Translations under genes and position numbers: made by a program
From: Bacteroidetes Order II. bacterium
GTDB lineage: Bacteria; Bacteroidota; Rhodothermia; Rhodothermales; UBA2364
Reading direction: 5' to 3'
Assembly (NCBI GenBank): GCA_016788705.1
Contig: JAEUSQ010000021.1
Location: 62,001 to 126,000, forward strand
Length of the DNA: 64,000 bases
The notes under the pieces: model-generated
What the model saw: only the letters and a program-made list of their open reading frames with translations
Databases searched by the model: none
Told to the model about the DNA's origin: nothing
Shown: in pieces, positions 1-64,000 of the stretch
Layout: the number at the start of each line of letters is the position of its first letter
Numbering within the stretch: position 1 is the first letter of the stretch

Positions 1-2084
1 GTGAGGCGGGCGGGCGTACGCCATGTTTGTCCATCGGAGGAGGTGGAGAACGTCACTTCTTTGGGTAAAAGAATCCACGAACCACTTACTTGTAGGGTAG
101 AAAGGGCTACTTCCTTCACCGATTGCGCGGTACCAAGATCCACTATTGCCTCAAAATCCTCGTCGTTCCAGCCTTGCCAAAGACCATCATTGAAGATAAA
201 CGATCCTTGTACGCCATCGGTCAGGGTTTGATCGCCCGTTCCTGTATAACGCGGTGAAGGGGAATGGGTGAGGTTCAGTTTTTTTCCAACGGCCAAGTGT
301 TTTTCGAGAACCGTAAACCGTACCGAGCGCAGGAGGGGTTCCCCATTTAATAAGGGTAAAATCAGGACATCACCGGGTTTATCAAAGACCACCTCTGGGG
401 TATAACGCGGCGAGGAAGGCTTCGGCGCGGTTCCGTCGGTGGTGTAGTGTAGTGCCATGCCGGAAACATTGGCCTCCACTTGCACGCGGATGCTACCCGA
501 CTGTGCATCAAAAAAGGGTTTCATGGTAATAAGCGGGCGATTTTCTGGGCCAACTTGTACGTTCCATTGGCGCAGGCGCAGGTAGTGATCGCGGTCTAAA
601 CGGGCTTTAAAGTCAGTATAAGATTTGGGACTTTTTGTCCAAAGAGCTTCCGACATGGCCAAGAGGCGCGGAAAGACCATCGCATCAAAATTTGCCGTGG
701 TGATGTATTCCGTCCAGATATTGGCCTCGCCTCCTCGGATTCGGGCGGCTTCTTCGGGGGCAAGTCCTTCCGGAATTGGATTAAACCCATAGACTTTTTC
801 AAGGGGCAAACCGTCTGGTTGTCCATCAAAATACGCATGACTGGTTGGCGAGGAGATGACGTAATTGCCCAACTTGGTAGCGGTTCGGGCATGTTCGATG
901 TCGCGCCACGCCTGTACGGTTGCGCCCGATGCAAGCCCGCCTTCCAAAATCTCGTCCCAGCCAATAATGGCGCGACCTTTGCTCTGAACGTAGGCATCTA
1001 TTTCTTTGATGAACCAGCTTTGGAGTTCTTCGCCGTTTTTTAAGCCCTTTTCGCGCATAAAGGCTTGCGTCTGTTCAGACTCATTCCATGCGGTTTTTGG
1101 GGCTTCGTCTCCGCCAATATGGATGAATTTGGAAGGGAATAGCGTCATGACTTCATCCAAAATATCCTTCAGAAAAGTCATGGTTTCCGGCTTGGCCACG
1201 CAATAAATATCGTTAAACACGCCCCATGTAGTAGGTACGGTCTTGGTCTCGCCAGAGCAAGAATACTGCGGATAGGCCACAAGTGCCGCCGAAGAGTGGC
1301 CGGGCATCTCAATTTCCGGCACAACGGTGATGTTCCGTAGGCGGGCATATTCCACCACTTCCTGAATTTCTTTTTGGGTATAAAATCCACCATACCGCGA
1401 GCCGTCCGCTTCGGTTCGCCATGCACCCACTTCCGTCAATTTGGGATATTTCTTGATTTCGATGCGCCAGCCCTGATCCTCGGTCAGATGCCAATGCAAG
1501 ACGTTCATTTTATACTGTGCGAGCAAGTCTATGTACCGCTTCACAAAAGAGACGGGGAAAAAATGCCGCCCCACATCTAATAAACTACCCCGCCATCCAA
1601 ACTTTGGCGCATCCTTTATGGTGACTGCCGGAAGGCTAATGGGGAACTTTTTCGTCGGATTTGCGCCTTCAACACTTGGCGGGAATAGTTGCCGGAGAGT
1701 TTGTACGGCCCAAAATAGGCCCTTTTCATCGGAGGCAGAGAGGCGAATTTGGTTGTTGCGAATGCGGAGTTCGTAGCCTTCGGCGGCGGTAATGTCATCG
1801 TGCCGTTCTAAAGCAAGGACGATAGCGCCCGCCGGAATGTGCGTCCCCGCCTGAAGGCTCGTCCTAAGACCTACTTGTTGGTTCAGCCAGTCGCGAAGAA
1901 AAACAGCCACTTCTTTCGCCCGCTTGTTTCCGGCAGGCAAAACCATAATTTTGGTGGAAGGCTGGAAGGCGAAAAAACCACTTTCTACCGTAAAAGAAGT
2001 GGGCTGCGGGATAAGTGCTGTCGGGCTTTGGGCCTCCAATAACGTTGGCAGAAGCAAGAAGCCCAATAAAAATAGGATACGCAT
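1..2084 (-). CDS. GH20 exo-beta-N-acetylhexosaminidase (3' end beyond window)
   Basis: Secreted or periplasmic glycosidase that removes terminal N-acetylhexosamine from glycans such as chitin oligomers or cell-wall fragments. I read the frame on the minus strand from ATG at 2084; it stays open to base 1, so at least 694 residues are present and the C-terminus is missing. Seen: a signal peptide ending near residue 18, a GH20b-like N-terminal domain (about 25-130), a catalytic barrel starting near residue 155 with the HWHLTEDQGWRIE segment, and the diagnostic HIGGDEAPK motif with the catalytic Asp326-Glu327 pair. After the barrel comes a chitobiase C-terminal-type segment (YTTDGTAPK) and then a domain resembling F5/8 type C carbohydrate binding. 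A separate substrate-assisted mechanism is known for GH20. Neighbours give no pathway context. Confidence 0.93.
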   Translation of the reverse strand, partial: MRILFLLGFLLLPTLLEAQSPTALIPQPTSFTVESGFFAFQPSTKIMVLPAGNKRAKEVAVFLRDWLNQQVGLRTSLQAGTHIPAGAIVLALERHDDITAAEGYELRIRNNQIRLSASDEKGLFWAVQTLRQLFPPSVEGANPTKKFPISLPAVTIKDAPKFGWRGSLLDVGRHFFPVSFVKRYIDLLAQYKMNVLHWHLTEDQGWRIEIKKYPKLTEVGAWRTEADGSRYGGFYTQKEIQEVVEYARLRNITVVPEIEMPGHSSAALVAYPQYSCSGETKTVPTTWGVFNDIYCVAKPETMTFLKDILDEVMTLFPSKFIHIGGDEAPKTAWNESEQTQAFMREKGLKNGEELQSWFIKEIDAYVQSKGRAIIGWDEILEGGLASGATVQAWRDIEHARTATKLGNYVISSPTSHAYFDGQPDGLPLEKVYGFNPIPEGLAPEEAARIRGGEANIWTEYITTANFDAMVFPRLLAMSEALWTKSPKSYTDFKARLDRDHYLRLRQWNVQVGPENRPLITMKPFFDAQSGSIRVQVEANVSGMALHYTTDGTAPKPSSPRYTPEVVFDKPGDVLILPLLNGEPLLRSVRFTVLEKHLAVGKKLNLTHSPSPRYTGTGDQTLTDGVQGSFIFNDGLWQGWNDEDFEAIVDLGTAQSVKEVALSTLQVSGSWILLPKEVTFSTSSDGQTWRTPARL

Positions 2085-2198
2085 ATGGTTTAGGAGTTGG
2101 AAGTTTGGTTGTCTTTTAAGATAGTTAAAAAAAGACGGCCTTGCTTTCTTTCCTTAAACAAGTACGTATCCTGTCATTCAGGTTCTAATCACCTTGTT

Positions 2199-2855
2199 TT
2201 AATTTCCGGGCCTGGGCGGTATCCGCAAAGGCTGCTTCGGCGGCGTTTTAATTCCTTGCGGAACCTTGACCACCTTCGGATTGATGGTGCGGGGCACTAC
2301 GGAACTCACAACCGGAAAACGGATTGACTGGATGAATGCGAAAAACCTTGGGCTTTCGGCAGTAAAACGGGTAGAAACCACATTCCCCGGAAGTTCTGTA
2401 GAAGTACCCACTTCGGCATAATAGGGAGTTTGAACTTCCCCGTCTTTGGCAAACGCATAGATCAATTTATGGACATATACCGTTCTTAGGTCATGACCCA
2501 CCCGTATGTTTTTGGCATAGGTCAATTCAATAAAGAAATCGGTAAGAGGGTTCTCGTTGTAATACCCATTCCTAAGTATCCGAACATTTTCCACCCCTGT
2601 TTCTGCCCGAATATTGCTCAAAACGTTTTCGGCTAATGCACGTACATCTGGGAACGCCGCTTCTGCTTTCCGCAGCATTGCACTATACGAGGTGAAGTCC
2701 TCGCCTCTATCAAACGTACAATAGGTAGGCTGGTTGGCACGGTTTATCCATCCGGACTGATTAACCACCTGAACTTCCTCGTTTAAACAAGTTACGGCTT
2801 GGGCTTGTATTTGAGAGGCAAAAACCCAGAACAAGCAAAAAATCATCTTTTTCAT
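2199..2855 (-). CDS. Secreted protein of unknown function, paralogue of upstream gene
   Basis: 218 residues. I start at ATG 2855 because it gives a clean signal peptide (MKKMIFCLFWVFASQIQAQA); an ATG at 2904-2906 overlapping the stop of the upstream gene would add 17 residues ahead of it. After the signal the protein has a Cys pair (VTCLNEE, then PTYCTFD) shared with its neighbour at 2906-3568, a mid-region with TYAKNIRVGHDLRTVYVHKLIYAF, and a Pro-rich tail ending RIPPRPGN. The two genes are similar in length, layout and Cys spacing, so they are tandem paralogues. No known family is recognised. Probably periplasmic or exported. Confidence 0.75.
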   Translation of the reverse strand: MKKMIFCLFWVFASQIQAQAVTCLNEEVQVVNQSGWINRANQPTYCTFDRGEDFTSYSAMLRKAEAAFPDVRALAENVLSNIRAETGVENVRILRNGYYNENPLTDFFIELTYAKNIRVGHDLRTVYVHKLIYAFAKDGEVQTPYYAEVGTSTELPGNVVSTRFTAESPRFFAFIQSIRFPVVSSVVPRTINPKVVKVPQGIKTPPKQPLRIPPRPGN

Positions 2856-2905
2856 GGCCAGTTGTCTAATAGGGTTAACTGAATGGATGACGTTTGGATA
2901 AGCCA

Positions 2906-3568
2906 TTAGAACCGCTTTGTTCTATTAGGAACTTTAACGCCGCTGGGCAACGCAGGCCGTGCGGCATCTCTGATAGAGGAACCAGCAGGACCTGTCATTA
3001 CGCCTGGATTTACGACGAGTCTTGGCCTAAACTGCAACGAATTTTTAAAATTATTCAATTGCGATTCATAGCGATTATATGCATTGGTTGACTGGGCGTC
3101 ACTGACGTTACCCAAAACCGTAAACTCAAAATAGTATTGGGCTTCTGTCTCCCCGACCTTAGACAAAGCACTAATATGCTTATAAATATATATGGGTGAA
3201 ACGATCTCTCCATTAACAAGAGACATAAACCTAAAAAAACCATACTGTTCTACAAAATGAGGTCTGGTTTCTGTCCCAAAACGGACATTCGCTATCGTAC
3301 CGATAACAGGAGTTCTTGCTTGAGCGCCTTCTAAGGCTCGACCGAGAAGGACTAATCGGTTTGGCTCTACTGAAGGATGCTTGCGAATAGAGGCCAACAG
3401 GGTGTAATCTCGTTGTTGTGCTACTCGAAAGGTACACACATTGTGGCTTGTTTCGACTTGTGTCCAAAGCGAGTCAACGCTAACGTCCCCATTGAAGCAC
3501 GAAACCCGAACTTGTGCATTCACTTGGAAAGCGATAAAAAAGAGAAGAAAGAAGAAAATTTTTTTCAT
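2906..3568 (-). CDS. Secreted protein of unknown function, tandem paralogue
   Basis: 220 residues with a strong signal peptide (MKKIFFFLLFFIAFQVNAQ). The mature start VRVSCFNGDVSVDSLW and second Cys in HNVCTFRV match the arrangement in the next gene (VTCLNEEVQ, PTYCTFD), as do the central YIYKHISALSK versus YVHKLIYAFAK segments and a basic/Pro-rich C-terminus. Two conserved cysteines suggest one disulfide in an exported protein. It is probably co-transcribed with 2199-2855, its stop overlapping a possible upstream start of that gene (TAATG). Function not recognised. Confidence 0.75.
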   Translation of the reverse strand: MKKIFFFLLFFIAFQVNAQVRVSCFNGDVSVDSLWTQVETSHNVCTFRVAQQRDYTLLASIRKHPSVEPNRLVLLGRALEGAQARTPVIGTIANVRFGTETRPHFVEQYGFFRFMSLVNGEIVSPIYIYKHISALSKVGETEAQYYFEFTVLGNVSDAQSTNAYNRYESQLNNFKNSLQFRPRLVVNPGVMTGPAGSSIRDAARPALPSGVKVPNRTKRF

Positions 3569-3849
3569 GGCTTTACATGTTTTGAAAAGTTGAAGATGAA
3601 AGAGTTGTTCCTCGCGAGAAGTGGATACCCAATATATCGGAATACGGCTTGGAATAGGATCATCGGTCGCATGTGTCTGTTTATTTAATTGGTAAGACCT
3701 GCAAACGTATTGCTTGGGGCATCAATAGGGGCATTGTGTTTGGATTGGGTGAACTACAACTATTTATGATAGGCTTTGTAAGCGGGGCAAGCTAAACCGT
3801 TTAGTTGTGGAAAAACCCATGTCACTATTAAAATTGGTGTACCTGACGC

Positions 3850-4618
3850 ACCAAGTAGCTCCGGGAGGACCGCTATGGGCAACCCTCATTAATAGTGTCC
3901 ATTTGGTCAACCGTTTCGCTCACCAAGCCCAAGCGAACAAGGTTGTTACTGGTTATTGCTGTTTGCATAATCCCAAAAATGCTAATGTGCGCGAAATACA
4001 CACCCGACGGCATTTCGAGAACGTCCCTGATGGCCGTTCGGTATTGGTCAGTGTGTGAATCCATTGCGCCAAAGTCGTGGGGTTACCATTTTGACCTGAA
4101 GCAATTTCTTTAGCTGGATCCGAAAGTGCTGTCCACGTTTTACCCTGATCGCGTGATTCATAAATCGCAGAATCAGTATACGCTATCCACTCCCACCTTC
4201 TATAAAACCACCTAGATGAAACCGTTATTTGTCTGATAAACTTGCCTCACAAGACCTTGATGTTGCTCTTTTGATGGTGAAAGCATAAAAGGAAAAGAAA
4301 CGGCTTCCAAACCACCTTCCGCCTTTTTTCGATCTGCCCGGATAAGCATTTCCTTTTCATTTAAGGGGGTAAAACCTCATACCAACATCCGATCGAATTG
4401 CGGAAGTGGGATCCGTATTTCTTGTGTTGAATTGTTCATGTCTCGACGAACCAAATCGCCTTTATCCAAGAAATAGAGTTGCAAGTCTGGGGGCAATTGA
4501 GCGACTGTTCCCAGCAGGAATTCGTACCAAGTTACTCCATCTATCGAATAAAAACTTTGGTGATAACCATTAAGATCGGTGATAACTATTAAGATTGGTG
4601 ATAACTATTAAGATCGGT
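3850..4618 (-). pseudogene. Decayed secreted Asp-box (BNR/sialidase-like repeat) gene
   Basis: No intact frame, but minus-strand translation shows fragments of one coding region in different frames. Near 4380-4560 it reads QSFYSIDGVTWYEFLLGTVA and on to a TGA. In the same frame after the stop it continues with RADRKKAEGGLEAVSFPFML. After a frame change near 4200 it reads IAYTDSAIYESRDQGKTWTA, which contains an exact Asp-box (S-x-D-x-G-x-T-W). A second frame change leads to YRTAIRDVLEMPSGVYFAH, ending near 3870. At least two stops and two frameshifts are present, plus a 19-bp triplication at the 5' end. Asp-box repeats are typical of secreted beta-propellers (sialidase, sortilin-like). Bases 3569-3849 beside it hold nothing I can identify. 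Confidence 0.6.
4562..4618. repeat. Three tandem copies of a 19-bp unit
   Basis: Copies at 4562-4580, 4581-4599 and 4600-4618 of gataactattaagatcggt, with one mismatch in copies 1 and 2, followed by a partial fourth start (gatgg). The unit covers the ITDLNGYH-coding stretch at the 5' part of the decayed Asp-box gene on the minus strand. 19 is not a multiple of 3, so each duplication shifts the frame. It looks like replication slippage in a dead gene rather than a binding-site array. Confidence 0.85.
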
Positions 4619-4791
4619 GATGGACAAATAGAACCAACGCAAATTTACAGGCGGTTTAGGACCAACCATGTTTCTAATCTGCCCCACAATTGTTTTTATC
4701 ACTTGTTTATGGTTGCTCTGGCTCCAGAACTAAAAACAGCGTACTTTACGGTTCATAGACCCATTTACTTTGACCTTTTATCTGATCCATT

Positions 4792-6189
4792 GTGGAGCGC
4801 CCTTATACCTATTACGACTATACACAAAGCCTTTGCGCAACCTGTTTGCGGCGCGTAGATGCTAAAATTGTCTTTGAAGCTGGAAACGTGTATATGCTCA
4901 AACGTTGTCCTGAACATGGAGGCGAAAAAGCGCTGATTGCTACTGATATTGACTATTATAAACGTATTCGGAACTATATGAAGCCCAGTGAAATGCCGTT
5001 GCGGTTTAACACCAAGGTGCATTATGGCTGCCCATATGATTGTGGACTTTGTTCCGACCATGAACAACACTCTTGTCTTACGCTTGTTGAGGTGACAGAC
5101 CGATGCAACCTCACATGCCCCACATGCTATGCAGGTAGTTCACCTACTTATGGTCGTCATCGTACCCTTGCCGAGATCGAGCATATGTTTGACATCGTGG
5201 TAAAAAACGAGGGTGAACCAGATGTGATCCAGCTCTCAGGCGGCGAACCTACGGTACACCCTCAGTTTTTTGAGATATTGGACGCCGCCAAAAAGCGCCC
5301 CTTTCGCCACCTAATGGTGAATACCAATGGTATCCGCATTGCAAAAGACCCCGAATTTGCAGCGCAATTGGCTACTTATATGCCCGATTTTGAGGTATAT
5401 CTGCAATTCGACTCTTTTAAATTGGATGCACTGGTTCATCTTCGTGGTGCTGATTTGCGTAGCATCCGCGAAAAAGCCCTCGAAAACCTGAATCGCCACA
5501 ATGTCTCTACCACGTTGGTAGTCACACTTCAAAAAGGCGTCAATACCGACGAAATTGGGAAAATCATTCATTATGCCCTTCAACAACCCTGTGTGCGTGG
5601 CGTTACCTTTCAACCGACACAAATTGCGGGGCGGCTGGAAGGCTTTAATCCGAAAACCGATCGTTGTACCCTTACCGAAGTTCGACAAGCGATTTTGGAG
5701 CAAACAGATTTTTTTACAGAAGACGACCTGATCCCCGTGCCGTGTAATCCGGATGCTTTGGCGATGGGATATGTACTTAAAATGGAGGGTGAGGTCTTCC
5801 CCCTTACGCGCTTTATTAATCCGGACGATTTGCTTAATGCTTCTAAAAATACGATTGTATATGAACAAGACGAGCGCCTCCGAGAGCATATGGTACAACT
5901 GTTCAGTACGGGTAACTCGGTGGAATGTGCTACTGATGAGCTGAATGGGGCACTTTTATGTTGCCTCCCCCGCGTGTCTGCTCCGAATTTGGGGTACGAA
6001 AACCTCTTCCGGATCATTATTATGCGGTTTATGGATGCTTATGACTTTGATGTGCGGGCCATCAAAAAGTCTTGTGTGCATATTGTGAACAAAGACGGCA
6101 ACATGATTCCATTCGAGACGATGAACCTGTTTTATCGTGATGAAAAAGCCGCCTATTTAAAGACCTTACAGGCGCGTTGTAGCGCATAA
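4792..6189 (+). CDS. Radical SAM protein with extra Cys clusters, COG1964/Tes-like
   Basis: 465 residues from a GTG start; no in-frame ATG gives the conserved N-terminus. Seen: an N-terminal Cys pair C15/C18 (CATC) with C39 (KRCPEHG), a second Cys group C80, C84, C87 and C95, and the radical SAM CxxxCxxC motif at C105, C109, C112 (DRCNLTCPTC), then the SAM-binding LSGGEP near residue 149. This order of Cys groups is that of COG1964 proteins, the family of archaeal tetraether lipid synthase (Tes) and MJ0619. Known for that family: radical SAM enzymes carrying several [4Fe-4S] clusters. The bacterial substrate is unknown here. It stands alone, between a pseudogene and the rhomboid gene. Lipid modification is an inference only. 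Confidence 0.8.
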   Translation: MERPYTYYDYTQSLCATCLRRVDAKIVFEAGNVYMLKRCPEHGGEKALIATDIDYYKRIRNYMKPSEMPLRFNTKVHYGCPYDCGLCSDHEQHSCLTLVEVTDRCNLTCPTCYAGSSPTYGRHRTLAEIEHMFDIVVKNEGEPDVIQLSGGEPTVHPQFFEILDAAKKRPFRHLMVNTNGIRIAKDPEFAAQLATYMPDFEVYLQFDSFKLDALVHLRGADLRSIREKALENLNRHNVSTTLVVTLQKGVNTDEIGKIIHYALQQPCVRGVTFQPTQIAGRLEGFNPKTDRCTLTEVRQAILEQTDFFTEDDLIPVPCNPDALAMGYVLKMEGEVFPLTRFINPDDLLNASKNTIVYEQDERLREHMVQLFSTGNSVECATDELNGALLCCLPRVSAPNLGYENLFRIIIMRFMDAYDFDVRAIKKSCVHIVNKDGNMIPFETMNLFYRDEKAAYLKTLQARCSA

Positions 6190-6416
6190 TATAATAAGCG
6201 GCGCCCCGCCAAATGGACACCTTATATCAGCTAAATACGCCCCTAATAACCCTTAGAGTTTTTCTCAATCTGTTGGGGTCTTGTATGCGTGCAGTTTGCG
6301 GTCTCCGGCAAGACAACTGCCAACATGAAAGCTTTGTTTATATGAAACCGATTCACCATTTTATGCGTCAGTAGGGCTTTCCTTTTATTCACAACCCACA
6401 TAAATTCGCAAACACC

Positions 6417-7052
6417 TTGCAAACCTTCTTTTTTACAGCGCCCGTTACTTTCAACCTGCTCTTGCTGAATATTTTGATCAGCGCCCTTACATTTCTGACC
6501 CAACCACAGCTCATCGAAAAATGGGGGATGAAACCTTATGATGTGCGGCGCCACAAAGAGTGGTATCGTTTTATTACCAGTGGATTTCTGCACGGAAGTT
6601 GGATGCACTTGCTCTTTAACATGGTTACCCTTTGGTCTTTTGGGCCTTATATGGAGAAAGTTTTGGGAAGTGTTGGCTTTTTGGCCGTATATATGGGTTC
6701 CGAATTGGCAGCCAATGCCCTAACCTATTATAAATATAAAAATAATGCCCTGTATAATGCTGTAGGAGCCTCAGGAGCAATCTCTGGCATCCTATTAGGA
6801 TTTGTTCTCTTTGAGCCATTTAAGATGATGATCGTCTTGTTTTTCCCCATGCCAGCAATCGTTTTTGCCATTCTATATATTGCGGCATCCATCTATGCTG
6901 CCAAATCTGACACCCATTCCAATTGGGGTAATATTGCCCACGAGGCCCACTTGGGTGGCGCGATTGGTGGGCTATTGCTTACGATCATCATTAAACCGGT
7001 GTCGCTACTGATATTCTTATCCCAAATTGCTCATTTTATAGGACTGGGTTGA
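6417..7052 (+). CDS. Rhomboid family intramembrane serine protease
   Basis: 211 residues from a TTG start; an in-frame TAG at 6372 and no ATG between force a non-ATG start. It is a six-helix membrane protein. Seen: the HGSWMHLLFNM segment (H59, H64, N68), the catalytic serine in GASGAISG (S119), and the catalytic histidine in the last conserved helix HEAHLGGAIGG (H178). Rhomboids cleave transmembrane helices of substrate proteins within the inner membrane. Substrates cannot be told from context. The 227 bp upstream hold no visible gene. Confidence 0.9.
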   Translation: MQTFFFTAPVTFNLLLLNILISALTFLTQPQLIEKWGMKPYDVRRHKEWYRFITSGFLHGSWMHLLFNMVTLWSFGPYMEKVLGSVGFLAVYMGSELAANALTYYKYKNNALYNAVGASGAISGILLGFVLFEPFKMMIVLFFPMPAIVFAILYIAASIYAAKSDTHSNWGNIAHEAHLGGAIGGLLLTIIIKPVSLLIFLSQIAHFIGLG

Positions 7053-7171
7053 CCGTGTTTGTGCAAGGCTGAAAGAATAATGGTTGCGTTTAACCGTCTC
7101 TGTTGTATTTTAGCCCTGTTCTATTCGCCCAAATCCATTTTACGCACGAAGCGCACCTATTCTGTTTTCAT

Positions 7172-8461
7172 ATGTTAACCGAAATACTGATAATTGGTGT
7201 CTTGATCATTATCAACGGCATTTTTTCCATGTCCGAAATTGCTGTTGTACAAGCCCGGAAATCTCGACTGGAGGTAGCAGCCAAGCGCGATGTTCGTGGC
7301 GCATCGCAGGCCCTGAAGCTGGCCGCAGAACCAACCCGGTTTTTATCCAGTGTCCAGATTGGCATAACGCTTGTCGGAATTCTCAATGGTTTTTTTAGCG
7401 GTGGATCTCTTACCGAGTTTATTCTGAACGGGCTGAAAGGGCTGAATGTGCCCTATCCAGAAGCCTCAGCGATAGGGGTTGTTGTCATCGCCATTACGTT
7501 TCTTTCCTTGGTTTTTGGTGAGTTATTGCCCAAGAGGATCGGGATGGCAAATCCAGAAACCATTGCCCGTTTGGTTGCGGGTCCTATGACGGCCATCTCC
7601 AAGATCACCGCACCATTCATTTGGCTCCTAACCGCTACAACCGAGCTGTTTATCCGCTTATTAGGCATCAAAAGCGATAATTCGGCGGTGACAGAAGAAG
7701 AAATTAAAGCCATTGTAGGGGAAGGAGCCACCGCCGGAACCATTGAAGCCATCGAACAAGACATCGTAGAAAATGTCTTTCATCTCGGTGATAAGCGCGT
7801 TGGCTCTCTCATGACCCACCGTTCCGATCTGGCATGGTTAGACGTTGCGGATGATTGGCCTACCATACGGCGCATTCTCGTTGAAGAACAACACGATGTG
7901 TACCCCATCTGTGAAGGGTCCTTAGATCATGTATTGGGCCTCATTCACCTGAAAGACCTAGTCGTTGCCTTGACCATGCAAGACCAGCCCGACTTGCGAA
8001 AACTCATCCGACCTGCCATCTTTTTTCCCGAAAACGTGCGGGCTTGGAAGGCATTAGAACGCTTCCGAGAGGAAAAAACCCACCAAGGGTTTGTCGTAGA
8101 TGAATTTGGGCAGTTATTGGGATTGGTGGCGATGGATGATATTTTTGAGGCGCTCTTTGGTGACCTCATTCCTAAAGAAGACCACGATCAGGAAGAAGAC
8201 TGGATTATTAAACGAGAAAATGAATCTTGGCTGGTAGATGCCCGATTGCCCTACGACGATTTCCTCCGCGAATTTGATATCATTGATGATCAATACCGAC
8301 ATGGGGAATTTTATACCATCAGCGGATTTGTTTTGCAGAAACTACGGCGGCTCCCCAAAGCAGGGGATACGTTTGAGTGGCGAAATTATCGTTTCGAAAT
8401 TGTGGACATGGACAATAACCGTGTGGACAAACTACTGATTTCCGAAATTAACCCCGAATAA
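7172..8461 (+). CDS. CNNM/CorC-HlyC family membrane protein (CBS domains)
   Basis: 429 residues. Start at ATG 7172 gives MLTEILIIGVLIIINGIFSM, the usual start of the family; an upstream in-frame ATG at 7103 would add 23 unrelated residues. Domains in order: CNNM (DUF21) transmembrane domain about 1-185 with the SEIAVVQARKSRLE and NPET-like motifs, a CBS pair about 205-330 (GSLMTHRSDLAWLD; YPICEGSLDHVLGLIHLKDL; GFVVDEFGQLLGLVAMDDI), and a C-terminal CorC_HlyC transporter-associated domain about 345-425. Family members are linked to Mg2+/Co2+ efflux or homeostasis; the old name hemolysin is misleading. Confidence 0.92.
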   Translation: MLTEILIIGVLIIINGIFSMSEIAVVQARKSRLEVAAKRDVRGASQALKLAAEPTRFLSSVQIGITLVGILNGFFSGGSLTEFILNGLKGLNVPYPEASAIGVVVIAITFLSLVFGELLPKRIGMANPETIARLVAGPMTAISKITAPFIWLLTATTELFIRLLGIKSDNSAVTEEEIKAIVGEGATAGTIEAIEQDIVENVFHLGDKRVGSLMTHRSDLAWLDVADDWPTIRRILVEEQHDVYPICEGSLDHVLGLIHLKDLVVALTMQDQPDLRKLIRPAIFFPENVRAWKALERFREEKTHQGFVVDEFGQLLGLVAMDDIFEALFGDLIPKEDHDQEEDWIIKRENESWLVDARLPYDDFLREFDIIDDQYRHGEFYTISGFVLQKLRRLPKAGDTFEWRNYRFEIVDMDNNRVDKLLISEINPE

Positions 8462-8504
8462 TCGGGTAATATACCATTGGGAGCACGAAACAACCAAACC
8501 AAGA

Positions 8505-8768
8505 CTAATGGGCAACCGCTACGTTAACGGCCTCTACGCGGCTAATTTGCGGAACGGCATTTTTGATCGTCTGTTCAATGCCTGCGCGTAAGGTCATTAA
8601 ACTCATTGGGCAAGACTCGCACGCGCCTAACAACTCCAACTCTACTACCATATCCGGTGTGATATCGGCAATCCGTACAGAACCCCCATCTGCCTGTAAA
8701 TACGGGCGGATCAGTTCAAGGGCATCTTCTACTTTTTTAAGCAAGGTAGGGTCGTTATACGCAAACAT
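8505..8768 (-). CDS. NifU C-terminal-domain Fe-S scaffold protein
   Basis: 87 residues covering just a NifU C-terminal domain. Seen: VEDALELIRPYLQADGGSV at the start and LLGACESCPMS with the CxxC pair that binds a [4Fe-4S] cluster between two subunits, then the MTLRAGIEQTIK helix. Such stand-alone Nfu proteins carry and hand over Fe-S clusters to apoproteins. It is transcribed alone, convergent with the CNNM gene. The closest sulfur-donor gene in the window is the cysteine desulfurase at 20613-21758, which is not linked. Confidence 0.93.
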   Translation of the reverse strand: MFAYNDPTLLKKVEDALELIRPYLQADGGSVRIADITPDMVVELELLGACESCPMSLMTLRAGIEQTIKNAVPQISRVEAVNVAVAH

Positions 8769-9072
8769 CAGATCAGAAGCGGTTTGAATAATATTTTGGA
8801 ATTTTCATCCTAAGATAAGACGACAAAGCCATAATTATCATACCCTTGTTCAAGAATTTCGTTCCAAAGCCCTCCTCGAACATACAAATAGATGAATCGG
8901 AATCAGCCACATTTTTGCCACATTTCTGATGCTAATTAACCATGCTCTTCCCGTCATTCCGACAATACTTTAGGCCCACAATCGCCGTAATATATGGGTG
9001 TAGCGCAGGGGAAAGGATAAGAGCCACCCAACCCCGCCTTCCATTTTCATCATCATAAAAATATTCTACGCC
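8769..9072. other. Intergenic region between divergent nifU-like and repeat-protein genes
   Basis: 304 bp with no coding region I trust. It must hold divergent promoters for the NifU-like gene (minus) and the Arg/Asp/Glu repeat protein (plus). I see no convincing -35/-10 pair or structured leader. Confidence 0.5.
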
Positions 9073-9501
9073 ATGAAAAGCATCATTAAAACCTTCTTAG
9101 GCACGGTCTTGATCGCCGGAACCATCTTGTTGGTAAACGCAGACGATGCACAAGCACAAATGATCAAACGGAAAGCAAAATCTATTCCGGAAGATTGTAA
9201 AGAAGACATCCGTGACCGAAGAGAAGACCGACGCGACCGCGCAGAAGACCGGCGCGACCGTAAAGAAGACATCCGAGATCGGCGCGAAGACATCCGCGAC
9301 CGAAGAGAAGACCGACGGGATGCCCGGCATAACGGCGGACTTAAAGACCGGCTTGAAGACATTCGTGACCGACGTGAAGACCGGAGAGATCGTGCAGAAG
9401 ACCGACGTGACCGTAAAGAAGACATCCAAGATTGGCGCGAAGACATCCGCGACCGGAAAGAAGACCGACGCGACCGCAGAACCGGGCCATGCAAAGGCTA
9501 A
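9073..9501 (+). CDS. Secreted low-complexity protein with EDxRDRR repeats
   Basis: 142 residues. A signal peptide (MKSIIKTFLGTVLIAGTILL, cleaved after AQAQ) is followed by about 100 residues built from repeats of the type EDRRDRA, EDRRDRK, EDIRDRR. The block is interrupted once by the linker DARHNGGLKDRL and then repeats nearly unchanged, so the array is itself duplicated. Composition is almost only Arg, Asp, Glu, Lys and Ile, and would form a long alternating-charge helix. One Cys lies before the array (EDCKED) and one at the end (GPCKG). Similar charged-repeat exported proteins are seen in Bacteroidota without known function. It ends at a strong terminator. Confidence 0.85.
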   Translation: MKSIIKTFLGTVLIAGTILLVNADDAQAQMIKRKAKSIPEDCKEDIRDRREDRRDRAEDRRDRKEDIRDRREDIRDRREDRRDARHNGGLKDRLEDIRDRREDRRDRAEDRRDRKEDIQDWREDIRDRKEDRRDRRTGPCKG

Positions 9502-9540
9502 TTCGTTAGAAAATAAGATTTGGGTAAATAATGGGTGAGA

Positions 9541-9579
9541 AAAACGGGGTACTTGAAAAATGCGGTACCCCGTTTTTTT
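9541..9579. terminator. Bidirectional rho-independent terminator
   Basis: Inverted repeat aaaacggggtac / gtaccccgtttt with a loop of about 11 bases, followed by T on the plus strand and preceded by A (T on the minus strand). It sits between the convergent repeat-protein gene and pth and can serve both. It overlaps the pth stop codon. Confidence 0.88.
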
Positions 9580-10189
9580 AGAGGCTGTTTTTGCGGTTGT
9601 ACCGATTCATTGCCACTTGTAACCCCTCCCGAACAAAAGTCAGGCTTGCATCCATTGCGGTTTTGATAGAAGCCTTAACCACCGATTGTTCCTCTTCTGC
9701 AAAGGGCGACAATACATAACGAGACTGTTCGCCGCGCTCGAAGGCACTGCCAATCCCAAAGCGTAGGCGCGGGATGGCATCTGTTGCCAATTCGTCTATG
9801 ATGTCTTGTAGGCCATTGTGCCCGCCCGCGCTTCCAGATGGCCGAATCCGGAGCGTACCAACCGGAAGCGCAATATCGTCGTAAATCACCAACATATTTT
9901 CTGCTGGAATCCCATATTTATTGGCCACTTTTTTTACCGCCGAACCACTCAGGTTCATATAGGTCAGCGGCTTGAGTAGAAAAAATGGATATCCTTTAAA
10001 CTTAGACTCGGCTTCTATGGCCACCGAGCGTTGACCAAAAAACGGCGCCAATCTTGGAATATCCGAAGACTCGATGGTGCATTTGGTCTTCTCGGCGAGG
10101 GCATCTATGACCATAAAACCCACATTATGGCGGGTATGGAGGTATTCTTTCCCTGGATTCCCCAGCCCAATAATTAACCGATGTGCCAT
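9578..10189 (-). CDS. pth: Peptidyl-tRNA hydrolase
   Basis: 203 residues; releases tRNA from peptidyl-tRNA that dropped off ribosomes. I start at ATG 10189 (MAHRLIIGLGNPG); an in-frame ATG at 10231 would add 14 residues not found in the family. Seen: GLGNPG at 8-13, the catalytic His21 in TRHNVGF, the PLTYMNLSG segment, the Asp-bearing IYDDIALPVG, and GSAGGHNGLQDI. Length is normal for bacterial Pth. It lies downstream of rplY/ctc, a pairing common in bacteria, though a hairpin with a short T-run sits between them. Confidence 0.97.
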   Translation of the reverse strand: MAHRLIIGLGNPGKEYLHTRHNVGFMVIDALAEKTKCTIESSDIPRLAPFFGQRSVAIEAESKFKGYPFFLLKPLTYMNLSGSAVKKVANKYGIPAENMLVIYDDIALPVGTLRIRPSGSAGGHNGLQDIIDELATDAIPRLRFGIGSAFERGEQSRYVLSPFAEEEQSVVKASIKTAMDASLTFVREGLQVAMNRYNRKNSL

Positions 10190-10212
10190 ACGGGTGTAGT
10201 ACGTATTGTAAG

Positions 10213-10261
10213 CAAAAAGCGCGTTATGCAAAGCCTTAATTGGCCCGACATAACGCGCTTC
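10213..10261 (-). terminator. Hairpin between rplY and pth
   Basis: Stem aagcgcgttatg / cataacgcgctt with a loop of about 20 bases; on the minus strand it is followed by about five T (plus-strand aaaaa at 10214-10218). It could end or attenuate the prs-rplY transcript before pth. The long loop and short T-run make full termination uncertain. Confidence 0.6.
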
Positions 10262-10278
10262 GCAGTTTTTTAAAATAG

Positions 10279-10830
10279 TTAACGGTTGGCCCGCTTCGTC
10301 ACCACTTTCGCAATAGACTGATTGGCATCACTCAGGAATTTAATCCCTTTTACCGCTAAGTCCTTGATCCGGATATCTTTCCCTATTTCTAAGTGCGAAA
10401 CATCCACCGGAATGTAGGTTGGTAAGTCGGCAGGATCGCATTCCACATTGGCCTTAAAGATCACCTTTTTCAACGCGCCCCCGGCTACCACCCCTTTAGG
10501 AGTACCCACCGCATGAAGCGGAACCGAAGTACGGATTTTGGTGCCCGGAATCAGCGCCTGAAAATCCACGTGGATCGGACGGTCGGTCACAGGATGGTTG
10601 TCTATTTGCTTGATCATGCAATCGTAGATTTTTCCATCCACCTCCACCGTAGCAATGGCCTTTTTATTTGTAAAGACCAGCGGTTTTAGGTTCAGTTCCG
10701 TGACCGAGAAATAAACCGGAGCAACGCCATTGGCGTATAAAACGCATGGGACCAAGCCCTTACGGCGTTCGGCAGCACTGGCAGATTTGCCCACTTCGCG
10801 TGGCGTGGCATTGAGAACTACTTTTTCCAT
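10279..10830 (-). CDS. rplY: 50S ribosomal protein L25 / Ctc (long form)
   Basis: 183 residues; binds 5S rRNA in the large subunit. The N-terminal L25 domain (about 1-95) shows VGKSASAAERRKGLVPCVLY and the GKIYDCMIKQIDNHPVT strand; the C-terminal TL5/Ctc beta domain (about 100-180) shows VPLHAVGTPKGVVAGG. This is the two-domain general-stress form typical outside gammaproteobacteria. It lies 81 bp downstream of prs and upstream of pth, the common prs-ctc-pth order. Confidence 0.95.
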   Translation of the reverse strand: MEKVVLNATPREVGKSASAAERRKGLVPCVLYANGVAPVYFSVTELNLKPLVFTNKKAIATVEVDGKIYDCMIKQIDNHPVTDRPIHVDFQALIPGTKIRTSVPLHAVGTPKGVVAGGALKKVIFKANVECDPADLPTYIPVDVSHLEIGKDIRIKDLAVKGIKFLSDANQSIAKVVTKRANR

Positions 10831-10911
10831 GTTATTATATGGTTTTAAGGGGATTGGCCAAGACGTTATGTGACCTCCCGTACCTAAGAAAATGCCCCAA
10901 TAGGGCGGTTA

Positions 10912-11865
10912 TTATTCCGTAAAAAGGGTGGAAATCGAATCATCGGTATAAATCCGACGAATGGCATCCGCAAACCCTGGCGCCACACTAATCGTCGTAA
11001 TTTTCTCGTGCAGCAATTGAGGGTCGTGGTAAATGGTATCGGTCACCAAAAATTCCACGATATCCGAATGCGCAATCCGTTCCAAAGCTGGGCCTGAGAA
11101 AATGCCATGCGTACAAGCGGCTCGCACTTCCAAAGCACCCCGTTCTTGTAGGGCAACGGCTGCATTTACCAGCGTCCCGGCGGTATCAGCCATATCATCC
11201 ACCAAAATCACATTTTTGCCTTTAACATCTCCGATGATGCTCATTACCTCGGACTGATTGGCCTGTGCCCGCCGCTTATCTATGACGGCAAGCCCACATC
11301 CCAATTTTGAGGCATAAGCCCTTGCTCGTTTGATGGAACCCATGTCCGGCGCAACAATCAACAAATTGTCAATATTCATGCGTCGGATGGCATCCACAAA
11401 AACAGCCGAGCCATACAAATGATCCACCGGAATATCAAAGAACCCCTGAATTTGTGGCGCGTGCAGATCCATGGTCAGTATCCGATCTGCGCCCGCTGTC
11501 GTAAGCATATTGGCCATCAACTTGGCCGCAATCGAAACACGGGGCTGGTCTTTGCGCTCTTGTCTCGCATACCCAAAATAAGGAATCACCGCTGTAATCC
11601 GATCCGCCGACGCACGCCGTGCGGCATCAATCATCAACAATAATTCCAACCAGTTAGAGGCTGGAGGGTTGGTGCTTTGAATCAGATAAACATCGCGCCC
11701 TCGGATAGATTCCTCGAACCGAACATATAACTCTCCGTCCGAAAATTCCTTGATGGTCACGTTTCCAAGCCGCTGTCCATAATGGCCTGCAATGGCCTCC
11801 GCCAAAACCGGATTGGAGCGCCCGGCAAAGATTGAAATAGGCCTAAAATCGTAATGGTGGAGCAT
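10912..11865 (-). CDS. prs: Ribose-phosphate pyrophosphokinase (PRPP synthetase)
   Basis: 317 residues; makes phosphoribosyl pyrophosphate from ribose 5-phosphate and ATP for purine, pyrimidine, His, Trp and NAD synthesis. Start chosen at ATG 11865; an in-frame upstream start at 11913 would run into the tRNA terminator. Seen: IFAGRSNPVLAEAIA, EFSDGELYVRFEESIRG, the catalytic flexible-loop region YARQERKDQPRVSI, the signature LTMDLHAPQIQGFFDIPVDH, and the PRPP loop VDDMADTAGT. Length and motifs are those of the class I enzyme. First gene of the prs-rplY-pth series. Confidence 0.97.
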   Translation of the reverse strand: MLHHYDFRPISIFAGRSNPVLAEAIAGHYGQRLGNVTIKEFSDGELYVRFEESIRGRDVYLIQSTNPPASNWLELLLMIDAARRASADRITAVIPYFGYARQERKDQPRVSIAAKLMANMLTTAGADRILTMDLHAPQIQGFFDIPVDHLYGSAVFVDAIRRMNIDNLLIVAPDMGSIKRARAYASKLGCGLAVIDKRRAQANQSEVMSIIGDVKGKNVILVDDMADTAGTLVNAAVALQERGALEVRAACTHGIFSGPALERIAHSDIVEFLVTDTIYHDPQLLHEKITTISVAPGFADAIRRIYTDDSISTLFTE

Positions 11866-11915
11866 AACATAATCGCAAACGCGATATTTTCGGCGCCATT
11901 TATGACGGAACACAC

Positions 11916-11940
11916 AAAAAAAAACGAGGAACGAGCCCCG
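11916..11940 (-). terminator. Terminator of tRNA-Gln
   Basis: On the minus strand CGGGG-CTCGTT-CCTCG (one G-U pair) followed by nine or more T (plus-strand a-run at 11916-11924). It lies about 20 bases after the tRNA 3' end and just upstream of prs. Confidence 0.85.
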
Positions 11941-11959
11941 TTTCTGTGTCTTATATTTG

Positions 11960-12030
11960 TAGCCCGAGGAGGATTCGAACCACCACGTACGCCTCCAAAG
12001 GGCGCTGTCCTACCGTTAGACGATCGGGCT
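11960..12030 (-). tRNA. tRNA-Gln (anticodon TTG)
   Basis: 71 bases. Acceptor stem AGCCCGA / TCGGGCT pairs fully, with discriminator A. The D-loop region is GTCTAACGGTAGGAC, the anticodon arm GCGCC-CTTTGGA-GGCGT places TTG at positions 34-36, and the T arm carries GGTTCGAATCC. The CCA end is not encoded. It has its own promoter and terminator. Confidence 0.96.
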
Positions 12031-12049
12031 ATCTTTATTTTAGATCCTA

Positions 12050-12079
12050 AATGTACAAATAAAACTTTACACATGTCAA
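12050..12079 (-). promoter_or_regulatory. Sigma70-type promoter of tRNA-Gln
   Basis: On the minus strand TTGACA (12079-12074), 18 bp, then TACATT (12055-12050). The -10 box lies about 20 bases ahead of the tRNA 5' end, the expected place for a stable-RNA promoter. Confidence 0.75.
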
Positions 12080-12190
12080 TACTTTCATAAGGCTGTGTTG
12101 TATCTTGCATGGTAGATTCACAAATTCGATTTGTTTTCGGAAAAACGGACACATAATGGGTTTATACTTTGTTCATAAATGCTTAATCAC

Positions 12191-13528
12191 ATGGAAAATT
12201 TGTTTAAAAACCATCTCGAAGCGGTTAGCCGCTATACCACCGAGGCATTGGCCCATGCTGCAAAAAGAGGCGAATGTTTCGATGGGATCGTGTTTCATGC
12301 GGGTGCTGCGTCGGTCTATCATGCCGATGACCACGACGTATGGTTTCATACCGTTCCCCATTTTGTTCGTTTTGCCCCCGTTGTTGGGCCAGATCATTTG
12401 GTAATTTTCAAGCCGGGCGCCGCTATCCGGTTGATCCACGTAGTACCACAAGATTTTTGGTATGAATCCCCCGAACCATTGGATCATCCCTACGCGGAAG
12501 TGCTGGATGTAACTGTTGTTTCCTCGTTTGAAGAAGCCATTCAAGCCGCTGGTGCTCTTTGGAAATTTGCGTATATCGGAAATAGCCCCAAAGCGGCGGA
12601 TGCCCTCGGCTTGCCACAATCGGCTGTAGAGCCTACCGCGTTGCTCCATGCCTTAGATTGGTTCCGCGCCTATAAAACGGAATATGAAGTTGCCTGTGTC
12701 CGTTTAGCGCTAGAACGAACCGCCGAAGGCTATCGGGTTGCCAAGAAAATGACGGCGGAAGGCCGAACCGCCCGCGAAATTCATGCGGCTTATCTTGCGG
12801 TTACCGGGCAATTAGACCGCGATACTCCCTACGGCAATATTATTGGGTGGGATACCGATGCGGCGACCTTGCACTATACGGCCAAAAAAACGTCTCCGCC
12901 CAATCCGGGGCATACGTTCCTCATAGATGCCGGAGCCGCCACTTTTGGCTACGCCAGCGACATCACTCGAACGTATCTAAAGGCCCAACCCAATTCGATT
13001 TTTGCTGGTTTGTTAGATAAAATGGATGCGCTGGAGTTAGCGTGTGTGGCCATGTGTACCGTGGGTGCAGACTACTCGGCCATTCATGTCCATGCCCACA
13101 AAACCATTGCAGGGATGCTTTCGGAAGCGGGTGTATTAACCGTGGGTGCAGACGAAGCCTTTGAAAAGGGCCTCAGCCGGGTGTTTTTTCCACATGGCTT
13201 GGGCCATCATTTAGGCATTCAGGTTCACGATGTAGGTGGACGCCAAGTGGACATAGACGGGACGGTTCTCGCGCCCGATCCAGCCTATCCGTGGCTACGC
13301 ACCACACGCCCACTGGAAGTGGGACACTTGCTAACCATTGAACCGGGGTTGTATTTTATTCCGCTGTTGTTGAATCCGCATCGTTCCGGTGAACATGCTT
13401 CTTGTTTCAATTGGACCTTGGTGGATGAGTTGCTTCCGTTGGGTGGAATTCGGGTGGAAGACAATGTGTATGTAACCAACGATGGTCCCGAAAACCTAAG
13501 CCGAGGCCTGATCGGTGATCACCGCTGA
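12191..13528 (+). CDS. pepQ: Xaa-Pro dipeptidase, M24B
   Basis: 445 residues; splits dipeptides with C-terminal proline in the cytoplasm. ATG 12191 (MENLFKNHLEAVSRYTTEAL) matches the usual PepQ start; ATG 12179 would add four residues. Seen: the N-terminal prolidase domain with FHTVPHFVRFAPV and PQDFWYE, then the pita-bread metallopeptidase domain with metal ligands in FLIDAGAA and SDITRTY, the FPHGLGHHLGIQVHDVGG histidine motif, and two glutamates in TIEPGLYFIP and GGIRVEDNV. Layout and spacing match E. coli PepQ closely rather than aminopeptidase P. A terminator follows. Confidence 0.95.
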   Translation: MENLFKNHLEAVSRYTTEALAHAAKRGECFDGIVFHAGAASVYHADDHDVWFHTVPHFVRFAPVVGPDHLVIFKPGAAIRLIHVVPQDFWYESPEPLDHPYAEVLDVTVVSSFEEAIQAAGALWKFAYIGNSPKAADALGLPQSAVEPTALLHALDWFRAYKTEYEVACVRLALERTAEGYRVAKKMTAEGRTAREIHAAYLAVTGQLDRDTPYGNIIGWDTDAATLHYTAKKTSPPNPGHTFLIDAGAATFGYASDITRTYLKAQPNSIFAGLLDKMDALELACVAMCTVGADYSAIHVHAHKTIAGMLSEAGVLTVGADEAFEKGLSRVFFPHGLGHHLGIQVHDVGGRQVDIDGTVLAPDPAYPWLRTTRPLEVGHLLTIEPGLYFIPLLLNPHRSGEHASCFNWTLVDELLPLGGIRVEDNVYVTNDGPENLSRGLIGDHR

Positions 13529-13557
13529 GGACATAAAGAACACTTTATCATAACATT

Positions 13558-13586
13558 GGCTTACTACGAGAGTGGTAAGCCTTTTT
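13558..13586 (+). terminator. Terminator of pepQ
   Basis: Stem ggcttac / gtaagcc with a 10-base loop, followed by ttttt. It separates pepQ from the GNAT gene 11 bases further on. Confidence 0.82.
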
Positions 13587-13596
13587 AGAATCTGAA

Positions 13597-14601
13597 ATGG
13601 GATATTCCTTTGTATTACGACCGGCTACGGTATCCGACGCCACGCTTTTGTCACAATTGGCGGAACAAACCTTTCGGGAAGCATTCGAAGCCATTTATGA
13701 TCCCGAAGACTGCCGCCGCGTTATAGCGTCTTCGTATAATGTGCCAAAACTACAAAACGAACTGGCAGATCCGCACGTACACGTTTGGTTGGCGTTTTCA
13801 GCGAATGAAGCCATTGGCTATTTACAGTTGGAACCGGATAAACGGATTCCGGGCGTATCGGGGAGCCGGCCACTATGGCTACACCGTATTTATCTGAAAA
13901 AAGCATGGACGGGCCAACGGGTAGGACGCCTCCTCATGGAAAAAGCCCTCCACTATGCGGAAGAACAGGGGCACGATGTGCTTTGGCTAACGGTTTGGGA
14001 CCAAAATCCGGGAGCCGTCCGGTATTACAAACGGTGGGGTTTCCGTAAAACGGGCTATGTGAATTTCCCTTTGGGGAGTGAGAACCCACCCACCGACTAT
14101 TTGATGCAACGAGATATAGGCAATATTCGGGTGATTCCGTTCCATCCGGATTATCGAGATGCCTTTGCGTACCTAAATTACCAATGGATTACGCATTATT
14201 TCTCGGTGGAAGCCCCCGATCGGGCGTATTTGGAAAATCCGGAGAAGCATATTCTTGAAAAAGGGGGCGAAATTTTCTTTTTATTGGAAGACAACATCGC
14301 CGTAGGAACGGTAGCCATGATTCCAAGTGGCCCGGACGAAATGGAACTGGCCAAGTTGGCCGTTATACCCGAAAAGCAAGGACGTGGATGGGGTAAAAAA
14401 TTGGTGGAGGCAGGATTGGATTTTGCCCGTGCCAAGCAGGCCCGTAGTGTGTGGCTCTCTACCAATTCTAAATTGGATACTGCAATAAACCTCTACCGTA
14501 AACGCGGTTTTCTGGAAGAAGCTGTACCTGAAAATTTGGGCTACATGCGGGTAGATTTGTTTATGCGCCTCGTTTTTACGGAATCAGCAGATAGCCAATA
14601 A
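13597..14601 (+). CDS. Protein with two GNAT acetyltransferase domains
   Basis: 334 residues made of two tandem GNAT folds. Domain 1 (about 5-165) has the acetyl-CoA motif RIYLKKAWTGQRVGRLLMEK and the later NPGAVRYYKRWGFRKTGY. Domain 2 (about 175-325) has LAVIPEKQGRGWGKKLVEAG and NLYRKRGFLEE. Both keep a usable Q/RxxGxG/A pyrophosphate loop, so both may bind acetyl-CoA. The acceptor cannot be predicted. The domains are not close copies, so this looks like a fusion rather than a recent duplication. The 3' end overlaps a small minus-strand gene by 26 bp. Confidence 0.88.
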   Translation: MGYSFVLRPATVSDATLLSQLAEQTFREAFEAIYDPEDCRRVIASSYNVPKLQNELADPHVHVWLAFSANEAIGYLQLEPDKRIPGVSGSRPLWLHRIYLKKAWTGQRVGRLLMEKALHYAEEQGHDVLWLTVWDQNPGAVRYYKRWGFRKTGYVNFPLGSENPPTDYLMQRDIGNIRVIPFHPDYRDAFAYLNYQWITHYFSVEAPDRAYLENPEKHILEKGGEIFFLLEDNIAVGTVAMIPSGPDEMELAKLAVIPEKQGRGWGKKLVEAGLDFARAKQARSVWLSTNSKLDTAINLYRKRGFLEEAVPENLGYMRVDLFMRLVFTESADSQ

Positions 14602-14710
14602 ACTTGAGTGAGCCAATCAACATGGCTCCTTTAATCAAGGCGAGGGCGATCTCTGGAAAATCCCGATCAAGTTCTTTGGGATTGGATTGTGCGCGAACTC
14701 GGTTTTTCAT
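14576..14710 (-). CDS. Small single-pass membrane protein, 44 residues
   Basis: ATG at 14710, stop at 14576-14578. The product starts with a charged segment (MKNRVRAQSNPKELDRDFPE) and continues into one hydrophobic helix (IALALIKGAMLIGSLKFIGY, then LLIP). The charge-then-helix layout and the clean start and stop suggest a real gene. It is convergent with and overlaps the last 26 bp of the GNAT gene. I do not recognise a family; it could be a membrane-associated regulator or leader-type peptide. Confidence 0.5.
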   Translation of the reverse strand: MKNRVRAQSNPKELDRDFPEIALALIKGAMLIGSLKFIGYLLIP

Positions 14711-15107
14711 GTATGTATTTGTTTATGTTGTGTATGAGACACCTTATTTTAGGCTGCATATAAATATATAGACACCGCAAGAACCCAGAACATAACCACC
14801 AATGCTAAAATTCTTTTAAAGGCCAAAAGGTTTAATGATGATGCCTTAGTGCCCAGATCAGGAGGTACCAATATTTCAGAAAGAAAGTTTTAAAGTCTTG
14901 TTTTATCATTACTTACATCAAAACTAAAGCAACTATTTACTCCTTCGGCACGCAAAAGAAGGGGTTAATAAAAGAAACGCAAAACAAGGAAAGGAAAGTT
15001 CAATGCAGGGGTTCAATACCACTCCTCCAAAACGCGGGTGGTGGTTGGTCTTTTTAGACAGGGCTTTTCCGCGCCTAAAGGGTGGGATTTAGGGGGCGTA
15101 TAGCAAA
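14711..15107. other. Gene-free stretch
   Basis: About 400 bp of AT-rich sequence upstream of the small membrane protein gene and downstream of the T9SS cargo gene (both on the minus strand). I see no tRNA, repeat or credible coding frame; a promoter for the small gene must lie near 14730-14780. Confidence 0.45.
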
Positions 15108-15142
15108 CAAAAAAAGCCCGAAACCATCAGGCTCCGGGCTTT
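15108..15142 (-). terminator. Terminator of the T9SS cargo gene
   Basis: On the minus strand AAAGCCCG, a 16-18 base loop, CGGGCTTT, then TTTT (plus-strand aaaaaaagcccg at 15109-15120 pairing with cgggcttt at 15135-15142). It lies 21 bases after the stop of the gene at 15164. Confidence 0.8.
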
Positions 15143-15163
15143 GGAAAAAGAAGCAGATGTAGC

Positions 15164-16348
15164 TTATTTCACCAACATCACCTTTTGCATGGTGTTAAAA
15201 TTTGTTCCGGCAAGACGAACAAAATACGCACCGCTTTGCAAGGCACTGCCATCCAGTTGCACGGTTTGGAGCGTATTGGCTTCGGGTGTGCCTTGGTACA
15301 AGACCGAGATTTGTTGGCCCAGTGCGTTGAACAACGTCATGGTGACGGCTTGTTTTTGGGCAACGGCAAAGGTGAGCGTGGTTTGCGGATTAAACGGGTT
15401 TGGATAGGCGGGGTTCATGACAAACGTACCCGGAACCTCTACCGAAACGGCCACTTGTTTGCTGTACTTCACACCGCCGTCTTTGTCCACACTTTTTAGG
15501 CGGAAGTAGTGGGTGCCCACTTGCAAGCCTTGTACGGCTTGGGTATAGGAACGCACATCGGTGCTGGAACCCGCTGCTTGTACGGTGGCCACGGTTTGCC
15601 ACTCGCCCTTCACCAAGTGTTGCACCTCGAATACATCGCTATTCACCTCCGAGATCGTTTGCCAGTTCAGCGTAACAGCATCCTTCGTGGCCTGCGCCGT
15701 AAAATCCGCCAATTCGATGGGGAGGGGACTAGAAGTTGGCATGGTGAAAGGGGTAGTGTCACTTCCTGTCCAATTAGCAGAATTTGAAACAGAAGCTAAA
15801 AGTTGAGTTGGATTACCTGTTGGGCCCGTATATAGGTAATTGTCAAGTTCTGATAATGCTACGGCGTTCGTTCCATTGGTTAACCCACTTGGTAAAGCTG
15901 AGTTGTTGGCACTTGTAGCATCTGTTTGCCAAACGGCGGCACCATCGTTATTTACTGCAAAAATGAAAGTTGGAGAGCTATCAGAGCCTTGATAAGCCAA
16001 AATCTGATCACCAGTTGCACTGAATGCAAAAGAACCGGCTGATGAAAAAGGAGCGGCAGCCGGTGATGAAAAGGTGATAACGGTTCCGGCAGTGACTGCG
16101 CTCGGAGCTGTATATGTAATAGTTCCCTCGCCAGTTCGAAAACTACTTGTAGTAGCAATCCATCCATTATCTGTAAATTTAATAACAGTACCAGAAGCTA
16201 AATCTACAAGTGGAACAAACGAAAATTGATCAGGGTCGTCCATGTTGAAGCCGACTATTACCAACTGCCCTGCACTCAAGGTGGTTTGTGCAACTAAGGA
16301 AGGAGTTATTGATAACAGAACAAACAAAATCGTAACTATTTTTTTCAT
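15164..16348 (-). CDS. T9SS-exported protein with type A sorting domain
   Basis: 394 residues. Signal peptide (MKKIVTILFVLLSITPSLVA). The mature N-terminal half (about 20-210) is Ser/Thr/Ala-rich with motifs such as LVIVGFNMDDPDQFSFVPL and FTDNGWIATTSSF, resembling domains often found in exported nuclease-linked or lamin-tail-like proteins. A fibronectin-like stretch follows (PLPIELADFTAQATKDAVTL; VNSDVFEVQH). The last 80 residues are a type A sorting tail: YPNPFNPQTTLTFAV, MTLFNALGQQISVLYQG, SGAYFVRLAG, and a final MQKVMLVK. Known for such tails: recognition by the T9SS and removal at the outer membrane. The passenger's function is unknown. It pairs logically with the PorW/SprE-like gene at 23395. 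Confidence 0.9.
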   Translation of the reverse strand: MKKIVTILFVLLSITPSLVAQTTLSAGQLVIVGFNMDDPDQFSFVPLVDLASGTVIKFTDNGWIATTSSFRTGEGTITYTAPSAVTAGTVITFSSPAAAPFSSAGSFAFSATGDQILAYQGSDSSPTFIFAVNNDGAAVWQTDATSANNSALPSGLTNGTNAVALSELDNYLYTGPTGNPTQLLASVSNSANWTGSDTTPFTMPTSSPLPIELADFTAQATKDAVTLNWQTISEVNSDVFEVQHLVKGEWQTVATVQAAGSSTDVRSYTQAVQGLQVGTHYFRLKSVDKDGGVKYSKQVAVSVEVPGTFVMNPAYPNPFNPQTTLTFAVAQKQAVTMTLFNALGQQISVLYQGTPEANTLQTVQLDGSALQSGAYFVRLAGTNFNTMQKVMLVK

Positions 16349-16743
16349 TTTTGTGTGTGTTTAGGTTGTGAAGAAGTTAGGTGATGGATTAAAGAAAGAT
16401 AGCCTTTTGGGCTGGTAAGGCGTGTTAAGAAGGTGTAACCAAAAACGTTTTCAGGTTTATTATTTCTTAGCACGCAAGAAGTCAAATGCCTTTTGGTTTA
16501 GTACGAAGACCGATAAAGCGTTGGTATATGCGCCGCACAACCATCGGAAAGGAACACATCATAGCAATATGAGAGAATATAAACGATCGGAAGGAAAATC
16601 CCAAAGGGCTGGATAAATTTTAATGTCTGCTTCGTTAGGTTTAGCCATATCGTTTTGGGAGTGGGTTTTGCTGTTGTGGGGATTTTAGAAAAAAGCCGTA
16701 TTTTCTGGTGGAATATCCTCTAACTCATATAAACCCAACTTCC
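16349..16743. other. Intergenic region between divergent genes
   Basis: 395 bp between the T9SS cargo gene (minus) and the PstS-OmpA fusion (plus). No convincing gene or RNA is seen. A GTG at 16708 is in frame with the fusion gene but ATG 16744 gives the better N-terminus. Confidence 0.45.
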
Positions 16744-18183
16744 ATGCGCGAAGACCGTAGCGAAATGCCCTCCACGGGCTGGCAAATCCTTTCGGGACTG
16801 ATTTTGGTGCTGATAATCGGTGGTTTGTCCTTTTTGGCTTGGCGTTATTTACCTGGCTGGATGAACAAAGATAAAACCGAGGCGGTCACATCGCCCGCCA
16901 CATCGCCTGTTCCCACCGTCCCGGCGAATGCGACGGCTGTTCGGATTCATGGCTCGAATACCTTGGCGGCGCGGTTGGTGCCGGAATTGGTACGCGCCTT
17001 CCTGAAACAACAAGGGGCCAGCGACGTGACGGAAATCCGCAACGATCAGCAATTAACCTTTCGTGCTACCCTCAATGGCGAGGCTGTTGCGGTAACGGTA
17101 AAACCCACAGGCAGCCATCAAGGATTTGTGGATGCCCAGAACAAACAGGCGGATGTGGTAATGGCATCGCGGCCCGTTGCGGATAATGAGGCTGCAGACC
17201 TGAAAAATGCCGGATTGGGTGATTTGCGGAGTAACCGAGTGGAAAATGTGGTGGCGATGGATGGCGTGGCGGTGATTGTAAACAGCAATACGCGCATCAA
17301 GGAACTGAGCAAAGCACAGGTGGCGGGTATCTTTAAAGGGGAGATTACCAATTGGGCCGAGGTGGGGTATCCTGCCGGAAACATCAACCTTTATGTGCGC
17401 GATGCTGGCGCAACGGTGGATTTGTTCAAGAGCGAAATTTATGGATCGGAAGAAGAAGCCATTTCTCCCAATGCCCGCAGTTTTCGGGACAACGAAGCGC
17501 TCATTCAGTCGGTGGCAGAAGATGAATATGGCATTGGATTTACGAGCTGGGCCGCCACCAAAGGCAATGCCGAGGTAAAAAGCGTTGCCCTTTATACGGA
17601 TGCTACGCAGCCCGTTATGCCAAATCCTTCTACAATTGCCACCGAGGAGTATCAACTGTCGCGGCGATTATACCTCTATACGCCCAAATCCTCCGAAGGG
17701 AAGAAACAGGTTCTAATAGACCGTTTCATGGCCTATATCCAGACCTCGAAAGGACAAGAAGCCGCCCAACGTGCGGGTTTTGTTCCGCTTGATCCACAAG
17801 GGGTGAACAATTTTACGACTACCATTTCGGATAAATACCGCGCAGCCGTCCGAGGTGGTGTGCGTACCAATGTGGTTTTGCGCTTCAAGACGGGCAGTAG
17901 CGAGTTAGACAGCAAGGCCGTCCGAGACTTAGAGCGCCTGAAGACCGACCCACGATACGCAGGAAAGCAGTTTGTGCTGATTGGCTTTACCGACAATGTG
18001 GGTGGCGAGCCTTCCAATGTGGCTTTATCGCTTAAGCGCGCCCAATCGGTACAGGCATTGATGCAGCAGGGCGGCCTTTCGGTGGCTTCGGTGACGGGTC
18101 TTGGTTCCAGTGATCCGGTTCGTGAAAACACCAATGAACTGTACCGCGCCATGAATCGGCGGGTGGATGTTTGGTATCGTTGA
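16744..18183 (+). CDS. PstS-like phosphate-binding domain fused to OmpA domain
   Basis: 479 residues. Start at ATG 16744 (MREDRSEMPSTGW) puts a single transmembrane helix at about 16-38 (ILSGLILVLIIGGLSFLAWR). Next is a Thr/Pro linker, then a periplasmic solute-binding domain of the PstS/PBP type (about 65-340; starts VRIHGSNTLAARLVPELV, with VVMASRPVADNE, GVAVIVNSNT, and IFKGEITNWAEVG). The end is an OmpA peptidoglycan-binding domain (about 370-479; FKTGSSELDSKAVRDLERL, GFTDNVGGEPSNVALSLKRA, NRRVDVWYR). So it links an inner-membrane anchored ligand-binding module to the cell wall. Its stop overlaps the start of aat (TGATG), suggesting translational coupling. Phosphate as ligand is by family only. 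Confidence 0.88.
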   Translation: MREDRSEMPSTGWQILSGLILVLIIGGLSFLAWRYLPGWMNKDKTEAVTSPATSPVPTVPANATAVRIHGSNTLAARLVPELVRAFLKQQGASDVTEIRNDQQLTFRATLNGEAVAVTVKPTGSHQGFVDAQNKQADVVMASRPVADNEAADLKNAGLGDLRSNRVENVVAMDGVAVIVNSNTRIKELSKAQVAGIFKGEITNWAEVGYPAGNINLYVRDAGATVDLFKSEIYGSEEEAISPNARSFRDNEALIQSVAEDEYGIGFTSWAATKGNAEVKSVALYTDATQPVMPNPSTIATEEYQLSRRLYLYTPKSSEGKKQVLIDRFMAYIQTSKGQEAAQRAGFVPLDPQGVNNFTTTISDKYRAAVRGGVRTNVVLRFKTGSSELDSKAVRDLERLKTDPRYAGKQFVLIGFTDNVGGEPSNVALSLKRAQSVQALMQQGGLSVASVTGLGSSDPVRENTNELYRAMNRRVDVWYR

Positions 18184-18773
18184 TGAAAGCGGATTTTTTA
18201 GCGCCAGAAGTGCTATTGGGTGCTTATGCGCAAGGTATCTTTCCGATGGCCATCCCAGAAGAAAATAACGAGATTTATTGGTTTGCGCCCGATCCCCGCG
18301 CCATCATCCCCTTGGATCATCGGTTTCATGTTTCCAAAACATTGGCCAAGATGGTGCGCCGGAAGGTATTTGAGGTGCGATTAGATCAGGCGTTCGAGGC
18401 GGTAATGCGGGCTTGTGGCCGTCGGGAAAGCACATGGATTTCAGAAGACCTTATTACGGCTTATGTCCGGTTGTATCAACAAGGATTTGCACACAGTGTA
18501 ACGTGTTGGCAAGAGGGACAGTTGGTGGGCGGACTTTATGGGGTGGTTTTGGGTGGGGCTTTTTTCGGCGAATCCATGTTCTCTACCGTGCGGGACGCCT
18601 CCAAGGTGGCGCTCGTGCATTTGGTGACGCACCTGAGAAATCAGGGGTTTGTCCTGTTGGATACACAGTTCATCACCCCTCACTTGGCACACTTTGGGGC
18701 TTATGAAATTTCCCGAAGACGGTATGTGCAACTGCTCCGCAAAGCCCTCCGATTACCTGTTTCATGGGACTGA
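18183..18773 (+). CDS. aat: Leucyl/phenylalanyl-tRNA--protein transferase
   Basis: 196 residues; adds Leu or Phe to proteins with N-terminal Arg or Lys, marking them for the ClpS/ClpAP N-degron route. Seen: GIFPMAIPEENNEIYWFAPD, the RESTWIS segment, GLYGVVLGGAFFGESMFS, and LLDTQFITPHLAHFGA, all family signatures. ATG 18183 overlaps the stop of the preceding gene. Length is slightly short of E. coli Aat (234) because the N-terminus is compact, as in many non-proteobacterial members. Confidence 0.95.
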   Translation: MKADFLAPEVLLGAYAQGIFPMAIPEENNEIYWFAPDPRAIIPLDHRFHVSKTLAKMVRRKVFEVRLDQAFEAVMRACGRRESTWISEDLITAYVRLYQQGFAHSVTCWQEGQLVGGLYGVVLGGAFFGESMFSTVRDASKVALVHLVTHLRNQGFVLLDTQFITPHLAHFGAYEISRRRYVQLLRKALRLPVSWD

Positions 18774-19061
18774 GGCTGAACACAAATCAATATTTCAAAG
18801 GAGGTGTTTAGGATAAGACCATCATTGCAAATGGTTTGTAGAAGGTTCGCCTTTCATTCGGTACCTGCGATTAACGGTTCATAGGCGCCACTCATCCCAA
18901 AAATAGTCCATTTATCCCAATTTGGTGGCAAACCGGAAAAAAAAGTTGGTATTTTCAGACAAGTAACGGGGGATTCATCCCAACCATTGCCCCCATTCTG
19001 TGGTTCTTTTTGAGACCACAATTTTTGAGAGAGGAGTTGTGTGCAAAACTTCCGAGAGATT
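18774..19061. other. Terminator-capped intergenic stretch, possible 3' UTR or small RNA
   Basis: 288 bp after aat with no trusted gene. On the plus strand it contains two local hairpins (cgggggattcatccca...tgcccccat near 18967-18996, and tgtggt...accaca near 19000-19021) and then the terminator at 19062. A 75-codon minus-strand frame at 18854-19081 has no family resemblance and I do not call it. Confidence 0.35.
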
Positions 19062-19094
19062 AGGATGCGGATTTCCCACACCGCATCCTTTTTT
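19062..19094 (+). terminator. Rho-independent terminator
   Basis: Perfect stem aggatgcgg / ccgcatcct with a 10-base loop, followed by six T. It serves plus-strand transcription from aat or from a start within 18774-19061. It overlaps the stop of the convergent gene at 19093. Confidence 0.88.
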
Positions 19095-19392
19095 ATTCGG
19101 TAACACGGCCCTTACCAATTGAACGCGCTTCGTGCATTTCTTCGCCCTGATGCATCAATGGTGTACTGGTTGCACGGGCTTCGAGTTTTTCGATCCGCTT
19201 GCGCAAATCAGCATTCCCTTCTTTTAGGGTAGCGATGGTGTTCTGGGCGTCTTTGAGCGCTTCGCGGGCTAGGTCTAACTCTTTTTCCGGCTTATAGCGT
19301 CGTACCTCAATGTATTTGCTGAACATGCCGCCAATCACCGAAGACGTGGCAATAAAAGCAACGACAGCCCCAATTAAATAATAAGCTTCCAT
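19093..19392 (-). CDS. Membrane-anchored coiled-coil protein, 99 residues
   Basis: An N-terminal transmembrane helix (MEAYYLIGAVVAFIATSSVI; about 4-25) is followed by a basic patch (YIEVRRYKPEKE) and a predicted coiled coil (about 40-76: LAREALKDAQNTIATLKEGN, LRKRIEKLEARA), then a polar tail. It is the last gene of the minus-strand series from 23285, 17 bp after the M20 gene. Size and layout recall small envelope or cell-division-type coiled-coil proteins, but no family is recognised. Confidence 0.72.
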   Translation of the reverse strand: MEAYYLIGAVVAFIATSSVIGGMFSKYIEVRRYKPEKELDLAREALKDAQNTIATLKEGNADLRKRIEKLEARATSTPLMHQGEEMHEARSIGKGRVTE

Positions 19393-19409
19393 CGTAATAA
19401 AGGATTAAA

Positions 19410-20609
19410 TCAGGTGTATTGTTCGTAGTGCAGGGCCAAATAAGCCATAAACCCCGGCCCTATACGGAGCGCTTCTTCGTCTATGGTAAATCGGGGATGG
19501 TGCAGGCCATAGGTGCTTTCGCAGGCTGCATTCCCCGTACCCAACCGATAGAACACACCGGGCAGTTCTTGTAGGTAAAATGCAAAATCTTCGGCGGCAA
19601 ACCAACGGTCTAAGTCAATTGTTTTTGCTGGTCCCACATAATCCTGCGCGGCCTCTCGGACAAAGCGAGTCGCAGCGGGATCATTATAGAGGCATGGATA
19701 GCCAATCTTGATCTCCACCTCGCATGTTGCGCCAAAGGCTTCGGCGGTTTGTGTAGCCACACGGCGGATGAGGTCGTGTGCCTGAAACCGCCACTTCTCG
19801 TCCATTGCGCGGAAGGTCCCTTCGATCTGCACCACTTGGGGAAGAACATTTGTTGCCCCCTCGGCCATGAAGCGCCCAAAAGACAAGACGCTGGGGGAGT
19901 CGGGCGGGCAATTCCGGCTGATGATACTTTGGAGGGCCACAACAATGTGGCTCGCCACCAACACCGCATCCGCCGTCAGTAGATGAGGGGCTGCCCCATG
20001 CCCTCCCTGCCCACTAACGGTTAGGTAAATTTCTTCGGTAGAGGCCATATACATGCCACTCCGTACACCAATGGTTCCGGTGGGCAGCTCTGGCGCCACA
20101 TGTTGTCCGAAAATGTGTGCAGGAGCGGGGCCGGAAGCACGCGCCGCCAAAGCTCCTTCTTCTATCATCACTTTTGCGCCACCGGGGAGTTTTTCCTCGC
20201 TTGGTTGAAAGAGAAAGCGTACCGTCCCATGAAGATGTTCCCGAATGGAGTGAAGTATTTTAATGGTGGTGATGAGGCTGGCGGTGTGGGCATCGTGACC
20301 ACAGGCGTGCATTTTTCCCGGACGGGTGGAAGAAAACGGTAGTAGGTTTTGTTCTACAATTGGCAAAGCATCCATGTCTGCCCGAAGGGCCCGTGTGGGG
20401 CCTGGTCTTGTACCTTGCAAAGTGACTACAAGGCCCGTTTTGGCAATATCCGGTTCTATGGTCACTTCCATGCCGACTAATTGGGCCTGAATAAAGGCTG
20501 CGGTTTCGTACTCCTCAAAGGCCAGTTCGGGGTGTGCATGTAGGTGTTGTCGGTTCCGAACCGTTTCCTCGAAAAACTGGTCTGCGAAGGCTTTGATGGT
20601 TGCGATCAT
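19410..20609 (-). CDS. M20D family amidohydrolase (N-acyl amino acid hydrolase type)
   Basis: 399 residues. Seen: HLHAHPELAFEEYETA, LRADMDALPI with the metal-binding Asp, the HACGHDAHTASL motif, QPSEEKLPGGAKVMIEEGA with the catalytic Glu, the dimerisation domain starting near ISGQGGHGAAPH-like SGQGGHGAAPHLL, and the C-terminal GLHHPRFTIDEEAL. These are the features of the IAA-amino-acid/hippurate hydrolase (AbgB, HipO) group, which releases amino acids from N-acyl or peptide-like conjugates with a divalent metal. The start lies 3 bp after the stop of the cysteine desulfurase gene, so the two are surely co-transcribed. Confidence 0.93.
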   Translation of the reverse strand: MIATIKAFADQFFEETVRNRQHLHAHPELAFEEYETAAFIQAQLVGMEVTIEPDIAKTGLVVTLQGTRPGPTRALRADMDALPIVEQNLLPFSSTRPGKMHACGHDAHTASLITTIKILHSIREHLHGTVRFLFQPSEEKLPGGAKVMIEEGALAARASGPAPAHIFGQHVAPELPTGTIGVRSGMYMASTEEIYLTVSGQGGHGAAPHLLTADAVLVASHIVVALQSIISRNCPPDSPSVLSFGRFMAEGATNVLPQVVQIEGTFRAMDEKWRFQAHDLIRRVATQTAEAFGATCEVEIKIGYPCLYNDPAATRFVREAAQDYVGPAKTIDLDRWFAAEDFAFYLQELPGVFYRLGTGNAACESTYGLHHPRFTIDEEALRIGPGFMAYLALHYEQYT

Positions 20610-20612
20610 GGG

Positions 20613-21758
20613 TCAGATATGGGGTTTAATGCCTAATTTCTGGGCAGCAGTTATAAAATGCGAGATGGTTTGTTCAATCTCGAATGGGGTCGTAGGCCGA
20701 CCAAGACTGATTCGGATGGTTTCCAGTGCCGAGGTGCGGTCTAATCCTAAGGCGGTGAGCACATGACTTGGCTTGGTTTGGGCGGTTGTACAAGCGCTTC
20801 CCGTAGAGAAGGCCACTTGCCGCACCTCCTTCACCCACGTAATGGCTGGAATGCCGGAGACGCGGAAGCTTAATGTATTGGGCAGGCGGGGAACGCTGGC
20901 ACCATGCACCGTGACAGCAGGTAATTGTTCTAATAATTGGCTTTCGAGGAGATCCCGGAGGTATTGAATGCGTTCGGATGTTGTTTGTAGGGTGGTTTGT
21001 GCGATTTGTGCCGCTTTCCCCAAAGCCACAATGCCGGGCGTATTGAGTGTGCCCCCGCGCATGCCGCGTTCTTGCCCTCCGCCAATGATTTGGGGCAAGA
21101 GGCTTACCCTCGGGTTCCGTCGCCGCACATAGAGCGCCCCGATTCCTTTGGGTGCATACATTTTATGTCCCGAAATGGCCAATAAATCGGCGTGATGTGC
21201 CGAAATAGGTACTTTTCCGGCGGCCTGTGTGGCATCCGAAAACAGCAGAACCCCCTTTTCGCGAGCAATCTGATAGAGTATGGGGAGGTCTTGTAACACG
21301 CCTGTTTCGTTATTGGCCCACATCACCGAAGCCAACACCGTTTCCGATCGTAAGGCATGGGCAAAAACGGTTGGGGACAAGATGCCATCCGCATCTGTTG
21401 GCAGATATTCCACTTTCCATCCTTGTTGGGCCAGTTGTGCATGGGCTTCCAAAACAGCTTTGTGTTCCGTCTGTACCGTTACAAGGTGTCGCCCCTTGTG
21501 TTGATAGGCTTGAGCTACACCCTTAATCGCCAAATTCACCGATTCGGTAGCACCAGACGTAAACAGCAATTCTTCTGGTTCGGCCAAAAGCAAGGCAGCT
21601 ACTTGGGTGCGTGCGTGTTTTATCGCTTCCGCAGCAGCCCAGCCATATGGATGAAGGTTACTGCCTGCATTGCCAAAATGGGTATGGAAATATGGCAACA
21701 TTGTTTCCAAAACCGTTGTTTCTACGGGTGTAGTGGCATTATGGTCTAAATAGATCAT
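20613..21758 (-). CDS. Cysteine desulfurase (NifS/IscS-like)
   Basis: 381 residues; PLP enzyme moving sulfur from cysteine to an enzyme persulfide for Fe-S clusters or thio-modified tRNA. Seen: YLDHNATTPVE at the start, FTSGATESVNLAIKG, VMWANNETGVLQDL, the PLP-lysine motif ISGHKMYAPKGIGALY, and the catalytic cysteine in STGSACTTAQTKPSHVL. The loop around the Cys is long as in IscS/NifS (group I). No iscU or other isc gene is adjacent; it sits between a methyltransferase (3 bp gap) and an amidohydrolase. Confidence 0.94.
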   Translation of the reverse strand: MIYLDHNATTPVETTVLETMLPYFHTHFGNAGSNLHPYGWAAAEAIKHARTQVAALLLAEPEELLFTSGATESVNLAIKGVAQAYQHKGRHLVTVQTEHKAVLEAHAQLAQQGWKVEYLPTDADGILSPTVFAHALRSETVLASVMWANNETGVLQDLPILYQIAREKGVLLFSDATQAAGKVPISAHHADLLAISGHKMYAPKGIGALYVRRRNPRVSLLPQIIGGGQERGMRGGTLNTPGIVALGKAAQIAQTTLQTTSERIQYLRDLLESQLLEQLPAVTVHGASVPRLPNTLSFRVSGIPAITWVKEVRQVAFSTGSACTTAQTKPSHVLTALGLDRTSALETIRISLGRPTTPFEIEQTISHFITAAQKLGIKPHI

Positions 21759-21761
21759 CGT

Positions 21762-23285
21762 TTAGGCGGTTTCCTCGACGTAATCCTCCAAGAATGTATC
21801 GAGCCATAGGGTTTGTAAGACCGATTCCAATGTCTCTTTTGTGATTTCCATTGTATGGTATCCTTTAGACAAGGCTTTTTGCCAATCGGATAATAACACG
21901 TCTGCATCTCTTGTGCCATCTAGAAGCGGAATCAGGCATTGAATAGCCGGATCTGAGATGGGCTTCGCTTCATGAAGACCATTGGTGAGGAACGGTAAGC
22001 CATATGCGGCTTGAAATCGGGCTGCTTTTAGGGCGAGCGGACGCTGAGGAACTTTCTGGGATACATTCGGGGCAATGGTTCGAACCACCAGCAGGCCATC
22101 TGCATATAGGCCCAACAGTATGCGGGTAACCAGTAGGGGTTGTTGATCTGGATGAACCGATAACGTGTTTTTAAGGGCGGTGATCAAGGCCTGAACAGGC
22201 ACCATTTGGGGCCATTTTGCTCCGAGAAAAGCAGCGATTACACGGACGGCGCCATTATCGGATACGATGGTGCTTCCATTATGGCCCGTAAGGACAAAAC
22301 CTGTGGGGGGGGTTTCTTGAATCTGGAAAGGCGCACCGACCACGCACGACAAGAGGCTTTCTGGCTGAGAGGTAACGGACCTCGGAATTTCGGCATGGCA
22401 CACCAATGCTTGTCGAAAGGCACGTCCAAGCAGAAAGTCTAAATATTGTTCGCGCACCAAAACGGGCATTTGTACCAATACTTGCTGGACGGGCTTGGGG
22501 AAGTTTCGGATTTGCATGGCCGGAAAATGGGCATCGCTCCAATATTGTAACCCGTGCATGGCCAGTGCCTCGTGTACCTGATGGAAATAAAAAGGCTCAC
22601 TAAAATCGGCAAGGTGGTCGTGTTGTAGGTACCAATCTGGCAGGGCCGAGAGCCTGTCCCACTCGGCTTGTAGGTAGTCTTTATAAAAACGGTGGTGCAA
22701 AACCGTTGGATTTTCTGGTTGCCCAGACAATACGAAGCGCAAAAGCGCCATGCTTTGTTCGATTTGGGTTTGTGGGTCCGCTAAGTCATGGGTGTGGTAT
22801 CGCATCATATTCCGCGAAGCGGCATAAAAATGTGCACCGGGGTAGGTTTTAAAACTTATATAGCCCAATCCAGTTGTGGCAAGTCGGTTTTTATATAACC
22901 GTAGCAGGGATTCACGAACGGTGGGTGGAACCCAAGAATAGACCCCATGCGCCATGATGAAGTCATAGGAAGGGCCTTTTAAGGGCCATTGGGTTACGTC
23001 GGCATGGAACAGGGTTAGGTTCCTAATGCCCAATGCCTCAACCATTTTTTGTCCTTCCAGAATGGCGGTCTCGGACAAGTCTAAACCTTCAAAGGTGCTT
23101 TCTGGCGCGGCCATCGCCAGTGGAATCAGGTTCATCCCATTGCCACAACCCACTTCCAAGACGCGGGAATGGGCCATGTCGAACGTTTCTAAGCCAAAGA
23201 GCCGACCCATTACGGCCATTTGCGCTGGAGCCATTTCTGGATACGTTTGGTTGGTGTATGGAATTTCGTCGTAAATAAAAGACAT
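21762..23285 (-). CDS. SAM methyltransferase with PKMT-type regulatory domain
   Basis: 507 residues. I start at ATG 23285 (MSFIYDEIPYTNQTYPEM), which fits the family; the open frame continues upstream to 23459 through a hairpin. N-terminal class I methyltransferase fold with VLEVGCGNGMNLIPLA as SAM-binding motif I and DFIMAHGVYSWVPP as the post-II segment. After about residue 210 comes a region like the methyltransferase regulatory domain of rickettsial lysine methyltransferases (HHRFYKDYLQAEWD, YWSDAHFPAM), then a C-terminal winged-helix-like portion (DGTRDADVLL). PKMTs of this type modify outer-membrane proteins; a similar target here is inference. First of a tight four-gene minus-strand series. 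Confidence 0.85.
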   Translation of the reverse strand: MSFIYDEIPYTNQTYPEMAPAQMAVMGRLFGLETFDMAHSRVLEVGCGNGMNLIPLAMAAPESTFEGLDLSETAILEGQKMVEALGIRNLTLFHADVTQWPLKGPSYDFIMAHGVYSWVPPTVRESLLRLYKNRLATTGLGYISFKTYPGAHFYAASRNMMRYHTHDLADPQTQIEQSMALLRFVLSGQPENPTVLHHRFYKDYLQAEWDRLSALPDWYLQHDHLADFSEPFYFHQVHEALAMHGLQYWSDAHFPAMQIRNFPKPVQQVLVQMPVLVREQYLDFLLGRAFRQALVCHAEIPRSVTSQPESLLSCVVGAPFQIQETPPTGFVLTGHNGSTIVSDNGAVRVIAAFLGAKWPQMVPVQALITALKNTLSVHPDQQPLLVTRILLGLYADGLLVVRTIAPNVSQKVPQRPLALKAARFQAAYGLPFLTNGLHEAKPISDPAIQCLIPLLDGTRDADVLLSDWQKALSKGYHTMEITKETLESVLQTLWLDTFLEDYVEETA

Positions 23286-23360
23286 GGGCGATGCTTTTTG
23301 GCAAGGAAAATGGGGTACTCGTAATATAAAACAATTCCCTTGGATGCACCATGCTCGTAG

Positions 23361-23386
23361 CCCAAAGCCCCGTTTGGGGCTTTGGG
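23361..23386. terminator. Perfect GC-rich hairpin after the PorW/SprE-like gene
   Basis: cccaaagcccc-gttt-ggggctttggg, an 11-bp perfect stem, 8 bp past the stop at 23395. No T-run follows on the minus strand, so it may be an RNA-stabilising 3' hairpin or a weak, Rho- or factor-assisted terminator rather than a classic one. Confidence 0.6.
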
Positions 23387-23394
23387 AAATTGGG

Positions 23395-26280
23395 CTATTT
23401 ATCTGAAGGAAGGTTAAACAAAATTTGGATGGTTGTTTGCTGTGTGGCGGGTTTGCCATTTAATATTCCCACTTCCCATTTTGGCATCAGACTGACCAAG
23501 CGAATGGCTTCTTCGTCGCAACCAGCACCAATGCCGCTCACTACTTCTGGTGCCTGCGCCTTGCCCATATCGTCCACCGTAAAGCGGATAAAAACGGCCC
23601 CTTCTATCTTTTTTTCTACGGCTTCTTCTGGATATTTCAGGTTGTCTTTGATAAAGGCCATTAAAGCCGTTTGGCCCCCCGGAAACTGTGGTAGTTTATC
23701 GGCACTATCTTGTGCGTTTTTAAGCATTGGCCTTTCGTCCACCTCCTTGTTTGTAGGATCAGTTGGTGGTGCATTGCCTGTTTGGGTAGTTGGGTCAGGT
23801 GTTTTTCGGATGAAGACATCCTCTTCACCGTTTTTTGGGTTTGCAGGGGGTTTGGCCGCCTCTGGTACAGCATTGGTGTGGGCTTCATCTGCCTGAGGCA
23901 CCACTGCTGTTGAGTCTTGTGGGGGCGTTGCGGGTTTAGGTTTTAGTTCAGTAAGCGCTTTGCCCAAGAGTTGTGCTTGTTTTCCATAGGGCGAAGTGGG
24001 GTACTGTTCAGCAAGATTTTTATAAAGCGTCTCCAACGTTAAAGGCTGCGGGAGTGGTCTTCGGGGTTTATCCGGCTTGGCTTGCTGTATCGAATCTGGC
24101 AATGGCGGCTCGGTTTTTGCAAACTCAAAAGGCCAAATACCGTAAAGGTCTTGCTTTTCGAGGGTGGCCCACTCGGTATAAATCTGCCCCGCTGCCAACA
24201 TGGCCTTGGGCGTGACTGGCGATTTGGGGTATTGCTGGACCAGCGCCAGTAAATCCGACAAAGCGGTTTGGTGAGCGCCTTGCTCCCATGATGTATAGGC
24301 CCGTTGATAGGCTTTCTCTGCAATGACCAGTGTATCCGTAACTACCCGGTCCTCCGCTGGCAATCCTAAGCGTTCTCGTGCCCTTACGGCAAAGTCTGAA
24401 CCCGCATATTCATCCACGATAAAACGATACAGACGTTCTGCCGAAGTGGTATCTTTAAGGACTTGTTGTACTTCTGCAAGGGCAAAATAAGCACGTTGGG
24501 CCACCGGAGAGGTCCGGTTGTCATCTATAACCTTACGATACCAAACGGCGGCAGAATCAGGTAAGTTGATAGACAAAAATAGGATATTGCCCACATCATA
24601 GCGCATTTGGGCCCGTTCTTCTAAGAGTTTTTTGCGTGCCTCTGCGGTTCTGGGTACCGAAGAAGTGTCAATTTGGATGGTGCCTTTTTCGGCTTGTGCC
24701 AATAACCGTGCCTTTTCTGCTATCCGGAGACTGTCTTGTTTGGCACCCTGTCCTTCGTTTAGATTGCCAATGGCTGCTTTTCGCCGCCAGTTGGGTGCAA
24801 GTGGGCGGTCGCCCCAGCGTTGTTTAAAGTTGTTTTTTCCTTCCTGCACGCGGATCGGATCTAAGTGGCCCAAAAATCCACCTGGTTGCGATTCTCCGGG
24901 CCGACCAAAGGAGGTATTATTGGTTCTTTGTTGTTGGCTACTGGCAAATTGCGACTCGGCACGGCGGCGTTCTGCCTCGGCCTGAAGCGCTGCTTGTTCT
25001 TTCTCTTTACGTGCCCGAACAACGGTGAGCAACGAATCGAAGGATTTACGGTTTAGCTGAGAAACCCATAGTAACGAATCAATTTCAAATACCCGCGATG
25101 CCGATTTATTAAAACTCTTGTAGGTAGCCGCCTGGCGGGCAGCATCGGTAATGGCTTTGGGTAGCCTAAGACGTCCTTCTTCACCGATTCCGGTGCGCAA
25201 ATTGGTGGACGCGGTATCAAAATGAGCACCTGCCCGACGATAGTTCCGGAACTGATCTCGGTACATACTGGCGAGAGCGTAATGGACTTTGCCCTTCACT
25301 GCATTGGCATTCCGATTGGGGTTGTATAATAGATCATCAAACAAGGTGTATGCCTCGCGAGATTGTCCCATTCGGGCCATAATGCGGCCTTGAAGTAGGA
25401 GAATCTCGGCCCGTTCTTTGATGAATTTGTCGTCCCGAACCAGTTTTCGGATGACGGCCATCCCTAGCTCTGGACGGATATTAAGCCCTGCAACCTCGGC
25501 TTCTGAGATCTGTGCCGCATAGATCAATTCATAAGAAGGGCGGTATTGGGGTACTTTCCGATAGGCCGAAGCCGCTTTTGTCCAGGCTTGCTGGGTTTCA
25601 TACACTTGTCCCAATAAATAGGTGGCCTTCGCCGATAGTTCACGTTCGGTAGAGCGTTCCAAGCCCTTTTCAAGTGCCTCCGCAGCCTTTGTCCAGTCTT
25701 TCTGGCGGACAAACAACTCTCCCAGAGCCAATTGCATATAGGCTCCCCATTTGGGTTTTAGGTCTTTGATCAAAAGGGACTCGCTCAAAAGGGCCAACGC
25801 GCGGTCGTAGGACTTTGCACTAATGAGCGTGCGTGCCTGCCAAAAGCGTGCTTCATCACGCAACGGGGAATCTGGTGTTTGAATCACCTCATTAAATTTT
25901 TGTTCGGCGCCCAGATACTCGCCCTGATAGAAATAGGCTTTTCCGATAAGTAAAATGGCGTCATCTGCCCACTTAGACCGAGGGTATGCCCGCAGTAAGT
26001 CCGCACTTTTTTTGATTACCTTCTCGAAGTTTCCACCACTCGCGCTTTCTGCACCAATAAACAGCCGGATGTACTCGTCTCTGTTCACAACATCGTTGGG
26101 ACGTTCGATGTTTTTGAGACCCTCACGAAAGGCTTCTTGGGCATTATAAAAACGATTATAATAGGCCGCAAAGTCCTGAAAGCGATTGGCCAGAAAAGCA
26201 GGGGGCTTACACCCAGCCCCAAATCCAGCAAAGACGAAGAAAGCTAAAAGCCAATAACGACGCATACAGATTTTTTTCAT
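23395..26280 (-). CDS. PorW/SprE-like T9SS lipoprotein with TonB C-terminal domain
   Basis: 961 residues. Signal peptide with lipobox ending at C24 (FAGFGAGC). The following FQDFAAYYNRFYNAQEAFRE is the characteristic start of the T9SS lipoprotein PorW/SprE. About ten TPR repeats cover residues 60-380 and 570-780, with an Arg/Gln-rich segment between (about 420-520). After a Pro/Glu linker, the last 95 residues are a TonB C-terminal-type domain (PQFPGGQTALMAFIKDNLKY; GAVFIRFTVDDMGK; LMPKWEVGILNGKP). SprE/PorW is required for T9SS function and gliding in Bacteroidota. The TonB-like tail is not a part I know from those proteins. The T9SS role is supported by the cargo gene at 15164. Start could also be ATG 26265. 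Confidence 0.78.
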   Translation of the reverse strand: MKKICMRRYWLLAFFVFAGFGAGCKPPAFLANRFQDFAAYYNRFYNAQEAFREGLKNIERPNDVVNRDEYIRLFIGAESASGGNFEKVIKKSADLLRAYPRSKWADDAILLIGKAYFYQGEYLGAEQKFNEVIQTPDSPLRDEARFWQARTLISAKSYDRALALLSESLLIKDLKPKWGAYMQLALGELFVRQKDWTKAAEALEKGLERSTERELSAKATYLLGQVYETQQAWTKAASAYRKVPQYRPSYELIYAAQISEAEVAGLNIRPELGMAVIRKLVRDDKFIKERAEILLLQGRIMARMGQSREAYTLFDDLLYNPNRNANAVKGKVHYALASMYRDQFRNYRRAGAHFDTASTNLRTGIGEEGRLRLPKAITDAARQAATYKSFNKSASRVFEIDSLLWVSQLNRKSFDSLLTVVRARKEKEQAALQAEAERRRAESQFASSQQQRTNNTSFGRPGESQPGGFLGHLDPIRVQEGKNNFKQRWGDRPLAPNWRRKAAIGNLNEGQGAKQDSLRIAEKARLLAQAEKGTIQIDTSSVPRTAEARKKLLEERAQMRYDVGNILFLSINLPDSAAVWYRKVIDDNRTSPVAQRAYFALAEVQQVLKDTTSAERLYRFIVDEYAGSDFAVRARERLGLPAEDRVVTDTLVIAEKAYQRAYTSWEQGAHQTALSDLLALVQQYPKSPVTPKAMLAAGQIYTEWATLEKQDLYGIWPFEFAKTEPPLPDSIQQAKPDKPRRPLPQPLTLETLYKNLAEQYPTSPYGKQAQLLGKALTELKPKPATPPQDSTAVVPQADEAHTNAVPEAAKPPANPKNGEEDVFIRKTPDPTTQTGNAPPTDPTNKEVDERPMLKNAQDSADKLPQFPGGQTALMAFIKDNLKYPEEAVEKKIEGAVFIRFTVDDMGKAQAPEVVSGIGAGCDEEAIRLVSLMPKWEVGILNGKPATQQTTIQILFNLPSDK

Positions 26281-26545
26281 GTCAAATGCTTACCCCAAAC
26301 GGTTTCTGACCGTTCAGCAAAGGCCGGGATGGAATATAAGATCGGTAACAGAGGGACGTAAGGCGTCGGTGTGTTGATGAAAAGATTTTAATCTTCTACG
26401 CATAATCAATCATATGGGTTCCGGGAGCAGAGGGCCAATATCGAGAACAACGGATGGCAATATCAAGGGTTTTTTTCTATCGGGTGTTCGGTTTAGGTTT
26501 CTGTACAACCTGTGTGTGGTAGATTGGTTTGTTTTCAGCCTGTTG

Positions 26546-27499
26546 CTAATGCAGCCCTTTCCGACGCGCTTTTTCGTGAAGGGCTGCCATCATTCCTCCC
26601 AGAATAAAGACAAGTCCAGAATAATACGCCCAAAAGACCAAGGCCATGGTGATTCCGAAGAAATCTCCGAGTGCTGGAACCAGGGCATCATGGGATGCTC
26701 CATAACGATCAAAGGGCCGTAGGGTAGAGGCATACCAAGCAAAGAGGTTTTTTGCCAATTCCCAAAGCACTGCGGTGAACAGGGTTCCTACTAAGACACT
26801 TCGAACAGGAGGGTGGGGCTGCGGAACAAAAAAATATAGCTGAAAAAACATCGCCATCGTCGCTAATAACGGCAATAAATAATATAGAATTCCGTTTGCA
26901 AGGCTTCCCCACAGCACAATAAGTTCTGGCGAAATGTTGGGTAAGGTTCCTAAATACCCATCTCCTGTTTGTTTTACGGTGGTCAAGATCAGGGTAAGGA
27001 GAATGGATACCACAAAGGCAAAGCCCACTTGAATCACCATTCGTGCATCGAATACATACGAACGCCAAAGGCTGCGGTGTACCCGCTCTTCCTTAAAAAT
27101 GTGGGAAACAACCGTTTGGAGGGTCGTAAACAAACTGATAGACAAAATGAACAAAGAGGCCGAGCCAATGTAGGTGAACCGCTGTCCGGCGCGGGCCAAA
27201 CTGTTGATGCCCTGTACCACCTCTCGGTTTTGGTACTGCGGCAAGAAGGTGGCCAAAAAGCGATTGATGGCCAAATAGGGATCGGAAGTGTTTAAAGTAT
27301 ATTGTACCACCCAGCCAATGACCCCAGTGGCCATGATGAGTAAAGGGATAAAAGCGATCAACATTTTAAAAGCGATGGCTGCCGCCCACACAAAGACATC
27401 ATCTGTTTCTAAACGGTGCCAAATGCCCTTTGCATAAAATTTCAGTACATCCAACAGGCGTTTTGGTAAGGTGAAGGGCCAAGCTTTACGGATATTCAT
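26546..27499 (-). CDS. YihY/BrkB family inner-membrane protein
   Basis: 317 residues with six predicted transmembrane helices. Seen: the family start VFVWAAAIAFKMLIAFIPLL, SLFTTLQTVVSHIF, the YYLLPLLATMAMFFQLYFFV helix, and VRSVLVGTLFTAVLWELAK followed by the YGASHDALVPALGDF loop. The family (formerly called ribonuclease BN by mistake) has no settled function; a transport role is suspected. Starts 3 bp after the upstream VTT gene, so in one operon with it and clpX. Confidence 0.9.
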   Translation of the reverse strand: MNIRKAWPFTLPKRLLDVLKFYAKGIWHRLETDDVFVWAAAIAFKMLIAFIPLLIMATGVIGWVVQYTLNTSDPYLAINRFLATFLPQYQNREVVQGINSLARAGQRFTYIGSASLFILSISLFTTLQTVVSHIFKEERVHRSLWRSYVFDARMVIQVGFAFVVSILLTLILTTVKQTGDGYLGTLPNISPELIVLWGSLANGILYYLLPLLATMAMFFQLYFFVPQPHPPVRSVLVGTLFTAVLWELAKNLFAWYASTLRPFDRYGASHDALVPALGDFFGITMALVFWAYYSGLVFILGGMMAALHEKARRKGLH

Positions 27500-27502
27500 T
27501 TC

Positions 27503-27934
27503 TTACCTCACGGCCAAAAAACCTGAGACAACCGCCAGATAGCGGATAGAACGGGTGAGTTGGCCAAGGAAGAACCACTTCAACGGCATTCGGAAAATAC
27601 CTGCGGTAAGACATAATGGATCGCCAATCACCGGAAGCCAACTGCCCATCATGCTCCATGCTCCGTATTTGCTGTACCACGCCATGGCCCTACGACCAGA
27701 GGTGCTGCGGTGCAAACGAAAAGCCGCACGATCTGCGAAGTAAACGCCGATGAGGTAATTGGTAAATGCACCCAGTATGTTGGCGACTGAACCGAGCAGC
27801 CACACCAAAACCACACTTTCACCCAAATACAATGCCCCCAACAAAGCAGCTTCGGTGGGCAAAGGCAGGAGTGTAGCGCCCAAAAAGCACACGATAAACA
27901 CGTTCAGGAGGATATGCTGGGTCAAAAAATCCAT
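27503..27934 (-). CDS. YqaA-like VTT/SNARE-associated membrane protein
   Basis: 143 residues from ATG 27934, one base after the clpX stop; an in-frame ATG at 27949 lies inside clpX. Short VTT (DedA-like) protein of the YqaA type: LGATLLPLPTEAALLGALYL, VANILGAFTNYLIGVYFADR, and GSWLPVIGDPLCLTAGIFRM with the conserved G-x-x-P-x-x-G-D-P signature. DedA/VTT proteins act in membrane lipid flipping or transport; the precise substrate of YqaA is unknown. Confidence 0.88.
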   Translation of the reverse strand: MDFLTQHILLNVFIVCFLGATLLPLPTEAALLGALYLGESVVLVWLLGSVANILGAFTNYLIGVYFADRAAFRLHRSTSGRRAMAWYSKYGAWSMMGSWLPVIGDPLCLTAGIFRMPLKWFFLGQLTRSIRYLAVVSGFLAVR

Positions 27935-27935
27935 C

Positions 27936-29192
27936 TTACCCGACAGCACGTTGTATGCGCTCTTCCATGATGGGGGGAGCGCCTTCCATCACTGCCTCGC
28001 GGGTGATGCGACAGGTTCGGAGGTGTGCTCTACTTGGAATATCAAACATGATCTCGGTCATCATTCCTTCCATGACGGAACGCAAACCCCGTGCGCCCGT
28101 GCCTAATTTTCGGGCTTTGTGAACAATTGCATCCAAGGCCTTGTCTTCAAAAACCAGATAAACGCCATCCATAGCAAAGAGTTTTTGGTATTGCTTGACG
28201 AGGGCATTTTTTGGCTCGGTGAGGATACGCCGAAGCGCCAGATCCGAAAGGCCATCTAAGGAGGTGATCACAGGCATACGGCCAATTAGTTCTGGAATCA
28301 AACCATATTTCATGAGGTCATCAGGCGCGACATGTGCGAAAATGCCGGGATCTTTTTTATCGTATGTTATAGATTTCCCATTTCCGAATCCATATGTCCG
28401 TGTGGTGAGCCTTTTGGCCACAATTTCGTCTAAGCCCTCGAATGCGCCGCCGCAGATAAACAAAATATTTTTGGTGTTGATATTAATAAGCGATTGCTCC
28501 GGATGTTTACGCCCCCCTTTCGGCGGAACGCCTGCAATGGTGCCTTCAATAATCTTGAGCAAGGCTTGTTGTACCCCCTCGCCCGAAACATCCCGCGTGA
28601 TAGACACACTGTCGGACTTGCGGGATATCTTATCAATTTCGTCAATAAAAACAATGCCGCGTTCTGCCCGCTCCACATTAAAATCGGCTGCTTGAAGAAG
28701 ATGATATAAAACCGTCTCAACGTCGTCGCCCACATAACCCGCTTCGGTCAGCGAAGTAGCATCCGAGATCGAGAAGGGTACGTCCAAAACACGGGCTAAG
28801 GTACGGGCCAACAGGGTTTTGCCTGTACCGGTAGGGCCGATTAAAATCATGTTGGATTTCTCGATTTCGACATCGTGAAAATCTGCCATGAAAGATTCGT
28901 CCTCGACTCGTTTGTAATGGTTGTAAACGGCAACCGACATGGCTTTTTTGGCACGATCTTGTCCGATGACAAACTCATCCAGTCGCTGCTTCAATTCTTT
29001 GGGGGCGAGCTTGACCAACGGCTTAGGTGGGGTTTTTTGTAGCTGCTGTCGTTCGCTTTCTATGATATGTACGGCATCTTCCACACATCGGTCGCAGATA
29101 TAGACATCTGGGCCAGCTACCATCGAGACCACGTCTTGTGCCGGACGGCCACAAAAAGAACACCGAATCGTTTCTTCGTTCAGGTTATGCAT
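27936..29192 (-). CDS. clpX: ATP-dependent Clp protease ATP-binding subunit ClpX
   Basis: 418 residues; AAA+ unfoldase feeding ClpP. ATG 29192 ([17 protein letters not shown]) is the usual start; an in-frame ATG at 29240 adds 16 residues. Seen: zinc-binding domain with CSFC and CDRC, the [20 protein letters not shown] linker, Walker [29 protein letters not shown], Walker [14 protein letters not shown], the [11 protein letters not shown] segment, [11 protein letters not shown] (sensor and IGF-loop region), and [12 protein letters not shown]. No clpP or tig gene is nearby, unlike the enterobacterial order. Confidence 0.97.
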
Positions 29193-29286
29193 AGCAGGGT
29201 ATTGCTGGAACGTTATAAGTAAGATAATATACAGCGTCATAAGGGGTATTTCAAATCATTTAAACCACCTAATCCCCTGCGGACAC

Positions 29287-29315
29287 TTGAAACAAAACGA
29301 AACGATGTGTATTTT
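29287..29315 (+). promoter_or_regulatory. Probable sigma70-type promoter for the RsmB-like/folC genes
   Basis: TTGAAA at 29287-29292, a 17-bp spacer, and TATTTT at 29310-29315. It lies 64 bp ahead of the ATG at 29380 in the divergent clpX intergenic region. Confidence 0.5.
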
Positions 29316-29379
29316 AGACTCCTGATAAAACTTTCGCTGTCTTGTTTCTTCTTGTTATCCCGCGATCCTAAGAGTATAT

Positions 29380-30324
29380 ATGCTTCCCCGTGTTTTTGTC
29401 GAAAGGCTTACTCAGATTGTACCTAAACATGCTTGGGAGGCCGTTTTGCAATCGTTCTCAGAGCCACCGGTAACCGGATTTCGGATCAATACGATGCGGG
29501 CAACGCCGGAAATGGTACAGGCCGCACTCGCTTCGGCAGGGATACCGATACGAGCAGTGGAGTGGAATCCTTTGGCCTTTTGGGTTTTGCCGGAAGACCG
29601 GAGCCGCTTGATGGCCAGTGACGCATACCAAAAGCATTGGATCTACCTTCAGAACCTTTCAAGTATGGTTCCGGTAATCCTACTGAATCCCCAAAAAGAA
29701 GAGCAGATACTGGATTTAGCTGCGGCTCCCGGTAGTAAAACCTTACAAATGGCTGCTTTAATGCAGAATTCGGGCTCCATCGCTGCCATAGAAGTGGTTC
29801 GGAAACGGTTCTTCCAGTTGCAAGCGAATCTGAAGGCCCAAGGCGCAACAAATGTCCGTACCTTTTTGAAAGACGGAACCACCATTTGGCGACATCGTCC
29901 GAATTACTTCGATCGGGTTCTACTAGACGCTCCTTGTTCTACCGAAGCCCGTTTTCGCGAAGAAAATCCCGAAACCTACCGATACTGGAGCCTTCGGAAA
30001 GTGCATGAAATGGCATGGAAACAAAGCCAATTGCTCCAAGCAGCTGTCCGGTGCGCGCGACCGGGTGGGGAAATTGTCTATTCCACCTGTTCTTTTGCAC
30101 CCGAAGAGAATGAAGCGGTCCTCGAAGCGGTCCTCCAACAGTTTGGGGATGCCGTTTGTATGGAGCCGCTCTCTGTAGCCTTTCCCAATACCCAATCAGC
30201 GTTGGAAAAATGGGAAAACAATACATTCCGGAGCGATATCCAATATGCCCTTCGGATTTTACCCACACCGCAAATGGAAGGTTTTTTTGTGGCCAAGCTC
30301 CGAAAATGTATGCCTACCGATTAA
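29380..30324 (+). CDS. RsmB/NSUN-family RNA m5C methyltransferase
   Basis: 314 residues. Seen: FRINTMRATPEMVQAAL (N-terminal RNA-binding part), SAM motif LDLAAAPGSKTLQMAALM, the catalytic-cysteine motif DAPCSTEARF, and the second conserved cysteine in STCSFAPEENEAVL. The two-cysteine arrangement is that of NOP2/Sun RNA:m5C methyltransferases. There is no PUA-like C-terminal extension and no NusB domain, so it is closer to the RsmF/YebU or short NSUN group than to full RsmB. The 3' end sits 4 bp ahead of folC. Confidence 0.9.
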   Translation: MLPRVFVERLTQIVPKHAWEAVLQSFSEPPVTGFRINTMRATPEMVQAALASAGIPIRAVEWNPLAFWVLPEDRSRLMASDAYQKHWIYLQNLSSMVPVILLNPQKEEQILDLAAAPGSKTLQMAALMQNSGSIAAIEVVRKRFFQLQANLKAQGATNVRTFLKDGTTIWRHRPNYFDRVLLDAPCSTEARFREENPETYRYWSLRKVHEMAWKQSQLLQAAVRCARPGGEIVYSTCSFAPEENEAVLEAVLQQFGDAVCMEPLSVAFPNTQSALEKWENNTFRSDIQYALRILPTPQMEGFFVAKLRKCMPTD

Positions 30325-30328
30325 TGCC

Positions 30329-31627
30329 ATGACGCCGGAAACAGCCTATCAATATCTGTTGGCATTGCCTCGTTTCGAGAAAACAACCGAGGCATACAAA
30401 CCGGGGTTGGAAAAAATTCGCAGGATTCTTCATGCCATGGGAAATCCGCACCTACGTTATCCAACCGCACACATTGCCGGAACCAATGGAAAAGGCTCGG
30501 TTTCTTCAATGATCGCAGCCATTGGAACGGCTTCTGGCAAACGGGTTGGCCTTTATACTTCCCCTCACCTGTTTCATTTTACCGAGCGCTTCCGAATAGA
30601 TGGTCAGCCAGCTCCATCAGATTGGATGGCCCGCGCAGTAACCCATTGGAAACCCCTCTTTGAAGAGGAAAAACCCTCCTTCTTTGAAGCGACAACAGCG
30701 CTTGCGTTTGTTTTTTTTGCCGAAATGGACGTGGAAGCTGCGGTGATAGAGACAGGGCTTGGCGGTAGGTTGGATGCCACCAATGTGATTCAGCCTTTGG
30801 TAACAGCCATCACCCAGATTGGGTGGGATCATACCGAACAGTTAGGAAAAACCCTTCCCAAAATTGCTGCCGAAAAAGCAGGCATTATCAAGCCGGGTAT
30901 CCCCCTCTTTACAATGGCTTCGCAGCCCGAAGTGTTGGAGGTAATCCGACAAAAAGCCAAGCACAAAAATGCGCGTTTTCATGAACTTTTTTTAAACGGC
31001 GCCATTCAAAATTTCCGATTATTACCCGACGGTTTTATAGCTGATATTCAAACGCCCAACCATGCCTATAAGCGCCTAATGGTGTCCCTAAATGGTGTAC
31101 ACCAACGCGAAAATGCCCACTTAGCCCTTTGTTGTGCCGAAATCCTTTTTCCGGAAGCCCCAGAAGTAGCGGTCCGTACAGGGCTTGCCAATGTCTCCTC
31201 CTTGTCTGGCTTAAGAGGAAGGTGCGAAGTCCGTTCGCAACAGCCACTTGTCGTGGCTGATGTGGCCCATAATGCGGAAGGACTGGAAGTGGCTTTGCGG
31301 TTTATACGCTTTCTCGGTCCCGCTAAGGCACTATATGTGGTTTTTGGTTGTATGAAAGACAAAAGCCTGACCAATATGGCGCGGATGTTTGTTCGGGAGA
31401 AAGCCCATGTATATATTGTAGGACTCCCGCCACCACGAGGATATGAAGCCCAAGAATTGGCCGCCATCTTAATTGACGAAGGATTAGCGGTCACTATTTG
31501 CGACTCCGTTGCCGAGGCCATCCATCTATTAAAAGAACTACCAGCGAAAAATAAATCGGTACTGGTTACTGGAAGCCATCAAGTGGTTGCCGAATTGGGT
31601 ACAAATGATGATTTTTTTTCAATTTAA
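30329..31627 (+). CDS. folC: Folylpolyglutamate/dihydrofolate synthase
   Basis: 432 residues; joins glutamate to (dihydro)pteroate or folate. ATG 30329 (MTPETAYQYLLALPRFEK) is four bases after the preceding stop and gives the normal N-terminus. Seen: the ATP-binding loop HIAGTNGKGSVSSMIA, GLYTSPHLFHFTERFRIDG, VEAAVIETGLGGRLDATNVI, ITQIGWDHTEQLGKTL with KAGIIKPG, and the C-terminal DVAHNAEGLE and VFGCMKDKS. These are hallmarks of FolC in the Mur ligase superfamily. Confidence 0.96.
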   Translation: MTPETAYQYLLALPRFEKTTEAYKPGLEKIRRILHAMGNPHLRYPTAHIAGTNGKGSVSSMIAAIGTASGKRVGLYTSPHLFHFTERFRIDGQPAPSDWMARAVTHWKPLFEEEKPSFFEATTALAFVFFAEMDVEAAVIETGLGGRLDATNVIQPLVTAITQIGWDHTEQLGKTLPKIAAEKAGIIKPGIPLFTMASQPEVLEVIRQKAKHKNARFHELFLNGAIQNFRLLPDGFIADIQTPNHAYKRLMVSLNGVHQRENAHLALCCAEILFPEAPEVAVRTGLANVSSLSGLRGRCEVRSQQPLVVADVAHNAEGLEVALRFIRFLGPAKALYVVFGCMKDKSLTNMARMFVREKAHVYIVGLPPPRGYEAQELAAILIDEGLAVTICDSVAEAIHLLKELPAKNKSVLVTGSHQVVAELGTNDDFFSI

Positions 31628-31866
31628 CCAAAAAATATCCACTATACCCTTTGTTTTTTTTGGAAAAAGCCCTAACTTGTATGTCATAATCTCAGCCTGA
31701 GTCTATATACAGCACACTCCTTCACCCTCCGTAGTATTTCAGACAAGCCGTCTGTTTTATTCGCATCGGATATTCGTTGGGCGCTTTTTCTGTTGATTGA
31801 ATAATATTTCTACTTCTCCATAAAACCCACCTTTAGACATTCGGATACTCCGGATCTGTTTCATCC

Positions 31867-33699
31867 ATGAACATTGCAACCCTTCAGGAAAAAAAGGTTA
31901 CTGAACTGCAAGACATTGCCCGAACCCTCGGCATAGCCAGTACCTATCGGATGACCAAACAGGAACTGATTTATCAGATTCTGGAATCATTTGCCCTTGC
32001 GGCTGCCGAAGAACCAGAGCGTGAACCTGCGGCAGATCGCGCCGGAAAACGGCCTCGTAAAACAGCCGTTAAAATAGACCCTCTTTCCTATCAACCACCA
32101 CCTCCAGAGGTGGAACCCCCCATTACACCCGAATTATTTGCACCACCGACTTCCAATGGAGAGCCTGTTGAAGAACGAGAGGACTTTCGTTCCGAGGGCG
32201 TTTTTCGTCCGCGCGAAGAAAAACCGAGAGAACAACGCGAAGAACAACGCCCACGTCAAGAGGATCGTTTCAAACCCCGAACGCCACAGTCCGACTTTAA
32301 AAAACGGGATGATTGGGGCGGGAGCAAACGCGAAGAGTGGAGCAATAAACGCGAAGAACGCTCACCAATGGTGCGGCGGGACGATCGAGGAGGTGGGGGG
32401 ATGAAAAAAGACGACCGGGACCGTAGTGACCGAGACCGTGTACCACCTCCTAAAAGAGAACAACGACCGGAAAGGCCAGGACGGTACTCCCGCGAAGACC
32501 GCGTCCGAAGAGACGAACGCATCCGTGCGGCAAAAGAAGCCTTGCCGGATTACATGCGGAGTTTCGACCCAAACGGCGTGGAACTAGAAGGCATGATCCG
32601 AAAAGTGGGCGTTTTGGAAATCTTACCAGATGGCTACGGCTTTCTACGCTCGGCAGAATACAACTACCTGCCCAGTCCGGATGATATCTATGTTTCGCCT
32701 TCACAGATAAAACGGTTTAGCCTACGACTGGGTGATACGGTGGATGGTGAAATCCGTCCTCCAAAGGAAGGCGAACGCTTCTTCGCCTTGATTCGGGTCA
32801 ATACGATTAATGGCCGTGATCCGGCGCTATTGCAAGAACGTCCCACATTTGATTATCTGACACCGCTTTATCCAGAAGAACGACTAAAATTAGAGTCCCG
32901 CGCTTCGGATTACAGCACCCGGATTATAGACCTGTTTGCTCCTATTGGTAAAGGGCAGCGTGGACTGATTGTTTCGCCACCCAAAAGTGGTAAGACGATT
33001 CTCCTGCAACAAATTGCCAATGCCATCACGACCAATCATCCAGAATGCCATCTGATCGTATTGTTAGTGGATGAACGACCGGAAGAAGTGACGGATATGC
33101 GCCGCCACATAGAAGGAGAAGTCATTGCTTCTACCTTTGATGAGGATCCGGAGCGCCATGTGGAGGTAAGCAATATTGTGTTAGAAAAAGCCAAACGGCT
33201 GATTGAAGCCGGTCAAGATGTAGTGATCTTATTAGATTCCATTACCCGTCTGGCACGGGCGCACAATACAGTTGCTCCAGCCTCTGGAAAGACCCTCTCC
33301 GGTGGTATAGAAGCGGGTGCACTACGGGGGCCCAAACGCTTTTTTGGGGCGGCCCGAAATGTGGAGGAAGGGGGGTCGCTGACGATTGTTGGTACCGCAC
33401 TTGTTGATACAGGAAGTCGGATGGACGAGGTGATCTTTGAGGAGTTTAAAGGTACTGGAAACATGGAGTTGGTACTAAACCGCGACCTTTCGGACCGTCG
33501 GATTTACCCCGCCATAGACATTATCAAATCTGGAACGCGGCGAGAAGAACACCTGATTCCGGAAACCGTTCTGAACCGTGTTTGGATCCTTCGTAAACTT
33601 ATGGCCGATATGGAGCCTATTGCTGCCATGACGTTTCTTTTAGACAAGATGCGTGGCACTCGCAATAATGAGGAATTCCTGACGGTGATGAATTCATAA
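31867..33699 (+). CDS. rho: Transcription termination factor Rho with charged N-terminal insertion
   Basis: 610 residues against about 420 in E. coli. Rho_N domain at 1-45 ([20 protein letters not shown]). Residues about 46-235 are a disordered, Arg/Glu/Asp/Pro-rich insertion (for example [18 protein letters not shown]). The cold-shock RNA-binding domain follows at about 240-315 ([25 protein letters not shown]), then the ATPase with Walker A near 365-377 (SPPKSGKT), [24 protein letters not shown], and the R-loop GTRREEHLI. Long insertions between Rho_N and the cold-shock domain are known in Bacteroidota, where in Bacteroides one has been tied to phase separation. A 239-bp leader precedes the gene; terminator follows. 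Confidence 0.97.
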
Positions 33700-33721
33700 C
33701 CCATATTCTTTTTTGTTTGCC

Positions 33722-33757
33722 AAGCCGCATTCCTCTTAGAGGGACGCGGCTTTTTTT
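33722..33757 (+). terminator. Terminator of rho
   Basis: Imperfect stem aagccgcattcctc / gagggacgcggctt with loop ttaga and a run of seven T, 22 bp after the rho stop. Confidence 0.85.
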
Positions 33758-33879
33758 ATGAACGAAAGCATCGTTTTTTCGTCCGGAATACGCCGATCCT
33801 TTACGCTAATAATTGTACCTTGCTGGTAATCCAAGATCGTATCTGGCATGGTTTTTTTACACTTTAAACCAGCTTAATC

Positions 33880-34515
33880 ATGAATATTGCAGTTTTACGC
33901 GCCCATTACACGAAAGGTGGGTTATTGGAAGCGGATTGTGACGCCGACCCATTGGTACAGTTTAAGAAATGGTTTAATGATGCCCTTCAGGCAGAGGTCA
34001 TTGAACCCAATGCCATGACCCTTTCGACCGTTCAGGCCTCCGGTATTCCGAAAGCCCGTATTGTCCTGTTAAAGGGGGTGGACGAACGGGGATTTGTTTT
34101 CTACACAAATTACGAGAGTGCGAAAGGGCACGAAATGCAAGAACGGCCTTTTGCAGCCCTTACCTTTTGGTGGCCAGAGTTGGAACGCCAGATCCGAATA
34201 GAAGGAAATGTGGAAAAAGTGCCCCACGCGGAATCTGATGCATATTTTGAAAGTCGGCCATTCGGGAGCAAAGTAGGGGCTTGGGTTTCCGAGCAAAGCA
34301 CCGTCATTCAAGGTCGTTCGGTTATTGAAGAGCGTCTCGCCGAACTGGAAGTTCGATTTGCAGATGGGCTGGTCACACGCCCCTCCCACTGGGGCGGATA
34401 TCTGATAAAACCCACGTTATTGGAGTTTTGGCAAGGCCGCCCAAGCCGACTTCATGACCGTATCCGCTATCAGAAGATGGGAGCGTACTGGAAGATAGAA
34501 CGGCTCTCTCCCTGA
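33880..34515 (+). CDS. pdxH: Pyridoxamine 5'-phosphate oxidase
   Basis: 211 residues; FMN enzyme forming pyridoxal 5'-phosphate. Seen: the N-terminal YTKGGLLEADCDADPLVQFK, FMN-binding KARIVLLKGVDERGFVFYTN, ESAKGHEMQERPFAALTFWW, ERQIRIEGNVEKV, FGSKVGAWVSEQS, and the C-terminal SHWGGYLIKPTLLEFWQGRP, SRLHDRIRY. Normal family length. It is followed 38 bp later by purB; both supply nucleotide or cofactor metabolism and may be co-transcribed. Confidence 0.97.
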   Translation: MNIAVLRAHYTKGGLLEADCDADPLVQFKKWFNDALQAEVIEPNAMTLSTVQASGIPKARIVLLKGVDERGFVFYTNYESAKGHEMQERPFAALTFWWPELERQIRIEGNVEKVPHAESDAYFESRPFGSKVGAWVSEQSTVIQGRSVIEERLAELEVRFADGLVTRPSHWGGYLIKPTLLEFWQGRPSRLHDRIRYQKMGAYWKIERLSP

Positions 34516-34553
34516 AATAATCCTTTTTTTCCAAATTCTTTTTGTTGAATTCC

Positions 34554-35852
34554 ATGATTGCGCGTTATACCCGTCCGCAAATGGCGGCCCTTTGGAGCGA
34601 AGAAAATCAGTACCGGGCATGGCTGGCCGTAGAGTTGGCTGCGTGTCGGGCATGGGCGAAACTGGGTGTGATCCCTGAGACAGAGGTGGATTTTTTATAT
34701 GCGCACTCAGGCTTTTCGGTGGAGCGAATCCACGAAATAGAGGCCCATACCCGACACGATGTGGTGGCCTTTACACGCGCAGTGAGCGAGCACTTGGGCG
34801 AAGCCTCTGCACGAAAATGGATTCATTATGGCCTCACTTCTTCGGATGTGGTGGATACCGCATGGGGGGTTCGGCTTAAGCAGGCAAACGCATTATTAGT
34901 GGCGGGAATAGACCGTTTGCGGTCCGTTTTGGCAGCAAAAGCACACGAGCACAAGCATACGCTGATGATGGGCCGGACACATGGCATTCACGCAGAACCC
35001 ACCACCTTTGGGTTGAAGATGGCCTTGTATGTGGCCGAGATAGACCGCAACCGTGTACGGTTCCTCGAAGCAGCAAAAGGGGTGGAAGTTGGTAAAATAT
35101 CGGGCGCAGTGGGGACTTTTGCCAATATTCCACCCGATGTGGAGCGTTTTACCTGCTTAGAACTTGGCTTAGAGGCGGCTCCGATCTCTACCCAGGTGAT
35201 CCAACGGGACCGCCATGCCCACTACATGGGAGTTTTAGCACTAATTGGGGCCAGTTTAGAGAAAATTGCGGTGGAAATTCGTGGACTCCAAAAAAGTGAA
35301 GTCCGAGAGGTGGAGGAGGCCTTTGGGAAAGGCCAGAAAGGTTCATCGGCCATGCCCCATAAGCGCAACCCAATTGGTTCCGAGAACATTACAGGGTGTG
35401 CCCGGCTGTTGCGTGGCTATATGATAACTGCCTTCGAGAATGTCGCACTGTGGCATGAACGGGACATTTCACACTCGGCGGCAGAGCGGGTGATTTTGCC
35501 CGATGCCACAACTATTTTGGACTATGCCTTGCATCGGATGGCAAACTTGATCGAGCACTTGACGGTGTTTCCCCAAAACATGTTACGTAACATGACACGG
35601 ACGCATGGATTGGTCTTCAGCCAGCGTTTATTGCTTTTATTGATTGAAAAAGGACTACCCCGCGAAACGGCCTACGATACGGTGCAGCCTTTGGCGATGC
35701 AGGCATGGGAAACCGAGCAACCATTCAAGGAATTGGTGTTGTTGGATAGTACTATTATGGCTACGCTTTCATCTGAGGAAATACAAGACGCCTTTAACCC
35801 CGCCTACCACCTCAGGTTTGTGGATGAGATATTTGAACGGGTTGGGGTATAA
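34554..35852 (+). CDS. purB: Adenylosuccinate lyase
   Basis: 432 residues; acts twice in purine synthesis (SAICAR to AICAR, adenylosuccinate to AMP). ATG 34554 ([20 protein letters not shown]) is the usual start. Seen: [18 protein letters not shown]-like [47 protein letters not shown] with the catalytic His, and the fumarase-superfamily signature [15 protein letters not shown] with the flexible serine loop. Convergent with anmK, with only 7 bp between the stops and no clear terminator. Confidence 0.97.
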
Positions 35853-35859
35853 GAGGGCG

Positions 35860-37065
35860 CTATCGCTTCGGAGCAGGGAGGCAGAGTTTGCCCAAAAGCG
35901 TTGGCCCGGAAGCACCTGTTACCGATGGCATGTTGGTAGGTACTTCGTTTAAGTATTCGTGTGCCAAGACTGCAAAACAAAGGGCTTCTTTTCCGTCTGA
36001 GGAAACCCCTAAGTCGTCTAAGGTACAAACCCGAATGGGTGCAAACCGGGTTCTCAGCATTTGCATCAAAGATTGGTTGTGGATGCCACCTCCGGAAGCG
36101 ATTAATACATCGGCGGGAAAATCCGAAGCCAAAAAGGATTGATATGCCGTCCAAATGGATGCTGCGGTAAAGGCCGTGGCCGTGGCAATTAGGTCATTAG
36201 GAGAAAGATGTGGATTTTCTGAGACGAGGCGTTCAATAAAGGTGGCATTATAGACTTCACGTCCGGTAGATTTTGGTGGGGGCGCAGTAAAATACGGATC
36301 TGACATACAGTGTTTTAACAAAGCTGCGTCCACGGTTCCGGTGGCCCCGTATTGCCCGTCCGGATCCCAAGGCAAGCCATAAAAATATTGGACTAAGCCA
36401 TTGATGACCATATTGGCTGGTCCTGTATCAAATGCACGCACCTCTTGGGCTGTACCTCCTTTTGGGAGCGAGGTGATATTGGCTATGCCGCCCAAGTTGA
36501 GCAGTAAACGTGTTTCGTTTTTGTCCGAAAACATCACATAGTCTAAATAGGGGACCAAAGGCGCACCTTGTCCTCCCAAAGCCATATCTGCCGTTCTGAA
36601 ATCACAGACGACAGGAACCCCCGTCAGATTCGCCAAAAAGGAGCCATCGCCGATCTGCAAAGTGGAAATGACAGACTTCCCGATCAATATTTCGGGTTTG
36701 GGGACATGATGTATGGTTTGTCCGTGCGAGCCAATCAGGTCTAAATCTGAAAAAAGAATGCCCACTTCGTTCAAGGTTTCCTGCACAGCATCGGCATAAA
36801 ACTGTGGTAAGAGCGTATTTAATTGGCTTATTTCCCGCACCGAGGCAGGCTTGTCGGAAAGAGAATTCCGGAGCAAGCGTTCGCGCAGTACATCAGGGTA
36901 TGCCTTTCCAAACGTATGAAGGACATTAATTTGGATTTCGGGGCCACTTCCAGAAATCCGGGCCAGCGTAACGTCAATTCCATCTAAGGATGTACCGCTC
37001 ATAAGGCCCACGACCAAACGTTCCTCTTTTTCTAGTAAACGCTTTAGAAACATACCATTAAGCAT
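35860..37065 (-). CDS. anmK: Anhydro-N-acetylmuramic acid kinase
   Basis: 401 residues; recycles murein by converting 1,6-anhydro-MurNAc to MurNAc 6-phosphate. Seen: the N-terminal VVGLMSGTSLDGIDVTLARI, DLIGSHGQTIHHVP, TLQIGDGSFLANLTGVPVV, GGQGAPLVPYLD, LLLNLGGIANIT, FDTGPANMVIN, and ASGGGIHNQSLMQ. ATG 37065 lies inside the end of the preceding gene (8-bp overlap); ATG 37053 is possible. No murQ etherase or ampG permease lies near. Confidence 0.95.
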   Translation of the reverse strand: MLNGMFLKRLLEKEERLVVGLMSGTSLDGIDVTLARISGSGPEIQINVLHTFGKAYPDVLRERLLRNSLSDKPASVREISQLNTLLPQFYADAVQETLNEVGILFSDLDLIGSHGQTIHHVPKPEILIGKSVISTLQIGDGSFLANLTGVPVVCDFRTADMALGGQGAPLVPYLDYVMFSDKNETRLLLNLGGIANITSLPKGGTAQEVRAFDTGPANMVINGLVQYFYGLPWDPDGQYGATGTVDAALLKHCMSDPYFTAPPPKSTGREVYNATFIERLVSENPHLSPNDLIATATAFTAASIWTAYQSFLASDFPADVLIASGGGIHNQSLMQMLRTRFAPIRVCTLDDLGVSSDGKEALCFAVLAHEYLNEVPTNMPSVTGASGPTLLGKLCLPAPKR

Positions 37066-38956
37066 TAGAGGCAGAACGTTTATTTTGCATAAATCGTGTT
37101 TCGACTGTATCGGTAAAGACCACGGCTGCCTCGCTGTAAATGTCTATGTTGTTTTTTAAGAAAAGTGCGATGGCAATCACTTCGGAAGCCTCGTTCCATG
37201 TTTTACACTGCCGTAGTTTTTCGAGCAATTCCAGATAGAACGCAGGACTATTGTTGAAAAGAGTGCGCAGAAACCATGTTCGCCGTTCTGGACTCAAAAA
37301 CCCCAGTATAAGTGGCTCTATACGCATGGCAGCTTCTAAGTTGGGGTCGGAAGTTGTTGGTCCGGTTGATACACGTTCGGAAGGCACTTTTTGATTAAAT
37401 TGCTTCCAAAGGGGCAATCCGGTTGGTTGTCGCAATGTGGAAGCCAATGTGGGTGACTGAAGGTGCGGGGTATGGACAGAGTTGGCGCCGTCCTTGCTTG
37501 TACCAAGGGTTTCGCGGAGCAGGTTGTGCATCCTGATTGGTCCCGTTGCCATTTTGTGTGCCGAATGTTCGCTTGAGGGCACAGACTGGACCGTTTCTAT
37601 GGGCTTTAATTCGTTTGTTTGTGAAGCCCCGACCTCGGATGGGTCTTCAACGGTTAGGGAAGAATCGGTTGCTCCGATAAGGGCAGCTAATACCTCTTCT
37701 GCGGAATGTACTGGGATGTCATCGGTATTTCCTTCGTCATCCACCATTTCTTTAGCAGTGAATGTGGGAGCCACCGGAATATCGGGCAATGGTATTGTAT
37801 TTCCTTCTTCAGAAAATGCAACTTTGCTCGTTCTGGGAAGCGCTATATCCGAATGGTTTTCAATTTCCGGGGCAAAGGGACTGGGGGGATCGGCTTCTTC
37901 CTGCATAACGGGTAGTGGGTCGTTACCGGATGTATTGTCCTCTATGGTTGTGAGGGTCTCGGAGGCAAGAGGCAAGACAGAATCACGCTCAGGTCCCAAG
38001 GCGTCAGTAGGCTCATCGCGTTCAGACCCCAATGTTTCAGGTGGCTCCGGTTCATCGCGTTCTGGGCCAAGCGTATCGAGTGGTTTAAGGTGTTCTTCGT
38101 TATTTGGGGTTACGGGGCCTAAAACCGCATTAGCAGGCGAAGTCACAGAATCTGTGTGTGGTGCAATATTCAGAAAAGTACGTAGCTCATCGGCTGTTAA
38201 AGTTCCTTTTTGCCGAATCTGGCCTTCGAACAACAGCCGACGATACAGACGTTCTTCACCCTTATCCTGAAAAAATACCGCCAAGAGGGTTGTTGGAACG
38301 GAGGGCGTACCATCTGCATTGATATAAGTAAAGATGTCGAACAATGGCTCAAGGAGGCTCAGCCAATGGGTGGGGCCATAGCCCTCCACCATTCGACGAT
38401 CAATCTGGGAGAACAAGTCTAAGCATCGCTCTTTGGCCAAGGTCTCATTTTTTTTACGGGCCAAGAATGCCGAAAGAATTTCTGTGAAATACGGGTAAGC
38501 CAAAAAATATTGCATACGCCGTAACACCACCTCTGGGGCCAGGGCCTCGCTTTGGCGGCCAAAAACAAACCCTGCCAAGGTATGGCTCGGTCGGATCAAA
38601 TAACTTAATACAATCCCCGTTGCGTTTTCTAATGCAGCGGCCCAGTCATCTGCCGGAAACTGTATATGGTGTTCCATGTTTTCCCGCAGGCTAGCGAAAA
38701 GAGCAGAAATTTCGGGCGCATCCATGCGAAACCAAGGGCTCTTGAGGTGCTCCAATTCAAAGGTGGCCCGGTGAAGCAGGACTTTCTCTAGAAAGTGTGC
38801 AATATCGGGCGGCATGGCAGATGTGCCAAGTGTGGCAAGAGGATAGGCTTTAACAGGTGGAAAAACTGCTAAAAGCTGGCGGTACAGGTTTTGGGAAGTT
38901 TCTTGTAGCATGGCAAAATCGGCGATCGGTGGCCAGATCATCATTCCCCGGCTCAT
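37058..38956 (-). CDS. Large protein of unknown function with acidic low-complexity middle
   Basis: 632 residues, no signal peptide. Three parts are visible. Residues 1-275 look globular and mostly helical (AHFLEKVLLHRATFELEHLK; YFLAYPYFTEILSAFLARKK; GPTHWLSLLEPLFDIFTYIN). Residues about 276-520 are acidic, Pro/Ser/Thr-rich and contain a short repeat (LGPERDEP, LGSERDEP, LGPERDSV). Residues about 520-632 are again helical (LPLWKQFNQKVPSE; RRTWFLRTLFNNSPAFYLEL; NEASEVIAIALFLKNNIDIY). No family is recognised. Likely cytoplasmic. It overlaps anmK by 8 bp, so they are co-transcribed. A possible start 12 bp later (MMIWPPIADF) cannot be excluded. Confidence 0.8.
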   Translation of the reverse strand: MSRGMMIWPPIADFAMLQETSQNLYRQLLAVFPPVKAYPLATLGTSAMPPDIAHFLEKVLLHRATFELEHLKSPWFRMDAPEISALFASLRENMEHHIQFPADDWAAALENATGIVLSYLIRPSHTLAGFVFGRQSEALAPEVVLRRMQYFLAYPYFTEILSAFLARKKNETLAKERCLDLFSQIDRRMVEGYGPTHWLSLLEPLFDIFTYINADGTPSVPTTLLAVFFQDKGEERLYRRLLFEGQIRQKGTLTADELRTFLNIAPHTDSVTSPANAVLGPVTPNNEEHLKPLDTLGPERDEPEPPETLGSERDEPTDALGPERDSVLPLASETLTTIEDNTSGNDPLPVMQEEADPPSPFAPEIENHSDIALPRTSKVAFSEEGNTIPLPDIPVAPTFTAKEMVDDEGNTDDIPVHSAEEVLAALIGATDSSLTVEDPSEVGASQTNELKPIETVQSVPSSEHSAHKMATGPIRMHNLLRETLGTSKDGANSVHTPHLQSPTLASTLRQPTGLPLWKQFNQKVPSERVSTGPTTSDPNLEAAMRIEPLILGFLSPERRTWFLRTLFNNSPAFYLELLEKLRQCKTWNEASEVIAIALFLKNNIDIYSEAAVVFTDTVETRFMQNKRSASNA

Positions 38957-39073
38957 AGGGAGGGCGGAAAAGTAGATCCGGAAGATGAATTCCGGAATGA
39001 TTTGAGGAAAGTACGGTCTTAAAGGCCATTACACAAGATTAGAACGCGGAATTACCAATAGAAATTTCTTTTG

Positions 39074-39427
39074 TCAGGCGTGTTTGAGTAACATTTTTAA
39101 GGTCTGGATCAATTCTTCTACCTGTGGTTGTGTCTCTTCGGAAAGGTGCATTTCTTGCTTTAATTCATGTTCAAGCAAGGTGAGGGCAAATTGGTTGAGG
39201 GCTGCTTTGATGGCTTGTACCTGTAAGACCACATCCCGTGAAGGCCGATCCTGAAGAACCATTTCCCTCACCGATCGGACATGTCCTTCGATTCGGGCAA
39301 GACGATTGGTAAGTCCTTTGCGAAGAACTTGTTCGGCATCGAAGGTGGCATGTAGAGCGTCCTGCTGCGTATTTTTTTCCTGGGTATTCAGCGGGATCCA
39401 TTCAACCGCGGGTATCGTGACAGACAT
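39074..39427 (-). CDS. CsoR/FrmR-family regulator lacking the metal-ligand cysteines
   Basis: 117 residues. The core (about 40-115) is that of the DUF156 all-helical repressors: NRLARIEGHVRSVREMVLQ, then RDVVLQVQAIKAALNQFALT and the last helix. Aligning by eye to CsoR, the Cys36 position is Ser63, the His61 position is Glu88 (a His lies one before, at 87), and the Cys65 position is Glu92; FrmR's Cys35 is also lost. The protein has no Cys at all. An N-terminal extension of about 35 residues precedes the core. It may respond to another signal or be constitutive. No efflux or aldehyde gene is adjacent. It is divergent from atpD. Confidence 0.85.
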   Translation of the reverse strand: MSVTIPAVEWIPLNTQEKNTQQDALHATFDAEQVLRKGLTNRLARIEGHVRSVREMVLQDRPSRDVVLQVQAIKAALNQFALTLLEHELKQEMHLSEETQPQVEELIQTLKMLLKHA

Positions 39428-41251
<1,824 letters not shown>

Positions 41252-41331
41252 TACCGCATGAGTACATCCGGACGTATTCTATGTTCATCCACTTTAAGCC
41301 AACCACTGGCTTTATTTAGGGCTTTACAAAA

Positions 41332-41742
41332 ATGGCCAATACTTTTTATACAGAGATCGTTGAACTCAACGGCAGTGTTTTTAAGGGCGATGTGATCAGC
41401 ATTGCTGCTCCGGGAATGGATGGTGGGTTTCAGATTCTGGCCAACCACGCCCCTATGCTGGCTGCTATGGGTGTGGGGGTTATTTCAATCAAAACCCCGG
41501 AGGGTGATAAAATTGACTACACTACGGGTGGCGGATTTGTGCAGGTACACCACAACAAAGTGATGGTACTGGCGGAGTCGGCGGAGGCCGTAAGTGAGAT
41601 TGATGCAGCACGTGCCCAAAGTTCTATGGACAAAGCGCTTGCACAATTAGCCAAGGCAGAAGACCCCGTTGAAAAGGAAAAGGCCCGTGTGGCATTGGAG
41701 CGTGCTCGTAACCGCCTCCGTGCCTCTATGGGAAAAGTCTAA
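41332..41742 (+). CDS. atpC: ATP synthase F1 subunit epsilon
   Basis: 136 residues. N-terminal beta-sandwich (about 5-88: FKGDVISIAAPGMDGGFQIL, ANHAPMLAAMGVGVISI) and C-terminal helical hairpin (about 95-135: SEIDAARAQSSMDKALAQLA, RVALERARNRLRASMG). It connects F1 to the rotor and can inhibit ATP hydrolysis. It lies 80 bp after atpD and ends at a terminator, so the pair forms a two-gene transcription unit. Confidence 0.96.
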   Translation: MANTFYTEIVELNGSVFKGDVISIAAPGMDGGFQILANHAPMLAAMGVGVISIKTPEGDKIDYTTGGGFVQVHHNKVMVLAESAEAVSEIDAARAQSSMDKALAQLAKAEDPVEKEKARVALERARNRLRASMGKV

Positions 41743-41769
41743 GCCGTTCCTTGGCCCGACGAGTTGTAA

Positions 41770-41801
41770 TCGCCTCGCTACAAAACGGGGCGGTTTTTTT
41801 T
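41770..41801 (+). terminator. Terminator of atpDC
   Basis: Stem cgcctcg / cggggcg (one G-U pair) with an 8-base loop, followed by nine T, 29 bp past the atpC stop. Confidence 0.88.
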
Positions 41802-42009
41802 TGCCAATATGGGTATTCATTTCACGTCTGTTTGCGTTAACCCTTTTCTCGTTGCCTTGTGCTCATATTGTTAAGCGCCAAAAGCCGCCACAATAAGGCC
41901 GAGTGCCCTTCCTTATCCACATAGGTATAACCATCACAAAAAAAGGCCATCTCTAATACTTATGAGACGGCCTCTGCGTGGTACAAGTAAATCGTGTGTA
42001 ATTTTGGGA

Positions 42010-43434
42010 TTATGGTTTGTCCATAGACAGCAGAACGAACTCCCAAGGTTTCAGCGTAAATACCTGATTGGCGGCTACGTTTTGGCGTCCACCCTTCATG
42101 ACGTTTCCGTAGGTTCCAACAAATTTCCCCGCTTGTATGGTTGTTTCTTGTGATTTGGAGGACAAGTTAAATACGGCCATTACCCGGTCTCCGTTTTGTT
42201 CACGGACAAAAGCCATGATGCTCGCGTTGTCATTGCTGTCGAGGCGCTGGACACTTCCGCCTGCGGTTCCATTCCATAACGCTTCATTTGTATGTTTGAG
42301 TTGGGTCAATTTCTGGAAGAAGGTCGCACGCGAAGGGCCAGACCAATCAATCTCGTCTTTATGGAAAAATGACAGGCGTTTATTTAGCGAGGCTTCTTGG
42401 CCATTATAGATGAGGGGCATCCCATCAAAAGTAAAGACGAGGGCTGTAAAAGTATTCCCAGCTTCACCAAAAGACTCACCCTCGGTACCATTCCAAGTAT
42501 TTTCGTCGTGGTTTTGGGTAAAATGCATCTGATAACCCTGTTTTGGAAATTTAGACTTGAACTCCGAAAGGTAAGTCATCAGATCATTCGCATTTTTCTT
42601 TCCTTTGGCAATGTCTTTAATCAGTACATGGAACTTCCAGCCATAATTCACCTGAAAACAAGAGGTAAGGTGTTCGGGAATATCACCCCACTCCGAAAGC
42701 ATAAAAACGGGTTTAATGCGGTCTAACGCAATTCGCAGTTCTGCCCAAAAGTCATTTGGTATAAACCCCGCCACATCTTCCCGAAATCCATCCACGTCAA
42801 ACTCCCGTACCCAAAATTCATGGGCGTCAATGATGGCACGCCGCAATGCCGGATTGTTGTAGTCCAGCATGGCCACATCCGTCCAGTCGGTAGCTTGTTT
42901 GGAAAAAGGGTCTATGGGAACCGTAAATTGGCCATTGACCCGTACAAAATATTCCGGGTGTTCCTTCATCCACTTGGATTCCCATCCGGTATGATCGGGA
43001 ATAAAGTCTAAAATCACCTTTAGTCCCAGAGCATGTGCTTTTTGGACGAACGCCCGAAAATCGGCTTGTGTACCGAGTTGGGGATTAACGTCTTTGAAAT
43101 CATAGGCGGCATATGGGCTACCAAGACAAGGAGTGGTTTCTGCGGGATTGCATTTTTTTTGCGCTTCGGCAATCGGATAAATCGGCATAAGCCATACAAT
43201 ATCCACCCCCAAATCTTTGATACGTGGCAGGGCTTCGGCTGCTTTTTTCAAGGTCCCTTCCTTTGAAAACTGGCGGGTATTCAACTCGTAAATCACGGCG
43301 TTCTTGGCCCATTCCGGTACCCGCATTTGGGGTGTTAGATTGGGTTTGGCCCCGCTATGAGGGGTTGTTAGGGTTGATTTGCAGGACGGCAGCCCTATCA
43401 AGGCAATTGCCAGTACTAAATAATGTAATTTCAT
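42010..43434 (-). CDS. GH13 alpha-amylase family lipoprotein
   Basis: 474 residues. Lipoprotein signal with lipobox Cys18 (LIGLPSC). A single GH13 barrel: IYELNTRQFSKEGTLKKA, region I DFIPDHTG, region II GFREDVAG with nucleophile Asp220, region III LSEWGD with acid/base Glu248, and region IV FTQNHDEN with the third acidic residue, then a C-terminal beta domain ending VLLSMDKP. All three catalytic residues are present. It should hydrolyse or rearrange alpha-glucans at the cell surface or periplasm. No SusC/SusD pair is near. The start of region I (PDH instead of the usual VNH) is atypical but seen in some subfamilies. Confidence 0.93.
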   Translation of the reverse strand: MKLHYLVLAIALIGLPSCKSTLTTPHSGAKPNLTPQMRVPEWAKNAVIYELNTRQFSKEGTLKKAAEALPRIKDLGVDIVWLMPIYPIAEAQKKCNPAETTPCLGSPYAAYDFKDVNPQLGTQADFRAFVQKAHALGLKVILDFIPDHTGWESKWMKEHPEYFVRVNGQFTVPIDPFSKQATDWTDVAMLDYNNPALRRAIIDAHEFWVREFDVDGFREDVAGFIPNDFWAELRIALDRIKPVFMLSEWGDIPEHLTSCFQVNYGWKFHVLIKDIAKGKKNANDLMTYLSEFKSKFPKQGYQMHFTQNHDENTWNGTEGESFGEAGNTFTALVFTFDGMPLIYNGQEASLNKRLSFFHKDEIDWSGPSRATFFQKLTQLKHTNEALWNGTAGGSVQRLDSNDNASIMAFVREQNGDRVMAVFNLSSKSQETTIQAGKFVGTYGNVMKGGRQNVAANQVFTLKPWEFVLLSMDKP

Positions 43435-43685
43435 GATGCAGATTGGGTTTTATAAGATGAAGGGCACGTGGTAACAAAAAATGTTACAAAGAAGCTACTT
43501 CATTTGTGTGCATCCCCAAAGTTTCGCAATGCCGGAAAAACCCCTTCCGAAGAAAAACTTATCTGTTTTTCAATAAATGAATACTGGTCCGGTGGAAAAA
43601 ACATCGGGTTTTATGGACAATTCGGCATAGTAGCGCCTTAATATCGCTATCTTTCTGGAATGATCCCCTAAAACGTTAATCAAAT

Positions 43686-44750
43686 ATGGTAATCTTCTGG
43701 CCTCACGTCTTGAGACGCCCCGTCATCTTGTTGGCCTTGCTTGGTTTGCTGAGTGCCTGCCGTCCTTTTGGACGTTCAGAATCTTCTGATCTGATGCCTT
43801 CGGATTCTTTATCGCGCAAAATCGCGGTACAAGTGCCTATTGAACGCTTGGAACGGCTGTGGATTTCGGCATCGGTCCCAAACGACGAAATGATCCATCC
43901 ACAAACCGTTCGTTTTGGCCCTGAAGAACAGATTTATATTAGTGATGTGGAGCAAAACCGTGTTTTTATATACGACCTAAACGGACGACGTGTTGGTCAG
44001 ATTGCTTCTCCTGATTTTAAATATCCGTATTTGGCCGGATTTAAAGGGGATACCGTTTTGGTGCTGAATCGTGGCTTAAATCGCTTAGAATATTACAAAA
44101 ACGGCAACAAGGTGCATGTAGTTTCCGTTCCGACAGGCCCGATGACATATGTGCTCTACCATAAAAATCAATATTATTTCAAAGCAACTGGCGGCGATGA
44201 CACCTACCAAGGTTTTATGGCCCGTATGAACCCCGATGGCCGTATTGGTTGGCCGAGTGCCAAATTCTCGAAAAAAAGATTCTGGCGCTATGCTGGTAAC
44301 TTGCGTATGTGGGGGGACCGACCCATGAGCCTTTCTGGTTTTCGTCCAGTGGTGGATTTTTTGAGGCCAGATGGTGGATTGGATACGCTCAAATTGACTG
44401 GTTTCGACTCGCCGATGTTGCGGCAGAGCCGAGCATTTTTAATTGGAGATGAATGGAATCCGCCGTTGCTCACCTCTTCGGCTGTCGCTTTAGATTCTTC
44501 TTTGTTTGTACTGAACCTCCGGGCAGGATGGCTGCGCATAGACCGCTACGACGAGAAGGGCAGGCTCCGGCAGGTTGCTGAAACGCCCAAGCCCCAGTAT
44601 CAAAAAAACTGGACGCCGATGGATATGGACGTCAAATTATTGCCCGATGGGCGTCTCATTTTTGCAGTGGCGTATCATGAACCCACGCCATCGGTGAGAC
44701 TGTACCAATGGCGGCAAGGAAATAGAACGACAAAACAATTAATTCATTAA
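43686..44750 (+). CDS. Lipoprotein with beta-propeller-like repeats, unknown function
   Basis: 354 residues. Lipobox at about Cys25 (ALLGLLSAC). Propeller-like strands are visible, for example VRFGPEEQIYISDVEQNRVF, YDLNGRRVGQIASPDF, VLNRGLNRLEYYKNGNK, RMNPDGRIGWPSAKF and DRYDEKGRLRQVAE, resembling the 6-bladed beta-propeller (NHL/BF3001-type) lipoproteins of Bacteroidota. No catalytic motif is seen. It lies 10 bp upstream of a methyltransferase gene and both are probably one transcript. Confidence 0.75.
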   Translation: MVIFWPHVLRRPVILLALLGLLSACRPFGRSESSDLMPSDSLSRKIAVQVPIERLERLWISASVPNDEMIHPQTVRFGPEEQIYISDVEQNRVFIYDLNGRRVGQIASPDFKYPYLAGFKGDTVLVLNRGLNRLEYYKNGNKVHVVSVPTGPMTYVLYHKNQYYFKATGGDDTYQGFMARMNPDGRIGWPSAKFSKKRFWRYAGNLRMWGDRPMSLSGFRPVVDFLRPDGGLDTLKLTGFDSPMLRQSRAFLIGDEWNPPLLTSSAVALDSSLFVLNLRAGWLRIDRYDEKGRLRQVAETPKPQYQKNWTPMDMDVKLLPDGRLIFAVAYHEPTPSVRLYQWRQGNRTTKQLIH

Positions 44751-44760
44751 ATATTTATTT

Positions 44761-45534
44761 ATGACTGCCGAGCGCTCTTCTCCAACGGTGGCTTCTGATA
44801 ATCCTATCTTTCAAAGGCACCTTTTTGCATATCGCGAAGCCGCTCCTTACATACATGGAAATGTTTTGGAGGTGGGGAGTGGTACGGGCTATGGTATCCA
44901 AGAATTGGCCCCTAAAGCAATACATTACAATGCGATAGATAAATATGAAACACCTGTTCCAGCAAGCCTTGAAAATGTAACATTTCTTCGAGGGAACATC
45001 CCCCCCCTCCCCTATGCCGCAGAACAGTTTGATGTAGTGGTCTCGTTTCAGGTTATTGAACACATAGAAGAAGATTATTTGTTTGTTTCGGAATGCGCAC
45101 GGGTTCTAAAACCCGGAGGAACGTTGATCCTTTCCACGCCTAATATCCGTATGTCGCTCACCCGCAATCCTTGGCATGTTCGCGAATATACGGCTGCGGA
45201 ATTATCCGAATTGTGCTGTCCGTTTTTTGATTCGGTCGAGATGTTGGGCATCTTCGGCAAGGCCACCGCAATGGCCTATTTTGAAAAAAACAAAGCATTC
45301 GTCGAAAGAATAGCCCGTTTCGACGTATTAAATCTGCAATACCGCCTCCCCAGGCGTATCCTACAGATACCATACGACCTGCTGAATAGACTCAATCGGT
45401 TGGCCTTACGCAAGAGTGATACCGCCCTTACCCAGGCCGTCAGCCTCGCGGAATTTGAACTCGCACCTGCTTCAGATCGTTGTTTTGACTTGTTTTGTGT
45501 TGCAAAAAAAAAGAACCGTTTGACTAAATCTTAA
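44761..45534 (+). CDS. Class I SAM-dependent methyltransferase
   Basis: 257 residues. Seen: motif I NVLEVGSGTGYGIQELAP, acidic motif II region in YNAIDKYETPVP, post-motif FDVVVSFQVIEHIEEDYLF, and the VLKPGGTLILSTPN loop. This is the UbiE/Methyltransf_11 type with an N-terminal cap. The IPYAAEQFD-like PYAAEQFDVV and C-terminal IARFDVLNLQYRLPRRI give no substrate hint. Follows a lipoprotein gene by 10 bp. Confidence 0.88.
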   Translation: MTAERSSPTVASDNPIFQRHLFAYREAAPYIHGNVLEVGSGTGYGIQELAPKAIHYNAIDKYETPVPASLENVTFLRGNIPPLPYAAEQFDVVVSFQVIEHIEEDYLFVSECARVLKPGGTLILSTPNIRMSLTRNPWHVREYTAAELSELCCPFFDSVEMLGIFGKATAMAYFEKNKAFVERIARFDVLNLQYRLPRRILQIPYDLLNRLNRLALRKSDTALTQAVSLAEFELAPASDRCFDLFCVAKKKNRLTKS

Positions 45535-45545
45535 TTGGCACAAAA

Positions 45546-45644
45546 CTAAACGATGATCCCCTGCGCTGCATCATAAACCCGCAAACAGAAACGACGTGTC
45601 CCGCCACCAACGGTCATCAGTTCGTCAATCGCATGATCGGCTTC
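45546..45644 (-). pseudogene. Possible 3' remnant of a lost gene
   Basis: On the minus strand an open stretch of 32 codons without a start, between an in-frame TAA and TAG, reads EADHAIDELMTVGGGTRRFC and ends YDAAQGIIV. It looks protein-like in composition but is too short to identify. The rest of the 317-bp gap (45535-45851) shows no gene. Confidence 0.25.
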
Positions 45645-45851
45645 TTACATTAAAAAGTACACATCCCTTGTTTACTTTTTGATCTCATTCCGATACTGCG
45701 TTTCAATCTTGGCATTCCGAGGCTTTGTTTTGTGTAGGTATTGGGACGCGAGCCCTTTTGGAACGGATTTTTCTTTGTATCTAGAAAGGTGGCATACCGT
45801 TTGTTATCGGATAAGAACGTTAAATACCCAAACCTCATACGGTTGTTTGTA

Positions 45852-47423
45852 ATGGAAAAACAAAGTATCTACGCGCCCAAAATTATTACCGGCATCAATG
45901 TGATTGACGAAGCTTGGGGCGGTTTGTATCGGGGTGGTTCCTACCTCCTCTATGGACAAGCATGGACAGGTCGTAGTCTAATGAACCTGCAATTTGCGTT
46001 CACGGGGGTGAAGCAAAAAGAGCGCTGTCTCTATATTTTCCCCGAACGCCCCCGCGATCTCATCATTCAGGCCGCTTCTATAAACTTCGACCTGAGAGGG
46101 GCCGTAGAGGATGGTTTGGTTAAACTGATGCGGATTCCGCCGTCGTTCAAACCAAATGAACTGACGGATGAGGAACTCCACAAGGCCATTACGGATTTGG
46201 TTCAGGTGGTGGCACAGGAAAATCCGGATCGGTTGATTATTGACAACTTCAGCCGCTTTGCACAATTCAAGTCTTTCGCGGCATTCCAGGATGCCTTCAT
46301 AGACATGCTTGAACGCATTGAATTGGTGGACACAACGCTTTTGTTTGCTCTCGGCGAACCAGCCAATGACAATGCCCGTAATGTCATCGAGTTCATTGCT
46401 CGCCAAGTAACGGGTTGTATTCATGTGGCCCTCGACCAAGAAGAGCCGACTTCCTCTCGCCGTTTATTGACGATTATCCCCAATATCGGGCACCTCGAAG
46501 GACCTGTTGCAGATTATTGGGATTTGGCAGAAACGGTCTCGGAAAACGAACGTTATCTTTTGGAGCAGTCGGCCCTACAACAATCCTTTGAAGAACCAGA
46601 GCCGGAAGTACCGCAACCAGTAGTGGTGGAAGAACCCGTTGCTGCTCCCGAGCCGGAAGTGATTGTACCAGTGGTTCCTGCTGAACCCGAGCCTCCGGCT
46701 CCTGAACCTGCATTGGGCCAGCCATTCATTTTACCGACCATGCAGACACCGCGTCGGTTGTCGGAATTACCGCGTCGTTTTGGCAGTTCTGCCCGAATGC
46801 CAGCGTATGCGCCTACCAATCATGTTGTAACTCCACCACCCGTTCCGGTACAAAAACCAGAACCGATTTTGGTGACGGCACCACCGCCAGCCATAACCCA
46901 TACTCCGGTTATTCCGACGCCCTTGGCCAATCCCCTGCCTTCCTTCGAGAACCTAAGCAGTTTGCGACAGGAGGAGGAAGCCCTTGTGGAAGACGTGTTG
47001 CAGCATGAAGTTCGCGACTATACAGACCGGGCAGCATTTCAGCAAGTTCTGGAGCATCAATTCCGTTTGCGCGACCAAAATGGGCATTCTTTCCTCCTAA
47101 TCGCCATGCGCATGGATCGTGGAGAGGGCAAAAAAGTTCGTCCATTTGATTTTGAATTTATTCTGGACTTGGTAACAGATGCGCTACGCAATACCGATAG
47201 CATGCTTGTGAATCACGACCGCGAGCGCTTGGTGATGCTGCGCACGAATATCGGGGCGGAAGAGTCTCAGTCCTTCTTCACTGAACTGATGGGCCAACTC
47301 CGAAAAGAGGCGCCTCAGCAGGCAGAGCACTTGCTCCGTTCCGTATCCGCCATTGTGGTTCCAGATGGCAAACCTTTTAAAACGGCAGAAGAATTCTTGG
47401 CCTACGCCATGGATCGGCCCTAA
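45852..47423 (+). CDS. KaiC/RecA-like ATPase fused to a GGDEF-like domain
   Basis: 523 residues from ATG 45852 (MEKQSIYAPKIITGINVIDE). Residues 1-230 are a KaiC-type RecA fold: TGINVIDEAWGGLYRGGSYL, a Walker A-like loop at 35-42 (GQAWTGRS, with Arg for Lys), RCLYIFPERPRDLIIQA, and Walker B-like DRLIIDNFSRF near 135-145. A Pro/Glu/Val-rich linker follows (about 235-385). The last 130 residues look like a GGDEF-type fold (DRAAFQQVLEHQFRLRDQNG; FLLIAMRMDRGE; NHDRERLVMLRTN) but the GGDEF motif is absent. KaiC-like proteins often act as ATP-driven regulators. Upstream of the exopolysaccharide genes, 28 bp from the next; a regulatory role there is inference. Confidence 0.7.
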   Translation: MEKQSIYAPKIITGINVIDEAWGGLYRGGSYLLYGQAWTGRSLMNLQFAFTGVKQKERCLYIFPERPRDLIIQAASINFDLRGAVEDGLVKLMRIPPSFKPNELTDEELHKAITDLVQVVAQENPDRLIIDNFSRFAQFKSFAAFQDAFIDMLERIELVDTTLLFALGEPANDNARNVIEFIARQVTGCIHVALDQEEPTSSRRLLTIIPNIGHLEGPVADYWDLAETVSENERYLLEQSALQQSFEEPEPEVPQPVVVEEPVAAPEPEVIVPVVPAEPEPPAPEPALGQPFILPTMQTPRRLSELPRRFGSSARMPAYAPTNHVVTPPPVPVQKPEPILVTAPPPAITHTPVIPTPLANPLPSFENLSSLRQEEEALVEDVLQHEVRDYTDRAAFQQVLEHQFRLRDQNGHSFLLIAMRMDRGEGKKVRPFDFEFILDLVTDALRNTDSMLVNHDRERLVMLRTNIGAEESQSFFTELMGQLRKEAPQQAEHLLRSVSAIVVPDGKPFKTAEEFLAYAMDRP

Positions 47424-47451
47424 ACTCACCGCTCATTTCGCTTCATCCGCT

Positions 47452-49938
47452 ATGAAAAAGTTGCGATATACCTTCCTTGTTGTGATTGCATTGCTCCTGT
47501 GCAATCCGGTTGCCGATTCGGTTCTGGCCCAACAACGCACCACAGATACCGCCTCCGCCTCCGATCCTCTCGAACAAGCCCGGCAATTTATCCGAAAAAA
47601 ACGATATGCCGATGCCTACGACCTGCTCCAATCGGTGCGGGAACAATATGGCAACCAGCACGAGTGGATGCGTCTCACCATAGAGGCCGACGACTACTTT
47701 GTTCGCGCGAAGGGACGTTCGCTGCTTTTCCCAATAGACCGCCTCACCTACAAAGTGCGGGTGACGCCTAATGACAGCAAAACCCGCTACGAATTGGTAG
47801 ATGCCTTGATGCAGGCTGGTCGGTTTTATGAAGCCGAAGAGTTCTTGGAAGGGCAACGCTATGTAAATGCGCAAGACCCAGAGTACCTCCGTCGGAAAAA
47901 TGACATGGCTTCCCGTAAAGCAAGCCTAACAGCACAAAAAATTGCCCAGCTTCAATCTAAGGCCAATGCTAATCCCAGAGACGGACAAGCACTGCGGGAA
48001 TTGGCCTACTTCCAAGCGGTAAGTGGGAACCGCGATGCTGCAATCACGACCTATCAACGGGCCCTTACGGTGAGCAGTGATCCCGAATTGCGGTTTGAAT
48101 ATGCAGACTTATTGATGTCTATGGAGAAGTATGACATGGCGCTACCAGAAGTGGAAGCATTGATTGCGGCGCGGCCCTCCAGTTTGAAGTACAAAAATCT
48201 ATATGCTTCTATCACATTATTTAGTGGCAAAGTTACTGACCGTACCGAGCAATACCTGAACGAGTCCCTTCAACGAGAGTCTTGTAATGTGGATATTCTT
48301 GCCAACATGTCGCTCCTCAAGGTGTATCAGGGCAAACTCGACGAGGCCGACCAGTATGCACGTCGGGCGCAAACCTGTGTAGGCTCCGGCTTTAATGGCC
48401 GCCTAGAACAATTAGATGCCCTAATTGCCGAAAGTAAGCGCACGGGACGTGTGGGTTTCGGGGCCGCTGCACGATATAGTGCAGACTTGGAGCGGGCACG
48501 GCAGTTGTATCGCGAACAAAAATACTTTGATGCCGCAGATGCTTTCGAGATGTACTTCCGCAAAGGTGGCCCGGTTAAAAAAGAAATCCTTGCAGAAATG
48601 GCGAATGCCATTGCAGACGGCGGAGACCCCGAATCGGCCATTGGGGTACTACAACGGGCCTTGGTTGAAGAATATGACCAAGCATTGGTACTGCGCGTTG
48701 CCCAGCTACGCTACGACATGAATGACTTTGCGGGAACGATTGCCGTTTTGGAAGAATTGATGGACCGTGGTCATAAAAGTACAGGGGCTTACCGCTTATT
48801 GGGGGATGCGTATGCAAAAGCCCGATGGTTTGGGAAGTCTCGTGAAGCCTACAATATGGCCTTGGCACTTTCGCCGGATGACCCAGATTTACGCCAGCGC
48901 ATCACATGGGCCACACCGGGCGTTGGCAAAAGTGGATCTTATAATTATGCCGCTCTGCTGATTCCTTTTGTACGTGGTATCAGCGCCAAGGGCTTTGAAA
49001 CGAACTACGATGCTCTTGCGATGGGGGTCAGTTCTCAGATCACACTCCCGATTCCGGTAGTTCTGACCGCAGGTTTTACTTCGGGCGGAAACAAAGGGAC
49101 GGCCTTCCAGTCGCGGCCAGGTATCAGCGATCCTGTGAAAAATCCTGACGGGGATAAGCCTTTAGGTTATGGTGATACGTGGTACAACCAAGTCTCTCTT
49201 GGGGCTTTTATTGACCTTACCAAGCCGGAGCCTTATCGTTTTTATGGACATAACTATACCAATCGTATTGCAGCAGAAGGTGGTATTGTGGATTATGCAG
49301 GTGGTCGGACGGCACCTTTTGGGGCACTCCGTTATTATCACCAAACAAAAAATGTTTTTCGTCTATCACTGGGAGCAGAACGTCAGGAAGGTGCAACTGC
49401 GCTTTGGTCTCCGGCGGGCGCCCAAAATGAGTTGGTATTAAACCAAATTGGTGGCGACTTGGGTACGCCATATGGCCAGAAGTTACTATTTAATGCTTCT
49501 TATCATTACAATGTGGTAAAAGACAAGTTTGGCGAAAACAAAGGTATGTCTATTGGTGGCGATTTGGGATATAAGACCTTTCGCAACTCATGGATTGGGG
49601 CCAGCTACTATACCATCAACTACGATAATAAGGTGAACTTCTATTTTTCGCCCACAAATTGGTCGTACCAAGAAGTTATGGCATGGCTCTTGCATGAACG
49701 AGAGATGGCGGAAAAGTATTACCTCCGCTTTAAAGTAGGACCGGGGATGTTGTTAAATAACGACTTTGCCTTCGGACGTGGCGAATTGGATGTTATCTAT
49801 AAGTTTGCTCCGAATATTGGAATTGGCCTGATGGGGCGTATTACCCAGTCTTTCCGCTATCGAAATAAACTGGAAACAAACCCATATAATACCTATCAGA
49901 TTTTGGTAGGCGGTGTTAATTTCTATTGGACACTCTGA
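47452..49938 (+). CDS. TPR plus outer-membrane beta-barrel protein (PgaA/BcsC-like)
   Basis: 828 residues from ATG 47452. Signal peptide (MKKLRYTFLVVIALLLCNPV, cleaved after VLAQ). Residues about 40-480 are TPR-like helix pairs (for example DPLEQARQFIRKKRYADAYD; LRELAYFQAVSGNRDAAITT; YRLLGDAYAKARWFGKSREA). From about 505 the chain turns into alternating beta strands rich in aromatic and Gly residues ending in FYWTL (a C-terminal aromatic typical of outer-membrane barrels). This two-part plan is that of the polysaccharide exporters PgaA and BcsC, where TPRs guide the glycan to the pore. Gene order next to the synthase supports it. Confidence 0.82.
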   Translation: MKKLRYTFLVVIALLLCNPVADSVLAQQRTTDTASASDPLEQARQFIRKKRYADAYDLLQSVREQYGNQHEWMRLTIEADDYFVRAKGRSLLFPIDRLTYKVRVTPNDSKTRYELVDALMQAGRFYEAEEFLEGQRYVNAQDPEYLRRKNDMASRKASLTAQKIAQLQSKANANPRDGQALRELAYFQAVSGNRDAAITTYQRALTVSSDPELRFEYADLLMSMEKYDMALPEVEALIAARPSSLKYKNLYASITLFSGKVTDRTEQYLNESLQRESCNVDILANMSLLKVYQGKLDEADQYARRAQTCVGSGFNGRLEQLDALIAESKRTGRVGFGAAARYSADLERARQLYREQKYFDAADAFEMYFRKGGPVKKEILAEMANAIADGGDPESAIGVLQRALVEEYDQALVLRVAQLRYDMNDFAGTIAVLEELMDRGHKSTGAYRLLGDAYAKARWFGKSREAYNMALALSPDDPDLRQRITWATPGVGKSGSYNYAALLIPFVRGISAKGFETNYDALAMGVSSQITLPIPVVLTAGFTSGGNKGTAFQSRPGISDPVKNPDGDKPLGYGDTWYNQVSLGAFIDLTKPEPYRFYGHNYTNRIAAEGGIVDYAGGRTAPFGALRYYHQTKNVFRLSLGAERQEGATALWSPAGAQNELVLNQIGGDLGTPYGQKLLFNASYHYNVVKDKFGENKGMSIGGDLGYKTFRNSWIGASYYTINYDNKVNFYFSPTNWSYQEVMAWLLHEREMAEKYYLRFKVGPGMLLNNDFAFGRGELDVIYKFAPNIGIGLMGRITQSFRYRNKLETNPYNTYQILVGGVNFYWTL

Positions 49939-49988
49939 GGCGTGGGTCTTCAGGGCCTCCCCTGCCATTAAGTTCAAAATCGAAACCA

Positions 49989-50015
49989 GGCAGACCCTTA
50001 AAGTCTGCCTTTTTT
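49989..50015 (+). terminator. Terminator or attenuator inside the exopolysaccharide locus
   Basis: Perfect stem ggcagac / gtctgcc with a 7-base loop followed by six T, between the barrel gene and the glycosyltransferase gene, 19 bp before the synthase ATG. As it stands it would cut expression of the synthase unless read through. Confidence 0.82.
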
Positions 50016-50033
50016 ATTCCACCGCAAGATCAG

Positions 50034-51503
50034 ATGAAACCACCATCCTCCGAAAAGCCTTTATCTCCGAAGCGTCCTCCCGGTCCACCGCCGGAGTTGG
50101 TCTATACGGCTTTTGATCCATTGGTGGTTCCGCAATACGAACCCCTTAAGCCTGAGCGGCCTTCTGTATGGTGGTTTGGGTTTATGGTATTAGCCTTGGT
50201 CGTGGTGGTGGTGGTTCTATTTTTGTTGATTCAGAATCCTATCTTACCTGTTTTGGGGTATCGGTTGTTTGCCGATCAAGCAGTGCTCACTTGGTCTGGC
50301 TTGGTCGTACAGGCATCTACATATGTGTTGGTGGTTTTTTTGTTGGTTGTAGTGGCGCGTTATGCTTTTCAGATGCTGTTTGCGCTGCTCTATATGATCC
50401 GCTATACGTTCCGATACGGTCAAAAGCGAAGTACCTTTATGCCACCCATTTCAGTAGTGGTGCCCGCCTATAACGAAGAAAAACTCATCCGCCAAACCCT
50501 ACTTTCATTGTTATCGCTGGATTATCCCGAATATGAAGTCATCATTGTGGATGATGGGTCGCGAGACAATACTGCCCGAATCGTAGAACGTGTCTTGGGA
50601 AAACACGGAAATGCGACACTGCGGCTTGTTACAAAACCAAATGGCGGAAAAGCTTCGGCCCTGAATGCCGGAATACAGGTTGCGAAGTATGATTTTGTCC
50701 TCTGTGCAGACGGCGATTCCAATCTTGCACCAGAGACCCTACGCATGGCCATCCGACATATGGAGGATCCTAAAATTGGGGCTGTAGCCGGAAATGTTAA
50801 AGTCCTAAACCGCAATACATGGTGGACTACTTTTCAGGCGTTGGAATATGTGGAAGGGTTAAACCTGACCCGAACGGCCCAAAGTTTTTTTAAGCTAGTA
50901 AACATCGTACCTGGTCCGGTTGGACTTTTCCGGAAAGCCACCATCGAAAAAGTAGGCTGGTATAGTTCCGACACTTTTGCCGAAGACTGCGACATCACCC
51001 TGAAGATGTTACGACAGGGTTGGCGAGTGGTTTATGAGCCAATGGCCATTTCTTGGACGGAAGCGCCCAATACCATTTCCTCCCTCATGAAGCAACGTTA
51101 TCGCTGGACACGGGGTATCCTGCAAGCGATTCGCAAAAACCGTCATCAGAAATGGTCTAATTTTGGTGCATGGTTGCAAATGTGGTTGGTGATCTTCGAG
51201 GCTTTTGTCTGGCCATTCGCGAATGTATTTGCAACGGTCTATTTTATCTATGTGGCGTTTGCCTATAGCATTGCCTATTATTTGCTCTATTGGTGGTTGG
51301 GTCTCACTTTGTTGGATATGGCGATGGCCCTTTGTGCCGTTGCAGCCGAGAAGGAAGAGATTCGGCTGGTATGGTATGCTATTTTTTATCGCATCTTCTT
51401 CGTGTTGGTGATAGATATTTGTAAAATATTAGCAACCATCGAGGAGCTATTGGGTATTCGGATGGGATGGGGCAAATTGGAACGCATTGGTGCCCGCTTA
51501 TAG
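50034..51503 (+). CDS. Processive family 2 glycosyltransferase (PgaC/IcaA-like)
   Basis: 489 residues from ATG 50034. Two N-terminal transmembrane helices (about 46-68 and 88-122) precede the GT2 domain: first Asp motif VDDGSRDN (D173-D174), DGDS (D226, D228), the TED-like AEDCD (D318, D320) with the base, and QRYRW (354-358), the mark of processive synthases. About four helices follow (380-470). This D,D,D,QxxRW set is shared by PgaC/IcaA (poly-beta-1,6-GlcNAc), cellulose, hyaluronan and NodC synthases; overall length fits PgaC best. There is no PilZ domain, unlike BcsA. A Pro-rich N-terminal tail of 45 residues is unusual. The sugar cannot be read from the sequence. Confidence 0.88.
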   Translation: MKPPSSEKPLSPKRPPGPPPELVYTAFDPLVVPQYEPLKPERPSVWWFGFMVLALVVVVVVLFLLIQNPILPVLGYRLFADQAVLTWSGLVVQASTYVLVVFLLVVVARYAFQMLFALLYMIRYTFRYGQKRSTFMPPISVVVPAYNEEKLIRQTLLSLLSLDYPEYEVIIVDDGSRDNTARIVERVLGKHGNATLRLVTKPNGGKASALNAGIQVAKYDFVLCADGDSNLAPETLRMAIRHMEDPKIGAVAGNVKVLNRNTWWTTFQALEYVEGLNLTRTAQSFFKLVNIVPGPVGLFRKATIEKVGWYSSDTFAEDCDITLKMLRQGWRVVYEPMAISWTEAPNTISSLMKQRYRWTRGILQAIRKNRHQKWSNFGAWLQMWLVIFEAFVWPFANVFATVYFIYVAFAYSIAYYLLYWWLGLTLLDMAMALCAVAAEKEEIRLVWYAIFYRIFFVLVIDICKILATIEELLGIRMGWGKLERIGARL

Positions 51504-51848
51504 GGTTTTGGCGCATGCACTGTCTGGCATTTTCGGGTATTCTGGAAAGGGATATATTCACCATGAATCACCATTTTAGGAGGATGTTTGATACCTACTT
51601 AAAAAAACACGGTGAATATTGGGTTTTGGGCACACTGTTTGCAATTTAAGAACTATACGTTCCAAACATGTACGAGGGCGTCCTTTAATACAAAGATGAC
51701 CGCAATGTATGTGACGTAAAAAGTTATATTCATAAAACTTAAATCGCCTTTAGCCTGTTTTTGACGGAACCAAAAAACGGATTGGCGATACATAAAAAAT
51801 GGAACAACGGTTCTTGCGTGTGCCCACCATTCAATCTGTTTTACTGCT
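51504..51848. other. Gap between glycosyltransferase and Pro-rich membrane protein
   Basis: 345 bp with no credible gene on either strand and no clear terminator. A short minus-strand frame near 51660-51733 has a hydrophobic product (MNITFYVTYIAVIFVLKD) but no other support. Confidence 0.4.
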
Positions 51849-52832
51849 ATGGAAGCCCAAAGTCTGACAATCATTACGACCATTATTCTGGTACTGATGC
51901 TGGGAACACTGATTTTCAGTTTTGTACAGTACTGGCTCCACCGTATCCGCGAGCGTCAGGCGCGCAAAGATGAAGAGGCACTTCGTCAGATTGGGCCTCC
52001 CAAGCCCTATGTACTGACCGAAGCCGCAACGACGACTACGGTGAAACCAACCGTTCCACCGCCCGTTCCGGTTACGCCCAAGGCCATTACGAAGACGCTG
52101 CACAAAGCCCTCGCTTCTCAAAACGAGCACCCAACAACCGAGACACCCGTACCCAAAAAAGAGAAAACACCTTTCACCGTCACCATGTTGGAGCCTCCAA
52201 CTGGAGAGCGTAAGGCTACAGAAACGCCCGTTTCCGAAAACATTCCTCGCGAGCCTGTTTCAGAAACAATGGTTGGAGAGATGCCGGAAAATAAACAGCC
52301 TGAAATTAAAGAAAAAATGGGGCTATCCAGCAGTAAAACAGAACTCGGCGAGCATACAGCAGACAAAAAGGAAAGCATAACCGCACCTCAGGAAACATCG
52401 GTATCGGAGATAAGGAACATCCCTCAAGTAATGTTGCCAGATATGCCTACAACGGAACGGAGCATAGACGAGGTCTTTACGCCGCCTGTTTTAAGTGTGA
52501 GTCCAGAGCCGCAGACCGGAGACGGCGTTTATTCAGGCGGCGACTCGGCGGGCAGTTTGCATGCATTTGAAGATCTGGTAGGGCCAGAACCCTTGGTATT
52601 GGAATCTATTGGTTTATCGGATGTTCAGGATGTTTCTCCGTTAATACCGTCCAATAACCTTCTCTTTATGGTTCCAGTAGAGCTTTCTGCCATGCGGCCA
52701 CGTATGACCATTACGCGACCTGTACCTAAGAAAAAGACGACACCGCCTCCTGCTAAGCCTCAACCGATGCCCCATACTCCCCCGCCTCCATCTATACCTC
52801 CGCGTCGGGATGAAAAGCCTGAATGGAACTGA
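51849..52832 (+). CDS. Membrane-anchored Pro/Glu/Thr-rich protein
   Basis: 327 residues. One transmembrane helix at about 7-29 (LTIITTIILVLMLGTLIFSF) is followed by a basic patch (HRIRERQARKDEEA) and a long low-complexity, Pro/Thr/Glu-rich domain ending in Pro-rich runs (PPRRDEKPEWN). No fold is recognised. It sits 20 bp upstream of the NodB-like protein, so they are surely coexpressed. It may span the periplasm or scaffold the synthase, an inference from context only. Confidence 0.72.
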   Translation: MEAQSLTIITTIILVLMLGTLIFSFVQYWLHRIRERQARKDEEALRQIGPPKPYVLTEAATTTTVKPTVPPPVPVTPKAITKTLHKALASQNEHPTTETPVPKKEKTPFTVTMLEPPTGERKATETPVSENIPREPVSETMVGEMPENKQPEIKEKMGLSSSKTELGEHTADKKESITAPQETSVSEIRNIPQVMLPDMPTTERSIDEVFTPPVLSVSPEPQTGDGVYSGGDSAGSLHAFEDLVGPEPLVLESIGLSDVQDVSPLIPSNNLLFMVPVELSAMRPRMTITRPVPKKKTTPPPAKPQPMPHTPPPPSIPPRRDEKPEWN

Positions 52833-52852
52833 AATTGTAGATCATTTGCCCT

Positions 52853-55132
52853 ATGCTGTATCGCCCTGCACGCATCAATTTGTTGTGGTTGGTTTTGTTC
52901 TCGCTTTTTTTTGTGATTGCAGGCGGTTTTGTTTTTTTTCAGTTGATTGAAAGTACCATTGGAGGGCCATCGGACCTGAAAAGGCTGCTCCCAGTGCGGC
53001 GCCCACCTCTACGTGTAGCCATTCTCAAAAGCGACTATACAGCACAGGTTCATAATATCCTTCAATTTAATGGTTCTGGTCTTCGGTGGCGCGATACCAC
53101 GGTTGCCCAATGGCAACACCTGCTTCAGATACGCAACCAAGGGGCTTATCCGCTTACGGATGAGAACATTGAAGACGGACAATTGATGGATAAGGAGGGA
53201 AACCCAAGATGGGAAATGCTGATCTTGCCTTCGGTGCGGGCATTGAGCGATAATGAGGCCGCACAAATCAGGCGTTTCATGAACAATGGTGGAACGGTGG
53301 TGGCAACTTGGGCGCTGGGTTTGTATAAGCCAGATGGTTCTTGGCGTGGCTGGGGGTTTATGGAAGACTTGTTTGGCATCAATATTTCGGGGTTTGTTGC
53401 GCCGGGTGCGGCAAGTCATCGGGTGACGCAGGAAATGATTTCCGGACGGACTAAGCCCGGTTTATACCTGAAATCTGTGGATGCAATAATTTTTCCGAAT
53501 GCACAAAGCACCTCTTTGAAAGAATTGGATGGTTATAAATGGGTTTCGTCTCAACTGCCTGATGGACTGGCAAAAGACTATGTGGTTGCAGATACCTTTA
53601 CCTCGGTACAAGTCAATAATAAAGGTAAACGCACGCGCATTCCATCAGTCTCGGTTACGCGCTATGAATGGGCGGGTGGAAATCCAGCAAAGCCTCGTAT
53701 TTTGCCTGGTTCCGAGAAAGGTTTTCGTAATTTTACCGTCCGGCCAGAAACGCCAGTAACCCACGGTATTCCCGCAGGTTATCGCATTCGGGTGGGGACC
53801 TATGACCGCCCCATTATGTTTCGGTCGGTGCGAAAACAAACAACAATTGCCGGGTATTGGTATGACCATCAGTTGGAAGACCGTCCAGCCCGTGTTGCCA
53901 TAGAAGAATCTGCCGGAATGGTCATTGGAACCTATGGAAGCGGACGTTTTGTATATATAGGCCACGAATTGGCTGCAATGGGAGGCAAAGACAAACAACT
54001 CGGTTTTGATCCCAGAGACGCCAAAGTATTGGAGTATCTGTTCAATAACATAATAGATTGGCTTACCCGAAAACCCGTTGCCTGGGCCTCAGTCTGGCCG
54101 TTTGGGTACGAAGCAGCGGCATCCGTAATGACCATTGCCGATGACAGCCCGCTGAAGTTGTCGTATATGCAAGACGTACTTGCTGGCGAAAACGTGCGCG
54201 GAACTTATTTTTTGGATGCAAACGACCTCCGCATGCCAAAGGACTTCCTGAATAACCTCCACCAAATGGGCGATATTGGTTTGTGGGACAATGCCGAAAA
54301 TCCAAGAGCAATTCAGGCATTGTTGGGCCCTAAAAAATCTGAATTGGAAACAAAAACTTCTAAACAACCCGTCTGGGGGGTTTTTTTTCCACACATGCCG
54401 AGCTTAGGGAATTTGTCGGCTGTGCAAGAAGCGGGCTATCGTTATACCGTTTCTGCTGCGTCCGACCGGAGCCTGCAACCGATTGGCCCTGAAAAGCCTT
54501 TTGCCAAATTGGTGCAGGTGTATAAATCGGGTAGAACAGGAACCGAAACCCTGCTGGCCGGAGCACGCGGTGCGTTGGGTGTGGAAAGTGGCTTGCTCTC
54601 CGAAGCCGAGCGCATCCGGATGGATGGCGGGCTATATCCGGTTTTGTTCCGTACCTCCGACTTGGAAAACAATGGATTCCTAAGCGGCGTCCGTGGGGCC
54701 ATCAGGACGATGCAGGCGAAGCGGTTTTGGTTTGCAAGTGGCCTGCGGTTGGCCACATGGATGAATGCCCGCGAACGGGTACGCACCACTATTCGACAAA
54801 CCAGTGATGAACGATTTGTGGTACAAATCTCGAACGACTCCAACTTGGCAATAGATAGCCTCGCGTTGTACATCTGGTTGCCTCGGCCCTATGATGCCGA
54901 CAACCAGCGCATCACCATCCGGCCAGAAACCATGCGTATGGAAAACCTGATAGAGACCATGAAAGGGGTAAAAACGGAATTGGTAGCGGGTAAAGATTTT
55001 GCCATCATTAACGAAGCGAGTACCCAACTCCGCCTCCGTATCCGCCACCTGAAGCCCAATCAATACAATGTTTTTCAGGTGGATGTAACGCCCCGGAAAA
55101 TACCCCGTGTCAAGGCGTGGTGGCGGTTTTAG
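52853..55132 (+). CDS. Membrane-anchored protein with amidotransferase-like and NodB-like regions
   Basis: 759 residues. N-terminal transmembrane anchor (about 10-32). Residues 50-400 resemble DUF4350/ThuA or trehalose-utilisation-like class I amidotransferase folds (RWEMLILPSVRALSDNEAAQ, IRRFMNNGGTVVATW; GTYGSGRFVYIGHELAA). Residues about 405-640 follow the NodB polysaccharide-deacetylase pattern (AASVMTIADDSPLKLSYMQD, NVRGTYFLDAND, HQMGDIGLWDNAENP, RMDGGLYPVLF), but the H-x3-H metal ligands after the DD motif are not visible. A C-terminal beta domain follows. A degenerate counterpart of PgaB is likely by position: anchored, periplasmic, and perhaps glycan-binding or chain-guiding rather than deacetylating. 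Confidence 0.65.
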   Translation: MLYRPARINLLWLVLFSLFFVIAGGFVFFQLIESTIGGPSDLKRLLPVRRPPLRVAILKSDYTAQVHNILQFNGSGLRWRDTTVAQWQHLLQIRNQGAYPLTDENIEDGQLMDKEGNPRWEMLILPSVRALSDNEAAQIRRFMNNGGTVVATWALGLYKPDGSWRGWGFMEDLFGINISGFVAPGAASHRVTQEMISGRTKPGLYLKSVDAIIFPNAQSTSLKELDGYKWVSSQLPDGLAKDYVVADTFTSVQVNNKGKRTRIPSVSVTRYEWAGGNPAKPRILPGSEKGFRNFTVRPETPVTHGIPAGYRIRVGTYDRPIMFRSVRKQTTIAGYWYDHQLEDRPARVAIEESAGMVIGTYGSGRFVYIGHELAAMGGKDKQLGFDPRDAKVLEYLFNNIIDWLTRKPVAWASVWPFGYEAAASVMTIADDSPLKLSYMQDVLAGENVRGTYFLDANDLRMPKDFLNNLHQMGDIGLWDNAENPRAIQALLGPKKSELETKTSKQPVWGVFFPHMPSLGNLSAVQEAGYRYTVSAASDRSLQPIGPEKPFAKLVQVYKSGRTGTETLLAGARGALGVESGLLSEAERIRMDGGLYPVLFRTSDLENNGFLSGVRGAIRTMQAKRFWFASGLRLATWMNARERVRTTIRQTSDERFVVQISNDSNLAIDSLALYIWLPRPYDADNQRITIRPETMRMENLIETMKGVKTELVAGKDFAIINEASTQLRLRIRHLKPNQYNVFQVDVTPRKIPRVKAWWRF

Positions 55133-55293
55133 GTAAGTTGCTTACATGGAGTGGCTACTTTTTCCGCATGGTAATGGATCAAAAACGGCTTTGGCACGAC
55201 GATAAAGCGGGTCAAAACGTGCAGGGCCGGGCCGATACATACAGCAGACATTCCCCACCTCTGGACGTTGTATTTTGGTATTTTTCTAGGCTG

Positions 55294-55943
55294 ATGGGAA
55301 CAACAATAACCGCTAAAAATCTTGGCCACTTGGGAATGATGGCCAGCATGATAGACGAACTCGGCATAGGTAATAGATTCGGCGATTATCCAAGAGACCC
55401 GCGACCGTCACCCTATAGCAGCATGGGCTGTTAAAGTCATGATTATCAATGGTTTATGCTTTAGTCAGTGGACATTGTATATGACAAGTAAGTTCTTTGA
55501 AAACCTGCCTATTGACATACTTTTGGGGCCTAATATCTCGGCTAATCATCTAAATGACAAGGTGTTGGGGCTAAATGACAAGGTGTTGGGGCTAAATGAC
55601 AAGGTGTTGGGGCGGGCATTAGATTCGGTTTATGACTACGGTTGCACGAAATTGTATCGCGAAAGAACCTTTCATATGGGCAAAAGCTGAGCCTTGCAAG
55701 GAGATCGTGACCTTGCGTTTGAGGCGCAAACTGCGACAAAAGGTCGGTTTATCCTTGCAACAAACCACTGAGATACTGGCAAGCTACCCGACCACCAAAT
55801 GCTTGTTGAGTTCGAGTACCGGGTAACGAAGTCAGCTGAGCAAAGAGAACGAGACGCCCCCCAATCAGGTGAACAAACAAGTAAAAAACCCAACCGCCAG
55901 ATGGCTTTTCATCCTCATGACAGGCATTCATGTACTATATTAA
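55294..55943 (+). pseudogene. Decayed IS1634-family transposase
   Basis: Three fragments in order. 55294 onward reads KNLGHLGMMASMIDELGIGN, the usual N-terminus of these transposases. After a frameshift near 55415, 55427-55680 reads VKVMIINGLCF then FFENLPIDILLGPNISANHL, with a triplicated LNDKVLG before RALDSVYDYGCTKLY. From 55691 the end of the gene reads LAFEAQTATKGRFILATNH, a TGA, DTGKLPDHQMLV, then, after another frameshift, NPTARWLFILMTGIHVLY and stop at 55941. The middle of the protein (about half of the usual 550 residues) is missing. No terminal inverted repeats were identified. The flanking bases up to 56086 hold nothing I recognise. Confidence 0.75.
55550..55612. repeat. Three perfect tandem copies of a 21-bp unit
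   Basis: Copies at 55550-55570, 55571-55591 and 55592-55612 of ctaaatgacaaggtgttgggg, coding LNDKVLG three times. Intact relatives of the transposase have this segment once, before RALD. Because 21 is a multiple of three the frame is kept. Confidence 0.93.
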
Positions 55944-56086
55944 AGACATGCAAAGCATATTATATTGAATTTAGATAATACAAAAAACTAAGACTATTAA
56001 TCTGATGGGCAAGCAATCAAAAAAATACTATTTCCGAATCGGAGGGGGGAATGTTAATTAATAAAGGAAGTCAATAGATTTTCAAC

Positions 56087-57049
56087 TCATCCGGTGGCCC
56101 TTCGAAAAAAGATCTGTATGCCTTTAAAGCGTTTTCGGGCGGCGGGGATGGCTTGTTCACCCAAAACGGAAAGCGTGGTAGAGAGGGCATCGGCCAATGC
56201 ACCATCCGAGGCAATTACGGTAACGCTGATGCGGGAGGTTAGCCCCAAACCTGTTCGCGGATCCAGAATATGCGAATACCGCACGCCATTAAGTTCCACA
56301 AATTGTTCGGTATCACCACTTGTGGAAACCGTCACCCCTCGTAGAAGATGCAGCGGTTTTTGGGTGTCATTCGGAAGGTTTACCCACCAGCCTTTGGTAT
56401 CTGGAGGAGGCGCACCAATGGCCACCTCGCCCCCGATTTCCACCATTGCACGGGGGCATCCGGCTTTTCGTAACGCATTCAAGGCAGCCTCGGCAATAAA
56501 GCCCTTCGCAATACCACCTAAGTCTAATTGAAGGCCCTGACGTAGTAATTGGACTTTGCCTGATGTAGGAGACAACTTTATAAGCCGCCACCCTGTTTTT
56601 TGCTTGGCTACTTCCAATTCATCGGCAGGTGGTCGCGTTTGCAAACGGCGTGCTTTTCGCCATAATTGGGAAAGCGGCCCCACCGTTACGTCGAAGGCTC
56701 CGCCCGACCAAGCGGCCATTTCTTGCGCCCGCGTCAATACCGAAAACAGTTCAGGGCTTACCACCCGTGCCGAATCTACCGCTTGCCGTACCAATATATT
56801 CAATTCACTATCCACGCGATAATCGCTGAAAATAGCATCCAAGCGGTCTATTTCTACAAATGCCCGACGTGCATTAGTTATCGCCAAGGCTTCATCCTCA
56901 GAAAACAATACAATCCGTACTTGCATCCCAAGGTGGTGTTGCCTAAATTCAAACCTCTTTAACGTTTTCTTTACCCGTGCTTCGTTTCCTGTACCACACC
57001 CTACCCATATGAAGAACAGACTGATGATAAGCATCCTTTTAATGTGCAT
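56087..57049 (-). CDS. apbE: FAD:protein FMN transferase, lipoprotein
   Basis: 320 residues. Lipoprotein signal with lipobox Cys18 (FFIWVGCG). Seen: RQHHLGMQVRIVLFSEDEAL, FDVTVGPLSQLWR, the LDLGGIAKGFIAEAALNAL segment, GGEVAIGAPP, and the flavin/metal site SHILDPRTG with SDGALADALSTTLSVLG. ApbE covalently attaches FMN to Thr of target proteins such as Rnf or NQR subunits outside the inner membrane. No target gene is close. Its 5' end overlaps that of the divergent gene at 57009 by 41 bp (26 bp if it starts at ATG 57034). Confidence 0.94.
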   Translation of the reverse strand: MHIKRMLIISLFFIWVGCGTGNEARVKKTLKRFEFRQHHLGMQVRIVLFSEDEALAITNARRAFVEIDRLDAIFSDYRVDSELNILVRQAVDSARVVSPELFSVLTRAQEMAAWSGGAFDVTVGPLSQLWRKARRLQTRPPADELEVAKQKTGWRLIKLSPTSGKVQLLRQGLQLDLGGIAKGFIAEAALNALRKAGCPRAMVEIGGEVAIGAPPPDTKGWWVNLPNDTQKPLHLLRGVTVSTSGDTEQFVELNGVRYSHILDPRTGLGLTSRISVTVIASDGALADALSTTLSVLGEQAIPAARKRFKGIQIFFRRATG

Positions 57050-57806
57050 TTTCGGAGCGCGTTTAGCGTGGAGTCAACAAACACCGGAGGTACAAACCAT
57101 CCGTATAGCCGGTACGGTGGTTGCCTTCGACATGGTAAAGATACCACAAGGTCAGGTCACGATCCAATTGGATGGGGCGTCTGTTGTCCGTTCTCTTGAC
57201 AAAGTCCTTTGGGTTTCGCAAACCGAAGTCACTTGGGACCTATTTGATGTCTTTGTGTATGGATTAGACCTTAAAAACACCAGCCCTTCACCGGAGGTGG
57301 CAGCAGTAGCCCGCCCCAGCAAGCCTTATGTGTTGCCGGGCCGCGTTTTTGGCCACCTTGGTTTTCCGGCCTCGGCCATGTCGTATTACCATGCCAATAT
57401 GTTTACCAAATGGCTTTCAGCCAAAACCGGAAAGAAATTTCGCCTATTAATGGAACCAGAATGGGAATACGTCTGTGCAAAAGGTCGTAAACCGAATGTG
57501 GTAGTGACCGATGAAGGGTGGGTTTGGGAAAACTCGGACGACAAATTGCGGAAAGTGGGGGCCAAACCGGCCAATGAAGTGGGTCTATCAGACCTCTTCG
57601 GTAATGTGGCCGAGTGGGTACAATCGGATGCAGAAGTACCCTTTACCAAAGGCGGTCATTATTTAGATGATGCTGCAACAGTTTCTTGTACCACACGTGC
57701 CCCACAAACCCCTGAATGGAACATGACTGATCCGCAACTGCCTAAAAGCCGTTGGTGGCTTTCCGACGCCTCTTACGTCGGACTCCGGCTTGCGATGGAA
57801 GAATAA
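57009..57806 (+). CDS. Secreted SUMF1/formylglycine-generating-enzyme-like protein, likely non-catalytic
   Basis: 265 residues with a signal peptide (MKNRLMISILLMCIFGARLA). Seen: LWVSQTEVTWDLFDVFVYG, GHLGFPASAMSYYHANMFTK, LLMEPEWEYVCAKG, and DLFGNVAEWVQSD with the NVxEW motif, ending SRWWLSDASYVGLRLAM. This is the FGE-sulfatase fold. The paired active-site cysteines of true formylglycine-generating enzymes are not visible (only isolated Cys in YVCAKG and VSCTTR), so it is probably a ligand-binding or structural member, as are many Bacteroidota homologues. First gene of the operon to 60837. Confidence 0.85.
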   Translation: MKNRLMISILLMCIFGARLAWSQQTPEVQTIRIAGTVVAFDMVKIPQGQVTIQLDGASVVRSLDKVLWVSQTEVTWDLFDVFVYGLDLKNTSPSPEVAAVARPSKPYVLPGRVFGHLGFPASAMSYYHANMFTKWLSAKTGKKFRLLMEPEWEYVCAKGRKPNVVVTDEGWVWENSDDKLRKVGAKPANEVGLSDLFGNVAEWVQSDAEVPFTKGGHYLDDAATVSCTTRAPQTPEWNMTDPQLPKSRWWLSDASYVGLRLAMEE

Positions 57807-57852
57807 GCAAACATGAGCCTTTCTGCCCCTTTTCATATAACTCACCTTAACC

Positions 57853-59142
57853 ATGAACAATACCCGACGTGATTTCCTAAAAACCTCGACCATGGCCACT
57901 GCTGGACTAATGGTTTCCGGTCATTTTGCATGGGCCAACGTGGCCGAAACCCTAAAAGTGGGCCTCATTGGCTGTGGCGGACGTGGCACAGGTGCAGCCC
58001 GAGACTGTGTCGCCGGATCCGAAGGCATCGTCATATGGGCAATGGGGGATCTCTTTGAAGATCGCTTAGACAACGCTTATACCCAACTAAAACAGCATGT
58101 TGGCGACAAGTTACAAGTATCAGACACACGTAAATTTACGGGTTTTGATGCCTATGAAAAAGTTTTGGCTTCTGGTGTAGATGTTGTCATTTTGGCATCA
58201 CCTCCCGGGTTTCGTCCCACGCACTTTGAGGCAGCGGTTAATGCGGGAAAACATATTTTCATGGAGAAACCTGTTGCGGTGGATCCTGCCGGCATTCGAA
58301 AGGTGTTGGCTGCGGCAACGCTTTCGGTACAGAAAAAACTTTGCGTGGTGGCCGGAACCCAACGTCGTCATGATCCGAAGTATGTTGAGACCATTCAACG
58401 GCTGCATGACAATGCCATCGGTGATATTGTGACCGGGCAGGTGTATTGGAATCAGGGTGGTTTGTGGAAGTACGACCGTAAACCGGGTATGAGCGACATG
58501 GAGTGGCAAATCCGCAACTGGTTATACTTCACCTGGACTTCTGGCGACCACATCGTAGAGCAACACATTCATAATATAGATGTCGCAAACTGGGTAATGA
58601 AGGGCCACCCTGTAAAAGCCATCGGTATGGGAGGACGTCAAGTACGTGTAGATCCGGCATATGGACATATTTTTGATCATTTTGCAATCGAATTTGAATA
58701 TGCCAATGGCGTAAAAATCCTTTCGATGTGCCGCCAACAGGATGGAACCGAGTCTAATGTGAGCGAATTTTTCTATGGGACGAAGGGCACGAGCAATGCC
58801 AAAGACAGCATTCGTGGGGCACAATCGTGGCGGTATAAGGGAACAGGGCCCGACGTAAACCCATACGTAAACGAACACACCAACCTAGTGAAAGCCATCC
58901 GAAGCGGAAATCTAATCAATGAGGCAAAACAAGTAGCAGAAAGTAACCTCTCGGCCATTATGGGACGCGAAGCGGCTTATACAGGGAGTCTGATTACTTG
59001 GGACGAACTCTTAAATGCCGATCAGGACTTGTCTCCTGCCCAATTGGTCTTTGGGGATGTCCCGGTCGCGCCTGTCGCCCATCCGGGCATTACCAAAATC
59101 AATCGTCCGGCATATGGCCATTTTTTTGAATCTAAGCCCTGA
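57853..59142 (+). CDS. Gfo/Idh/MocA family oxidoreductase with Tat signal
   Basis: 429 residues. Twin-arginine signal (NTRRDFLKTSTMATAGLMVS), then the Rossmann NAD(P) site LKVGLIGCGGRGTGAARDC, FMEKPVAVDPAGIRKVL with the conserved EKP lysine, and the C-terminal GFO/IDH/MOCA beta domain (HNIDVANWVMKGHPVKAIGM). Exported oxidoreductases of this type act on sugars or sugar acids; the substrate is unknown. The Tat signal implies folding with cofactor before export. Operon partner of the TIM-barrel gene 29 bp downstream. Confidence 0.93.
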   Translation: MNNTRRDFLKTSTMATAGLMVSGHFAWANVAETLKVGLIGCGGRGTGAARDCVAGSEGIVIWAMGDLFEDRLDNAYTQLKQHVGDKLQVSDTRKFTGFDAYEKVLASGVDVVILASPPGFRPTHFEAAVNAGKHIFMEKPVAVDPAGIRKVLAAATLSVQKKLCVVAGTQRRHDPKYVETIQRLHDNAIGDIVTGQVYWNQGGLWKYDRKPGMSDMEWQIRNWLYFTWTSGDHIVEQHIHNIDVANWVMKGHPVKAIGMGGRQVRVDPAYGHIFDHFAIEFEYANGVKILSMCRQQDGTESNVSEFFYGTKGTSNAKDSIRGAQSWRYKGTGPDVNPYVNEHTNLVKAIRSGNLINEAKQVAESNLSAIMGREAAYTGSLITWDELLNADQDLSPAQLVFGDVPVAPVAHPGITKINRPAYGHFFESKP

Positions 59143-59171
59143 GCCTTTTTAAACAATAGCCCGGAAGCATT

Positions 59172-60089
59172 ATGAACCGAAGAAATTTTATCCAAACCGG
59201 TGCGCTTGGCGTAGCCGCAGCAGGACTTCCTCTTCCCCTTTCTGCGGAAGGACGCACCGAGGTCGGAAAATACACGTTTAAACATCATTATGCGCCCCAC
59301 GATGGGATGTTCAGGCATTATGGCGGAAAAGACATTTTAGACCAACTGCGCTTTATGGCCGAAACAGGCTTTACGGCCTTCGAGGACAATGGGATGCGGG
59401 GTCGCCCTATAGAGCAACAACAGGCTATTGGCAACCTCTTGGCCCAGTTGGGCATGACGATGGGTGTTTTTGTGGCACACAACATCGCTTGGAATGAGGC
59501 CAATTTAGCCTCTGGAGATCCGGTTAAGCGGGATCAGTTTCTCGCTGAAATCCGAGAATCGGTGGAGGTAGCCAAACGTTGTAATGCCAAATGGATGACA
59601 GTCGTGCCTGGCGCATTAGACAAGCGGCTGGCCTTAGATTACCAGACGGCCAATGTGGTAGAGACCCTTCGGCGTGCCTCCGAAATTTTGGCGCCGCACG
59701 GCCTGGTTATGGTACTCGAACCCCTTAATCCGTATCGAGACCATCCGGGCCTCTTCCTGAGTCGGTCTCCACAAGCTTATTTGGTGTGTAAGGCCGTCAA
59801 TAGCCCATCGTGTAAAATCTTATTCGATATCTACCACCAACAAATTACCGAAGGCAACCTAATCCCAAATATCGAAAAGTGTTGGGACGAAATTGCGTAT
59901 TTCCAGATTGGTGATAATCCAGGACGCAACGAACCCGGCACGGGCGAAATCAACTACAGGAAGGTGTTCGAGTTTATCTACAAAAAAGGCTTTCGGGGGG
60001 TTCTGGGAATGGAACATGGCAATGCTATGCCCGACAAGGCGGGCGAATGGGCGGTCATTAATGCCTATATAGAAGCCGATAAATTTTAA
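59172..60089 (+). CDS. TIM-barrel sugar isomerase/epimerase (hydroxypyruvate isomerase-like)
   Basis: 305 residues. Signal resembling Tat (MNRRNFIQTGALGVAAAGLP). The AP endonuclease 2/xylose isomerase-like barrel shows FAETGFTAFEDN-like AETGFTAFEDNGMRGR, VVPGALDKRLALDYQTANVV, GLVMVLEPLNPYRDHPGLFL with a metal-ligand Glu, LFDIYHQQITEGN, and QIGDNPGRNEPGTGEINY, the signature of hydroxypyruvate isomerase (Hyi)-type members. Known for the family: divalent metal, isomerisation or epimerisation of small keto or aldo sugars. Coupled to the Gfo/Idh gene, suggesting one pathway. Confidence 0.92.
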   Translation: MNRRNFIQTGALGVAAAGLPLPLSAEGRTEVGKYTFKHHYAPHDGMFRHYGGKDILDQLRFMAETGFTAFEDNGMRGRPIEQQQAIGNLLAQLGMTMGVFVAHNIAWNEANLASGDPVKRDQFLAEIRESVEVAKRCNAKWMTVVPGALDKRLALDYQTANVVETLRRASEILAPHGLVMVLEPLNPYRDHPGLFLSRSPQAYLVCKAVNSPSCKILFDIYHQQITEGNLIPNIEKCWDEIAYFQIGDNPGRNEPGTGEINYRKVFEFIYKKGFRGVLGMEHGNAMPDKAGEWAVINAYIEADKF

Positions 60090-60126
60090 ATATTTACGAA
60101 AAAATATCAATCAGATGCTTAATAGT

Positions 60127-60837
60127 ATGAAATTTTATGTTTTCTTATGTGCTTTTCTTTTGATAGGGAGCCATGCCAAAGCACAAAACAATACCCCTAC
60201 GCCGCCCAGTACAAACCCTTATCTGGGAGTGTGGAACTATACCATCCTGGACACGCCCGATGGTGATATGGCTGGCCAGTTGACCATTGAGCCTGATGGA
60301 AAGGGACAACTAACGAACGACTCATTCCTGACGCCTGCCCAAATTAATGGTTATTCCATTACCGACAATGGGTTGACATTCTCTACCAAAGTTTCTCTGG
60401 CCAATGGCTATACCTTTAACTGTAAGTTCTGGGGGATGCTTAAGGAGGGGGGCTTGGAAGGCAAACTGGAGGTTATGGAGATGGGTCGGGACTTCGAGGT
60501 TGTAGCCAAGCGCCCACTCAACCTGGGAGACCTACCCGGAAAATGGACTTATACCATTTATAATACCCCACAAGGTGACCTTTCGGGCGTTCTCACCATC
60601 GGGAAAGACGGCCAAGCGACCTTGGCCAACGATGCCTTTCTGGAAACGGTCCCAGTGAAAGACCTCGTGGCAAAGGGCAATACGTTTACCTTTTCGGCTT
60701 CGGTTACAGTGGCGGACGGGCAAACGTTTTCTGTAAAATTTACAGGTTCAGCCGAAAATAACGTCCTGAATGGCAATATGACCGTCGTGGAAATCGAACA
60801 GACCTACGAGGTCAAGGGGAAACGTGCCGATCCGTAA
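60127..60837 (+). CDS. Secreted protein of two tandem ~100-residue repeats
   Basis: 236 residues from ATG 60127 (60115 is an alternative four codons earlier). Signal peptide ends HAKAQ. The mature protein is two copies of one domain: copy 1 about 31-128 (GVWNYTILDTPDGDMAGQLT; NDSFLT; GYTFNCKFWG), copy 2 about 133-232 (GKWTYTIYNTPQGDLSGVLT; NDAFLE; GQTFSVKFTG). Both end in a V-E-x-x-x-x-x-EV-x-x-KR motif. The pattern suggests a beta-barrel or lipocalin-like domain, but I do not recognise the family. Last gene of the SUMF1-Gfo/Idh-isomerase operon. Confidence 0.8.
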   Translation: MKFYVFLCAFLLIGSHAKAQNNTPTPPSTNPYLGVWNYTILDTPDGDMAGQLTIEPDGKGQLTNDSFLTPAQINGYSITDNGLTFSTKVSLANGYTFNCKFWGMLKEGGLEGKLEVMEMGRDFEVVAKRPLNLGDLPGKWTYTIYNTPQGDLSGVLTIGKDGQATLANDAFLETVPVKDLVAKGNTFTFSASVTVADGQTFSVKFTGSAENNVLNGNMTVVEIEQTYEVKGKRADP

Positions 60838-60963
60838 GACGTTGTCTGCTGGTCTGTTGCAAAGCCTTGGGTCAGTTCCTGTATTGCACATGTTGTGTTG
60901 CATCGCCTCCCTTGATCTGTTTGCGAAAAATCAGGGCATCTATCGGTGTTAATCGAAGATTGA

Positions 60964-60992
60964 TTGACACATCGGCTTCTTGCCCTTATATT
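60964..60992 (+). promoter_or_regulatory. Sigma70-type promoter upstream of the M23 peptidase
   Basis: TTGACA at 60964-60969, exactly 17 bp, then TATATT at 60987-60992. The gap to the ATG at 61132 leaves a leader of about 130 bases. Confidence 0.65.
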
Positions 60993-61131
60993 TATTACGT
61001 TTGAGAGAAAAGGCTACCTTCACCACCCCTTATTATCCCACCCTCTCAGCGGCCAACCGACTTGTTTTTGTCGGTATTTGATGACACGCCCCCTCTAATT
61101 ACACCTTCAAACGTGTCCAAAACATTATATC

Positions 61132-62115
61132 ATGTCTGATAACAAGTATTATTATTACGACCACGAAACCATGTCGTTCGTGGAAGCGGCTCCGGTACAG
61201 CGTAACCCTCTTCGTTGGGGTGCGATAACCGTTGGGGTGGCCACCGTTTTAATCGCCGCCGGAATTTGGCTATTTAGTGGCCTCGGAGGTGGCTCTGCGA
61301 AAGAGTATCAACTGAAGAGTGAGAACGAAGCCCTACGTGCACAATTGGGCCAGACCGAAAAACGGGTGGATGCGGTCTTTGATAAATTGGACGAACTCTA
61401 TCAAAAAGACAGTGAACTTTACCGTGTAGTCTTGCAGGTAGATCCGATCTCCAAGGATGTGCGTGATGTAGGAGTGGGCGGTACCGACACCTATGAAGCC
61501 TTCGATGGATACTCGAACGAGACAGGAGGGCTGCTACGAAGAATGAATACCACCTTAGATAAGTTGGAACGCCAAATGAACCTCCAAGGTTCTTCCTACC
61601 GGGAATTAATCACTATTGCCCGTACCAAAAATGCAGACTTGGCGCATAAACCCATTATGGTTCCGGTAGAAGGTGGACGTTTTACATCTGGATTTGGCTA
61701 CCGCATTCACCCTATTGCCCGCACCCGTAGAATGCACGAGGGGGTGGATATTGTGGTCCCCATTGGTACACCCGTCTATGCGCCTGCAAATGGAACGGTT
61801 GACTTTGCCGCCACGAAAGGTGGATATGGTCATACTGTGGTGATTAAGCATGGAGACAGTGGTTATGCGACCTTGTATGCCCACCTCTCCCGATATGTGG
61901 TTTCGTCGGGACAAACCGTAAAGCGTGGCCAACTCATTGCCTATACCGGAAATTCGGGCAGTTCAACTGGGCCTCACCTTCATTACGAAGTACAAAGTGC
62001 CGATGGACAACAAAAATTCAATCCGATGGACTTTATCGCGCCCAGTATGTCACCTGCAACCCTGAAAGAAGCCATCAAGGGCGCCGAGGGCGAATCCGCT
62101 ACTTTAGATTATTGA
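61132..62115 (+). CDS. M23 family peptidoglycan endopeptidase, membrane-anchored
   Basis: 327 residues. An N-terminal cytoplasmic tail with a Tyr run (MSDNKYYYYDHETMSF), a transmembrane helix (about 30-50), a coiled-coil segment (about 57-100), then a linker and the LytM domain (about 180-305) with FTSGFGYRIHP, the metal ligands in RRMHEGVDIVVP, and GPHLHYEV. All ligands for an active zinc peptidase are there. It is close to the MepM/YebA-like group seen across Bacteroidota, where it trims cell-wall crosslinks. A terminator follows. Confidence 0.92.
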   Translation: MSDNKYYYYDHETMSFVEAAPVQRNPLRWGAITVGVATVLIAAGIWLFSGLGGGSAKEYQLKSENEALRAQLGQTEKRVDAVFDKLDELYQKDSELYRVVLQVDPISKDVRDVGVGGTDTYEAFDGYSNETGGLLRRMNTTLDKLERQMNLQGSSYRELITIARTKNADLAHKPIMVPVEGGRFTSGFGYRIHPIARTRRMHEGVDIVVPIGTPVYAPANGTVDFAATKGGYGHTVVIKHGDSGYATLYAHLSRYVVSSGQTVKRGQLIAYTGNSGSSTGPHLHYEVQSADGQQKFNPMDFIAPSMSPATLKEAIKGAEGESATLDY

Positions 62116-62138
62116 TCCACACATTTTTACTTTTTTTT

Positions 62139-62172
62139 ACGGAACGGGAACCTATCCACCCGTTCCGTTTTA
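62139..62172 (+). terminator. Terminator of the M23 gene
   Basis: Perfect stem acggaacggg / cccgttccgt with a 10-base loop, followed by tttatt. An additional T-run precedes it at 62131. Confidence 0.85.
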
Positions 62173-62291
62173 TTATGGGAAGGCGGCTCTTATGGCAACC
62201 ATTTAATGAAAATGATGAGGGATTTGTCCGCCTGCCTTACCCGCCCATTAAAATCCCTTTTTTCACCAAAACATAATCCCCTCCAACAAAT

Positions 62292-62510
62292 ATGTACTGG
62301 ACTTTTGATTTAGCCTCTTATTTGAACGACGCACCGTGGCCTGCAACAAAGGAAGAGTTGATAGATTATGCCACCAGAACTGGCGCACCGGAAGAGGTTA
62401 TAGAAAATCTGGATATGCTCGAAGAGGACGAAACGCCCTACGAAAGCATGCAAGAAATATGGCCAGATTACCCAACCAGTTCCGACGACTTCTACTATAC
62501 AGAAGAATAA
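62292..62510 (+). CDS. DUF2795 family protein, 72 residues
   Basis: Short acidic protein: MYWTFDLASYLNDAPWPATK, then EELIDYATRTGAPEEVIENL and a Tyr/Asp/Glu-rich tail. The pattern W...L......ATKEELIDYA...GAP.EVIENL matches DUF2795, a family common next to cell-envelope genes and of unknown function. It lies 28 bp upstream of the BamA-like gene and is probably co-transcribed with it. Confidence 0.85.
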   Translation: MYWTFDLASYLNDAPWPATKEELIDYATRTGAPEEVIENLDMLEEDETPYESMQEIWPDYPTSSDDFYYTEE

Positions 62511-62538
62511 ACGCTTGGGGCCTGTTAACTCCTCCCTC

Positions 62539-64000
62539 ATGTATCACCAGTACGAGGGGTATTCCAATTGGTGCAAAGTCATTAGGCACTTTTTTGTAAT
62601 GGGTGCTTGCGTTTTTGTGCAGGTCATTTGTGCAGGAATGGGTTATGCACAATCAGCACCCTACCAAGCAGGCCCCATCGTCGCTTCCATCGAAATTACA
62701 GGCCAGTCACTCTTTAATGCCGAGTCTCAACTTCTTCCATTGGTCAATACGGAGGTGAACCGAAAGTTATTCGGAATACCCCGTATTACTCCTTGGTTGT
62801 GGATTTATCGCTGGGGGACCAAAAGTAGCCTCCCACATCGTCTCAAGGAAGGGATCATCAAAAGCGGCGAGAAACCCGCTTATTTAGATCTGGTGGTGGT
62901 GGAAAAAGACGCCGACCGACTCCGGCTGTTCTTTAGACAACAAGGATATCGGGCTGCCATTGTAACGCCACGGATTCGTAAAAACAATCCGGACTCCTCT
63001 CAGGTCGTCGTGCAATTCACCATTACTCTAGGAACTCCAACGTTTATCCGAAATTTCCGGTATCTGGGATTAGAGAAATTAACCTCAGACCAGCAGTCTC
63101 GCCTACTCTCGGAGTCGCTGCTCGGTGCCGGAAAAACGCCGATTGCGGCTTTTACGTTTGATGGAGCCGGACAACGCTACATTGAACCCAAACTTTACGA
63201 AGAACGCAGGCGTATCATCACGTTTTTGCAAGATGAAGGATACCCAGAAATCACCCGTGACTCTATCCGGGTGATTGTAACGCCAGTACGGACAGACTCT
63301 TTTGACGTTTCTATGTTGGTTGGTATGGGCAAACGCTATCGGATGGGCGAGATCCGATTCAGGGTAAATGGCCCGGATGGCAGCGCGACGCAACGCGACA
63401 CGCTGCAGTGGCTCGAGCGGGAAGACCAACCCCGCCTTCATGTGACCGCTACCCGAAAGGGCGAAGCGTCCCTGAATCCGCATTTACTTAATGCCTTGAT
63501 GCAGTTTACACCGGGCGAATGGTACAATCAATCCAAGTTACTGCAAACCAAATTGCTCTTAGAGCAGACGGGACTTTTTCCTTTTACCAATTTTCTTCCG
63601 GCGTATGCTTCAAGTAAAACACATGGCAGCCATACGTATGTTCCGATAGAGGTGGATTTACGCACCCGCCCACGGTTCGAGGTTAATTGGGATGGTTCTT
63701 TGTTGCAGCGGTTCAATACCAATACCAGTGATGAAATTGGTTTGGGGACAGGAGCTTCGGTATCGGATTTAAATGTGTGGGGACAAGGTGAAAAGATGCG
63801 GCTACGCCTCTCCGCCTCCGGAACCTTAGAACGCGGATTTACCCTTTCAACCAATAGCCAATCGGGTAATTTTAGCCGTTCTACACAATATGATGCGGCT
63901 TTTGGTTGGAGCTTCCCCTACCTAAGACGAAGGGTTTCTTGGTTGGGTCCACTGTTTGGGGTCCCCTTTTATAGTGCATCCACCCGTATCCAACTTAATT
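62539..64000 (+). CDS. BamA/TamA-family outer-membrane protein (3' end beyond window)
   Basis: At least 487 residues, open to the window end. ATG 62539; a later in-frame ATG at 62599 would start closer to the hydrophobic signal (MGACVFVQVICAGMGYAQS). The region after the signal contains POTRA-like modules: IVASIEITGQSLFNAESQLL, FFRQQGYRAAIVTPRI, and later QDEGYPEITRDSIRVIV and FTPGEWYNQSKLLQTKLLLE. From about residue 365 a beta-barrel begins (FEVNWDGSLLQRF; LRLSASGTLERGFTLS). The architecture is that of BamA/TamA or the YaeT-like surface-protein assembly family. It is not the essential bamA for certain; a second POTRA protein is possible. Confidence 0.85.
   Translation, partial: MYHQYEGYSNWCKVIRHFFVMGACVFVQVICAGMGYAQSAPYQAGPIVASIEITGQSLFNAESQLLPLVNTEVNRKLFGIPRITPWLWIYRWGTKSSLPHRLKEGIIKSGEKPAYLDLVVVEKDADRLRLFFRQQGYRAAIVTPRIRKNNPDSSQVVVQFTITLGTPTFIRNFRYLGLEKLTSDQQSRLLSESLLGAGKTPIAAFTFDGAGQRYIEPKLYEERRRIITFLQDEGYPEITRDSIRVIVTPVRTDSFDVSMLVGMGKRYRMGEIRFRVNGPDGSATQRDTLQWLEREDQPRLHVTATRKGEASLNPHLLNALMQFTPGEWYNQSKLLQTKLLLEQTGLFPFTNFLPAYASSKTHGSHTYVPIEVDLRTRPRFEVNWDGSLLQRFNTNTSDEIGLGTGASVSDLNVWGQGEKMRLRLSASGTLERGFTLSTNSQSGNFSRSTQYDAAFGWSFPYLRRRVSWLGPLFGVPFYSASTRIQLN

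Follow-up and report, generated by a model that had tools for sequence, protein, structure and literature searches.

Five consecutive genes (g1–g5) on the plus strand, at positions 45852–55132 of the window (the whole 64,000-nucleotide stretch of Rhodothermales DNA that was analysed), probably encode a synthase-dependent exopolysaccharide secretion system that is free of c-di-GMP control and switched by sigma-54. All five were found in the order given by an earlier note on this DNA; gene starts were refined from relatives and from signal features, and the features are collected in Table 1.

Table 1. Genes and regulatory features of the locus, in window coordinates
Feature	Position	Strand	Description
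Sigma-54-type -24/-12 site TGGCATACCGTTTGTT	45790..45805	+	62 bases upstream of g1; motif NGGCAY-N5-TTG
g1	45852..47423	+	523 aa; KaiC/RecA-like ~14-232, Pro-rich linker, degenerate GGDEF ~388-521
g2	47452..49938	+	828 aa; Sec-type signal peptide, TPR repeats, inferred C-terminal outer-membrane barrel
Intrinsic terminator-like hairpin	49988..50010	+	Between g2 and g3; AGGCAGAC...GTCTGCCT, then T run; from terminator scan
g3	50034..51503	+	489 aa; PgaC-like GT2 membrane synthase, ~5 hydrophobic segments, no PilZ domain
Sigma-54-type -24/-12 site GGGCACACTGTTTGCA	51628..51643	+	In g3-g4 gap, 221 bases upstream of g4
g4	51849..52832	+	327 aa; one N-terminal hydrophobic stretch, predicted N-out, long cytoplasmic Pro-rich tail
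g5	52853..55132	+	759 aa; N-terminal TM, GATase1-like ~52-407, NodB/CE4-fold ~413-643, C-terminal beta domain

Conservation of the gene order

Twenty-four complete loci, drawn from at least six families, share the identical g1–g5 order; among these families, f1, f4 and f8 lie inside the order of the window and f26, f44 and f50 outside it. This recurrence indicates that the five-gene arrangement is not due to chance. Interruptions of the order in relatives fall at contig ends, and the scattering of the genes that the earlier note had set against a single system was not seen. Its suggestion of a lineage-specific polysaccharide system is supported, the order being kept in both the order of the window and a second lineage of the phylum. 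Homologues of g1 are present in 32 of 60 genomes and those of g5 in 12 of 60, such that g1 also occurs without the operon; these lone homologues stand in other families, and no synthase was found among the neighbouring genes tested. The 345-base gap between g3 and g4, which carries a promoter motif and does not figure in the earlier note, was considered as the site of a small gene, but three-frame reading of the gaps gave no conserved open reading frame.

A probable processive synthase and a putative exporter

The earlier note likened the locus to the pga and bcs operons, and a synthase with a TPR-barrel-like protein is found in all three. The description of g3 as PgaC-like is sound: PgaC is its best curated family, ahead of NodC and CelA, with a score on TIGR03937 (PgaC/IcaA) of 226 bits, although this is below the curated cut-off of 422 bits. 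The g3 of a further locus (L106) scores 211 bits on the same model. Against CelA, g3 reaches 70.6 bits for a cut-off of 699, placing it outside the BcsA-type family. The processive GT2 motifs DGD, FAED and QRYRW are intact, and hydrophobic segments flank the catalytic domain on both sides, as is characteristic of processive GT2 enzymes. In a tree built with FastTree on a trimmed alignment, the synthases of all the operons group in a single clade that excludes PgaC, NodC, BcsA and NfrB; the grouping with non-processive glycosyltransferases that had been raised as an objection was not observed. Identity to E. coli PgaC is ~28%, and the best plasmid match, from Novosphingobium on an unannotated record, is 37% identical.

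The TPR part of the TPR-barrel exporter first ascribed to g2 stands, with Pfam matches at 4e-14 and weaker and a profile that matches the TPRs of BcsC (9b8a) and PelB (9h80). The barrel part is more conditional: the conserved C-terminal region, ending in YWTL, suggests an outer-membrane barrel, and no match to known porin families was found by sequence. We propose that g2 is a putative exporter. Were g2 a TPR assembly platform, the glycan would stay attached to the cell surface and no polymer would be secreted, a reading that draws on the missing porin match and on the best NCBIfam match of g2, PrsT of the XrtA/PEP-CTERM system. We consider this very improbable, given that processive synthase motifs together with a TPR-barrel protein are the usual layout of secreted-polymer systems and that the TPR profile leads to BcsC and PelB.

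A periplasmic pseudo-deacetylase

The earlier note took g5 for a NodB-like protein with a seemingly inactive deacetylase, and both points are borne out. Its predicted fold matches those of CE4 enzymes with Z of 16–22 (for 3rxz, Z 21.7, rmsd 3.1 over 233 aligned residues) and also GH42/GH164 trimerisation domains with Z of 16–18; in a Pfam search the window protein gave no NodB match. The CE4 catalytic residues are missing from all g5 sequences and the deacetylase residues from nearly all sequences of g6, which is found in relatives. In terms of the Agd3/CE18 motifs, the Asp pair of CM1 is not conserved, and the HxxxH of CM2 is absent in all aligned g5 sequences.

On this predicted fold, g5 is a periplasmic pseudo-deacetylase with a layout like that of Agd3 (CE18 and CBM87; Aspergillus fumigatus and bacterial homologues), in which a GATase1-like domain is followed by a NodB-like barrel and a beta-rich C terminus. 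The closest folds reported for Agd3, namely 3RHT, 4JQS and 3QBU (PMC7229062), also appear among the fold matches of g5, and no match between g5 and Agd3 was seen by sequence. Unlike Agd3, g5 is membrane-anchored as well as lacking the catalytic residues, and the described bacterial Agd3 loci differ in carrying GH114 and Pel-like parts.

The nature of the polymer

In the second lineage, 7 of 9 loci encode a GH9 endoglucanase ahead of g1, which provides a hint of a beta-1,4-glucan-like product. No GH9 was found in the window genome, and the hint therefore comes from relatives only. We infer that a beta-1,4-glucan-like product is slightly favoured over a hexosamine polymer.

The locus could also be read as a variant of pga that makes poly-GlcNAc of the PNAG type (beta-1,6-GlcNAc), with g3 the PgaC orthologue, g2 equivalent to PgaA and g5/g6 a decayed PgaB. 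The ranking of PgaC as the best curated family for g3 and the NodB fold that g5 shares with the PgaB class of deacetylases are what recommend it. We nevertheless think it unlikely: g3 falls far short of the PgaC cut-off and of close identity to the E. coli enzyme, and the hydrolase found with the operon in the second lineage is a GH9 endoglucanase and not a beta-1,6 enzyme. Export of PNAG in E. coli requires deacetylation by PgaB, whereas the residues for this reaction are gone from g5 and nearly all g6. The likeness to E. coli Pga extends to a PgaC-like GT2 enzyme, a PgaA-like TPR-barrel protein and a NodB-fold periplasmic protein, but PgaB is replaced by a pseudo-deacetylase with a GATase-like domain, and g1 and g4 are additional.

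A proposed BcsE/BcsF-like module

The leading gene had been described as a KaiC-like/GGDEF-like fusion. The first element is confirmed directly (Pfam KaiC, 1.2e-20; Z of 18–21 between the predicted model and FlaH/KaiC chains, and 18–20 for KaiC chains alone), with one KaiC domain in g1 as opposed to the two in tandem in KaiC. The lysine of its Walker A motif is replaced by arginine (GQAWTGRS in the window protein), and we propose that this part is a putative pseudo-ATPase. The second element is recognized through relatives: the window protein itself has no match to a GGDEF family, but among 16 C-terminal relatives 13 match GGDEF_2 (best 8e-5), 7 match GGDEF and 4 match PelD_GGDEF. The GG(D/E)EF active site is not present, HDRER occupying its place in the window protein and variable residues in relatives. 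Searching the PDB with a profile of the g1 C terminus gave no GGDEF chain. BcsE, PelD and GGDEF chains were absent among the g1 fold matches listed, but the RecA domain filled that list, which makes their absence uninformative.

The view that such a regulator is new to a polysaccharide setting does not hold, because the layout of BcsE is comparable (PMC7439463, PMC11470070). BcsE is organized as NTPase*-REC*-GGDEF* and is recruited by BcsF (PMC11470070). The g1 model differs in lacking the REC* domain while having the NTPase-like and GGDEF-like domains. No BcsE family was found among the Pfam or NCBIfam matches of g1, and homology to BcsE, tried by profile comparison, was rejected as not significant (hhalign probabilities of 6% and 0.3%). 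The proposal that g1 is a cytosolic assembly or control subunit is accompanied by one for g4, which by analogy may be a BcsF-like anchor. In the loci compared, the N-terminal hydrophobic helix of g4 precedes a basic (K/R)IRER-type motif; there is no Pfam match, and the tails of the window genus and of the others are strongly dissimilar. BcsF is a single-pass protein whose tail binds the N-terminal domain of BcsE by strand addition, and the likeness of g4 to it is one of topology and basic motif only.

In comparison with the E. coli type II Bcs system (BcsA/B/C/Z plus BcsE-BcsF), the locus shares a synthase and TPR-barrel exporter, a cytosolic pseudo-NTPase/degenerate-GGDEF subunit (g1), a protein that spans the membrane once and has a basic motif beside it and a tail in the cytosol (g4) and, in the second lineage, an endoglucanase. 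It differs in its PgaC-like synthase without PilZ, in the absence of BcsB, BcsQ and BcsR genes from the block, in the lack of a GGDEF enzyme in the genome, in its sigma-54-type promoters and in its anchored GATase/pseudo-CE4 proteins.

Regulation: probable sigma-54 control in place of c-di-GMP

The well-studied synthase-dependent polysaccharide systems of Gram-negative bacteria are mostly tied to c-di-GMP (PMC8461298). Here, c-di-GMP control is unlikely, because neither a GGDEF nor a PilZ domain was found in the window genome and GGDEF is absent from 11 of the 12 operon-bearing genomes of the order. The lack of PilZ that had been pointed out for the locus applies to the genome as a whole. Our first idea was that g1 senses c-di-GMP, its GGDEF-like domain acting as an I-site receptor in the manner of BcsE and PelD. 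The window protein has RNTD where the I-site would lie, directly ahead of the degenerate GGDEF slot, and the PelD_GGDEF matches of some relatives point the same way. This was dropped as the main reading, and we now regard it as very improbable, because of the same lack of GGDEF domains and because the arginine of RxxD is missing in some members of family f8 and in the second lineage. PelD is similar in linking a degenerate GGDEF domain with a polysaccharide synthase system, and the profile matches of g1 relatives to it are weak; it is a membrane-bound c-di-GMP receptor, whereas g1 is a soluble KaiC-like fusion.

The operon seems instead to be switched on through predicted sigma-54 promoters. 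The NGGCAY-N5-TTG motif lies upstream of g1 in 12 of 20 loci, of g4 in 13 of 15 and, in the second lineage, of g3 in all 9; overall, 34 of 44 operon starts carry it compared with 13 of 703 control open reading frames. Upstream of g4, it is mostly 60–67 bases away in the loci compared. The GGGCACACTGTTTGCA site has p 0.006 in shuffles of the g3-g4 gap. Sigma-54 is encoded in the window genome (domain score 210 bits) and in every one of 60 genomes.

A terminator-like hairpin, absent from the earlier note, also lies in the g2-g3 gap. Its stem is preserved with an altered loop in locus L080, and a hairpin is also present in L081. It could split g3 from the g1-g2 transcript, which counts against the favoured reading.

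Proposed mechanism and implications

In the mechanism that we favour, transcription would be switched by sigma-54 at two promoters, before g1 and before g4. The GT2 synthase g3 would use a nucleotide sugar to build a beta-linked glycan and move it through the inner membrane. In the periplasm, the chain would be held or guided by g5, the anchored pseudo-deacetylase, joined by g6 in relatives, and then received by the TPR domain of g2 and exported via the barrel. On the cytosolic side, g1 may dock on the tail of g4 and assemble or gate the synthase complex, much like BcsE on BcsF. The broader interpretation, that Rhodothermales and the second lineage have a BcsE/BcsF-like control module that works independently of c-di-GMP, as part of a polysaccharide system driven by sigma-54, with the polymer handled by pseudo-deacetylases, is a tentative one.

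The locus would mark a lineage-wide surface polymer, and the literature searched yielded no description of it. The operon retains a degenerate GGDEF domain in genomes without GGDEF enzymes, its genes lying behind sigma-54-type promoters. With the second messenger gone, the role that degenerate GGDEF and KaiC-like domains play in secretion complexes could be tested directly here.

Gene order and distribution

The five consecutive plus-strand genes that the earlier note described are all present in that order, with intergenic gaps of 28, 95, 345, and 20 bases. Pfam and NCBIfam back its reading of g1 as KaiC-like, g2 as a TPR protein, and g3 as PgaC-like, and in the same search g4 and g5 matched no family above its cut-off.

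Genes of the block, with start codons adjusted by comparison with relatives and by signal features
Gene	Position	Strand	Pfam/NCBIfam
g1	45852-47423	+	KaiC
g2	47452-49938	+	TPR
g3	50034-51503	+	PgaC-like GT2
g4	51849-52832	+	
g5	52853-55132	+	

The suggested search for conserved co-occurrence bore the block out. Neighborhood annotation recovers the complete run g1-g2-g3-g4-g5, all genes in the same orientation, at 15 loci of the window's order, the window's own among them. It does so again at 9/9 loci inspected in families f26, f44, and f50, which are placed in the same phylum but outside the order. This second lineage is probably Balneolales; named records among the relatives are Rhodothermales or Bacteroidota MAGs. 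Incomplete loci (G009, G019, G011, L087-L090, and L093) coincide with contig ends. Among 60 genomes (the window's own and relatives), g1 occurs in 32 and g5 in 12, and a phylum sample has g5 in 51 of 394, two of these being weak, domain-only matches without the operon. Homologues of g1 without the remainder of the operon occur in other families (L073, L074, L075, L076, and L077), and two tandem g1-like genes head the operon of G199 (L116 14148-16265, minus strand). No description of the operon was found in the literature covered, mainly open-access journal papers, on Rhodothermota/Rhodothermales, Balneolaceae/Balneolales, or KaiC-like proteins.

A second g5-like protein, g6, directly follows g5 in nearly all relatives of the order and is missing from the window's genus. 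At that place, just 3' of g5, lies a decayed, frameshifted stretch (55250-55680) with slight similarity (15 bits, under the cut-off) to the N-terminal part of a DUF4277-type transposase; it contains three perfect 21-base tandem repeats (55550-55613). Another set of tandem repeats with a 21-base unit, at 9201-9476, is imperfect (matches of 72% and 65%).

Synthase, proposed exporter, and pseudo-deacetylase

The proposed comparison of g3 with PgaC (E. coli), NodC, and BcsA, made here at the sequence level, gave identities of 28, 27, and 18%, respectively, and placed it with the operon synthases of both lineages in a clade of their own (support 1.0). It carries DGD, FAED, and QRYRW motifs, and its score for the nearest curated family, PgaC, is 226 (cut-off 422). 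By sequence, g3 is of the processive type and falls within none of the curated families.

For g2, proposed as a PgaA/BcsC-like TPR-barrel exporter, the TPR part stands: it has a Sec-type signal peptide, and its TPR profile reaches BcsC and PelB chains. The conserved C-terminal region, with a strand-like pattern and a terminal aromatic motif, would form the barrel.

The g5 model (pLDDT 73.9) agrees with an anchored NodB-like protein: a transmembrane helix precedes a GATase1-like domain (52-407; fold matches to GH42 and GH164 trimerization domains, Z 16-18), a CE4/NodB barrel (413-643; 3rxz, Z 21.7 over 233 aligned residues, rmsd 3.1), and a C-terminal region rich in beta strands. This is the domain layout reported for Agd3, whose nearest folds, 3RHT, 4JQS, and 3QBU (PMC7229062), g5 shares. 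The suspicion of inactivity proved well-founded, as neither the catalytic Asp pair nor HxxxH is kept in the aligned g5 sequences; among g6 copies, only that of L109 retains them in part. We infer a role for g5 in glycan binding or guiding.

Resemblance to BcsE and BcsF

In the g1 model (pLDDT 67.7), a RecA/KaiC fold (14-232; FlaH Z 21.1, KaiC Z 20) is joined to a C-terminal domain with GGDEF-like strand/helix order, whose relatives match GGDEF_2, GGDEF, and PelD_GGDEF, in keeping with the KaiC-like/GGDEF-like fusion first proposed. Operon-encoded g1 proteins of the window's order carry the Walker A sequence GxxxxGR; those of the second lineage have a near-canonical GxxKSG(R/K)T. The domain arrangement is reminiscent of BcsE, whose RecA-like N-terminal domain has been overlaid on KaiC (PMC7439463) and which is recruited by single-pass BcsF (PMC11470070). 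The design of g4 is comparable with that of BcsF: a hydrophobic N-terminal helix and then a basic motif (KIRERRA or RIRERQ) lead into an extended tail, which in relatives bears short motifs (e.g. EPHVLVAP and YTDEGFVPV) and ends in FAWL or LKWR. Because profile comparison found no significant g1-BcsE homology, identity with BcsE is unsupported, and a BcsE-BcsF-like mode of action is offered, by analogy, as a hypothesis.

Product

Immediately 5' of g1, 7/9 second-lineage loci encode a GH9 protein most similar to endoglucanases; in three loci a GDSL acylhydrolase gene separates g2 from g3. These neighbors favor a possibly acylated, beta-1,4-glucan-like polymer. No GH9 occurs in the window's genome. 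A GHL10 glycosidase-like gene (L080 17800-19446; Pfam 2e-69) directly follows g5 in G002, a congener.

Regulation

The reported lack of PilZ extends to the whole genome, which also has no GGDEF domain (positive controls were detected). Since, in addition, GGDEF is encoded by only one (G029) of the 12 sampled genomes from the window's order that bear the operon, and the second lineage and some f8 members have lost the RxxD arginine of g1, control of the block by c-di-GMP seems unlikely here.

Sigma-54 is encoded in the window's genome and in 60/60 genomes tested. Elements resembling its -24/-12 promoters lie 62 bases 5' of g1 (TGGCATACCGTTTGTT) and in the g3-g4 gap at 51628 (GGGCACACTGTTTGCA; p 0.006, shuffles). 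The motif NGGCAY-N5-TTG, sought within 270 bases 5' of g4 and 120 bases elsewhere, precedes g1 in 12/20 loci, g4 in 13/15 (11/15 within 120 bases), and g3 in 9/9 second-lineage loci, compared with 13/703 other ORFs, a ratio that is not a probability, the loci being related by descent and the spans unequal. Genes for a PAS hybrid histidine kinase and an fn3 protein lie 3' of the block in most second-lineage loci (L106 130-5207, with matching genes in L107-L112, L115, and L116); this kinase might provide input to a sigma-54 activator. Between exporter and synthase, a strong terminator-like hairpin (49988-50010) has its stem kept in two congeners, with a changed loop in G002. Together, the motifs 5' of g1 and g4 (and of g3 in the second lineage) and this hairpin suggest that the block is expressed as separately tuned transcripts from putative sigma-54 promoters.
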